Assembly (NCBI GenBank): GCA_027068365.1
Contig: JAMOTQ010000062.1
Span: 1-42,661, forward strand
Direction: 5' to 3'
Length of the DNA: 42,661 bases
Source: Methanocaldococcus sp.
Lineage (GTDB): Archaea; AGJL01; Methanococci; Methanococcales; Methanocaldococcaceae
A program made the position numbers and the translations under genes. The notes under the pieces are model-generated. The model searched no databases and was not told the DNA's origin. It saw only the letters and a list, made by a program, of their open reading frames with translations. Shown here in pieces: positions 1-42,661 of this stretch; position 1 is the stretch's first letter; each line of letters begins with the position of its first letter.

Positions 1-152
1 TAAAAAATGCTGATTTGGGAATTTGTGTTATTGGTGATGAAGGAGCTTGGACAAAGACATTATTAAGCTCTGATATAGTTGTTAAGGATATAATTGATGC
101 TCTTGATTTGCTATTAAAGGAAAATAGGTTGAAAGCCACAAGTAGAGATTAA
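1..152 (+). CDS. HAD-family soluble P-type ATPase-like phosphatase, C-terminal end (partial)
   Basis: Only the last 49 codons are in the window; the frame is open from base 3 to the TAA at 150-152. The visible peptide contains ADLGICVIGDEGAW followed by a stretch close to SSDIVVKDIIDALDLLL. This matches the end of the small archaeal HAD proteins described as soluble P-type ATPases (COG4087 type), where an acidic loop and the IVVKDI..ALDLLL helix close the Rossmann-like fold. The catalytic DxD and Lys motifs lie outside the window, so activity cannot be judged. The physiological substrate of this family is unknown to me. Confidence rests on the resemblance of about 45 residues. Confidence 0.6.
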   Translation, partial: KNADLGICVIGDEGAWTKTLLSSDIVVKDIIDALDLLLKENRLKATSRD

Positions 153-446
153 ATAATATGTCAAAAATCTTCTCTGTTGTCTTAGATGTTAATTTTATAG
201 ATTGTTATAGCACTGTCAGATATATCTGTTTTAAGCTTTGTGTTTATACAGATAGAATATAGAATTTAAACATTCTATCAAAATTTTTATGTATAAAAAT
301 ACAAATATAAGTAAAATTTGAGATAAAAAATTAATCTGTTGTTATAAATTCAGATTCGAGTATCTCTTTTCACTTTTAGAAAAAAATTTATACTAAATAG
401 GATAATTAGGTTTTTAATAAAGTTTAAATAAAATTGAGGGAGACGT
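153..446. other. Intergenic region, 294 bp
   Basis: AT-rich spacer between the HAD tail and the CooC-like gene. I see no open frame, RNA gene or long repeat. It contains short runs of TTTAAATA-like sequence near 420-432 that could serve as the TATA element of the next gene, but I cannot fix a transcription start. Confidence 0.4.
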
Positions 447-1196
447 ATGAAAATCTCTATCTGTGGAAAGGGAGGTTGTGGAAAAAGCTCAATAACAACT
501 TTAATGGCTAAGGAATTTGCTAAAAAGGGTTATAGAGTTTTAGTTATTGATGGAGATGAGTCAAATTTAAGTTTGCATAAGTTATTAGGCATGGATATGC
601 CAAAGGACTTTATAGAATATCTTGGAGGAAGAAAAGAGTTCATGAAGAAGTTGAGAGAAAAAATGGATGGTAAAGATGTTGAGTTATTTGAAGGAGAAAT
701 ATATATAGATTCTTTACCAAAAGATTATCTGGTAGAGAAAGGCAATATTAAACTTTTGGCAATTGGAAAAATCCATGATTTTGGGGAAGGTTGTGCATGT
801 CCAATGGGTGCTTTGCTGAGAGAGTTTTTAAAATCTCTAAAATTAAAGGATAAAGAGATTGTTATTGTTGATACTGAGGCAGGGATAGAGCATTTTGGTA
901 GGGGTGTTGAGGGAGGATGTGATGTTATCATAGCAGTTATAGACCCAACCTATGAATCTATAAGATTATCTAAGAAGATTGAAGAGATTGGAGAGAAATT
1001 AGGTAAGAAGGTTTATTTTATAATTAATAAAGTAGATGATGAGACAAAAGATTTAATACTTGAAAATATTAATAAGGATAAAGTTATTGCAGTTATTCCA
1101 AACAATAAGGAGATTATGAGATATGGACTAAAAGGAGAGGAATTAAAAGTTGAAATCCCTGAAATTAAAGAAGTCGTGGAATTTTTAGTTAAATAG
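447..1196 (+). CDS. CooC-like MinD/NifH-family P-loop ATPase
   Basis: A 249-aa deviant-Walker-A ATPase. The P-loop KGGCGKSS covers residues 8-15, with the signature first lysine at 8. A Walker A' Asp lies in VLVIDGDES (residues 31-39). A CxC pair (C116, C118) sits in GCACPMGALL, as in CooC, where such cysteines bridge the dimer and bind metal. VDTEAG and IINKVDD provide the nucleotide-binding motifs of the SIMIBI class. CooC proteins use ATP to help insert nickel into CO dehydrogenase, and methanogens use CODH/acetyl-CoA synthase for carbon fixation, so metallocentre maturation is a reasonable inference. No CODH gene is adjacent, so the client is unproven. It starts at ATG after a GGGAG site. 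It could serve another metalloenzyme. Confidence 0.75.
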   Translation: MKISICGKGGCGKSSITTLMAKEFAKKGYRVLVIDGDESNLSLHKLLGMDMPKDFIEYLGGRKEFMKKLREKMDGKDVELFEGEIYIDSLPKDYLVEKGNIKLLAIGKIHDFGEGCACPMGALLREFLKSLKLKDKEIVIVDTEAGIEHFGRGVEGGCDVIIAVIDPTYESIRLSKKIEEIGEKLGKKVYFIINKVDDETKDLILENINKDKVIAVIPNNKEIMRYGLKGEELKVEIPEIKEVVEFLVK

Positions 1197-1376
1197 CTTT
1201 TCTATTTTTTACATCATTTGTTCTAAATGTTTCATAGTGGTGAATAATTGGAGTGGTATTCCAGTAGTTGTTTCAATAGGATAATACTTTTTTATATGAT
1301 GAAGTTATATTGATTTGTTACTATTTTGATACCTCTAATTATAATTTAAAAATTTAAATATTTATAAAATTTCTAA

Positions 1377-2612
1377 GTGATGGTTATGGTTGAGTTATTA
1401 GCTCCAGCTAATGATTTAACATGTTTAAAAACAGCTATTGATTATGGTGCTGATGCTGTTTATTGCGGATTGAAAGAGTTAAACATGAGAGCAAATGCAA
1501 AAAACTTTACAAGGGAAGAGTTAATTGAAGGCATTAAATATGCTCACAACAATAATAAAAAGGTATATCTCTGCACAAACACAGTTATCTATGAGAGTGA
1601 TTTAAAGAAAGTTGAGGAAATCTTGGACTTTGCAAATTCTGCTGAGGTTGATGCAGTTATAGTTAGTGACTTGGGAACTATGCAGTTAGCCAATGAGTTA
1701 GGACTGAAGGTTCATGCAAGCGTTCAATGCAACATAACAAACTCCTTAACAGCTAAATTTTACTCAAAATTTGCAAAGAGGGTTATATTATCAAGAGAGC
1801 TAACTTTAAATCAGATAAAAGAGATTAGAGAAAATTTAAAAAAGGATAAAGTAGATTTAGAGTTAGAGGGCTTTGTTCATGGTGCTTTGTGTGTGGCTAT
1901 AAGTGGAAGATGTTTTTTAAGCTCCTATTTATTTGGAAGACATGCAAACTGTGGGGATTGCCTGCAACCATGTAGGAGAAGATGGAAGTTAATTAATGAG
2001 CATCACGATGGCACTTATGAATTAATTTGTGAGGGGAAATATTTATTATCTCCAAAAGATTTATGTATGATTGAACACATCCCAGAGTTGATGGAGGTTT
2101 TTGATTCATTTAAGATAGAGGGTAGGGCTAAAAATGCCGATTATGTTATGAGAACTACAAAGGTTTATAGAGAGGCAATAGATAGCGTTTTAGATGGAAC
2201 TTATTATGAAAAACTTCCATATTTCAAAAAAGAGCTTGAAAAGGTTTATAATAGAGGTTATGATACTGGATTTTATTTTAGAGATATAAATAAGAATCAT
2301 GATTTCCAATATGAGATTGAAGGAAATGCATCAAAGTATAGAAAGATTGAAATTGGGAGGGTTGTCAATTTTTACAAAAAGGTTAGTGTGGCAGAGATTG
2401 AATTATGGCATGATTTAAAAATTGGAGACACAATATTAATAATTGGAAAAACTACTGGCTGTGTTGAAGATAAAGTTAAATCAATGCAAATAAACCATAA
2501 AGATGTTGAAATTGCTAAAAAAGGGGATAGAGTTGGAGTTAAGTTAAACCATTTGGTTAGAGAGGGGGATAGGGTTTATTTATTAAAAAGAATGGAAGAG
2601 ACAAAGAATTAA
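1377..2612 (+). CDS. U32 family peptidase-like protein (Fe-S, RNA hydroxylation type)
   Basis: A 411-aa protein of the U32 family (orthologue of MJ0090 by recollection). It opens with the family hallmark ELLAPANDLTCLKTAIDYGA and a TIM-barrel-like pattern. The cysteine cluster GALCVAISGRCFLSSYL...NCGDCLQPCRRRW (C172, C179, C192, C195, C199) matches the conserved cysteines that bind an Fe-S cluster in studied members. Although named peptidases, characterised bacterial relatives (TrhP, RlhA, UbiU/V) act in O2-independent hydroxylation of RNA or quinone precursors, so an RNA-modifying role is the better guess. A C-terminal beta-rich extension (about 310-405) is present as in longer members. The GTG at 1377 is used here; the ATG immediately after it at 1380 is equally possible. 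A TATA-like run lies just upstream (about 1350-1370). Confidence 0.85.
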   Translation: MMVMVELLAPANDLTCLKTAIDYGADAVYCGLKELNMRANAKNFTREELIEGIKYAHNNNKKVYLCTNTVIYESDLKKVEEILDFANSAEVDAVIVSDLGTMQLANELGLKVHASVQCNITNSLTAKFYSKFAKRVILSRELTLNQIKEIRENLKKDKVDLELEGFVHGALCVAISGRCFLSSYLFGRHANCGDCLQPCRRRWKLINEHHDGTYELICEGKYLLSPKDLCMIEHIPELMEVFDSFKIEGRAKNADYVMRTTKVYREAIDSVLDGTYYEKLPYFKKELEKVYNRGYDTGFYFRDINKNHDFQYEIEGNASKYRKIEIGRVVNFYKKVSVAEIELWHDLKIGDTILIIGKTTGCVEDKVKSMQINHKDVEIAKKGDRVGVKLNHLVREGDRVYLLKRMEETKN

Positions 2613-2657
2613 ACAAAAACCTAAAAAACAAAAGCAATATAAAAAATTGGGAGAGAT

Positions 2658-3569
2658 ATGATGCTGATTTTGGGAGTGGCTTATTTCCTATTGGGACTTA
2701 TATTGTTATACTTTGGAAGTGATTGGTTTGTCTTAGGAGGGGAAAGAATAGCTAAGCAATTTAATGTATCAAACTTTGTTATTGGAGCTACTGTTATGGC
2801 TATTGGAACTTCTTTACCTGAGATATTAACATCTGCCTACGCCGCTTACATGCACGCTCCGGGCATATCAATAGGGAATGCTATTGGCTCATGTATCTGT
2901 AATATTGGCTTGGTTCTTGGAGTTAGTGCAATTATAAGCCCAATAATAGTTGATAAAAAGTTAATGAAGGATGTATTATTTTATCTTTTGTTTGTTATCT
3001 TCACTGCAATTATAGGAATTGATGGATTTTCGCAAATTGATGGAATAGTGTTATTAATTATATTTATAATGTATTTAAGATGGACTATAAAAAATGGGAA
3101 TGTTGAAGTTGGTGAAGAAGAAAAAAAAGATAATCCTTCACTGGTCTTTTCCTTAGTTTTGTTGATTATTGGCTTGGTTGGGGTTTTAGTTGGGGCTGAG
3201 TTATTTGTTGATGGAGCAAAAAAAATTGCCTTAGCCCTAAATATCCCAGACAAAATTATTGGATTCACATTAGTTGCCTTTGGGACATCCCTACCAGAGT
3301 TAATGGTTTCTTTGGCGGCGGCAAAAAGAAAATTGGGAGGGATGGTTTTAGGAAATGTTATTGGGAGTAATATAGCAGATATAGGAGGAGCTTTGGCTAT
3401 TGGGAGCTTATTTATGCACCTTCCACCAGAAAATATACAAATGACTATATTGGCTATTATGAGCTTCCTCCTTTATTTATTTGCAAAATTCAGAAAAATT
3501 GATAGATGGCACGGAGTTCTGTTTTTAGCTCTATATATAACTGCAATAGCTCTGTTGAGGATGGGATAA
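2658..3569 (+). CDS. Na+/Ca2+ exchanger, CaCA family (NCX_Mj orthologue)
   Basis: A 303-aa, very hydrophobic protein with the two inverted alpha repeats of the cation/Ca2+ exchangers. Repeat 1 contains GATVMAIGTSLPEILTS (E55) and GNAIGSCICNIGLVLG; repeat 2 contains GFTLVAFGTSLPELMVS and GNVIGSNIADIGGAL. The two Glu residues and the Asn/Asp partners are the ion ligands in the crystal structure of M. jannaschii NCX_Mj (MJ0091). The sequence looks nearly collinear with that protein, so ten membrane helices and 3 Na+ : 1 Ca2+ exchange across the cytoplasmic membrane are expected. It starts with ATG ATG after GGGAGAGAT; the second ATG (2661) gives the 302-residue length of NCX_Mj. Its stop overlaps the next gene's start by one base (TAATG). 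Confidence 0.95.
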   Translation: MMLILGVAYFLLGLILLYFGSDWFVLGGERIAKQFNVSNFVIGATVMAIGTSLPEILTSAYAAYMHAPGISIGNAIGSCICNIGLVLGVSAIISPIIVDKKLMKDVLFYLLFVIFTAIIGIDGFSQIDGIVLLIIFIMYLRWTIKNGNVEVGEEEKKDNPSLVFSLVLLIIGLVGVLVGAELFVDGAKKIALALNIPDKIIGFTLVAFGTSLPELMVSLAAAKRKLGGMVLGNVIGSNIADIGGALAIGSLFMHLPPENIQMTILAIMSFLLYLFAKFRKIDRWHGVLFLALYITAIALLRMG

Positions 3570-5038
3570 TGGTAAAGATAACCGTTAAGAGGTTTGATGG
3601 AAAAAAAGAGTATCTTGAAAGCTATGAAGTTCCAGAGAACATAACGGTTTTGGAGGCATTGGAATACATAAACAAAAATTATGGGGCTAACATTTTATTT
3701 AGAGCTTCATGTAGGAATGGACAGTGTGGAAGTTGTGCTGTAACAATAAATGGAGAGCCAAGATTGGCATGTGAAACTAAGGTAGAAGATGATATGATTA
3801 TAGAACCATTGAGAGGATTTAAAGTAATTAGAGATTTGATAGTTGATAGAGAACCATACTACAAAAAACTATTGGGAATAAAAAACTATCTCATAAGAAA
3901 AAACTATCCAAAAGGTCTCGAAATCATTCCCCCTAAATATGTTGAAGAGAACAAAGAACTTAGGGGCTGTATCGACTGTTTATCTTGCCTCTCTGTATGT
4001 CCAGCGAGGGAAGTTAGCGAATATCCCGGTCCAACTTTTATGAGGCAGTTGGCAAGGTTTGCCTTTGATAAGAGGGATGAAGATAATAGGGAGGTAACTG
4101 CCTATTTTGAAAATATTTACAATTGCACAACTTGTGCCAAGTGTGTTGAGGTCTGTCCAAAAGAGATTGACATCGTTCATAAGGCAATAGAAACATTAAG
4201 GGCTTTATCATTTAGTAGAGGTTATTATATAAACAACCATTTAAAAGTTAGGGAGAATGTTTTAAAATACAACAGAAGTGTTGTTGAAGAGGAATTACCT
4301 TTATTAAAGCAAGTTGATGATTTTTATCCTGCTGAGAATGAAAAGTTAAGAGTTGCCTTTTTTACTGGATGTTTAGTTGATTTTAGATTGCAAGATGTTG
4401 GGAAGGATGCAATAAAGGTTTTAAATGCTCATGGTGTATCTGTTGTTATACCAAAAAATCAGGTCTGTTGTGGCTCTCCATTTTTTAGAACTGGGCAGAG
4501 GGATGTTGCTGAGAAATTAAAGAGGAAAAACTTGGAAATATTTAACAAGTTGGATGTTGATTGTGTTGTAACAATATGTGCTGGATGTGGAAGCACATTA
4601 AAAAACGATTACAAAGAGAGAGAGTTTGAGGTTAAAGATATAACAGAGGTTTTAACAGAAGTGGGGCTTTTGAAATACAAACCATTAAAAATGAGAGTTA
4701 CTTACCACGACCCATGTCATTTAAGAAGGGGGCAAAAAATATATAAACAACCAAGGGAAATTTTAAAATCTATCCCCGAACTTGAATTTATTGATATTGA
4801 GGTAAGATGTTGCGGAGCGGGGGGAGGCGTAAGGAGCGGAAAGCCAGATATTGCTTATTTAATTGGTAAAAGAAGGGCAAAAATGATTTATAATACAAAT
4901 GTGGATGCAGTAATTACAGTTTGTCCATTTTGTGAATATCACATAAGAGATAGCTTAAAAAAGTTTAAAGAAGAGAATAAACTAAAAAAAGAGATAGATG
5001 TTATGAATATTGTATCTTTATTAGCTAAGGTAATTTAA
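3569..5038 (+). CDS. tfrB: Thiol:fumarate reductase, iron-sulfur/CCG subunit B
   Basis: A 489-aa electron-transfer subunit. It has an N-terminal 2Fe-2S ferredoxin domain (C48, C53, C56, C68 in ASCRNGQCGSCAVTING), then two 4Fe-4S clusters (C134/C137/C140/C144 and C186/C189/C192/C196). Two CCG heterodisulfide-reductase-type domains follow, with QVCCGSPF, TICAGCGS, DPCHLRRGQ and RCCGAGGGV. This is the architecture of methanogen TfrB, which oxidises coenzymes M and B to the heterodisulfide at the expense of fumarate together with the flavoprotein TfrA. TfrA is not nearby. The frame is open upstream to 3506, but ATG 3569 is chosen because it gives the family length and overlaps the exchanger stop as TAATG, implying translational coupling. 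Confidence 0.9.
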   Translation: MVKITVKRFDGKKEYLESYEVPENITVLEALEYINKNYGANILFRASCRNGQCGSCAVTINGEPRLACETKVEDDMIIEPLRGFKVIRDLIVDREPYYKKLLGIKNYLIRKNYPKGLEIIPPKYVEENKELRGCIDCLSCLSVCPAREVSEYPGPTFMRQLARFAFDKRDEDNREVTAYFENIYNCTTCAKCVEVCPKEIDIVHKAIETLRALSFSRGYYINNHLKVRENVLKYNRSVVEEELPLLKQVDDFYPAENEKLRVAFFTGCLVDFRLQDVGKDAIKVLNAHGVSVVIPKNQVCCGSPFFRTGQRDVAEKLKRKNLEIFNKLDVDCVVTICAGCGSTLKNDYKEREFEVKDITEVLTEVGLLKYKPLKMRVTYHDPCHLRRGQKIYKQPREILKSIPELEFIDIEVRCCGAGGGVRSGKPDIAYLIGKRRAKMIYNTNVDAVITVCPFCEYHIRDSLKKFKEENKLKKEIDVMNIVSLLAKVI

Positions 5039-5063
5039 ATTTTATATTATTTATTATTTTTAT

Positions 5064-5492
5064 TTATATTCCAACATATATTTTTTTGTCTCCAATTTCA
5101 ATAACCTCTTTTTCTCCTTCTGGCATTTCATCAACAACCTCTATATAATCCCTGTTGGCAATATCATTGCTTAAAACATCCAATATATATTTTAAATCCT
5201 CATCATCCGTATAAATCTTTGCCTTAACTTTAAATTTCCTTGCCAATCTTGCAATATCTCTTAAAGCTAATTTTGCTTCTGTAATTAGCTCTAAATATTT
5301 TTTAGCTTCCTTTAAATCTTCCTCCTTCCCAATCAATACTGGATATTTAACATTATATATTTCATCCTCCCTAACATCAAATTTTACATTACAAATCTCC
5401 ACTAATCTGGCAATTATTGACTGTGGCAAGCCGGGGGGAATAGGGATTTCTTTTTCATCTATGTCGTAGCATTTAAAATTAAAGTTGTCCAT
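5064..5492 (-). CDS. Conserved methanogen protein of unknown function (142 aa)
   Basis: A small acidic, soluble protein with no motif I can assign. The first third contains EIPIPPGLPQSIIARLVEIC; the rest alternates helices rich in Lys and Glu with short strands. It lies 90 bp downstream of the marker protein 7 gene on the same strand. In methanogens that gene clusters with other methyl-coenzyme M reductase-associated marker genes, so a link to Mcr function or assembly is possible by context only. It ends 25 bp from the convergent tfrB stop. It starts at an ATG after GGGAAAGA. I do not recognise the family with confidence; another methanogenesis marker family is one option. Confidence 0.6.
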   Translation of the reverse strand: MDNFNFKCYDIDEKEIPIPPGLPQSIIARLVEICNVKFDVREDEIYNVKYPVLIGKEEDLKEAKKYLELITEAKLALRDIARLARKFKVKAKIYTDDEDLKYILDVLSNDIANRDYIEVVDEMPEGEKEVIEIGDKKIYVGI

Positions 5493-5581
5493 TCTTTCCC
5501 TCTTTATAGTTTTTTCAAAATATTTTTAGAAAGAAATTTTGGAAATAAAGTATAATTTGCCTTTAAATAAAAGATAAAAAT

Positions 5582-6502
5582 TTAAAATTTATCCTTATGC
5601 ATTTCAAACTCAACCTCTGATTTTGGTTTTATTTTTATTAATATGTAGTTTTTCATCTCACTTCTTTTAATATCTGCTATATCCTTTAACATGTAGTTTT
5701 TAACCTTAACCTCTCTAATTTTATCAGCATATTTATCGTAATCCAACTTAACCCTTAACCCATCTAATTGAGTGACAATAGGCATTGGAGATAGAATAGA
5801 ATAAACTTCATCAACTTGCTTCTCAATCTCATCCTTAACAACTACTGGCGGAACAATTGGGGGGTCATAAGATAACTCTCTCCTCTTCTCATTTATGAGT
5901 TCAGTTATCACCTCAACCATCCTTCTTAAAGCCCTAATCTCCTCTCCATGTCTTAACCTATGGCTCCTCCTTCCAAGATTTCCAACATAAGGATAGGGGA
6001 TATCTATTTTTTCAGGTCCTCCGGTAACAACAACTGGGATATCTACATCAAATAGATGGGTTTTATTTTTAATGCAATCTTCAAAGTTGCCCATCACATA
6101 AACAGCTAAATCATGCTCCTCTATTAGTCTCTTTTCTTTCTCTCTTAATTGGGCTATATCCCTACCCACTCCTCTTGCTAATCCAATCATGTTTGGTTTA
6201 GCCCCAAATCTCCTCAAATACTCTGAGATATCGCAAGCTGTATGTGGTAAGTGATGCCTTGACAAACTTGGAGCTACGACAGCTATCTCTGTCCCTGCTA
6301 ATGGTGTCTCTATAATCTTACCTTTGTATTTTTTTGCTTCCTCTTTAATGTTTTCAAGCTCATTTTGAGGGATTGCTAATGTCATATAAACATCTAACTG
6401 CATAACATGCTCTTGGATGATAAATCCACCAATGTCTTCAATCCATTCTTTAAAGATGTTGTTTTTATAGACCCCACCTTCATATCTAACTATTTCATAC
6501 AT
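5582..6502 (-). CDS. Methanogenesis marker protein 7
   Basis: A 306-aa protein that I recognise as methanogenesis marker protein 7, a family present across methanogens and linked with methyl-coenzyme M reductase genes. Distinctive stretches are GTEIAVVAPSLSRHHLPHTA, GLARGVGRDIAQLREKEKRL and NLGRRSHRLRHGEEIRALRR, a highly basic conserved region that could contact nucleic acid or a cofactor phosphate. Biochemical function is not established as far as I know. The frame opens with a GTG at 6511, but that codon lies inside the GGTGAT ribosome binding site, so ATG 6502 is preferred. The upstream DUF2209 gene ends 40 bp away, suggesting a shared transcript. Confidence 0.8.
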   Translation of the reverse strand: MYEIVRYEGGVYKNNIFKEWIEDIGGFIIQEHVMQLDVYMTLAIPQNELENIKEEAKKYKGKIIETPLAGTEIAVVAPSLSRHHLPHTACDISEYLRRFGAKPNMIGLARGVGRDIAQLREKEKRLIEEHDLAVYVMGNFEDCIKNKTHLFDVDIPVVVTGGPEKIDIPYPYVGNLGRRSHRLRHGEEIRALRRMVEVITELINEKRRELSYDPPIVPPVVVKDEIEKQVDEVYSILSPMPIVTQLDGLRVKLDYDKYADKIREVKVKNYMLKDIADIKRSEMKNYILIKIKPKSEVEFEMHKDKF

Positions 6503-6542
6503 TAAAATCACCAGAACTTTTTATTAGAAATTATTTTCTATT

Positions 6543-6947
6543 TTATAGATAATTAATATTTATACCTCTCTCTTTTATAAGAAGTTTCCTAACAGAGTAA
6601 GAAACATGATGGGCTATATTTATTGCCTCTAACTCTCCTCTTGTCTTTGGAAATATAACCTCCTTCCTTAAAATTGATGAAATAACATCTTTGGATGTAT
6701 TAAAAAACTCTCCCCTCTCACATAAAATATAATCAAACTCTTTACCAAATTTTTCAATAAATTCCTTAACCTCTTTAATAATATCCCTCAATTTCTGGCT
6801 TTTTCCTTCCTTGACCATAACGTCTATTTTTTCCACATGCACAATTCTATCTGCTTTAATCTCCACCAAAACCCCAGCATACACTCTAAAAAATATATCA
6901 TTTTCTTGATGCCTTCCAGATATATCTATTGCCAATACTTTAATCAT
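6543..6947 (-). CDS. DUF2209-like RNase H-fold protein
   Basis: A 134-aa archaeal protein. It starts with IKVLAIDISGRHQENDIFF, the beta-hairpin with an Asp expected of the RNase H/actin-like fold (compare IxxxDxS). It continues with a second strand (AGVLVEIKADRIVHVEK) and a central DYILCERGEFFN segment containing an acidic pair. This matches my recollection of DUF2209, a family of unknown role in methanogens. Whether D8 and the later acidic residues form a metal site cannot be told from the sequence alone. It has a strong GAGGTGAG site just before ATG. Stage: upstream of marker protein 7 and downstream of the SpoIIM-like gene, all on the minus strand with short gaps. Confidence 0.55.
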   Translation of the reverse strand: MIKVLAIDISGRHQENDIFFRVYAGVLVEIKADRIVHVEKIDVMVKEGKSQKLRDIIKEVKEFIEKFGKEFDYILCERGEFFNTSKDVISSILRKEVIFPKTRGELEAINIAHHVSYSVRKLLIKERGININYL

Positions 6948-6970
6948 CTCACCTCAAAATAAAAATAAGT

Positions 6971-7750
6971 TTAAAGCATAGAAATCAGATACAAAAATAG
7001 GTTTTTATAGGCATTTATAAATGCAGATAATAGGGAAATTCCATAAGCTTTTGCATAGTCATAAATAAGCCAGTCAAGTGGCTCCAACATTCCAGCTATA
7101 AAGATAAATATAAATGAGCATAATATGAGGGTTGCTATTTTTTTATAAGTCATATCTTTTTTAATTATTGGGAGTATTTTATTGGCTATTTCCAATCCGG
7201 CAACAACCGCAGTAGCAAATCCAAAAAACTCAAAAAATCCATGAGGTAAGACAGCAATTAAGTCAGAATAATTGAGGTCTGTCCCAATTAATCCAGTCAG
7301 TGGATTTACAACAGTGAAGATAAATAATATAAGCAAATACTTTTGATATTGTTTAAATATCTCCTCTTTTTCTTCCAATGTTTTAGCTTTTTCCAAATCT
7401 TTTTTATATAAGTAGGAAAGTAGTCCAAGAGCTGACATTATGATTAGACATCCCATAAAATTAGAAATTACATACGAAAAGGCATAAGTTATGTAGCTAT
7501 TTTTTGCTCCAACGGTTTTTGATACTGCTGAAGAAACTGCATGAAATTTTACAGTTCCAACTTCTTGGGCTAACTTAGCAGGTTGTTCCATAAATTTGGA
7601 TTTAAAAATAGAGGATAAGTATAAAAGAAACTTTCCAACAGAAAATGAAAATAAAAATCCAGTCCAACATAAAAAATAAGTTATTAAAATCTTTTTTGGG
7701 ACATTTAAGGAAAGATATTTTTTAAAGACCCCAATGGCTTTTTCTTCCAT
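6971..7750 (-). CDS. SpoIIM/DUF95-family integral membrane protein
   Basis: A 259-aa membrane protein with about five hydrophobic spans (near residues 22-45, 85-105, 135-150, 165-190, 205-225). The key signature is SDLIAVLPHGFFEFFGFATA, typical of the stage II sporulation protein M family (PF01944), where the conserved PHG-x-x-E motif lies in a membrane helix. Archaeal members have no sporulation role; their function is unknown, with proposals centring on membrane remodelling. The N-terminal tail and the loop around 105-135 are charged. Neighbours are aIF2 beta upstream (48 bp gap) and DUF2209 downstream, so it may be co-transcribed with either. Confidence 0.75.
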   Translation of the reverse strand: MEEKAIGVFKKYLSLNVPKKILITYFLCWTGFLFSFSVGKFLLYLSSIFKSKFMEQPAKLAQEVGTVKFHAVSSAVSKTVGAKNSYITYAFSYVISNFMGCLIIMSALGLLSYLYKKDLEKAKTLEEKEEIFKQYQKYLLILFIFTVVNPLTGLIGTDLNYSDLIAVLPHGFFEFFGFATAVVAGLEIANKILPIIKKDMTYKKIATLILCSFIFIFIAGMLEPLDWLIYDYAKAYGISLLSAFINAYKNLFLYLISML

Positions 7751-7798
7751 AATTTCCCTTAAATTATTTTTAATAATAAGTTGAGAGTGTTCAATAGT

Positions 7799-8230
7799 TT
7801 AAATCATCTTCACTGGTCTTATAGCACCACAAGCCATACATTTTAAGAGATGGACTCTTCCCTCTTTAATAATCTTAGTATCTGGCTTACCACACTCTCT
7901 ACAAATAACATACTCCCTTAAAAAGTCATTAATTCTTGATTTTAACAACTCTGGGTTGATTCTTCTCTGCAATATTAACCTACCTCCCTCTAAGTTACCA
8001 GCACTACCTGTTTCCTTTAATAAATATTTGGCAAAGAATTCCTCATCCCTATTAACTGCCTTAGCCAACTCTCTAAAATTCCTTATTATTGTCCTATTCC
8101 CCTCTATCAAAATCTCAATTTCCGGAAGTTCAAACCTATCCTTTTGGAAAACATACTCTGGAATTTGGCTTCTTGCCCTCTTTAATAATGCCTTGTAATC
8201 GTAATAGTCAATATTTTCAAGGTCACTCAT
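7799..8230 (-). CDS. eif2b: Translation initiation factor aIF2 subunit beta
   Basis: A 143-aa protein collinear with archaeal aIF2 beta. An N-terminal helix (YYDYKALLKRARSQIPEYVF) is the part that binds aIF2 gamma. A central alpha-beta domain (VNRDEEFFAKYLLKETGSAG) follows, and a C-terminal C4 zinc ribbon CRECGKPDTKIIKEGR...LLKCMACGA. It forms the heterotrimer with alpha and gamma that delivers initiator Met-tRNA to the small ribosomal subunit. In M. jannaschii this gene (MJ0097) is followed by L37e (MJ0098), and here L37e lies immediately upstream on the same strand. GGTGATAAA precedes the ATG. Confidence 0.95.
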   Translation of the reverse strand: MSDLENIDYYDYKALLKRARSQIPEYVFQKDRFELPEIEILIEGNRTIIRNFRELAKAVNRDEEFFAKYLLKETGSAGNLEGGRLILQRRINPELLKSRINDFLREYVICRECGKPDTKIIKEGRVHLLKCMACGAIRPVKMI

Positions 8231-8347
8231 TTTATCACCAAAATAAGATTGTTAAAAAATTATTAGTTTTTAAATTATAAAAAACTATCTGCATTTAAAA
8301 GTAAAAACTTTATCAAGTAAAAAAGAATAAAATGGGAATAATATAAT

Positions 8348-8533
8348 TTATTTTATCCTTTTACCATTAACTTTCTTATTTTGCCATGAGTATTTTCTCA
8401 TTCTTTTGTTTGGGTATCCGCAAGCGGCACATCTCTTTTTTCTTACATGATAAGCCCTTCTTCCGCATCTTCTACATCTTATGTGATATGAACCTTTATT
8501 TCTTCTACCCATTGATGGTGTTCCTTTTGACAT
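8348..8533 (-). CDS. rpl37e: 50S ribosomal protein L37e
   Basis: A 61-aa basic ribosomal protein with a C2-C2 zinc finger ([22 protein letters not shown]) and the N-terminal [14 protein letters not shown] that is nearly invariant in L37e. Zinc-stabilised L37e binds deep in 23S rRNA of the large subunit. The frame is open upstream to a GTG at 8542, but that codon is part of the GGTGAT binding site; ATG 8533 gives the family N-terminus. No shadow or truncation. Confidence 0.96.
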
Positions 8534-8666
8534 AATTATCACCTTTTAACCATTATTTGTGTTTTTAAACTAAAAATATCTGCTCTTTCAATTTACATTG
8601 AGGATTATTAAAAACATTGATTGAGATAATAGCAGATTATGCTATTTAAACTTTACCTTTCTTCTC

Positions 8667-10571
8667 TTATTTAACCCTTATAGCATCCAAGTTCATTGGC
8701 ACATAAGTTTGCTTTTTAAACAACCTTCTAACGGTATCTGCAAAGTCCAAACACTTACTTTCCTCTCCATGAACCATAATAACCTTTTCTGGCGATGGTT
8801 TTAACCTCCTAATGTATTTAATTAACTGCTTCCTATCACTATGCCCGGAAAATCCTTCAATTGTATAGACCTTCATATTAATAGGGATTGACTTCGTCTT
8901 TCCATTTCTTGTTGTGATTGGGATTTCTTTCCAACCTCTCTGAACTTTCCTCCCCAATGTTCCCTCTGCCTGATAACCAACAAATATTATTGCGTTTTTC
9001 TCGTCAGGTGCTAAGTGTTTTAAATACTCAACACTCGGTCCTCCTGTAAGCATTCCTGAGGTAGCCAAAATTATACATGGCTCATCGCTATCGATAACCT
9101 TCCTCCTCTCATTCGTGCTTCCTACTCTCCTAAACACCTCAGACAAGAATGGGTTATCGCCCTCATGGAATATCTTCTGCCTCATCTCTTTTGATAAATA
9201 CTCAGGATATGCAGTGTGTATAGCAGTAGCTTCCCAAATCATCCCATCTAAATAGACAGGGGCATTAAATATGCCTTGATTGTAGCCCTCCTCTAAAACA
9301 AGCATCAACTCCTGTGCCCTACCAACACCAAAGACAGGAATTAAAACCTTCCCTCCTTTTTCTGTTGTTTCACTAACTACTCTCAAAAGCTCTCTCTCCG
9401 CCTCTTCCCTCTCTGGCAAAACATCATCATAAGCTCCATAAGTTGATTCAATTATTAATGTTTCCAATCTTGGAAATTGGCAAACAGCCGGCTCTAACAA
9501 TCTTGATGTCTCAAATTTAATATCTCCTGTATAAGCTAAGTTATATAACCCCTCTCCTATATGCAAGTGAGCAATAGCTGAGCCCAAAACATGCCCTGCA
9601 TTGTGTAGAGTTAATTTTATTGTAGGACTTATGTCTGTTGTAACTCCATAATCAATTGGTATTGTGTGCTTAACACACGTTTTTATATCCTTTGATGTGT
9701 AAGGAACCTCTTTACCTTCTTTTTTAGCAATCTCTAAATAATCTTTTTGCAATAAAGTCATTAAATCTCTTGTTGGTCTTGTGCAATATACTGGTCCATC
9801 ATAGCCATATCTAAACAAGCCCGGAACAAAACCGCAGTGGTCTAAGTGAGCATGAGTAACTATAACTGCATCTAAGTCCTCAATTGAAAATTCTGGGGCA
9901 TCAAAGTGAGGAAATGCCTTATCTTCACAAGCCACGTTGATACCACAATCTATCAACACCCTCGTATCTGGTGTTTGCACATATAAGCAAGACCTACCAA
10001 CCTCTCTCGCTCCTCCTAAAAAAGAGACCCTTATCCAATAGTCCCCTCTAACAATTATATCCCTATGTATCCTCCTTCCAATCCTTCTCAAAATTTCTTT
10101 AACTTCATTTCTTTCTCTATAAAGCGTGGCTCTAATCGCTTTAATCGTTTCTGATTGTATTGGCGGAGTTCTTACTGGCTTAGGTGCCCATCTTATTGCT
10201 TTTTTAATCATCTCTAATGTTTTCCCTTCTTTACCTATAACTAACCCAGGTTTTTTTGATTCTATTATAACTTCCCCAGTGTTTGCATCAAAAACAAAGT
10301 TTGTTATTTCCGCCTCTTCTGGAACTATTTCTAAAATTTTCTTTTTAGCTATTTCTGGCTCAACTAAAACAGATGGGTCGGGTCTTATGGAAATTCTCTT
10401 CCTTAAATCCTTAGCAAGGTTTTTGATGATTTCATTTGTAAAAATTTCTGGATTTTTTACATATACAACCACTTCTGGACCTTCAAACTGAACATCAACT
10501 ATTTTTGCTTCTTTTGGTGATTTTTTTATTATTTCTTTCTTTATATTTTCTAAAATTTCCTCTGCTGACAA
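8667..10571 (-). CDS. fttA: Transcription termination factor FttA (aCPSF1), beta-CASP ribonuclease
   Basis: A 634-aa archaeal KH-CPSF protein. Two N-terminal KH domains fill about residues 1-150 (VIGKEG at 111-116). A metallo-beta-lactamase domain follows with HAHLDHCG (H240-x-H242-x-D244-H245), GAREVGRS and YTGDIKFE. The beta-CASP insert is next, and the C-terminal GFSGHSDRKQL and VMVHGEES complete the Zn site. This endo/5'-3' exoribonuclease is the archaeal homologue of CPSF73 and terminates transcription by cutting nascent RNA with Spt4/5. It corresponds to MJ1236. It starts at TTG with GGAGGAT seven bases upstream. The order fttA-psmB-proS is as in M. jannaschii MJ1236-1238. Confidence 0.95.
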   Translation of the reverse strand: MSAEEILENIKKEIIKKSPKEAKIVDVQFEGPEVVVYVKNPEIFTNEIIKNLAKDLRKRISIRPDPSVLVEPEIAKKKILEIVPEEAEITNFVFDANTGEVIIESKKPGLVIGKEGKTLEMIKKAIRWAPKPVRTPPIQSETIKAIRATLYRERNEVKEILRRIGRRIHRDIIVRGDYWIRVSFLGGAREVGRSCLYVQTPDTRVLIDCGINVACEDKAFPHFDAPEFSIEDLDAVIVTHAHLDHCGFVPGLFRYGYDGPVYCTRPTRDLMTLLQKDYLEIAKKEGKEVPYTSKDIKTCVKHTIPIDYGVTTDISPTIKLTLHNAGHVLGSAIAHLHIGEGLYNLAYTGDIKFETSRLLEPAVCQFPRLETLIIESTYGAYDDVLPEREEAERELLRVVSETTEKGGKVLIPVFGVGRAQELMLVLEEGYNQGIFNAPVYLDGMIWEATAIHTAYPEYLSKEMRQKIFHEGDNPFLSEVFRRVGSTNERRKVIDSDEPCIILATSGMLTGGPSVEYLKHLAPDEKNAIIFVGYQAEGTLGRKVQRGWKEIPITTRNGKTKSIPINMKVYTIEGFSGHSDRKQLIKYIRRLKPSPEKVIMVHGEESKCLDFADTVRRLFKKQTYVPMNLDAIRVK

Positions 10572-10736
10572 AATAATCCTCCTCCTTGATTTTTAAAAAT
10601 TTTAATGTTTTAAATTGAAAATTTTTTATTTTAAAATATTGGGATTAAATGATTTTTAAAATAGATTTAAATAGTAGAACAAATAAATAAACTAAATTTA
10701 ATTTTTAAAATTTTTTATTTAGTTGAAAATTTACAT

Positions 10737-11408
10737 TTATTTACTCTTCCTTTTTCTCCTTTTGGTTTTCTTTTTAGTTTTTGATTTAACATCAGCTAAG
10801 ATTTTATCAATTTCATCATCTTCCAATATTTTAACTCCTTCTTTTGTTATAACAGCCAATGATATACCATTTCCTGAAAACGTGTCTCTCTCCATTGCTG
10901 ATTTTAATGCCTTTACAGCCAATTTTAAACCCTCTTCAATTGGCATATCTTTGTCATACTCTGCCTCTAAGACCCCATAGGCAATTGGAGAACCAGAACC
11001 TGTTGCAGTAAAGGTTTTTTCCTCATTCATTCCTCCCAATGGGTCTAATGAAAATAACTTAGGTCCTTCTAACAAATCATATCCACCTATAATTAACTGG
11101 GTTAAAAAAGGGAAGTATCTGTTTGAGTGTAATATATTACTTAATAGTGTGGCACATGCTAATGGGGAGATATTTTTTCCTGTTCTCATTTTATATAATT
11201 TTGCCTCAGCAGTTAATAATCTAATTATTGCCTGAGCATCCCCAACGCTCCCAGCTATTGTTAAGGCAATGTAATCATCTATTTTATATAATTTTTTTGC
11301 CCCTTTATCAGCCACTAAGTTCCCCATTGATGCCCTCCTATCAGTTGCTAAAATCACTGCATCATCGCAGATTAAACCAACTGTTGTTGTTCCTTTCATA
11401 GTATCCAT
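10737..11408 (-). CDS. psmB: Proteasome subunit beta
   Basis: A 223-aa catalytic subunit of the 20S proteasome. The propeptide MDTMKG is removed to expose the nucleophile Thr in [11 protein letters not shown]. Counting from that Thr as T1, D17 (ATDRR) and K33 (AKKLYK) are in place. [16 protein letters not shown] and [14 protein letters not shown] carry the remaining conserved region. The C-terminal 20 residues are Lys/Arg-rich, as in the M. jannaschii subunit. The frame is open seven codons further upstream, but ATG 11408 follows GGTGA at the right distance and gives the known propeptide. It degrades unfolded proteins passed on by PAN. Confidence 0.95.
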
Positions 11409-11546
11409 ATTTTTCACCTTAATAAACAAATTTTCAAATTTTTAATATTATCCTCACACAAATAAAAAGCTTCCCATAAAAAATTAAGATTTGCAATAAA
11501 ATAAAAAATTAGCATTAAATGGCTAAATCATTGAATAAATTAATTT

Positions 11547-12914
11547 TTAATATGTCTTGGCTATTGCTATATATTTATTGCCATTATATTCTGTCTCTCC
11601 CAAAATAGTTGCTTCCACTTTCTCTTCAAGTTCTTCATTGTATATCTCTTCATCAAATGGAACTAAAACCACGCCCCTCTTTTCAGACAATATTTTTTTA
11701 ATTTCATCAGGATTTACATCTTCAAGGATAGTTATAAAGTTTTTGAATTTTTCATAAGCCCTATTTTTAATGTTTTCCATAATATTATTTAAAGTTTTTT
11801 CTATGACATCCTCTAACTGGGACTCATCAACTTGGAACTTCTCCCCAGTATCTCTCCTAAATAATGTTATTTTTTTATTTTCAATGTCTTTTGGTCCTAT
11901 TTCAATTCTCAATGGAACACCTTTTATTTCCCAATCATAAAACTTTTTACCTGGTCTTATATCCCTATCATCTATATGAACTCTATATTTACCTTTCAAT
12001 TTCTCATATAGCTCCTTAGCTTTTTCCATAACAATCTCTTCCTTCCCTTTAAAGATTAATGGAACTATAACTATTTGAATTGGTGCAACTATTGGTGGCA
12101 AAACTAATCCTTTTTCATCACCATGTATTGCAATAATTGAGGCAATAACCCTATCTGAAATTCCATAACATGTTTGATAAGCGTAATCCTTATCCCCTGT
12201 TGGTGTTTCAAACACAATCTCAAAGGTCTTTGAAAAGTTTTGCCCCAAATTATGGACTGTTGCTATTTGCATAGTCCTTCCATCTGGAAATATTGTGTCA
12301 AAAGCCATTGTATATTCCGCCCCAGGGAATTTATCCCACTCTGGTCTTTTAGATATTAAGTAAGGAATACCCAAAGTATCAAAGAATTTTTTATAAATGG
12401 ATATTGCCTCTTTTACTTGCTCTTCTGCCTCTTCCTTTGTTGAATGTGCTGTGTGTGCCTCTTTAAATGTCATTATTTCTCTCAATCTAATTAAAGGTCT
12501 CGTGTGCTTTGTTTCGTATCTAAATGTATTAACTATCTGATAAATTTTTATTGGTAAATCAGTATGGACCTTAACCCATAATTTCATCATATAGTAGATT
12601 GGCGTTTCTGATGTAGGTCTTAGAGCTAACTTAACATCTAATGGTGTTTTTCCTCCATGAGTTACCCAATAAACCTCATCCTCAAATCCTTTTATATGCT
12701 CTGCCTCCTTAGCCAGCAAATCTTCTGGAATTAACATTGGGAACAATGCCTCATCATGCCCACTCTCATCTAACAAATCTCTTATTATCTCAAATGTATA
12801 TCTTCTTATTTTAAATCCGTAAGGTAAATAAACTCCACAACCCTTTATTGGATATCTAACATCGTAGATTCCCGCTTTTTCCAATATCTCTGAATACCAC
12901 TCTGAAAATTCCAA
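11547..12914 (-). CDS. proS: Prolyl-tRNA synthetase, archaeal/eukaryotic type
   Basis: A 455-aa class II synthetase. Motif 2 is [20 protein letters not shown], with the proline-site region [16 protein letters not shown] between motifs. The anticodon-binding domain begins near 285 ([14 protein letters not shown]), and the archaeal-type C-terminal zinc/cap domain ends in the characteristic terminal Tyr (AIAKTY). It lacks the bacterial-type editing insertion, as expected. It charges tRNA-Pro; the M. jannaschii enzyme (MJ1238) is also known to misactivate Cys. A clear promoter lies upstream at 12972-12986. It is the last core gene before the accessory block. Confidence 0.95.
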
Positions 12915-12971
12915 GATATCACCTTCATCATCAGAATATTATTTTTATTAAAAAAAGGTAGTTATTGCTAA

Positions 12972-12986
12972 TTATTTAAAGTTTCG
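12972..12986 (-). promoter_or_regulatory. proS promoter (BRE + TATA box)
   Basis: Reading the minus strand, CGAAAC followed directly by TTTAAATAA gives a good archaeal BRE-TATA pair. The TATA element lies about 60 bases before the proS ATG, predicting a start near 12950 and a short leader with the GGTGATAT binding site. Confidence 0.6.
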
Positions 12987-13008
12987 CTCACCCTCATTTA
13001 CAATTGCC

Positions 13009-13017
13009 TATATAAAT
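13009..13017 (+). promoter_or_regulatory. TATA box upstream of the transposase remnant
   Basis: TATATAAAT lies 24 bases before the ATG at 13041, the spacing expected of a leaderless archaeal transcript. It is divergent from the proS promoter about 25 bp away, so both promoters share a short intergenic region. Confidence 0.45.
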
Positions 13018-13040
13018 AACTACTACAATATAATAATCTT

Positions 13041-13286
13041 ATGAGCGTGGAAGTATATAAGTTGTTCATACCGAAGGATGAGGAGTGTATCGAGATTATA
13101 AGGAAGATTAGATGGGGTAATGGATATATTTGCCCATACTGTGGTTCGAGAGATGTTATTTTAAAAGGTAAAGAGGGATATAAATCTTATATCCAAAGAT
13201 ACAGGTGTAATTCGTGTAAGAGGCACTTTAATGACTTAACTGGAACAATATTCTATACATTTATCTATAAATCGAATTGGTCCTAA
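13041..13286 (+). pseudogene. Transposase N-terminal fragment (zinc-ribbon type)
   Basis: An 81-codon frame with a C4 zinc ribbon: CPYCGSRDV about residues 31-39 and [18 protein letters not shown] after it. This is the DNA-binding head of IS1595-like (zinc-ribbon DDE) transposases, in which the same motif is normally followed by about 200 residues of catalytic domain. Here the frame breaks right after the GTIF motif and no DDE residues follow in any frame before 13360. It is therefore a stub left by an old insertion. It marks the left edge of the accessory region, immediately next to proS. It could alternatively be expressed as a small DNA-binding protein, but I think this unlikely. Confidence 0.7.
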
Positions 13287-13361
13287 ATTATTCGTAATTA
13301 TGTTAGGTAATGATACTTGGAGCGTAAAATTGAGTAAAACTATAATAGTTCTTTAAAGAAA

Positions 13362-13586
13362 ATGAGAGAATTTTTTGGAAATGTAACCTTATACTCTGGT
13401 GCTATATCTCTTTTGACTGCAAAAAATATTCCCGTATATTTTTACAATAGGAATGAGAGATATAAGGGCTATTTAATGACTCCACACTATAAAAGTGATG
13501 GAATTATCTTAATAAAACAGTTTGAAGCATATTTTGGAATTGTATATGTTTTTGTAACTTCATGTGAGAGCCTTGTTGTCTCCTAA
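13362..13586 (+). pseudogene. cas1: Cas1 remnant (CRISPR integrase fragment)
   Basis: The first 55 residues (FFGNVTLYSGAISLLTAKNI, then PVYFYN, YKGYLMTP and ILIKQFEAYF) match the N-terminal beta domain of Cas1. The usual pattern there is a G-N-V-x-hhS-x-A-hxhL start, then a vvffn-x-x-Gxyxgx strand, then hhhxQxxxY. The alpha-helical domain with the catalytic Glu, His and Asp residues is missing; after about 13530 the frame continues into unrelated sequence. An in-frame stop lies at 13335, so the gene also lacks its first 20 or so codons. No cas2, other cas gene or CRISPR repeat is visible nearby. It is a decayed piece of an adaptation module. Confidence 0.65.
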
Positions 13587-13752
13587 TACTTTAAAAAACG
13601 AAAAATTATATTATTTTCCAAAAAGAAAGTGTAATTTTATATATAGCTAACGTCATTTTTCTTTATATTGTGTTATTGTTGCAGTCTTTTATTCGAGGTT
13701 GTGTTATTTTTATACTGCTATCCTTGAATTTCTTTTTATTGTTGGGGAGTTT

Positions 13753-16700
13753 TTAACCTAATAATCGTTCTAATGTAGGGATTGGGATTACTCTCTTTTT
13801 AATGTATTTTTTTAGTAAGATTTCTTCCCGTAATTCTTTCAAACGTGGGTTGTGAATAAGGGGATGTATTACTAAAATTCCCCAAGTATTTTCAATAGTT
13901 ACGTCATCATCTCTACGAATCACTACATTTACAATATCGAAAAAAGTATTAGTAAATTCAAATTCCAGTAGGGGATGTTTTTTAGAGTGTAGTAATTCTA
14001 TTAATTCACTTTTTTTAACTTTTTTGAGAATTCCTTCTTTATTTAATAGAAACAAATAGAAATTGTCATTACACTTGAGTAATTTTACACTGAGAGCCCC
14101 TGTTAATTTTTTGCCTGTTATTCTTTTGAAATCTTCAGGTTTTAAGTCTTTTAAACTAACACCTTCAGACTTTAAACCAGCATCTAAAGTGGCAATCCCG
14201 CCAGTCATAGGATATTCAGTTATTGTTTCTTCTACTTCATACTTTATATACTTCTTTTTAGCTTCCTTTAAAACTTTTTCAAGTATTTCAGTAGGACAAT
14301 TGCTAACATTAAATGTTATTTTTGCAGTACTATTACTGTCAATTTTAAATAAGGAAAGTGGGGGGAGTGTTATAATCCAATTACAAGGAACTGCTCCCAA
14401 ATCTCCTGCATAAACATGTAATTTATAGATGGGTTTATAGCCAAATTTTAAGAATAGAGTGTAAAGTTCTTTGTAATCATTATGATGATCTAAAAATGAT
14501 TTCTCAGTCTTTTTATTTAATTGAATTTGTTTAACATCTGGAAAGTAACCTTCACAATATATTATTTGTGGAGTAACTTTATACTTATGATTTAGGATAA
14601 CATTTTTTATTTGATAATAAAACTCCCACATTCTTGACAATACACTCCTTTTAAACATTTCATCTTTAATCATATTTTCATTAACTTGCATGACGTCAAA
14701 AAAGAATACATCTCTTACGACATCAAAGTATTTTGTATTTTTACTAAATTTTCCTCTTAATCTTTTAATAACTTGCCTAATATTTTCAATATTTTTATTA
14801 TTTTTGTAATAAAAGCTTTTGAATGAGTTTGGAAGGATTATTAAATACTTTTGTGTTTCTAAACTAACTCCTAATGATATTGAAGAAGTTCCAATAATAA
14901 CCTTATTCCTACAATCCCAATCTTTCAAATCATCAACTTTTATGTTAGAGTGTATTAACATTATATGATTGTCAGGCACTTTAACTCCACACTCTTTTAA
15001 AAATTCTTTCAACATTTCTTCTAATATCTCACAAAAAGATTTGTTATCACAGAATATTACAACTTCTCCATCTTTTAAAGCAGTAATAAAATCTTTTGGT
15101 ATTTTCCCCGATCTATTTAACATGTCAAACTTTTTGTTAATTTCCCTAATAAGCTGTTTGATTTGTTTGACAATATTTTTTTCAGTTAATAGAATTGGTC
15201 CAAATAAGTGGATTCTAAGTGGGAGCTCAAAATCTAATTTAAACATTGCAAGGTTTAAGTTGAACAATTTTCCACAATATAATTCTAATTCAACCTTATC
15301 CTTAGTATAATTACAAACTTCAAACTTTGGAATGGTTATATTAAAATCTACTGTGTCTAAATACTCGGGGACAATATTATTAATGTATGTTTTACCATTC
15401 TCAAAATAAACTTTTACTTCTTTTTTACTCTCATTTTCAACAATATATGAAGTTGTGGGGTGGCAAAATGCTTTTTCATTATTTTTAATCTTTTCCTCCC
15501 AATCTTTTAAAATGTCATAAAACTTTTTCAAGTCAGTAATGCTTGCATCTAAAAATACAAGTTTTGGTTTGTTAAAGTTTAATCCATTATTTTTTTCCAA
15601 CTTGGTAGTGCTTACATAATAATCATTCAATTGTAATATAAGCTCACAACATGAAATTACAAAGTCATCAGTAGAGTTAAAAAATTCGTCAATTATAATT
15701 AATTTGTATGTTTTGAATATATCCCTTAAAAGTCTTTCATCTTTTATAATATAAGGTAATGTTTGAGAGGTTATAGCTACTGCTTTTTTTACGTTAGAAC
15801 CTCCCTTTTTCAGTTTCTTATACAACTCTTCAGTAACTTTTTTCAGCTTATCTTTTGCACGTTTTAATTCTTTAATGTTAATGTAAAACGCTCCATTTTC
15901 TTTTTCTTGTTCTTGTATTTTTGTAGCGTAAATAACTTCAACTTCTCTCTCTTTAAATTTACCAGCAAAATCATTAATAATTCTTTTTCTTGGTGTGAAT
16001 AGTAATATAGGGTCACATTCTCTTGCAAAATTAACTAATGTTGTATTTTTCCCGGCTCCCTGTCCAGAGGCATTGATTATAATTTGTAAGTTTTCATTTT
16101 TTAATAATTCTGAGAAAATCTTCTCATGTAATTCTCTCTTAAACACTAAGGTTTTAATATATTTATTAGAGTGGGATGTTTTGGAGGGATGTTTTATCAA
16201 ATAATATCCCATGTTGTCATCTTTTTTTCTATCATTATTATTCACTCTTCTCCTACCCAAAAACAATTTCTTTTTATTTCCTTTTTTGCCATGTATGAGA
16301 TGATTACCTTTAATATATGCGTCTCCACTTGTAATCCACTCTAAAAATCTCTCACGACCAGCAAAACTTTTAAATTCTTCACTAGCATCAAAATATTCAT
16401 CTTTTAGTAATTTCTCATGAGCTAATTTTATAATGTCTTCCAAACTATAATAGAAGTTGTCAAGGTCATCCTGATTTTTGAAATCATAATAAAATATCAA
16501 ACCAGGAACTATCCAATACACATTTAAAGGATGTGCTGGGTTAACATACTCTTTTTCATATAAGATTTTGGCATAATTTAAAATTTTGAATAATTTTGTA
16601 AATATATTGCATATTTTTACAAAATTAGAGTAGGAAAGTTTTTTAATGTCTTCAAATTTTTGAATTATCAAGTCTAAAGAATGCTCATCAGTGTTTATAA

Positions 16701-17298
16701 ATCCACTGTAATCATAGTTAAACATTCCCTCCTCATTTAATCCCAAAAAGTCTCTCGTTATTGTTTTTAAATCTCCAACTCCTATTATATTATTATCGTT
16801 TAAAATTACAAAATCTGGTTGTTTATAGTCTTCAATCATTGGTTCAATTAGTATTTTCAAATCTTTTATTGATAGTTCTTTTTTAAAGTGTAAGTGTAAT
16901 AATTTAGCTAAGCCAACTCCAGAGTTGTAAAATCTAAAACATTTTGATAACAATTCATCATTAATATTCCTTAAATACTCCTCCTTTTGAAATTTATTAG
17001 TGTAATACTCTTGTTTTTTTATAACATAATCAACTAATGTTTCAAAGAATTCTTCACCATATCCTTTATAATCAATAATGTGTGTTTTGTTTTCCCAATC
17101 TTTTCCAATCAACTTTTTGGCATAATTGTAAATAGGGTGGTTTATAACCTCTCCATTCGAAATTTCCAGTTCTCCAAAATATTTTGTAAGTGTGTTATTG
17201 AATGAGATTCTCTTATGTCCCAATAATTCTAACAACCCTCCTTCAAAACCGGCTTGAAAGCTTAAACCAAGCAAGATTCCTTTTGTATTTTTAACCAT
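13753..17298 (-). CDS. PD-(D/E)XK nuclease-SF2 helicase fusion protein, partner of the PIWI-like gene
   Basis: An 1181-aa protein. Residues 161-178 show PD, 13 residues, then DLK in QPDFVILNDNNIIGVGDLKT, the classic PD-(D/E)XK nuclease signature. A helicase core begins near 405. The P-loop is NASGQGAGKNTT (K417 followed by Asn rather than Thr/Ser). Motif Ia is LLFTPRK, motif II IIIDEF (D537, E538), motif III FLDASIT (584-588). Motif V is GTSSISLGVSL (803-813) and motif VI RQVIKRLRG (841-849). About 330 residues of unknown fold follow. I infer a nucleic-acid translocase with a cutting domain acting on invading DNA or RNA. ATG follows GGGGGG; only 10 bp separate it from the upstream gene, so the two are one operon. 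Replication helicase of an integrated element is the main alternative. Confidence 0.6.
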   Translation of the reverse strand: MVKNTKGILLGLSFQAGFEGGLLELLGHKRISFNNTLTKYFGELEISNGEVINHPIYNYAKKLIGKDWENKTHIIDYKGYGEEFFETLVDYVIKKQEYYTNKFQKEEYLRNINDELLSKCFRFYNSGVGLAKLLHLHFKKELSIKDLKILIEPMIEDYKQPDFVILNDNNIIGVGDLKTITRDFLGLNEEGMFNYDYSGFINTDEHSLDLIIQKFEDIKKLSYSNFVKICNIFTKLFKILNYAKILYEKEYVNPAHPLNVYWIVPGLIFYYDFKNQDDLDNFYYSLEDIIKLAHEKLLKDEYFDASEEFKSFAGRERFLEWITSGDAYIKGNHLIHGKKGNKKKLFLGRRRVNNNDRKKDDNMGYYLIKHPSKTSHSNKYIKTLVFKRELHEKIFSELLKNENLQIIINASGQGAGKNTTLVNFARECDPILLFTPRKRIINDFAGKFKEREVEVIYATKIQEQEKENGAFYINIKELKRAKDKLKKVTEELYKKLKKGGSNVKKAVAITSQTLPYIIKDERLLRDIFKTYKLIIIDEFFNSTDDFVISCCELILQLNDYYVSTTKLEKNNGLNFNKPKLVFLDASITDLKKFYDILKDWEEKIKNNEKAFCHPTTSYIVENESKKEVKVYFENGKTYINNIVPEYLDTVDFNITIPKFEVCNYTKDKVELELYCGKLFNLNLAMFKLDFELPLRIHLFGPILLTEKNIVKQIKQLIREINKKFDMLNRSGKIPKDFITALKDGEVVIFCDNKSFCEILEEMLKEFLKECGVKVPDNHIMLIHSNIKVDDLKDWDCRNKVIIGTSSISLGVSLETQKYLIILPNSFKSFYYKNNKNIENIRQVIKRLRGKFSKNTKYFDVVRDVFFFDVMQVNENMIKDEMFKRSVLSRMWEFYYQIKNVILNHKYKVTPQIIYCEGYFPDVKQIQLNKKTEKSFLDHHNDYKELYTLFLKFGYKPIYKLHVYAGDLGAVPCNWIITLPPLSLFKIDSNSTAKITFNVSNCPTEILEKVLKEAKKKYIKYEVEETITEYPMTGGIATLDAGLKSEGVSLKDLKPEDFKRITGKKLTGALSVKLLKCNDNFYLFLLNKEGILKKVKKSELIELLHSKKHPLLEFEFTNTFFDIVNVVIRRDDDVTIENTWGILVIHPLIHNPRLKELREEILLKKYIKKRVIPIPTLERLLG

Positions 17299-17308
17299 AT
17301 TCCCCCCA

Positions 17309-20143
17309 CTAATAGAAGGTTTTATTTTTAGTTAAAGTTCTAACTGTAAATCTGCTCCTTCCGACATCTGGATGATAAGGGTCGAAAAGCCTCTCAGCAC
17401 CAATTTTTGAAGAGTATTCGGGAATTTCCGTATTTATACCGGAGAGTGTTAATAAAGTGTTAACAACATTTTGGAATATTCTTGTTTTCATTCCCTTTCC
17501 AAAATTAAGAATGTAGAAAAAGTGAGTATGATAATATAAAACTTCTTTATTACTTGGAGTGCTTCCAGTAGCTACCATGTAAAATGGTAATTGTTCAGAA
17601 CTGTTATTATTAAAGAGTGCTTCCAAAGTTTGTTGTAAATTAGGTAAGAAGTGATTTTTATATGATAAGATTAGTGTAGTCTTTACATTATTTTTAATTA
17701 TTTCATCAATACCATCACGTAAAAATTTGGTAGCATTTGGTAAGAATACTATAATAGTCTTGTTAGTCATATTTTTTAACGTTTGATATAATTTATTCTC
17801 TAAATCTTCTTCAATTTCATAAAGACTTTTTATCGTATTTATCCTATCAGGTAGAGGTTTAGACAAATCTTTTACAAATACTAATCCATCAAATTCAGTA
17901 ATTTTTTCCCTTAAATAGTTGATGACTTTATCCACATCAAAGGCATTAAAAACTTCCTCTTCTTTTATAACATCCCCATTTTTTAACCATTTTGTCAATT
18001 TTACGTAAATAACATTGTATTCTGCATCTTCACCATTTTTTGTATCACTCTTTGGGTTTAGATTTCTTGGATTTATGGTTATTGCTAAAACATTATCTGG
18101 GAGTGTTTCAAACCAAAGTTTGCTTTTTAAACTTTGTGATAAATATAGAATGTAATTGTATGATTGTGAAATAAGTCCAGCATTAGATGATGCTTTCTGA
18201 AATAAGTTTAAAAATAGTGCTGGCGTTCCAATGATTGTATTTTTATTCTTGAACTTGCCTATAATTATGTGATAATTATACCCTTTCTCATCAACATACA
18301 GCCCATAAGGTTTATAGTAGGATTTATGGTTAATAAATACGTTATTTTTGTTCCCTTTTAAATAATCAATGCACTCTTTACAATCTTTTTGTATCATCCA
18401 TTCTAAATTTGTTTTTAAATTTGAATCGTCTCCATTTTTATCATCTTCAAACTGTTGTGCATATAAATTAAAGTTATCTTGTTGAATGAATTGTAGCAGC
18501 ACGTTTTTTGAATTAATAATATCAAGCATGCTATACCAATACTTGTGTATTAATGTTTTAGTTTGTCTTTTTCCATTGTCAATTTTTATTAGGAATAAAT
18601 TAATCCCCTCTTTATTATCATTTAAAAACTCTCTTACAATAATCCCTGCATCGAGAATTGCTTTAAGGTTTGTGAAAAATTCAATCTCTCTATTAGAGAG
18701 TTGTCTTCTAAATTTAAGAGTTAATTTATTCTCATAATATAAATCATAAGGGATAGTATTGTAAAAGATTTCAATATTTTCCATTGGTAATTTAGCATTT
18801 ATTAACAAGTCCAAAACAAAGTGTTTTAGTATTATATCGTCATCAGATAACTTATACCAATCTTTGCTAACTGCATTTATGACAAATACTCTTACATTTT
18901 TGATAGGAAGAGTTTGTCTAAATTCTACATTATCAGTAAAAATTCTCTTAGTGGGATTTAAAATAAGTCCCTTACAATTAACTATTTCACAAATTTCTTC
19001 GGAGAGTTCTAAACAATTCCCTTTTATTAATGATAAAAACTCTTTTAGGATTTTTGGATATATCCTTTCTTTTAGGATTTTTTTATATTCTTTATTCTCA
19101 TATAATTTTATAAATTCATGTAGTAAGTCCGTATTATTTAACAAGTTTAATAAGTTTAGTCCATCAATAATCTTCCTCAACTTTGCCTTCAAGTCTTTTA
19201 ATTTGTTATGTATTCTTTTATTTTTCTTTTTATAATTATCACATTCTTTTTCAATTTCTGAGTATATTTTTATTAACTTTAGTATTCTAATTTGGTCAGT
19301 CCAACCTTCCCCAATGAGTGGAATACCATACTTATATGCGTTAGAAGATAGGTTTTTGCCAGCAATAAATGTTCCAAAAAATCTTGGAAAATTCTTAGCA
19401 CTCCACTGTTCTATAAACTCATCAACACCTATTTTTTCAAAAATTTCATTAAATTCTTCTTCATTTTTTAACCTCTCATATAATGTTACAAAATCTTCGT
19501 AAGCTTTACTAAGATTTTCAATTTTTATTATATAATTTTCCTCCCTAAAATCTCTAAAAGCATTTATAAAAATTGAATATATGTTTTTAAGGTTGGCAAA
19601 AATTGCTTTAAGTTTTTTATCAGTTTCCTTTTTTTCACATTCTTCTAAAGCTTTTAAGAACATGTTCATAGAAAAATCTTCAACATCTTGTTTTCTTAAA
19701 TTTTTTTCAGCTTCAAAGAAAACTGTTAGCATTTTTTGTTTTATTTTAGAGTCAATTTCTACCTCTGAAATGTCAACTTCTTCAAGTGTGTTACAAACCA
19801 TCCAAGTTATGATTTCAGAAGAGTTGGATTTAGAAAGTTCTTCAAGGGATAATCTTCCAATTTCTTTAAAATTTTCAAATAATCCAAACTTTTCAACATT
19901 ATTCAGATACTCCAAGACAATGTTCATAATGCTCTCTTTATCACTGTACAAGTATTTTATTCCATAATTTACAACCTTTTCAGGAGTTAAATTTAACTCC
20001 CTACAAACATTTAACACTAATTCAAAAAACTCCCGATTAGGAGTTAAACTAACGTACTCTAAATTTCCGTAATATTTTTTACACAATTCTTTTACAAATC
20101 TTTCAAAAATTGATTTATCATGATAAAATAATTTTTTGTTCAT
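17309..20143 (-). CDS. Candidate divergent Argonaute (MID-PIWI-like) protein, probably catalytically inactive
   Basis: A 944-aa protein with no family I can name outright. The N-terminal half (1-400) is helical and unassigned. From about 512 the order of elements resembles Argonaute MID-PIWI. It begins with a strand NLFLIKID, then a helix, then SKNVLLQFI (MID-like gI-x-Q-x-I). SYNYILYLSQSLKSKLW sits where PIWI proteins carry a helix ending in KlGGxPW. VLAITINPRN sits at the first catalytic-Asp strand but with Asn. NKTIIVFLPNATKF sits at the RDGR strand. TLILSYKNHFL, FYMVATGST and a closing helix plus EIPEYSSKIGAERLF correspond to the usual lPvtihYAd end. The first acidic residue and the RDG Asp appear lost, suggesting guide binding without cutting. 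GTG 20152 lies in the binding site GGTGGGG, so ATG 20143 is chosen. This is pattern reading, not an alignment. Confidence 0.4.
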   Translation of the reverse strand: MNKKLFYHDKSIFERFVKELCKKYYGNLEYVSLTPNREFFELVLNVCRELNLTPEKVVNYGIKYLYSDKESIMNIVLEYLNNVEKFGLFENFKEIGRLSLEELSKSNSSEIITWMVCNTLEEVDISEVEIDSKIKQKMLTVFFEAEKNLRKQDVEDFSMNMFLKALEECEKKETDKKLKAIFANLKNIYSIFINAFRDFREENYIIKIENLSKAYEDFVTLYERLKNEEEFNEIFEKIGVDEFIEQWSAKNFPRFFGTFIAGKNLSSNAYKYGIPLIGEGWTDQIRILKLIKIYSEIEKECDNYKKKNKRIHNKLKDLKAKLRKIIDGLNLLNLLNNTDLLHEFIKLYENKEYKKILKERIYPKILKEFLSLIKGNCLELSEEICEIVNCKGLILNPTKRIFTDNVEFRQTLPIKNVRVFVINAVSKDWYKLSDDDIILKHFVLDLLINAKLPMENIEIFYNTIPYDLYYENKLTLKFRRQLSNREIEFFTNLKAILDAGIIVREFLNDNKEGINLFLIKIDNGKRQTKTLIHKYWYSMLDIINSKNVLLQFIQQDNFNLYAQQFEDDKNGDDSNLKTNLEWMIQKDCKECIDYLKGNKNNVFINHKSYYKPYGLYVDEKGYNYHIIIGKFKNKNTIIGTPALFLNLFQKASSNAGLISQSYNYILYLSQSLKSKLWFETLPDNVLAITINPRNLNPKSDTKNGEDAEYNVIYVKLTKWLKNGDVIKEEEVFNAFDVDKVINYLREKITEFDGLVFVKDLSKPLPDRINTIKSLYEIEEDLENKLYQTLKNMTNKTIIVFLPNATKFLRDGIDEIIKNNVKTTLILSYKNHFLPNLQQTLEALFNNNSSEQLPFYMVATGSTPSNKEVLYYHTHFFYILNFGKGMKTRIFQNVVNTLLTLSGINTEIPEYSSKIGAERLFDPYHPDVGRSRFTVRTLTKNKTFY

Positions 20144-20291
20144 TAACCCCACCTTATTATCTTTTATATCAAATTTTAAAAAAGGAAGTATTTAAAGTTT
20201 TAAGATTATAAGTATTTCTAAAAACACTTTAATGGTCTCAAATACGTTAATACGTTAGTTCTTTTTTTTGTTGTTAATTTTTGGTGGATTG

Positions 20292-20542
20292 TTAAATTAT
20301 ATAATATTCTGGAATCTCTTCTTCGAACTTTTTGAGTAATATAAGCGTCAAGGAATGGTGGTCAATAGTATTAATCCCCAATTTTGATGTAATCTTTTTT
20401 GTCATAATTACTTTTTGCAATGTTAAGAAAAATCTTTTAGACTTTCTCTATATCTGCTCTTCTTGAAAACTCAATCCTTCTTCTGATTTCTCAAGTTTTT
20501 CAATAATTTCTTCAACAAATTTTTTAATTCATCAATATCCAT
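20292..20542 (-). pseudogene. Decayed small helical protein gene
   Basis: In the 450-bp gap between the two large operons. Joining three minus-strand frames gives a coherent peptide: MDIDELKKFVEEIIEKLEKS and SEEGLSF, then RRADIEKV, KIFLNIAKSNYDKKDYIKIG, then INTIDHHSLTLILLKKFEEE and IPEYYII. The first shift is near the run of A and T at 20521-20528, and stops interrupt the middle. The result would be an about 83-aa, charged, mostly helical protein with a His-His pair (DHHS). An intact 37-codon frame (20292-20405) covers the last part. I do not recognise the family; small helical proteins of this sort often belong to toxin-antitoxin pairs, but that is a guess. Confidence 0.4.
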
Positions 20543-20607
20543 TTAACACTCTCTCAATAATCCTAACCCACTCATAGGATTTTATTTTCTTGATTAGGTT
20601 GTTTATT

Positions 20608-23600
20608 TTATACAAGTTTAAACAAATATCTCTTTTTTTCAGTTATATTTATGTTATTATAATATTTACTCACATCCATCCTTTTTCCATTTTTAATTAA
20701 GTATATTTTTCTATGTTCTTTGTTGAGAGGTTTATAAATCTCAAATACTATTGCATTTTTTTCATCTTTTCCAAGGTTACAGACGATATATAAATAATAT
20801 TTATCTTCATTTTCCATAGCAAATTTATATTCTGCTTCTGTAAGTTCTGCAATTGGTAATAATCCATTATGTCCTTTCACTTCGATATATTTCTCCTTTC
20901 CATTTTCAATAACCTTTATATCATAATGCTCATGTAAGGAAACATCCAAAACATCCCAAACTTTACCTTTATTTTCATACCCATATTTACTTGCTAATCT
21001 TTTTTCTTCAATATTCATTACAACATTCATAGCCAATTTCTCAATTTTCACAAGTTCTTCAAGAGGTAAAAAATTCCTATCCATTGCCTTTAAATCATTT
21101 TCATCTGTTAAAATAATATTATCCTTATCTAAACTTAAATTATCTATAATGTCTAAGGGAATGATTTTTTCAATTGAAAACTCATTCTCTGGGAGATAAT
21201 CAATAATTATAGGGTCATCAATACTTATTCTCAAATTCTTAAATAATTTACCATCTTTCAAACCTAAATCTCTGAGATTTTCGTAATTTGAAATTCTTTT
21301 ATCTATGTTATTTATAATACTTCTGACATGAGTGTAAATCTTTCCTTTAATAGCCAATATTTGACTCTTATCAGATTTTTCCATATAGTTTGTGAAAAAT
21401 AAATCTCTGCTAAAAATTGTCGTTAAGTATTTTAACAATTCAACACTTGTCATTAACTTGGTATTTTTTTCTTTGTGAGAGGCTATTACTGGAATTTCCC
21501 AGACAACCTCCCTATTTTCATTTAATACTTTTACAAAAAACAAATACTCCCTATTTTTAAATGGGTTTTTTACAACGATTCTTGATATTTGTAAATCATC
21601 ATCATTTTTTGATTTTATGATTTGATATAACCTATTTTGGGCATATATATTTTCTCTTAAAACTTTCTCTTTAAATGTGTTTAGAATTTTCCCAATCTTT
21701 TCAATCTCCAAATAACTTTCACTTTGGATAAGTTTTAAAACTTCATTTTTAATTTTTTCAGCACGTTCTTCTGGAAAAATACCCATCATTTTTAGCTTAT
21801 TCCTAATATTTTTTAGTGTTTTGACAATTTCTTCTGTATAACTATTTAAGTCCTCCATTATTGCTGAAATTATAATATCATATTCAGAAAAGTTTTTTAT
21901 GTATGCAAATTCCTCTAAGTTAAATAGAGTTTCAGCATTTGCAATATATATCTCTTTACCTATTGCTAATTGATTATCAAGTGCAGTTTTAATATTCATG
22001 ATTTTTTTATACAAGCTATTAAGCAGCTCCAAATCCATTCTATTTGAAAGGAAAATATTATAAATAGACACATCCTTTTCTTGCCCTAACCTCCAAATTC
22101 TTCCAATTCTCTGTTCTAATTTTATAGGACTCCATGGGGAATCATAATTTACCAAAACACTTGCAATTTGTAAATTAAGTCCTTCAGAAGCAACATCTGT
22201 TGCCAGTAAAATTTTTCCATACTCTTCAAATTTTTTATTAATCTCCTCAGTAATATTCTCCATCCTATTTTTGTCCTCTCCTGAAAGCGTTAATATTTCA
22301 TTTGTATCTATGTCAATACCATAGTTGTTTAAATACTTAGGCAGATTTTCTTGAAGATATTTGAGAGTATCAACGTATTCAGTAAATACTACAATTTTTT
22401 CATTATTTTTAATATGTTCTGCAATAATTTTTGCTAAAGCGTCAATTTTACTATCTTTTTTGACTATTATGTTAGTTGTTGTTTTAAGGAGATTTTCAAA
22501 TAATTCTTTTTGCCCTTGGCTTAAATATGGTGAATATTTATCAACAATATTATTTATTATGTCAGATATTTCCCTATATTCTTCAAATTCCATTTCTTCC
22601 AAACTTAGTGAGAAGAGGTTTTGAATATCCTCTGACACATTAATATCATCAGTTTTTAAAATGTTACTTTTTATAATCCTATTTAGTGTTTCAATTGCTG
22701 CTTTATAACTTGAAGATGCCCTCTTACCTAAAATCACTGCTAAAAGTGCTATTGGAGAGTTTCTTTTTGCATTTTTCAATATATTTTTAAGGGTGTCTTC
22801 AAGAAGGACAAAAAATCTTTTTTCTTCTTCTGATATATCCACTACTACTGCATTAAACTGACAATCCTTAAAAACTCTTTTATTCTCAAGAGCATTTACT
22901 AATTTTTTCGTTCTTCTAAAAACTAATATGTCATGGGTTTTAGAGTAGAAATTTTGAGTATTTAATCTATCAAAATCATTTATAAGTGTGGGGTCTAACA
23001 TTTTTAATCTGTATAGGTAATCTTGAGGGTCTCCTCTGTGTGGAGTTGCAGAAAGTAAAAGCATATTTCTTACTTTTTTTGAAAGTTTTTCTACTAATTT
23101 TCCTCTTTGAGTATTTTTAGTAATGTTGTGGGCTTCATCAACAATAACTAAATCCCAATCAATTTGCAATATTTTATCAACATACCTTTTTGCAAGGTCA
23201 ATTGAAATTATAATATAAACCGCAGAATCATAATACTGCAAAGAATTTTTAATATTATTTATATCATTTCCATCTTTAATAATTCTTGGAATTCCACCAA
23301 CTCTCTTTATTTCAGATTCCCACTGTTCTCTTAAAATTTTTGGAGTTAAAACCAAAATCTTTTTTATTCCTTCTTTTAGTTCTAAGTATCTCGCTATTGC
23401 AAGAGATTCTATTGTTTTACCCAAACCAATCTCATCTGCAATTAAAAAACGGACTGGGCGGAGAAGCATAGCATTGTATAGGAGATAAATTTGGTGTATA
23501 AATGGTTTTATTTCTTTTTTTGATGCTGGATGATTTAAAGCATAGAAGAATAGTAGAGGGTCGTGCAAAAATACCTTTCTTGTGAGATAGTTTTTTATCT

Positions 23601-23610
23601 TTTCTTGCAA
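20608..23610 (-). CDS. SNF2-family helicase with DUF3883-like nuclease C-terminus (DrmD-like)
   Basis: A 1000-aa SF2 ATPase of the SNF2/RapA type. Motif I is ADEIGLGKT (58-66), motif II VDEAH (157-161), motif III LSATPHRGDPQDYL. Motifs V and VI are ATDVASEGLNLQIA and EQRIGRIWRLGQ. Near the C-terminus, YDIKVIENGKEKYIEVKG (E910, K912) followed by LTEAEYKFAM and YYLYIV matches DUF3883/NOV_C, a restriction-endonuclease-like fold. It resembles the DrmD helicase of class 1 DISARM and the helicases found beside DUF499/DUF1156 genes. It probably translocates on unmodified invading DNA. It begins at TTG after GAGGGGATG; an ATG inside that site is out of frame. It is the last gene of the four-gene operon. 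Confidence 0.75.
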   Translation of the reverse strand: MQEKIKNYLTRKVFLHDPLLFFYALNHPASKKEIKPFIHQIYLLYNAMLLRPVRFLIADEIGLGKTIESLAIARYLELKEGIKKILVLTPKILREQWESEIKRVGGIPRIIKDGNDINNIKNSLQYYDSAVYIIISIDLAKRYVDKILQIDWDLVIVDEAHNITKNTQRGKLVEKLSKKVRNMLLLSATPHRGDPQDYLYRLKMLDPTLINDFDRLNTQNFYSKTHDILVFRRTKKLVNALENKRVFKDCQFNAVVVDISEEEKRFFVLLEDTLKNILKNAKRNSPIALLAVILGKRASSSYKAAIETLNRIIKSNILKTDDINVSEDIQNLFSLSLEEMEFEEYREISDIINNIVDKYSPYLSQGQKELFENLLKTTTNIIVKKDSKIDALAKIIAEHIKNNEKIVVFTEYVDTLKYLQENLPKYLNNYGIDIDTNEILTLSGEDKNRMENITEEINKKFEEYGKILLATDVASEGLNLQIASVLVNYDSPWSPIKLEQRIGRIWRLGQEKDVSIYNIFLSNRMDLELLNSLYKKIMNIKTALDNQLAIGKEIYIANAETLFNLEEFAYIKNFSEYDIIISAIMEDLNSYTEEIVKTLKNIRNKLKMMGIFPEERAEKIKNEVLKLIQSESYLEIEKIGKILNTFKEKVLRENIYAQNRLYQIIKSKNDDDLQISRIVVKNPFKNREYLFFVKVLNENREVVWEIPVIASHKEKNTKLMTSVELLKYLTTIFSRDLFFTNYMEKSDKSQILAIKGKIYTHVRSIINNIDKRISNYENLRDLGLKDGKLFKNLRISIDDPIIIDYLPENEFSIEKIIPLDIIDNLSLDKDNIILTDENDLKAMDRNFLPLEELVKIEKLAMNVVMNIEEKRLASKYGYENKGKVWDVLDVSLHEHYDIKVIENGKEKYIEVKGHNGLLPIAELTEAEYKFAMENEDKYYLYIVCNLGKDEKNAIVFEIYKPLNKEHRKIYLIKNGKRMDVSKYYNNINITEKKRYLFKLV

Positions 23611-23631
23611 TTTTCATCCCCTCTAACAATT

Positions 23632-24090
23632 TTAGATTTCTTCAACCACCAAAAAACATTTTGCAATTTTTAATAATTTTCTTCTATTATTATGTTCCCA
23701 ATACCTATTTCTAAAAGTTGATGCCCAATAACGTAAAGCTAATGGTTCCATAGAAAGAATATGGTCTTCTAATTTTCCCCACATTGTATTATCTTTTAAT
23801 GCTTGCATAATCATGGCATAAACAAATAATCTTAGATATGCATAATCATCATCAGTTTTTAATGTTATTCTTTTTTTACCAGAAACTTCAAAACCAAAGT
23901 GTTTAGCAAAATTAATAAACTCTGGGAGAAATACTCTTGCAGTTCCTTCAATTTTACCTTTTATATATTTACCGTCTTCAAGAGGTATTATTGGGATAAA
24001 CTCTGCTAATTTTTGTTTTTTTACAATTGGTAATTTTATTGGCTTAATATATTTAAGCTTAACCACATATTGAGTGTTCTTACTCTCCAC
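23632..24090 (-). CDS. Small defence-operon protein of unknown function (152 aa)
   Basis: A basic, soluble protein lying between the DUF499 ATPase and the SNF2 helicase, 21 bp from the helicase start. Its C-terminal half is helical and aromatic (LRLFVYAMIMQALKDNTMWG, then ALRYWASTFRNRYWEHNNRR), with several Trp, Tyr and Arg residues that could line a nucleic-acid surface. The N-terminal half is strand-rich. Related operons in other prokaryotes often carry a small gene (for example DUF3780) in this place; I cannot confirm that this is the same family. The binding site GAGGTGAT lies before the ATG region. Function is inferred only from its position. Confidence 0.55.
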   Translation of the reverse strand: MESKNTQYVVKLKYIKPIKLPIVKKQKLAEFIPIIPLEDGKYIKGKIEGTARVFLPEFINFAKHFGFEVSGKKRITLKTDDDYAYLRLFVYAMIMQALKDNTMWGKLEDHILSMEPLALRYWASTFRNRYWEHNNRRKLLKIAKCFLVVEEI

Positions 24091-24160
24091 AGCATCACCT
24101 CACAAAAAAGAAAAATAGAGTAAGAAAATACACTCTAAATGTATAAAAAACTACTTAAAA

Positions 24161-27100
24161 TCAACATTTTTTAATTTTAAATATTACTTTTTCATTTAAG
24201 CATTTAAGTTTCTCAAATATTAAATCATCAATCCTTACTTCATCTGTAAAAATAACGTCCACATCTAACTTCGCTTTATGTTCCATAACCTCCTCTATCT
24301 CTTCAATAAGATATTTTACAACATCGAGAGAAAGATTATTAAAATCTGCTTTAAAGTATTCATCGTTTTCAATAATAAAGACTCCTCTAACCTTAGCATT
24401 TAAGTTTTCAGGAATGAGGTTTAAATCATCATAGGATTTGATACCCTTTATTTCTAATAATTTTCCTCCTTTTAAGTTTTCAGATAATTCATGAACTTCT
24501 ACGATATCAGTTCTTGGAGTAAGGGTTATTCTATCAGTTTTTACGACACCATCTTCAGATACTGCCCTTAGTTTATAAGTTTTTTTGGTTTCAGGAATTT
24601 TAATGTGCCACGTTGTTTCATAAGGAGCCTTTCCATGGTCTATATCTAATTCTCCTTCTTCAACTTCAAGATTCACGTCAAAACCACGGCCTTTTAAGGG
24701 TGTTATTACTACTTTTATATCCACATTTTCTCCTGGTTTTCCTTCAATGTTATGTCTATCTAATTTCAAAGAAAATTCATTTCTTTCTCCAATAGTCTTT
24801 TCTTCAGTTTTTCTTACTATATAGCCATTTATTACTAAGTCCACAAATTCGGGTTTGACAACAAAACCCTCTTCTGTCTCTTCAACAAGCTCCCTTAATG
24901 GCAATGACTCAGAATCTGAAATATAAACTTCATACCAAACTTTTATATACTTATTATCAATAACTTCATCTCTCTCCTCTTTTAAAATCTGATTTATTTG
25001 TTTATTTAATGCTTTTATTTGAGGCAAAATTATGTCATTTTCTTTTATGTCATCGAGAGGAACCCCAGCTTCATTATAATTTGGTATGTTTTGATAGATT
25101 CTTTTAAATAAAATTCTTCCGTCTCTTTCAATACCAATTTTTAAATCTTTAACGCCCTCTTTTATTGCTTCTTTTAATTGCTCATCAGTAATAAATGGAA
25201 GTTTTGTATTTGTTCTAATAATACTTCTAAGCTCTGAAAATTGTATTGGTTTATTAAAAGTTATATTTACTTCATTTAAATAATATTCAAGACCTTCAAA
25301 AGTTAGATTGGATGGGATTTTTCCCCATTCAACCAGTGCAGAATACACATTTTCAAGTATTGATTTAGATGTTGGAGTAGCATCAACAATCTCCACATCA
25401 TTATCTTTAGGATATGCAATTTTTTTAAATACACTTGCCACAAATTCATCAAACTCTGCTTTTGCATCATCTTCAATACTCCTTACCATACTTGTTTGTA
25501 TCTGAACAACTTCTTCCCCATAAGATTTATATTTTGCTTTAATATCTCCTTTCACTTTATCACAAGCCATTATACGGGCTGTTATTTCAAGTAGTTTATT
25601 TAGGGATTTATCTGCATAACAAACAGTTATTGTATTTCTATATGTTCTTGTTCCAGTTCCATACTGATAAATTATTCTGTAAAGTGTAAATTTATCAACA
25701 TCATCTCTTATGAGTATTTGCAATTTATAATTCTCATTATCTTGAAATTCTTGTGGGTCTCTTGACACTACAATATCATTCTTTTTGAAAAATGTTATAT
25801 TATTTCCAATTTTTTTAGTCCTTAGACCCTTTCCTTCAACAGCAAATTTTTTAACAAATTCCTCAAGTTTCTTATGAACGCTAACTATATTGAGAGTTAA
25901 CAACTCTTCTTTCTTGCTTTCAACCATTTGAGATACATTTGCAACTCTCCAAAACCAGAAGATTCCATCCTTTTTGTTTAGATATATAAATGATGAGCTT
26001 TTTTCAATTTCACTTATAGTGTTTGGGATATCAGTTAATTGCAATGCATGTTTTTCAAAAAAACTAATTTCATAAACTGCCCTTGCAATACTATCCTTTT
26101 TTGGAAAGCCCTCAAGTGGTGTTGGGGAGTCATAAGGATAGGTTTTTAAAAATATGTATCTTAAAATAATCTCTGCCAATTCTGGCTTTGAAAATCTTTT
26201 GAATTTTTCAAGGGATAAATCTACATCCAATACTGCTCCTCCATAGTCAGCAAATATTTGATTCTTCCCAAACAATATTCCTTTTAGTTTTTCATTTCTT
26301 GGGTTTATATGATATGGCATTATTAAGGTTGGGAACTCTTCTTCTTGTAATAGGTTTCTTACAACAATTCTTGTTATTCTAACCATATCCCTTGTTTTTT
26401 GCAAGTTCCCTCTTTCAACAATAGTCCTCAGTGTTGCTATATAATCTGGATGGAATGGATAGGTTTTTGATAAGTTTCCTTCAAATCTTCCAAATATTTC
26501 AGTATTTGAATAAGCCTCTCTGTATTTTTCAATTATTTTCTCTTTAAAATCTTTATCTATGCTTTCAAAAATCCTTTTCTTTAAAATCTCTACAATCTCT
26601 CCTCCAGAAATGCCTTCAGTTCTTAGTGGAGAGTAGAGTTCTGCTCCCCCCACTCTCTCAACCGCTCTATGGAGAGAAAGAACTATCTCCTTATTATATC
26701 CTTTTTCAACTTTTTCCCCATCTTTTTCCATTGGTAAGGTTAAAATCATAATGCTGTCAGTTCCAATTAAGGCAGTGGATAAGGCATCAAAGAACTTACA
26801 GATATTTTTTGCATATCTTCTATCATCTTCATTCCCACTGTTGTATAAGTTGTCTATATAATGAACAATCTCATCAACTAAAAATACTACCTTATTTCCT
26901 TTTAAAAGCTCTCTAATCGTATCTATTGTAGGGACTGTTAAGTTTTTATCGTCATTTTCAACTATAGAGTATTTTCCTAAACAGTGCCCTATATACCCCC
27001 ATAATGTTTTGACTTCGTATGCTCCAAAGTTTAATGGATTGCTTGGTTGTCCTAATTTTCCTTTACCATATATTGGAAGTATTTTTATGTTTTGATTTTG

Positions 27101-27475
27101 AAGGTCTTTTAATTTTATACCTATTTCTTTTATCTTCTCTTTTTTATCTTCAGGATAATCTTTTAGAGTATTTTCATCAGTAAGAGAGTCAGGATTATTA
27201 ATTGCATGATAGATTGTTAATATTGTATGTGTTTTCCCTCCCCCAAAGAGAGAGTATATTAAGAATATATTATGCCTCTCTTTCCCGCTTAGAGTGTTTA
27301 TAAGCCTGTCAAGTATTTGCACCATAGAATCAGTAAAGTAAGTCCTTTTAAAGAATTCTTCTGGTTCTGTATAAATCCTATGGGCTGTTTTATTAATAAC
27401 ATCCCCCAATTCAGGAGCTACTTGCATATCTAAAGTTTCATCTAAAACATCCTCCCAAACTTTTAACTTCTGCAT
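24161..27475 (-). CDS. DUF499 AAA+-type ATPase of a methylation-linked defence system
   Basis: A 1104-aa ATPase of the DUF499 family (COG1483). It starts MQKLKVWEDVLDETLDMQ, with the family's characteristic statement that binding occurs at an early helical region. Walker A is LFGGGKTH (76-83) and Walker B VVFLVDEI (D201, E202). TRDMVRITRIVVRNLL forms the AAA lid. The C-terminal 250 residues are beta-rich (an Ig-like segment around GENVDIKVVITPLKGRGFDV) plus a small alpha-beta tail. DUF499 proteins occur with DUF1156 methyltransferases and helicases in defence islands. ATG 27475 follows GGGGGGATTAAT; an upstream in-frame start 17 codons earlier is disfavoured. It lies 81 bp after the methyltransferase. 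Confidence 0.85.
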   Translation of the reverse strand: MQKLKVWEDVLDETLDMQVAPELGDVINKTAHRIYTEPEEFFKRTYFTDSMVQILDRLINTLSGKERHNIFLIYSLFGGGKTHTILTIYHAINNPDSLTDENTLKDYPEDKKEKIKEIGIKLKDLQNQNIKILPIYGKGKLGQPSNPLNFGAYEVKTLWGYIGHCLGKYSIVENDDKNLTVPTIDTIRELLKGNKVVFLVDEIVHYIDNLYNSGNEDDRRYAKNICKFFDALSTALIGTDSIMILTLPMEKDGEKVEKGYNKEIVLSLHRAVERVGGAELYSPLRTEGISGGEIVEILKKRIFESIDKDFKEKIIEKYREAYSNTEIFGRFEGNLSKTYPFHPDYIATLRTIVERGNLQKTRDMVRITRIVVRNLLQEEEFPTLIMPYHINPRNEKLKGILFGKNQIFADYGGAVLDVDLSLEKFKRFSKPELAEIILRYIFLKTYPYDSPTPLEGFPKKDSIARAVYEISFFEKHALQLTDIPNTISEIEKSSSFIYLNKKDGIFWFWRVANVSQMVESKKEELLTLNIVSVHKKLEEFVKKFAVEGKGLRTKKIGNNITFFKKNDIVVSRDPQEFQDNENYKLQILIRDDVDKFTLYRIIYQYGTGTRTYRNTITVCYADKSLNKLLEITARIMACDKVKGDIKAKYKSYGEEVVQIQTSMVRSIEDDAKAEFDEFVASVFKKIAYPKDNDVEIVDATPTSKSILENVYSALVEWGKIPSNLTFEGLEYYLNEVNITFNKPIQFSELRSIIRTNTKLPFITDEQLKEAIKEGVKDLKIGIERDGRILFKRIYQNIPNYNEAGVPLDDIKENDIILPQIKALNKQINQILKEERDEVIDNKYIKVWYEVYISDSESLPLRELVEETEEGFVVKPEFVDLVINGYIVRKTEEKTIGERNEFSLKLDRHNIEGKPGENVDIKVVITPLKGRGFDVNLEVEEGELDIDHGKAPYETTWHIKIPETKKTYKLRAVSEDGVVKTDRITLTPRTDIVEVHELSENLKGGKLLEIKGIKSYDDLNLIPENLNAKVRGVFIIENDEYFKADFNNLSLDVVKYLIEEIEEVMEHKAKLDVDVIFTDEVRIDDLIFEKLKCLNEKVIFKIKKC

Positions 27476-27556
27476 ATTAATCCCCCCATTTCTAACATTT
27501 TTTATTAAAATATGGAATATAACCAACTATAAGGATATAATAAAATATATAGGAAA

Positions 27557-30541
27557 TTAAAACGCTTTGCCTTCCAAAAATCTTACCAATCTTCTTATCA
27601 AATAGATTTCATAAGTTTTATTTTTTTGTAGGATTTTATCTATCTCACTGTCTTTTTTACCTGCATATATTTCCTTAAATACACTTTTATAGTATTTATT
27701 TATTAGTTTGGCAATATTTGTTGCTTCATCAACCTCTGTTGGGTATTTGTTCTTCAATTCTTCAAGTTTAGATTTAAAGGCATCTATTGGATATGCAAAG
27801 GCGTAATATTCAAGTAAGTGAAGGATGTCTATTGATGTTTTTATTTCTGGATTTATTGGATTTATGCCCTTTTCAATTAAGAACTGATAGAGGTTTTTAT
27901 TGTTGAGTTCTTTTATTAAGTCGGGAGAGTTTAATGTAAATCCCTTATTTTCTTCTTTTATTAGTTTGTATTCAACTGCTGTTCTTGCATCAATTCCAGT
28001 TGAGATATTTAATAAGATTAAATCTCCACTACCTAATGTTTTACTACCAAATAGGATTTTGTAGGTTGTATAGAAAAGGGCAGGTTTTGAAGAGATTTTT
28101 AAAGTTCCTTCTTTTTCTTTTGAAATGGCATCTATAATGCTATATATTGTTAATGGATAGACATACTTATCGAGGATGTCTTTTGTCGTTAGTTTTCCTT
28201 CTGGACTTACAATTTCATTGTATTGGGTTATCTCTTCTAAGATACCAGCCATTACCCCATACAGTAAATCTAAATCATGCTGTCCGTGTTTTATTAATAG
28301 TTCTGCTGTTTGTCTTCCTTTATCTCTTAGTTTTGGTATTAAGGTTGAGATTAACGCCTTATCTTTTAGAGTTTTCTTTTTCCAGACGGCAATTATTGAA
28401 GTGTCTAAGGAGAGTTTGCCTCTTGATACAATGCTTTGTTTTGATTCTGTTGTGAGAGGTAAAGCCCTCGTTATCGTTAGTTTTGCCCTCTTCCATCCTG
28501 ATTCTAAGAGATTCGCCCATGAGTCGGGATTTGTGTGTGCGTAGTAAGTTATTAATAAACCATCATCTTTTAAGTGGTTTTTCATAGATATGAATGCCTG
28601 TGAGAAGAGATTTTCAAAGTGTTTTTTTGCTATTTCTTTTTTATCTTTTAAATCCATAAATCTACCCGCATTTTCAGAAACCTCTTTTTTGGCAAATTCT
28701 TGCCATTGTGTTTTTATCTCTTTGTATTTTTTGCCTATCTTTTTGAAGAATGCTTCTTTATGGTATCTTGGAATTAGTTTGTTGTTTTCAACATCAGACA
28801 AAGCCCTTTTAAGCCAGACATAATAAAAGTCAGATAGTTCGGTGTAAGGGACATCATCGGCATAGGGAGGGTCGGTAACGATAATATCAAATTGCTCTCC
28901 TAAGTTTAATGAGGTTGCATCTCCTTGAATGATTTTTATATTTGAGGAGTTATTATTTACTTTATTAATAAAATCATTTAAATTATTTGGCTTATTTGAA
29001 AGTGCAGAGGTTAGGTATTCTAAACCTCTAATAGTTGTTCTTAAAGTGCTTGGATAGGTTAATGGTATATTTAAAATTGGACATATTTCACACCAATTCC
29101 ATTGCATTGCTATTCCTCTATTAGTGAGAGTATGGGCTACTTTGTTTAAACTCCACGAGCCAGCATTCCATAATGTAGTAATAGTATTATAATCTAAATG
29201 TTTTAACAAAGCAATGCTCAAATAAGTAGCAATTGCCTCTGAATACTTAAAAGCCCTCTCCTCACTCCACCCCTCTCTTATTTTCTTCTCCTCAACTCTT
29301 TTTCCAACTTCTCTAATTAATCTTGTAATTTTTACCAAAGTTAATAACTGCCTTGGATTAAAGAGTTTGTAAAACTTGTTAAACCCCCACATAAATATAC
29401 TTAATGCCCCTCCACCACTTGCAGAATAATTCCATAAGTTCTCATTTGGCACATCAACATCTCCACTCTCTATAAGCTTCTTAACCTTCTCCTTAGCAAT
29501 CCCCAATTTTTTATTATCCTCTAAGGTTGCCTTTTCAAAAATCAAATTCCCATCTTCAATTTTAACCTTAACCAACAACCTCTGCCTTGCAAATCTCTCA
29601 TCCCCTTCATGATATTTCTTCAAAGCAAATTTTACATAAAATTCCAATTCCTTACCTTTAACCTTATTTAAGTAATGATTTCCTTCTTCATCTGCAAATT
29701 TTATTAAGTTGCCACAAAACAAACAGGTTACTTGACTCTTCCTTGACTCAATATTAGCATTAGGAACTTCAAACTCTAAACTACCAATCTTTATTTTATT
29801 CTTATCAACCCTTGCATCCTCTAACTTTAAATTATTCTCCTCTGCAATTTTATTAACATCTACAACCTCTATATCAATGCCATCCTCTGTTTTAACCGCC
29901 CTCATAAAAGCCAATCTTTTATAACCCTTTTTATTATTTTTAACTCTTGCTAACCAATAATTACCAATTAAAGGAGTCCATCTGCCACAGTGAGGGCATT
30001 TAATCTCCCAAGTTCCAATATAAACAGCAACATCATCCTCATAAAGTTCTCTAATATCTTCATCCTCTTTCAACCTTTCAGTTATCCAATTTCCCCATTT
30101 CTCAACATCTTTAACTAAACTCTTGCCAAACTCCTTAGGATACTCTAAAACTGATTTTAGAAATATATAGGTTGTAGGCAATAACTCAACTGCTGTAACA
30201 TCTAAGCCCAATCTTAAACCTTCCAAAGGTATAGAACCAAAACCAGCAAATGGGTCTAACAGCTTTTTTCCTTCAAAATACTTTTTCCAATCATTTGGAA
30301 TTCTTGGGTTAAACCTGTGAGGCGTTTTTTCATCAAGGCATATTGCATTTTTAAACCTCTCCACATCAATATCATAAGGCAATAGAGAGCCGGCAATAAC
30401 ACCCCTTGTCCCAATTAATGGTTTTCTTGTCCAATAAAATACCATCTCCCAATGTGGAGGTCTTGCCCCTCCTTTCTCCTTCTCACTCTTCTCATTAATC
30501 TCTCTTATTGGAAACTTTGGATTTTCAATAAATCTTTCCAT
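27557..30541 (-). CDS. DUF1156 DNA methyltransferase with zinc ribbon (COG1743)
   Basis: A 994-aa putative DNA adenine (or N4-cytosine) methyltransferase. The DUF1156 head has KGGARPPHWEMVFYWTRKPL. The SAM motif I is LLDPFAGFGSIPLEG (DPFAGFGS at 96-103) and the catalytic motif IV is IVTDPPYADDVPY (DPPY at 557-560). Two cysteine pairs, CPHCG (182-186) and CLFCG (273-277), form an inserted zinc ribbon, and WCEICP (483-488) adds a third pair. It is far longer than a simple methylase, so it likely includes target-recognition and docking regions. It probably marks host DNA so that the SNF2/DUF499 proteins spare it. It is the first gene of the operon; its leader overlaps a mobile repeat that may supply the promoter. 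Confidence 0.88.
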   Translation of the reverse strand: MERFIENPKFPIREINEKSEKEKGGARPPHWEMVFYWTRKPLIGTRGVIAGSLLPYDIDVERFKNAICLDEKTPHRFNPRIPNDWKKYFEGKKLLDPFAGFGSIPLEGLRLGLDVTAVELLPTTYIFLKSVLEYPKEFGKSLVKDVEKWGNWITERLKEDEDIRELYEDDVAVYIGTWEIKCPHCGRWTPLIGNYWLARVKNNKKGYKRLAFMRAVKTEDGIDIEVVDVNKIAEENNLKLEDARVDKNKIKIGSLEFEVPNANIESRKSQVTCLFCGNLIKFADEEGNHYLNKVKGKELEFYVKFALKKYHEGDERFARQRLLVKVKIEDGNLIFEKATLEDNKKLGIAKEKVKKLIESGDVDVPNENLWNYSASGGGALSIFMWGFNKFYKLFNPRQLLTLVKITRLIREVGKRVEEKKIREGWSEERAFKYSEAIATYLSIALLKHLDYNTITTLWNAGSWSLNKVAHTLTNRGIAMQWNWCEICPILNIPLTYPSTLRTTIRGLEYLTSALSNKPNNLNDFINKVNNNSSNIKIIQGDATSLNLGEQFDIIVTDPPYADDVPYTELSDFYYVWLKRALSDVENNKLIPRYHKEAFFKKIGKKYKEIKTQWQEFAKKEVSENAGRFMDLKDKKEIAKKHFENLFSQAFISMKNHLKDDGLLITYYAHTNPDSWANLLESGWKRAKLTITRALPLTTESKQSIVSRGKLSLDTSIIAVWKKKTLKDKALISTLIPKLRDKGRQTAELLIKHGQHDLDLLYGVMAGILEEITQYNEIVSPEGKLTTKDILDKYVYPLTIYSIIDAISKEKEGTLKISSKPALFYTTYKILFGSKTLGSGDLILLNISTGIDARTAVEYKLIKEENKGFTLNSPDLIKELNNKNLYQFLIEKGINPINPEIKTSIDILHLLEYYAFAYPIDAFKSKLEELKNKYPTEVDEATNIAKLINKYYKSVFKEIYAGKKDSEIDKILQKNKTYEIYLIRRLVRFLEGKAF

Positions 30542-30565
30542 TTTGTCCCCTCTTTAACTATGTTT

Positions 30566-30580
30566 GGAATATATAGTTCT
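30566..30580 (-). promoter_or_regulatory. Candidate promoter of the DUF1156 operon inside the repeat end
   Basis: On the minus strand, AAAAGAACTATATATTCC reads as a BRE-like purine run followed by a TATA box (CTATATAT). It lies about 25-30 bases before ATG 30541, which would give a start just before the GAGGGGACAAA binding site. Most of it is the terminal repeat of the mobile element, so the element would supply the promoter. Confidence 0.4.
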
Positions 30581-30745
30581 TTTCAAAATATTTTGAAAGA
30601 AACTTTAAGAAAGTTTCGTCAAATAAAGTTTTCCTATCTTTCTTAAAGGGTTATTCAGGATATATAAGGCACTGATGAACTCTTTCCTAATGGAAGGAGT
30701 TCAAACTTCATTAATAAATTTTATTCACTTTTGAAAAGAACTATA
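30572..30745. repeat. Left MITE-like element (174 bp)
   Basis: It has perfect 17-bp terminal inverted repeats (TATAGTTCTTTTCAAAA at the left, its complement at the right end) and no coding capacity. Inside are an 18-bp palindrome TTTCAAAATATTTTGAAA (30581-30598) and a long hairpin GAACTCTTTCC / GGAAGGAGTTC with a TAAT loop (30677-30702). It also has a 62-bp segment (30599-30660), absent from the other copy, that starts with its own stem-loop GAAACTTT-AAG-AAAGTTTC (30599-30617). The copy at 31052-31163 is the same element inverted. Size, termini and hairpins are those of a non-autonomous transposon; I see no transposase of its own here. Confidence 0.75.
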
Positions 30746-30755
30746 TAATTATGCT

Positions 30756-31076
30756 TTGGAGTATTTATTATTACCTTATGAAATATCCCAATTGATAAAT
30801 AATAAGAAGTTAGGTTTATCTGTTGAACAAACTATAAGGCAGTGGATTAATGTTGAAACAGATGGGTTGAGGTTTTTAATAGCAAATATGCCAGAGGATT
30901 TAGATGAAAATAAGATATATGAGATTTTAAATAAGTTTAAGGATAATATTAAGGTTAAAGATTATGAAATTATTAAAAGAGAGTTAATTAAGGAATTCAA
31001 GTTTTTGGTGGAAAATGAGATTCTATTTTATGATGTGATTAATGGTATAATTATAGTTCTTTTCAAAAGTGAATAA
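30756..31076 (+). CDS. Unknown 106-aa protein between two inverted repeats
   Basis: A small acidic, helical protein with segments such as LSVEQTIRQWINVETDGLRF and LIKEFKFLVENEILFYDVIN. It has no cysteine cluster, membrane span or signal peptide. I do not recognise the family. It sits almost exactly between two inverted copies of a MITE-like element, like cargo of a composite transposon. Its last eight codons and stop (IVLFKSE, TAA) lie within the right copy, so its C-terminus was formed or replaced by the element. It starts at TTG; there is an in-frame stop at 30732. A repeat-derived TATA-like sequence (AACTATATAATT, 30740-30750) lies just before the start, giving a leaderless or very short leader. 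Confidence 0.5.
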   Translation: MEYLLLPYEISQLINNKKLGLSVEQTIRQWINVETDGLRFLIANMPEDLDENKIYEILNKFKDNIKVKDYEIIKRELIKEFKFLVENEILFYDVINGIIIVLFKSE

Positions 31077-31163
31077 AATTTATTAATGAAGTTTGAACTC
31101 CTTCCTAATGGAAGGAGTTCATCCGTGCCTTATATATTTCAAAATATTTTGAAAAGAACTATA
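31052..31163. repeat. Right MITE-like element (112 bp), inverted copy
   Basis: The same 17-bp terminal inverted repeats as the left element, in opposite orientation. About 79 of 85 bases match across the shared 85-bp arm, and the terminal palindrome (31137-31154) is identical. A perfect 11-bp stem GAACTCCTTCC / GGAAGGAGTTC with a TAAT loop lies at 31095-31120. It lacks the 62-bp segment of the left copy. It overlaps the 3' end of the small gene between them. Flanking bases do not show a convincing longer target duplication. Confidence 0.75.
31095..31120. terminator. Hairpin inside the right element
   Basis: Perfect 11-bp stem with 4-base loop, just after the stop of the 106-aa gene. It could fold in DNA or RNA. 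Archaeal termination usually depends on U-tracts and FttA, and no long T run follows, so a role in termination is only possible; recognition by a transposase is at least as likely. Confidence 0.3.
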
Positions 31164-31218
31164 AACCAACCTCAATTATTGAATGGTTTTGCTATAAAAG
31201 AAATTTAAAATAAATTAA

Positions 31219-31425
31219 TTAAATTTTCCCTTCTAAAACAAGCTTTGCAAATGTTTCAAAGCTTCTATCATAGGTTTTTTCTACATCGTCTGGGAAACAG
31301 CAGGCAGGTAACTGTCTATTTTTTAAATGGTAATGTAGGCATTCACAACACATTCCTTTTTTAGAACAAGCTGGATAACTGCAGTTGCATCTTTTTAAGT
31401 TAATCTCTTTATTTGGACATTCCAT
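31219..31425 (-). CDS. DUF6485-family cysteine-rich small protein
   Basis: A 68-aa protein with eight cysteines in the first 44 residues: [20 protein letters not shown], then [14 protein letters not shown] and LPACCFP. It ends with the helix [14 protein letters not shown]. This pattern matches the small DUF6485 family of anaerobes and methanogens, thought to bind metal (zinc or an Fe-S cluster); the role is unknown. It is preceded by GAGGGGAT and ATG, and starts 14 bp after the stop of marker protein 5, so they probably share a transcript. Confidence 0.75.
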
Positions 31426-31438
31426 TTTATCCCCTCAG

Positions 31439-31888
31439 TTAGTTTTTATCCTCTTCCAAACTCTTTAAGAAGTTAGCTATTTTATTAACTAATATTTCAG
31501 CTTCTTCCTCATTTGTAGGATATTTAACCTTCAAAATAGGGATATTTTTCCTTCTAACTAAATATAAAGTTAGTTCATTTGTTCTTTGACATCCAATGCA
31601 TCCAAATGCGATTGGGGCATCTTCCATTATTATTGCTGCCTCTGCCTCTTCAATTAACGGTCCGATTAAAGCCATTCTCCCTCTAACACCAGAAGGAACT
31701 TCCACAGCCGCATATTTTAAACCTTTTTTTGGCTCTTCATCTGTTATGTTCATTGGTGGGCTGTCTATTTCTGGATTTCTAACCAACTTACCAATAACGA
31801 TATTTAGGTTTAATGGCTTATGTCCAAATCTCTCAACTAAATCTGTTAGTATTAAGCTGTTTGGAGGATAAATAAATATTTTTTTCAT
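31439..31888 (-). CDS. Methanogenesis marker protein 5
   Basis: A 149-aa protein that I recognise as methanogenesis marker protein 5. The N-terminus [20 protein letters not shown] and the central [20 protein letters not shown] with a C-x-x-C pair are typical. Marker 5 genes are found almost only in methanogens and are often near Mcr-associated genes; the activity is unknown, though the CIGC motif suggests metal or thiol chemistry. It forms a minus-strand trio with DUF2111 upstream (50 bp gap) and DUF6485 downstream. GGTGATGAA overlaps the ATG. Confidence 0.8.
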
Positions 31889-31938
31889 TTCATCACCTTT
31901 AAAGTTATTTTGTATTTTTAAAATTTTTAAAGTTTTAT

Positions 31939-32328
31939 TTATTTTGGAAATGCATCCTCTGGTAAAAACTTATATAATTCAGGTCTTCTTGCTATTGTTA
32001 ATATGTCTTCAAATATTCCTGCGGTAATATCAACTACACCAATAGCCCCTATAATTTTATTCTCTGCATCTTTTATTGGAGTTACTATAACTGGAAGCCC
32101 TGCATAAGGTCCAGTAATTGGAGTTGCCTTTATAGTTTTCCCTATTTCAATGGCAACCTTTAAAACATAGCCCTCGTAGTTTGTGTCAACAACTTCTCCT
32201 TTTTCTAATCTTATTCCAGGTTTGTTTTTGCTTCTCATGGCAACAGGAAGTTTATTAACCAATATATGAACTGCCTTGGCTATGGGTATCAATTCTTTTG
32301 CCTCTGAGTTTTCGGATATGTTTATCAT
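31939..32328 (-). CDS. DUF2111 protein
   Basis: A 129-aa methanogen protein with the DUF2111 core: [20 protein letters not shown], then [20 protein letters not shown] and [13 protein letters not shown]. The glycine-rich strand order suggests a PAS/GAF-like sensory or ligand-binding fold, which is my inference from the AIGVVDIT pattern. It is first in the minus-strand group with marker 5 and DUF6485, and divergent from the nucleoside kinase gene. The start is ATG after GGGGGTGTGTT. Confidence 0.75.
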
Positions 32329-32438
32329 AACACACCCCCATAAATCTTTAAGTATTAGTTTAACAATTCTATCACATTAAATATGATAAATTCTATTATA
32401 AAAGCTTTTATTAATTTTATCGTTTTGTAGGTGATAAA

Positions 32439-33341
32439 ATGGAAAAGATTACATGTGTAGGACATACAGCTCTTGATTATATTTTTAATATAGAAAAATT
32501 TCCCGAGCCAAATACATCAATTCAAATTCCTTCAGCGAGAAAGTATTATGGTGGAGCAGCGGCAAATACAGCAGTTGGGGTAAAAAAACTTGGTGTTGAT
32601 TCTGAGCTTTTATCATGTGTTGGATATGATTTTAAAAACAGTGGATATGAAAAATATTTAAAGAAATTGGGTATTAATTTGTCAAAACTCTATTACTCTG
32701 ATGAGGAAGAGACACCAAAAGCATGGATATTTACAGACAAGGATAACAACCAAATAACATTTTTCTTATGGGGTGCGGCTAAGCATTATAAAGAGCTAAA
32801 TCCACCAAACTTCAATACAGAGATTGTCCATATAGCAACAGGAGACCCAGAATTTAACCTAAAATGTGCCAAAAAAGCTTATGGAAACAATTTGGTATCT
32901 TTCGACCCCGGGCAGGACTTACCTCAATACTCAAAAGATATGTTGTTGGAGTTGATTGAGCATACAAACTTCTTATTTATGAACAAGCATGAATTTGAAA
33001 GAGCTTCAAAACTATTAAATTTTGAGATTGATGATTATGTAAATAGAGTTGATGTCCTTATAGTAACAAAGGGTTCTAAAGGTAGTGTGATATATACCAA
33101 AGATAGAAAGATAGAGATTCCTTGCATTAAGGCAGAGAAGGTTATAGACCCAACAGGTGCTGGAGATAGTTATAGGGCAGGATTTTTATCCGCTTATATT
33201 AAAGGATATGATTTAGAGAAATGTGGTTTAATTGGAGCTGCAACTGCTTCATTTGTTGTTGAGGCAAAGGGATGTCAGACAAATTTGCCAACATGGGACA
33301 AAGTAATTGAGAGATTAGAGAAATATGGGTATAAAATATAA
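32439..33341 (+). CDS. PfkB-family nucleoside kinase (MJ0406 type)
   Basis: A 300-aa ribokinase-fold enzyme. The N-terminal PfkB motif is KYYGGAAANTAVGVKKLG, and the C-terminal motif DPTGAGDSYRAGFLSA carries the catalytic Asp and anion hole (GAGD). It looks nearly identical to M. jannaschii MJ0406, which was characterised as a broad-specificity archaeal nucleoside kinase acting on inosine, guanosine and cytidine, in the ADP/ATP range of donors. It would salvage nucleosides in the cytoplasm. GGTGATAAA precedes the ATG. The nadA gene begins 17 bp after its stop, as in M. jannaschii. Confidence 0.9.
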   Translation: MEKITCVGHTALDYIFNIEKFPEPNTSIQIPSARKYYGGAAANTAVGVKKLGVDSELLSCVGYDFKNSGYEKYLKKLGINLSKLYYSDEEETPKAWIFTDKDNNQITFFLWGAAKHYKELNPPNFNTEIVHIATGDPEFNLKCAKKAYGNNLVSFDPGQDLPQYSKDMLLELIEHTNFLFMNKHEFERASKLLNFEIDDYVNRVDVLIVTKGSKGSVIYTKDRKIEIPCIKAEKVIDPTGAGDSYRAGFLSAYIKGYDLEKCGLIGAATASFVVEAKGCQTNLPTWDKVIERLEKYGYKI

Positions 33342-33357
33342 ATTCTGAGGGATACAC

Positions 33358-34275
33358 ATGGATGTAGTGGATAGAATAAATAAACTAAAAGAAGAGAAAA
33401 ACGCTATAATATTAGCTCACAACTATCAACCAAAGGAAATACAAAAAATAGCCGATTTCTTAGGGGATTCTTTGGAACTGTGTATTAAGGCAAAGGAGAC
33501 AGATGCTGATATAATTGTGTTTTGTGGAGTAGATTTTATGGCTGAATCTGCAAAGATTTTAAATCCAGACAAAAAGGTTTTAATGCCAGAAATTGAAGGA
33601 ACTCAATGCCCAATGGCTCATCAACTACCTCCAGAAATTATAAAAAAATATAGGGAGAAATATCCAGAAGCTCCATTAGTTGTTTATGTGAATACAACGG
33701 CAGAGACAAAGGCATTGGCAGATATAACTTGCACATCAGCGAATGCAGATAAAGTAGTCAATTCCTTAGACACAGATGTTGTTTTATTTGGTCCAGATAA
33801 CAACTTAGCTTATTATGTTCAGAAAAGAACGGATAAAAAAGTTATTGCCATTCCAGAGGGTGGGGGCTGTTATGTTCATAAAAAATTCACCATTGATGAT
33901 TTAAAAAGAGTTAAGAGTAAATATCCAAATGCTAAGGTTTTAATTCATCCAGAATGCAATCCTGAGTTGCAAGATAACGCTGATTATATAGCAAGCACGA
34001 GTGGAATATTGAGGATTGTTTTAGAGTCAGACGATGAAGAGTTTATAATTGGGACTGAGGTTGGGATGATAAATAGGTTGGAGATAGAGCTTGAAAAATT
34101 AGGCAAACAAAAAAAACTTATTCCATTAAAGGAGGATGCTATTTGTCATGAGATGAAAAAAATAACATTGGAGAAGATAGAAAAATGTTTATTGGAGGAG
34201 AGATATGAAATTAAATTAAAAAAAGAAGTAATTGAAAAAGCTCAAAAAGCCATTGAAAGGATGTTAAATATTTAA
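33358..34275 (+). CDS. nadA: Quinolinate synthase A
   Basis: A 305-aa 4Fe-4S enzyme that condenses iminoaspartate and dihydroxyacetone phosphate to quinolinate in NAD synthesis. Conserved regions are ILAHNYQPKEIQKIADFLGD, VNTTAETKALADITCTSANA, GGGCYVHKKF, VLIHPECNPELQDNADYI and DAICHEMKKITLEKI. Cysteines in TQCPMAHQ, ITCTSAN, HPECNPE and AICHEM include the three that bind the cluster. Length is normal for the family. It corresponds to MJ0407 and follows the kinase closely. ATG follows GAGGGATAC. Confidence 0.95.
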   Translation: MDVVDRINKLKEEKNAIILAHNYQPKEIQKIADFLGDSLELCIKAKETDADIIVFCGVDFMAESAKILNPDKKVLMPEIEGTQCPMAHQLPPEIIKKYREKYPEAPLVVYVNTTAETKALADITCTSANADKVVNSLDTDVVLFGPDNNLAYYVQKRTDKKVIAIPEGGGCYVHKKFTIDDLKRVKSKYPNAKVLIHPECNPELQDNADYIASTSGILRIVLESDDEEFIIGTEVGMINRLEIELEKLGKQKKLIPLKEDAICHEMKKITLEKIEKCLLEERYEIKLKKEVIEKAQKAIERMLNI

Positions 34276-34336
34276 ACAGTTGCTACTTTTATATTTTAAA
34301 CTATCTATGTGAATAAATTATTGTGATGGGAGGAAT

Positions 34337-34711
34337 ATGAGAGTAGAAGAAACAGATGTTTTTAAGAAGTATTTTAAAAATTTAACAGACAGAGAGAGGG
34401 CAGTATTTGAAGGAGGTATTACCTTAGGGGCTCTATTTCATCAATTTGTTGGCACTCCGGTAAGTAAATATAACAAAGAATCATTAGAGAGGGCTATGGA
34501 AGAGGCGATGAAAAATCAACCATGTGTTTATGACATAAAGGTAAAAATTAAAGATGTTGGAGAAAAATACGTTTCATTAGATGGAAAGATGTTAGATGTT
34601 GATTTAAAAATTAGAATAAATAAAACTATTGCCCATTTAAAGCTTGAATACATCCCAGAAATTGATTATCCTTTAATGTATGTCAAAAAGTTTGAGAAGT
34701 TTGAGGAATAA
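34337..34711 (+). CDS. mptD: Archaeal dihydroneopterin aldolase
   Basis: A 124-aa protein orthologous to MJ0408 (MptD), which cleaves 7,8-dihydroneopterin to 6-hydroxymethyl-7,8-dihydropterin in methanopterin synthesis. Diagnostic segments are EGGITLGALFHQFVGTPVSK, then ALFHQF within it, and the strand YVSLDGKMLDVDLKIRINK. Unlike bacterial FolB it is a small tetrameric enzyme of a separate family. It starts at ATG after GGGAGGAAT, 61 bp after nadA, and probably has its own or a shared transcript. The methanopterin cofactor is needed for methanogenesis. Confidence 0.88.
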   Translation: MRVEETDVFKKYFKNLTDRERAVFEGGITLGALFHQFVGTPVSKYNKESLERAMEEAMKNQPCVYDIKVKIKDVGEKYVSLDGKMLDVDLKIRINKTIAHLKLEYIPEIDYPLMYVKKFEKFEE

Positions 34712-34781
34712 ATATTTATTTTAATAACCAAAAAATAATTGTAATATATAATTGTGTATATAAGGATATCGAGGTGAGTAG

Positions 34782-36887
34782 ATGAGAAAGCTTATTTTTA
34801 CGTTTATGTTATTTGTATTGATTAGCTATGCCTATCCTTCAAATTTGGACTATAAATATACGAGTTCAATTCCAATAGAGTTTGTTTCATTATCAAAGGT
34901 TGGTAATGTTAATGAACTTGATAGAATGTTAAATTCTAACACATCTCTGACAATTTTCTGCCTTGATAGTGACAATATAAATAAGAACATCTTATACCAT
35001 CTCGGAATAAAAAGATACACGCTATCAAAAATTCCAGATTTTGGAAATTACACATATGTTAGTAAAAATGGAGTTATTGTAATTTATCCAAAGTATAGTG
35101 TTTATGAAGAGGATGGAGCTTTAATATTCAACCCACCAAAGGAAGAAAATTATAGCAAATATGAGTTTGTAAAGCCATATAAGATTAAAGTTCCAAATGT
35201 TTCAGAAATTCCTGAATATGATGGATACGTGCTGATACAAAACTCAACCTTTATTCTCTATCCAAAAAAATACATAATTAGGGGTAAGGATGGAGAGATT
35301 TATTACAACCCTCCAAAAAATAGTTCTGATAATTATTATTACAAATACTCTTACAATCTTCCAGAAAAATGTATTCCCGAGTATTACGATTACGTGTTTG
35401 TTGATAAAAACGATGTCTTTATAATATATCCAAAGAAATATATTGTAAGGAATGATGATGGAGCTTTAATATTCAACCCGCCAGTAGAAGCTAAGGAAGC
35501 TCCAATTTATAAAATTAATTATAAGAAGGTAGCAGATGGAGTTTATGAAATTAAGAAGAATAAACTCCTCTTCTTATATCCAACATCGTTGAATGATAAA
35601 AAGACCCTTGATATTATTGGGGAATATATTGCTAAAAATGGAGGTGTTTTTGCATACATAAATAAAGTTCCTCCATACTATAAGCATATGCTCGTTTCAG
35701 GAGTTGCTGTAAATAAGATAATTCCTGATAAAAATGGGGATTATGCCATAGATGTTGCTGGAAGGAAGATTAAAGTAGATGTGTTAGATGATGAAATAAT
35801 TAACAAAAAAGTGAGGTCTATAAAGGCGTTAAAAGCTTTTGGTATAAATGTGAGCTATATAGTGACGGGTAGTGAGGGAATTGAAATTGTAAAAAAATCT
35901 GATGTTGATGTAGATGAACTTGAAGATTTATATGATTATTATTGGTTTAAAAAGGGTTATCAGGAGAATTATACACATATTTACTTTAACCCATCAAAGT
36001 TAGATATCAAAGCAGATGACATATTGGCGTTAAGCTATTACCCTTTAATTTATGTTGATAAAGCACCAGAGACATTTAGAAACGACCCTATTGGTGGCTA
36101 TTATCCAAAGGTTATAAGCTATAAAGGAACTAAGGACTATGGTTATTGGGAAGAAGGGGCTAAAAGTGAAAATAAGTATTATCACTTAGATAATGGTGAG
36201 CCATATTGGGAAGGAAACGCTAAAGAACCATCAAAATGGTATTATGAAGGGGAGCCGGCTTTACCAGAAGAAGATAGCGAAATGTGGGACAAATATGAAT
36301 ATTTCAATCATTGGTTTGTTAAAAACTATGCTTATGCATTGGCAAGAGGATGTAATGGTTTATTCTTAGAAAGTTCAGACAAAAACTTGACAGATGCAGT
36401 ATTTGGAAAAGATAATGAAGATTTAGATTGGAAATTGGAGTTAAGAGATAAGGTTGATTATGTGGTAATTCCTGGGAATAAAGGATTTGAAATTTATGAT
36501 GGAATTCCAATTGTTAGAATTCCAACACCACTAAAAGAAATTTATGGAGTAAATGTTGTTAATACTCTCTACATTCCACCAAAAGACGAGGAATTTGGAG
36601 TTTATATTGCAGATATTAGGGACTATGATAAAGATTTAATCATGGAATTAAAAGAAAATGGGACAGACATAGTTTCATTTAAGGACTTAGCTGGATGGCT
36701 TGATAAATATGTTGATAATAATGTGATATATAATAAAGGAAATTTAAGTATAAAAGATAATAGAGGGGTAAAAGTCACCATATTTAAAAAGAGTTTTAAT
36801 ATGACTGGTTATGATATAGAAGAGTTTGATAAAGAGCATTGTAAATATGTTATAATAAATCCTCCAAAACAACTTCCTTTAAATTAA
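34782..36887 (+). CDS. Secreted protein with three internal repeats (MJ0409 type), function unknown
   Basis: A 701-aa exported protein. Residues 1-19 form a signal peptide ([20 protein letters not shown]). Three tandem repeats of about 57 residues lie at 84-120, 143-179 and 198-234, each with a core like [19 protein letters not shown] or YP....DGALIFNPP; a fourth partial copy is at 243-267. The C-terminal two thirds is Tyr-, Asp- and Trp-rich ([36 protein letters not shown]) with an alpha-beta layout. This could be a TIM-barrel glycosidase-like domain, but I cannot name a family. It lacks an obvious C-terminal membrane anchor. A TATA-like GTGTATATAAGG and GAGGTGA lie upstream. It precedes the ParA-like gene by 20 bp. 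Confidence 0.75.
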
Positions 36888-36907
36888 ATAATTTTTTGGT
36901 GATAATT

Positions 36908-37705
36908 ATGAAAATTGGATTTTATAATATTCAAGGGGGAACTGGAAAAACAACCATTGCCGCAAATTTTGCATATATACTTAGTGAGTCAGTAAAAACC
37001 ATATTGATTGATTGCGATATTTATGGAGGAACTACTGCGGTGTTATTTGGATTTGAAGACCACGAGCATACTTTAAACTCTTATCTTGCAGGAGAGTCAG
37101 CTATTGAAGATATTATATGCCATTATGATGATTTAGATATAATTCATACTGATGTATCTTCCAAGGTTTTTGCATATAAGTACGATTTAAGTAGGTTTGG
37201 AGAGTTAATTAAAATATTGGAGGATGAGTACGATGTTATAGTTTATGATTTCCCTCCAAATATCGTTGAAGACAATCCATTATTTGGATATGTAGGGGAG
37301 TATGAGTATATTAATAAAATAATCATAGTTGGAGACGATAGTATCCCTTCAATTGCAAATTCGTTAAAAACTATGGACCTCGTTAGAGAGTTAGGAATTG
37401 GAATTACAGGAATTATATTAAATAAATATTTAGGATTTACTGATATTAGTGAGATAGTAGATGATATCGTTGGGATTTTACCGTATGATTATAATGTAGA
37501 GAAACAGTGGACAGAAAGTACTCCAATAGTGAAATTTAAAACAAAATTTACAAAAGAGTTGAGGAAATTAACGAATGAAATTGCAAGTGTGTATTTAGAG
37601 AAGGACTTAGCATCATTAAGAGCATTGAAATTGGCAAAGGCAATATCTGGAATTGAACTTGAAGAAAATCATAATAACGAATTTGAAGGAGCCAATAAAC
37701 TATAA
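36908..37705 (+). CDS. ParA/MinD-family ATPase (MJ0410 type)
   Basis: A 265-aa deviant-Walker-A ATPase: MKIGFYNIQGGTGKTTIAAN, with the P-loop GGTGKTT at residues 10-16. A' is ILIDCDIYGG and B is IVYDFPPN. Unlike chromosome-partitioning ParA it has no partner ParB nearby. The first lysine of the KGG motif is replaced by Gln (QGGTGKT), so dimer contacts may differ. The orthologue in M. jannaschii lies between the same neighbours. Role unknown; perhaps positions a cell-surface or protein complex linked to the upstream secreted protein. ATG 36908 is preferred over a GTG at 36896 because GGTGAT lies just before it. Confidence 0.8.
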   Translation: MKIGFYNIQGGTGKTTIAANFAYILSESVKTILIDCDIYGGTTAVLFGFEDHEHTLNSYLAGESAIEDIICHYDDLDIIHTDVSSKVFAYKYDLSRFGELIKILEDEYDVIVYDFPPNIVEDNPLFGYVGEYEYINKIIIVGDDSIPSIANSLKTMDLVRELGIGITGIILNKYLGFTDISEIVDDIVGILPYDYNVEKQWTESTPIVKFKTKFTKELRKLTNEIASVYLEKDLASLRALKLAKAISGIELEENHNNEFEGANKL

Positions 37706-37757
37706 AAAATCTTTTAATTTTCTAATTTTTTAAAATTAAATTTTTGTAAGGGATAAT

Positions 37758-38576
37758 ATGCTAACAAAGAGGATAATTCCATGTTTGGATATTAAAGATG
37801 GAAGAGTTGTTAAAGGGACAAAATTTTTAAATTTGAGAGATGCTGGAGATCCAGTTGAGTTAGCCCAATACTATGATAATGAAGGAGCTGATGAGCTTGT
37901 ATTTTTAGATATAACTGCCTCAGCAGAAAAGAGAGACATAATTATTGATGTTGTAGAGAGAACAGCTGAAAAGGTCTTTATTCCCTTAACTGTTGGTGGA
38001 GGAATTAAGTCAATTGAAGATTTTAGAAGAATATTGAGGGCGGGGGCGGATAAGGTTTCAATAAACACTGCGGCAGTAAAGAATCCAAATTTAATTAAAG
38101 AGGCGAGTGAGATATTTGGCTCTCAGTGTGTTGTTGTAGCTATTGATGCTAAAAGACACTATGTTAATGAAGATGAGATAGACAATATAAATAAAAATGT
38201 TGTTAAGGTAGAGGATGGATATTGTTGGTTTGAAGTTTATATATATGGAGGGAGAAAAGAAACGGGCATAGATGCCATAGAATGGGCTAAAAAAGTTGAA
38301 GAGTTGGGAGCTGGAGAGATTTTATTAACGAGTATTGACAAAGATGGGACAAAAAGTGGTTATGATTTGATATTAACAAGAGAGATTTCCAAAGCTATTA
38401 AATTGCCAGTGATTGCATCTGGTGGAGCTGGAAATCCAGAGCATGTTTATGAGGCATTTGTGCATGGAAAGGCAGATGCTGCATTAATGGCGGGAATATT
38501 GCATTATAGAGAATATACAATAGAGGAGCTAAAAAAGTATTGTGCAGATAGGGGAATACCTATGAGATTGTTATAA
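37758..38576 (+). CDS. hisF: Imidazole glycerol phosphate synthase subunit HisF
   Basis: A 272-aa (beta-alpha)8 barrel cyclase of histidine synthesis. It has D11 in [15 protein letters not shown], the phosphate-binding [14 protein letters not shown] and [15 protein letters not shown]131 in [10 protein letters not shown], and [16 protein letters not shown]. These give both catalytic Asp residues and the two phosphate sites. With HisH it makes IGP and AICAR from PRFAR and glutamine. HisH is not adjacent. It corresponds to MJ0411 and ends two bases before the convergent ABC ATPase stop. ATG follows AAGGGAT. Confidence 0.96.
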
Positions 38577-38578
38577 GT

Positions 38579-39352
38579 TTATCTTTGTTTTAATGATTTT
38601 AAGACCTCATCCCTTAATATATTTAGGATTTTTTTCCTATATTCAAGGAATTCAATGCTTGTTCTATCTCTTGGTCTTTCTAAATCAATTTTAACAATTT
38701 CTTTTATTCTCCCAGGTCTTGCAGTTAAAACAACAACTCTATCAGACAAATAAATTGCCTCATCAACACTGTGTGTGACAAAAAACACCGTCTTTTTTTC
38801 TTTCTCCCAAATTTTTAATAACTCATTTTGTAATATATTCCTTGTTTGGGCATCTAACGCGGCAAATGGCTCATCCATTAGAACAATCTCTGGGTCGTTA
38901 GCTAAAGTCCTCGCTATTGCAACCCTCTGCTGCATCCCTCCACTTAGTTGGTAGGGGTATGCATCTTCAAATCCTTCCAACCCAACCATTTTAATAAATT
39001 TTTTAGCTATCTCAATCCTTTCTTTTTTTGGAATACCCTTCAACTCCAAACCAAAAGTAACATTTTTTAAAACTGTTCTCCATGGCATTAAAGTATATTG
39101 TTGAAATACAACCCCCCTATCTGCTCCGGGTCCTTTAACTTCCCTTCCGTCTAATAGAACCCTTCCCTCAGTAGGATAATCTAAGCCAGCTATAATCCTC
39201 AATAATGTTGTTTTTCCACAACCACTCGGTCCCATAACTGTTAAAAATTCATTTTCATAGACATCTAAATTAATGTTATCTAATGCTTTAACTTTGTTTC
39301 CATTAAATTCAAAAATTTTTGTTAGATTTTCAACTTTCAGCTTCACTTTCAT
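38579..39352 (-). CDS. ABC transporter ATP-binding protein (nitrate/sulfonate/taurine type)
   Basis: A 257-aa nucleotide-binding subunit. Walker A is [12 protein letters not shown], the Q-loop FQQYTLMPW, the signature LSGGMQQR, Walker [14 protein letters not shown] and the switch His in FVTHSVDEA. The LMPW after the Q-loop and the RPRDR tail are typical of the NrtD/SsuB/TauB class. It corresponds to MJ0412. The permease gene precedes it on the same strand; a solute-binding protein is not next to them. Substrate is unknown. Confidence 0.92.
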
Positions 39353-39439
39353 TCTATCCCTTTTTTATTTCTTAGACCATTTAGGAAACCTTCTTATTGG
39401 TATGAACCTTTTAGTAAAAGCTTTACCAATTATTTCATT

Positions 39440-40225
39440 CTATTTCATCATCTTTCTCCAAACAAAGTATTTATCTTCTATATATCTTAGCCCCCTATCC
39501 AACACAAGTCCGATTAATCCAATAACCACCATGCAGGCAATAACAACGTCCATTCTACTTAACGAATAGGCGTACATAATTAGATACCCTAAGCCAGCAT
39601 TACTCGATGGTAGCATTTCAGCGGCAACGACACACATCCATGCAATTCCAGCACCAACTCTCAGCCCAGTTAAAATGCTTGGAGAAGATGCTGGGATAAC
39701 AACTTTTATTAGAATATCTTTTCCCTTAGCTCCTAATGTTAAAGCCGCTTCAATTAGAGGATTGGGAACACTTTTAACCCCAGATATTGTATTTATTAAT
39801 ATTGGGAAGAACGCTCCAATAAATATAATAAATATCATTGACATCTCTCCCAATCCAAACCATGCCAACGATAGTGGGACCCAAGCTAATGGAGGAATTG
39901 GTCTTAATAGTTCAATTAATGTATCAAATAAGCTATTTATCGTTTTGTAATAGCCCATTAATATTCCTAAGGGTATTGCCATAATTGAAGCCAATAAAAA
40001 ACCACTTAGAACTCTTTTTATACTAATTATTGTATTGTCTATTAAACTCCCGGTTCCTAAAATTCCCTGAAAGGGATGAATTAAAACATTAATAACTGCT
40101 TCAACTCTTGGCAAAATAACTGGATTATTTAGGTATATTGCTAAAACCTCCCACAAAACAACAACACCAAGTGGAGTAACTATCTTTAAGACAATGTCCT
40201 TTATTTTCACAGGTATCCCTCTCAT
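39440..40225 (-). CDS. ABC transporter permease (SsuC/TauC type)
   Basis: A 261-aa inner-membrane permease with about six spans. The coupling-helix EAA loop is EAALTLGAKGKDILIKVVIP, preceded by PPLAWVPLSLAWFGLGEMS. It is the membrane partner of the ATPase encoded 87 bp downstream and orthologous to MJ0413. It ends in a TAG codon after WRKMMK. The reading frame then continues for 24 sense codons to a TAA at 39365. That tail, NEIIGKAFTKRFIPIRRFP, is basic and looks like coding sequence, so the TAG may be a recent nonsense change or the tail a relic. The ATG start has GAGAGGGAT-like context. Confidence 0.9.
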   Translation of the reverse strand: MRGIPVKIKDIVLKIVTPLGVVVLWEVLAIYLNNPVILPRVEAVINVLIHPFQGILGTGSLIDNTIISIKRVLSGFLLASIMAIPLGILMGYYKTINSLFDTLIELLRPIPPLAWVPLSLAWFGLGEMSMIFIIFIGAFFPILINTISGVKSVPNPLIEAALTLGAKGKDILIKVVIPASSPSILTGLRVGAGIAWMCVVAAEMLPSSNAGLGYLIMYAYSLSRMDVVIACMVVIGLIGLVLDRGLRYIEDKYFVWRKMMK

Positions 40226-40295
40226 TTAAATTTAATTATAAATTTATAAAATTAATTACTATGTATTTAATTTTTATTATTACTTCTAAACCCAA

Positions 40296-41468
40296 CTACT
40301 CCCAAAGTGTTCCATTTAAATAACTTATAATTTTATCATTGGTTTTGTTGTATATCTTTCCAATTAATGCCTTAATTTTAACGCCTTCATTAGTATTGAT
40401 TTTTTCAATATTTTTTATTTTTATAACCATTTTCATCTTTCTCATAAAATCTAAAAACTCATCAAAATCATCTTCACTATCAAATATAAGCTCAAAGTCC
40501 TCAGAAACTCTCTCTCCATTAGCTACTCTATTTATTGTTTCAACCATTGGCAATAAAATTGCCTCCCCCAAATCCTTAGCCCTCTTTTTTCTCTCTTCAA
40601 GAGTTTCCTTAAACTCATAACTCATAAATCCCTCTCTTACAACTCTACTGAATAAAAAGTCCATTCCCAAATCAAAGAAAAAGGTAAAGGCAGATTTTAA
40701 GTCCTCACATTGAGTGTAATGGGTTGTGTATTTTATTGGAGGGACAGCCATATCTGGGTCTTTTAAAACAACTCCTTCCCTTCCTTCTTTGTTTAGCTTT
40801 TCAATAATCTTTCTTATATGGATGTGGGCTTCATCTTTATCAACTACTGTCAGTGGCTTAACATAAGGTAGGTTATATTTTTCACATAAATTTATCCTCT
40901 CTTTTACTGGTAGGGATTTATTGGTTTCTCTCTCTTTTATATCAAATATATAAAATCCAAGATTTTCATAACCTCTATCAACCTCTTTGTAATAATAAGG
41001 CATATAAGGGTTATTTAAGCCAATCATTTCCCCACATAGCATATATTTATTATAATCATCTAAAATCTCTAAATTTAAGAATTTTTTAACTTTTTTTGTT
41101 GTAAATGGGCAGATATAGCCACTTCTTGTCAATGCATAAACTTTGCCATCTATTTTAACTATCCTTATATTATAGCCGTTCAGCTTTTCCTCAACAACAA
41201 CCTTATCAATAAAATGTTTTTTTAGTGTTGGATAAAGAGTTATAGCCCTGTATGTTTTTGGATAACCCCTAACAATGTCAAGGTTGTCGTTTAGAAATAT
41301 AACTGTTCCTTTCTCTATCCCTTTAAATTCTTTTTTAAATAACAATGTTTTTGTTTCTTTATATTCATCTTCTCTTAAAATTTTCTTTTTAAATGCCTTG
41401 TTTAAATCTTTTATGGATAAATTTAGCTTTTCAGCGATTTTATTTAAATCGTATGTTGAAACCTTCAT
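40296..41468 (-). CDS. ATP-dependent RNA ligase, Rnl3 family (MJ0414 type)
   Basis: A 390-aa archaeal RNA ligase of the nucleotidyltransferase superfamily. Motif I is VVEEKLNGYNIRIVK with the adenylated Lys; the motif Ia region is ALTRSGYICPFT. Motif III/IIIa is MLCGEMIG and YFIFDI-like (LGFYIFDIKER), motif IV REGVVLKDPD and motif V PPIKYTTHY. A C-terminal helical domain (about 250-390) is that of homodimeric Pab1020/MthRnl enzymes, which circularise or seal RNA ends. ATG 41468 with upstream GGAGCTGAT is chosen over a TTG 15 bases earlier. It corresponds to MJ0414. The physiological RNA is unknown. Confidence 0.88.
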   Translation of the reverse strand: MKVSTYDLNKIAEKLNLSIKDLNKAFKKKILREDEYKETKTLLFKKEFKGIEKGTVIFLNDNLDIVRGYPKTYRAITLYPTLKKHFIDKVVVEEKLNGYNIRIVKIDGKVYALTRSGYICPFTTKKVKKFLNLEILDDYNKYMLCGEMIGLNNPYMPYYYKEVDRGYENLGFYIFDIKERETNKSLPVKERINLCEKYNLPYVKPLTVVDKDEAHIHIRKIIEKLNKEGREGVVLKDPDMAVPPIKYTTHYTQCEDLKSAFTFFFDLGMDFLFSRVVREGFMSYEFKETLEERKKRAKDLGEAILLPMVETINRVANGERVSEDFELIFDSEDDFDEFLDFMRKMKMVIKIKNIEKINTNEGVKIKALIGKIYNKTNDKIISYLNGTLWE

Positions 41469-41497
41469 AGCTATCAGCTCCAAATGTATTTATATAG

Positions 41498-42211
41498 TTA
41501 TATGTTCAACTTCCTCCTAATCTTCTTTACAACTTTACTATACAATGCTATATTATACTTACTTCCTAACCTCCCATAATGCCATCTTGTTTTCCATGGA
41601 TTTTTTAATAAATTGGATTTTTCTTTTAATAATTCTTCTGTTTTTATCTTCAATAAATTTAAAAACTCTTTTGGGGATAAATCATCAGGTTTTTCTATAT
41701 TTAACTCACTAAACTTTATGTAAGCATTTCCAAGCTCCCATATAAAATGGGCATCACTACCAAAACCCATTGCAAACTCATATTTTTCAGCATATTCAAG
41801 AGCTTTTAAATTTGGCTCTATACTCCTACATCTACTATTAAATACTTCAACAATATGGACATATTTTAAGAACTCTTTTTCCTCCAATACATTAAATTTT
41901 GCTAAACTCCTCCTTCTATTAAAATCAAATGGATGAGGGAGGTAAATTAAAGCATCCTGCTCTCTAACTCTATCCAATGCTTCATACAAATCTAAGTTTG
42001 GGGGAATCTCTTCATTTAAAAATAAACCAATAAATTCCCCTCTATCTGTTGCTATTTCCTCCCCAGGTATTGCGAAATTTAATTTAGTTAGTTTGTTGTG
42101 GTCACAAATAGCAGGGAGGATTTTCTTTTTTTCACAGAGCTTTTTCAATAAACCTTTTGGGTTTAGAGAACACTTACTTATTATAGAATGAACATGTAAA
42201 TCAACTTTCAT
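41498..42211 (-). CDS. PHP-domain phosphoesterase-like protein
   Basis: A 237-aa PHP-superfamily protein. It starts MKVDLHVHSIISKCSLN, the first metal-binding His pair. Further metal ligands are in AICDHNKL, LIYLPHPFDF, VEVFNSR and GFGSDAHFIWELGN. The set of His and Asp residues fits a trinuclear metal centre. Archaeal stand-alone PHP proteins hydrolyse phosphoesters, but the substrate is unknown here. ATG 42211 is chosen since it is the first residue of the conserved strand; an upstream in-frame TTG at 42223 adds four residues. It lies 30 bp upstream of the RNA ligase gene, possibly in the same operon. Confidence 0.85.
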   Translation of the reverse strand: MKVDLHVHSIISKCSLNPKGLLKKLCEKKKILPAICDHNKLTKLNFAIPGEEIATDRGEFIGLFLNEEIPPNLDLYEALDRVREQDALIYLPHPFDFNRRRSLAKFNVLEEKEFLKYVHIVEVFNSRCRSIEPNLKALEYAEKYEFAMGFGSDAHFIWELGNAYIKFSELNIEKPDDLSPKEFLNLLKIKTEELLKEKSNLLKNPWKTRWHYGRLGSKYNIALYSKVVKKIRRKLNI

Positions 42212-42318
42212 TGATGTCCCCAATATTATTTATCTCTCAGATAATTGGTAATAATTATAATAATAGGAGATATAACTTATAAAAATTTAATAGGACTTTC
42301 GCAAATGAATTTAAATAC

Positions 42319-42661
42319 TTAGATTAAAGATAATACAACATTTTCGAATAATGAGATTATAGCATTTCCAACGGCTATTCGATTTAGTTTTCTTCTAAGT
42401 TCATACCAACTAATCTTTTTATCGATTCTGATTCTTTCCAAAATAAAGAAAGCTCTCATGGATACCGAAATATGTCCTAATATTGGAAATCTCCTTCTAA
42501 CAAAAAAGTTTCCGATATTACAGCATTGTTTAACTCCCCTGTGGAATTCTTCGATTCTCCAAGAAGCGTTTTTGACTTCTTGGAATTCTTCAAAAGTCAT
42601 AAATAGGTTGTTTGTTATATAATATACTGCCTTTCCGTTTTTGGAAAGGCAGAAGAGTTTA
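42319..42661 (-). mobile_element. DDE transposase C-terminal part (IS4-like), runs off the right edge
   Basis: The minus-strand frame is open from the right edge through 42600 to a stop at 42319; at least 113 residues are visible. The segment NASWRIEEFHRGVKQCCNIG contains the last catalytic Glu with downstream Arg/Lys in the Y/W-R-x-E-(6)-K arrangement of IS4-type DDE enzymes. FFVRRRFPILGHISVSMRAF follows, then a helical tail. The N-terminal two thirds, the first two catalytic Asp and the right terminal repeat are outside. Whether it is intact cannot be told. A possible IS end lies between 42211 and 42319, but I could not define an inverted repeat there. It is different in type from the stub at 13041. 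Confidence 0.75.

Follow-up and report, generated by a model that had tools for sequence, protein, structure and literature searches.

A two-gene unit found in ten archaeal genomes, composed of an Argonaute-like protein (P) and a nuclease-helicase (H), looks like an unrecognised functional relative of the bacterial plasmid-destroying system DdmDE. In DdmDE, DdmE is a guide-binding, inactive Argonaute-like sensor, and the helicase-nuclease DdmD is recruited to degrade the target (PMC12409362). We lean towards the view that P and H together eliminate DNA in the same manner, as a system of two components. P, a divergent and probably slicer-dead Argonaute-like protein, would bind a short nucleic-acid guide and locate complementary invader DNA. 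It would then recruit or license H. As an ATP-driven SF2 helicase, H would load on the opened DNA, and its N-terminal PD-(D/E)XK nuclease would degrade it.

The pair was analyzed in the window, i.e. the whole stretch of 42,661 nucleotides, which is contig C62 of the 1.38-Mb genome of a thermophilic, methanogenic Methanocaldococcus. P (17309..20152, minus strand) has 947 amino acids when read from a GTG codon and 944 when read from the ATG at 20143. The ATG is the likelier start because GGTGG lies just upstream of it. H (13753..17298, minus strand, 1181 amino acids, ATG start) lies 10 bp downstream of P. A sequence-only reading of this DNA had proposed a two-gene unit with a 10-bp gap; both open reading frames were confirmed, and all peptides quoted for P were present in the translation in the order given. 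The features are as follows.

17309..20143, minus strand: P, divergent Argonaute-like protein, 944 amino acids (homology to the Thermococcaceae P family and predicted fold of that family)
19301..19390, minus strand: conserved block FPRFFG...YGIPLIGEGW of P, residues 255-284 of the 947-residue form (family alignment)
18509..18673, minus strand: MID-like part of P, residues 494-548, with LKAILD..., NLFLIKID and TLIHKYWYSMLDIIN (by alignment with the L012 P model, in which it corresponds to strand 383-391 and helix 400-419)
17312..18181, minus strand: putative PIWI (RNase H-like) part of P, approximate and the weakest assignment (alignment to the Thermococcaceae model)
17357..17413, minus strand: C-terminal signature SSKIGAERLFDPYHPDVGR of P, residues 914-932 (family alignment)
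13753..17298, minus strand: H, predicted nuclease-helicase, 1181 amino acids (motifs and SF2 fold matches)
16765..16818, minus strand: nuclease motif PD-(x13)-DLK, residues 161-178 of H, preceding the helicase (motif and predicted strand/helix order)
16045..16071, minus strand: Walker A motif ASGQGAGKN of H, residues 410-418 (motif)
14752..14778, minus strand: SF2 motif VI RQVIKRLRG of H, residues 841-849 (motif)

Pfam gave nothing credible for P and only a sub-threshold Helicase_C match for window H; PADLOC and NCBIfam named neither protein. Neither window protein matched PHROGs. When compared directly by sequence, the two window proteins had no match in genome contigs, viral contigs, plasmids, phages or PDB sequences; in the PDB sequence search nothing was found for P, and the H profile returned weak generic helicase matches only. 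No Rfam family and no tRNA were found within the window, and no description of the P-H family was found in the literature searched. The family was reached solely through searches of whole related genomes.

Among 36 genomes of the phylum, one H homologue was detected (G007; 33% identity, E = 3e-45). A two-sequence H profile applied to 394 archaeal genomes reached a further family, which we name Thermococcaceae on the basis of gene content. With a four-sequence profile, H was found in 8 of 94 Thermococcaceae genomes from three genera; a weak match in G082 is not H and was excluded from this count. In all eight carriers, the gene directly upstream encodes a protein of 727-823 amino acids and overlaps H by a few bases. 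When a profile of this upstream protein, P, was run against the same 94 genomes, exactly the same eight were retrieved. Because P and H occur in one and the same set of Thermococcaceae genomes, always adjacent, they are a co-inherited unit, and its distribution is patchy. Together with the window and G007, both from the Methanocaldococcus group, the carriers amount to ten genomes in two archaeal families. The sequence-only reading had suggested looking for the pair in other archaea, and its occurrence there is supported. P comes first in nine of the ten loci, the exception being G007, in which P lies convergently beside H. Close Thermococcaceae gene pairs are under purifying selection (dN about 0.01-0.03, dS 0.08-0.22, dN/dS about 0.1-0.2). 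The label "archaeal" is provisional, the profile searches having covered archaeal genomes and viral contigs. A weak H match in G132 (L047) proved to be an ordinary DEAD-type helicase without P, and weak matches in G194 and G082 were discarded because these genomes lack an H-like gene paired with a P-like one.

The relationship of window P to the Thermococcaceae proteins was evaluated by profile comparison. A plain hmmsearch with the P profile gave a result for window P that was marginal relative to shuffles; therefore, hhalign with shuffled controls was used. The Thermococcaceae P profile scored 57.2 over residues 212-548 of window P, whereas the highest score among 100 shuffles was 26.6 and the reversed sequence reached 23.0. 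At the level of sequence profiles, window P is a significant homologue of the Thermococcaceae family. The blocks FPxF.G...Y..PL.GEGW, LKA..D and T..H.Y.Y..L are common to both, and the C-terminal S..GA.R.F....PDV.R also follows in order. The PIWI half of window P was placed by extending the hhalign alignment. The two halves of G007 P, taken alone, scored near shuffle level; the protein was accepted because of its position, its shared MID block and C terminus, and the adjacent H. An alignment using the N-terminal half of G007 P misplaces the end of that half and was left out of modelling.

One AlphaFold2 model was calculated per family, and the fold of P rests on a Thermococcaceae protein, L012 P, to which window P is tied by homology. 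The L012 P model, built from eight sequences, had a mean pLDDT of 71 and a pTM of 0.70. A Foldseek search against the PDB yielded 21 matches at E<=1e-3, the best with an E-value of 9.6e-6 and a probability of 1.00. Twenty of them were Argonaute or PIWI chains, among these TtAgo, KmAgo, PliAgo, CpAgo, MpAgo, SPARTA, MIWI and MILI. Since the Argonaute matches had low TM-scores of 0.2-0.3, weight was placed on the uniformity of the matches and on their E-values. Model confidence was low in the PIWI part. The MID portion of L012 P was fitted by strand 383-391, helix 400-419 and strand 427-433 with an invariant Gln430, corresponding to Q566 in window P. The RNase H-like run consisted of strands 529-566, helix 575-587, strand 592-598, helix 602-611 and strand 615-618. 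By prediction, the P family has a MID plus an RNase H-like PIWI fold, which window P would share by homology over residues 212-548. The proposal that P is MID-PIWI-like was borne out to the extent that nearly all fold matches of its family are Argonautes. The Piwi profile PF02171 did not match P in any of the ten genomes. Active slicers carry a DEDX tetrad. The absence of tetrad-like acids common to window and Thermococcaceae P, in a PIWI part for which both alignment and model are weak, suggests that P is probably slicer-dead.

The remaining Foldseek match was chain D of the yeast Mediator kinase module, which we read as Med13, a protein built around a PIWI module (PMC3702460). This match, the extreme divergence of P and the differing RNase H-like acidic residues of window and Thermococcaceae P would also suit a restriction-type system in which P senses DNA structure or modification without a guide, using its Argonaute fold as a scaffold or to sense duplexes, and cutting is left to H. 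Such a guide-free system seems unlikely to us: the best kept part of P is the MID-like core with the invariant Gln and nearby aromatic residues, as would be expected if the end of a guide were bound.

In H, the nuclease motif PD...GD(L/F)K is kept in every one of the ten homologues, although its spacing is longer in G007, and the SF2 motifs are complete in all but one, which lost Walker A through a deletion. This conservation and the recurrence of the gene pair in ten genomes go beyond what chance would produce. The occurrence of PD-(x13)-DLK and SF2 helicase motifs in a single chain, as the sequence-only reading had it, was verified for window H (residues 161-178 for the nuclease motif). On motif evidence, H appears to combine a PD-(D/E)XK nuclease and an SF2 helicase in one polypeptide. 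The elements predicted around the nuclease motif (helix, strand with PD, strand with DxK, helix, strand) are compatible with a PD-(D/E)XK core; this putative domain is assigned from the motif and the element order, and it gave no separate fold match. Fold matches of the H model (pTM 0.43) were the SF2 helicases XPB, Brr2 and RecQ, at about 1e-7. The C-terminal ~270 residues carry a G(I/V)..HP signature. Not a single column of conserved cysteine was present in the alignment of the ten H proteins; therefore, H is not an iron-sulphur helicase of the DinG type.

The last result bears on pPIWI-RE, the system with which the sequence-only reading had compared the pair. Like P-H, pPIWI-RE joins a PIWI-like protein with a helicase and an REase-type nuclease. 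It differs in being bacterial and in having its REase and its DinG Fe-S helicase encoded separately, for a total of three genes in the order REase-DinG-PIWI, PIWI being last (PMC3702460). P-H has two genes, P first, and neither this triad nor a conserved cysteine cluster in H was found. Moreover, none of the pPIWI-RE Pfam models (e.g. PF13032, PF13111, PF18157) matched any P (hmmscan against Pfam-A, E<=1). The kinship was abandoned on these grounds, and we consider it very improbable that the adjacency of a PIWI-like protein to a helicase with an REase-type motif marks an archaeal branch of pPIWI-RE.

A closer functional likeness, which the sequence-only reading did not mention, exists to DdmDE. 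It also consists of two genes: one product is Argonaute-like, with catalytic activity predicted to be absent, and the other unites an SF2 helicase with a PD-(D/E)XK nuclease in one chain (PMC12409362). The systems differ in domain order, since the nuclease is N-terminal in H (161-178, before Walker A at 410-418) and C-terminal in DdmD. In addition, P precedes H, and the P-H carriers are archaeal. DdmD and DdmE were absent from the PDB sequence matches of P and H and were unnamed among the fold matches listed, one of which, 8xih, is labelled only "protein-DNA complex". Given the reversed domain order and the lack of a named DdmD or DdmE entry among the matches listed, P-H is DdmDE-like rather than a member of DdmDE.

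The reading of P-H as a DdmDE-like elimination system draws on the strict co-occurrence of P and H, the predicted Argonaute-like fold of the P family, the motifs of H and its SF2 fold matches. It is also consistent with the dN/dS of about 0.1-0.2, the patchy distribution and the restriction-type operon next door in the window, and the division of labour has a precedent in DdmDE (PMC12409362). Counted against it were the low TM-scores, the low-confidence PIWI part, the lack of a nuclease fold match, and the location of most Thermococcaceae copies amid housekeeping genes. We tentatively entertain the further idea that P-H is a separate, archaea-specific Argonaute-guided DNA elimination system, in which a highly diverged Argonaute-like protein was joined by an independently assembled, nuclease-first H, so that hyperthermophiles arrived at the DdmDE mechanism by convergence.

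Conventional archaeal Argonautes (MjAgo, PfAgo) resemble P in overall fold (MjAgo 5g5s, E = 2.1e-3) and live in the same host families, but PF02171 detects them and not P, and 8 of the 10 P-H genomes have no PF02171 match. A survey of pAgo operons described, in general terms, orthogroups with DEAD helicase and PD-(D/E)XK motifs (PMC6299218). These operons are similar in that an inactive pAgo stands alongside a nuclease or helicase; they differ in that pAgo sequence models miss P, and the likeness is one of general description.

If the DdmDE-like reading is true, Argonaute plus helicase-nuclease interference, studied so far as bacterial DdmDE, reaches hyperthermophilic archaea in a different domain arrangement. 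The thermostable proteins of Methanocaldococcus and Thermococcaceae would be handy for structural and biochemical work. P also illustrates that Argonaute relatives can escape current defence models. As it is invisible to PADLOC, Pfam and NCBIfam, model-based surveys, such as one of 7747 archaeal genomes from 2026 (PMC12988326), would be expected to miss it.

Most Thermococcaceae P-H copies lie among housekeeping genes and not in obvious defence islands. Several copies stand beside such genes, and two Thermococcaceae H proteins are weakly similar in their helicase core to the phage DNA helicase family PHROG 16 (E about 1e-5). Both observations could mean that the pair serves replication or repair, either for the cell or for an integrated element, instead of defence. 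We hold this to be improbable: the pair occurs in just 8 of 94 Thermococcaceae genomes, the partner of H is Argonaute-like, and the locus was lost or damaged in G102 and G007 without apparent harm. Nor was a viral, phage or plasmid homologue found in the viral contigs, plasmids and phages searched; profile scans of viral contigs and comparison of the Thermococcaceae proteins with plasmids gave no homologues, and comparing folds with those of viral proteins produced no convincing match.

In G102 (L013), H has lost Walker A to an in-frame deletion of 84 bp, while the rest of the gene shares 99% identity with its G401 counterpart. The P gene of G007 is interrupted by a palindrome-ended element of 293 bp (L005, 5826-6118), of which five identical full copies are present in that genome and a related copy on contig C149 of the window's own genome. 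The element gave a below-threshold match to transposon-linked sense overlapping transcript RNA and resembles, we infer, an IS200/IS605-type MITE. When the ten carrier genomes were searched with PF02171, matches were obtained in G102 and G007 only, neither at the P-H locus. The two genomes with a conventional Argonaute are hence the same two that have a damaged P-H. For two classes of two genomes out of ten, complete coincidence has a probability of 1/45, and the association was spotted post hoc; redundancy or incompatibility between the two systems is a possible explanation, to be taken as a lead, not a result.

In the window, P-H adjoins an operon (20608-30541) encoding SNF2/NOV_C, a 152-residue protein, DUF499 and a DUF1156 methyltransferase, resembling the Hma/DUF499-type candidate defence systems in PADLOC. 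The defence-type operon that had been noted next to the pair is thus present, and both units lie between proS and DUF2112/DUF2111. Five relatives keep the psmB-proS order, but upstream of proS they have other genes, which are conserved among the five. In G007 (L052), genes for ATPase-like proteins of 1041 and 374 amino acids are inserted near this place, upstream of proS; with the island of the window, this makes the proS site a candidate hot spot for insertions. The pair stands beside infB in four Thermococcaceae genomes, which belong to two genera (L012, L031, L033, L034), possibly a preferred site or a sign of shared ancestry, and other sites are used elsewhere. At the island edge in the window (30572-31164), inverted and direct repeats with TGAACTCCTTCC palindromes are clustered, perhaps representing a small mobile element or its remnant.
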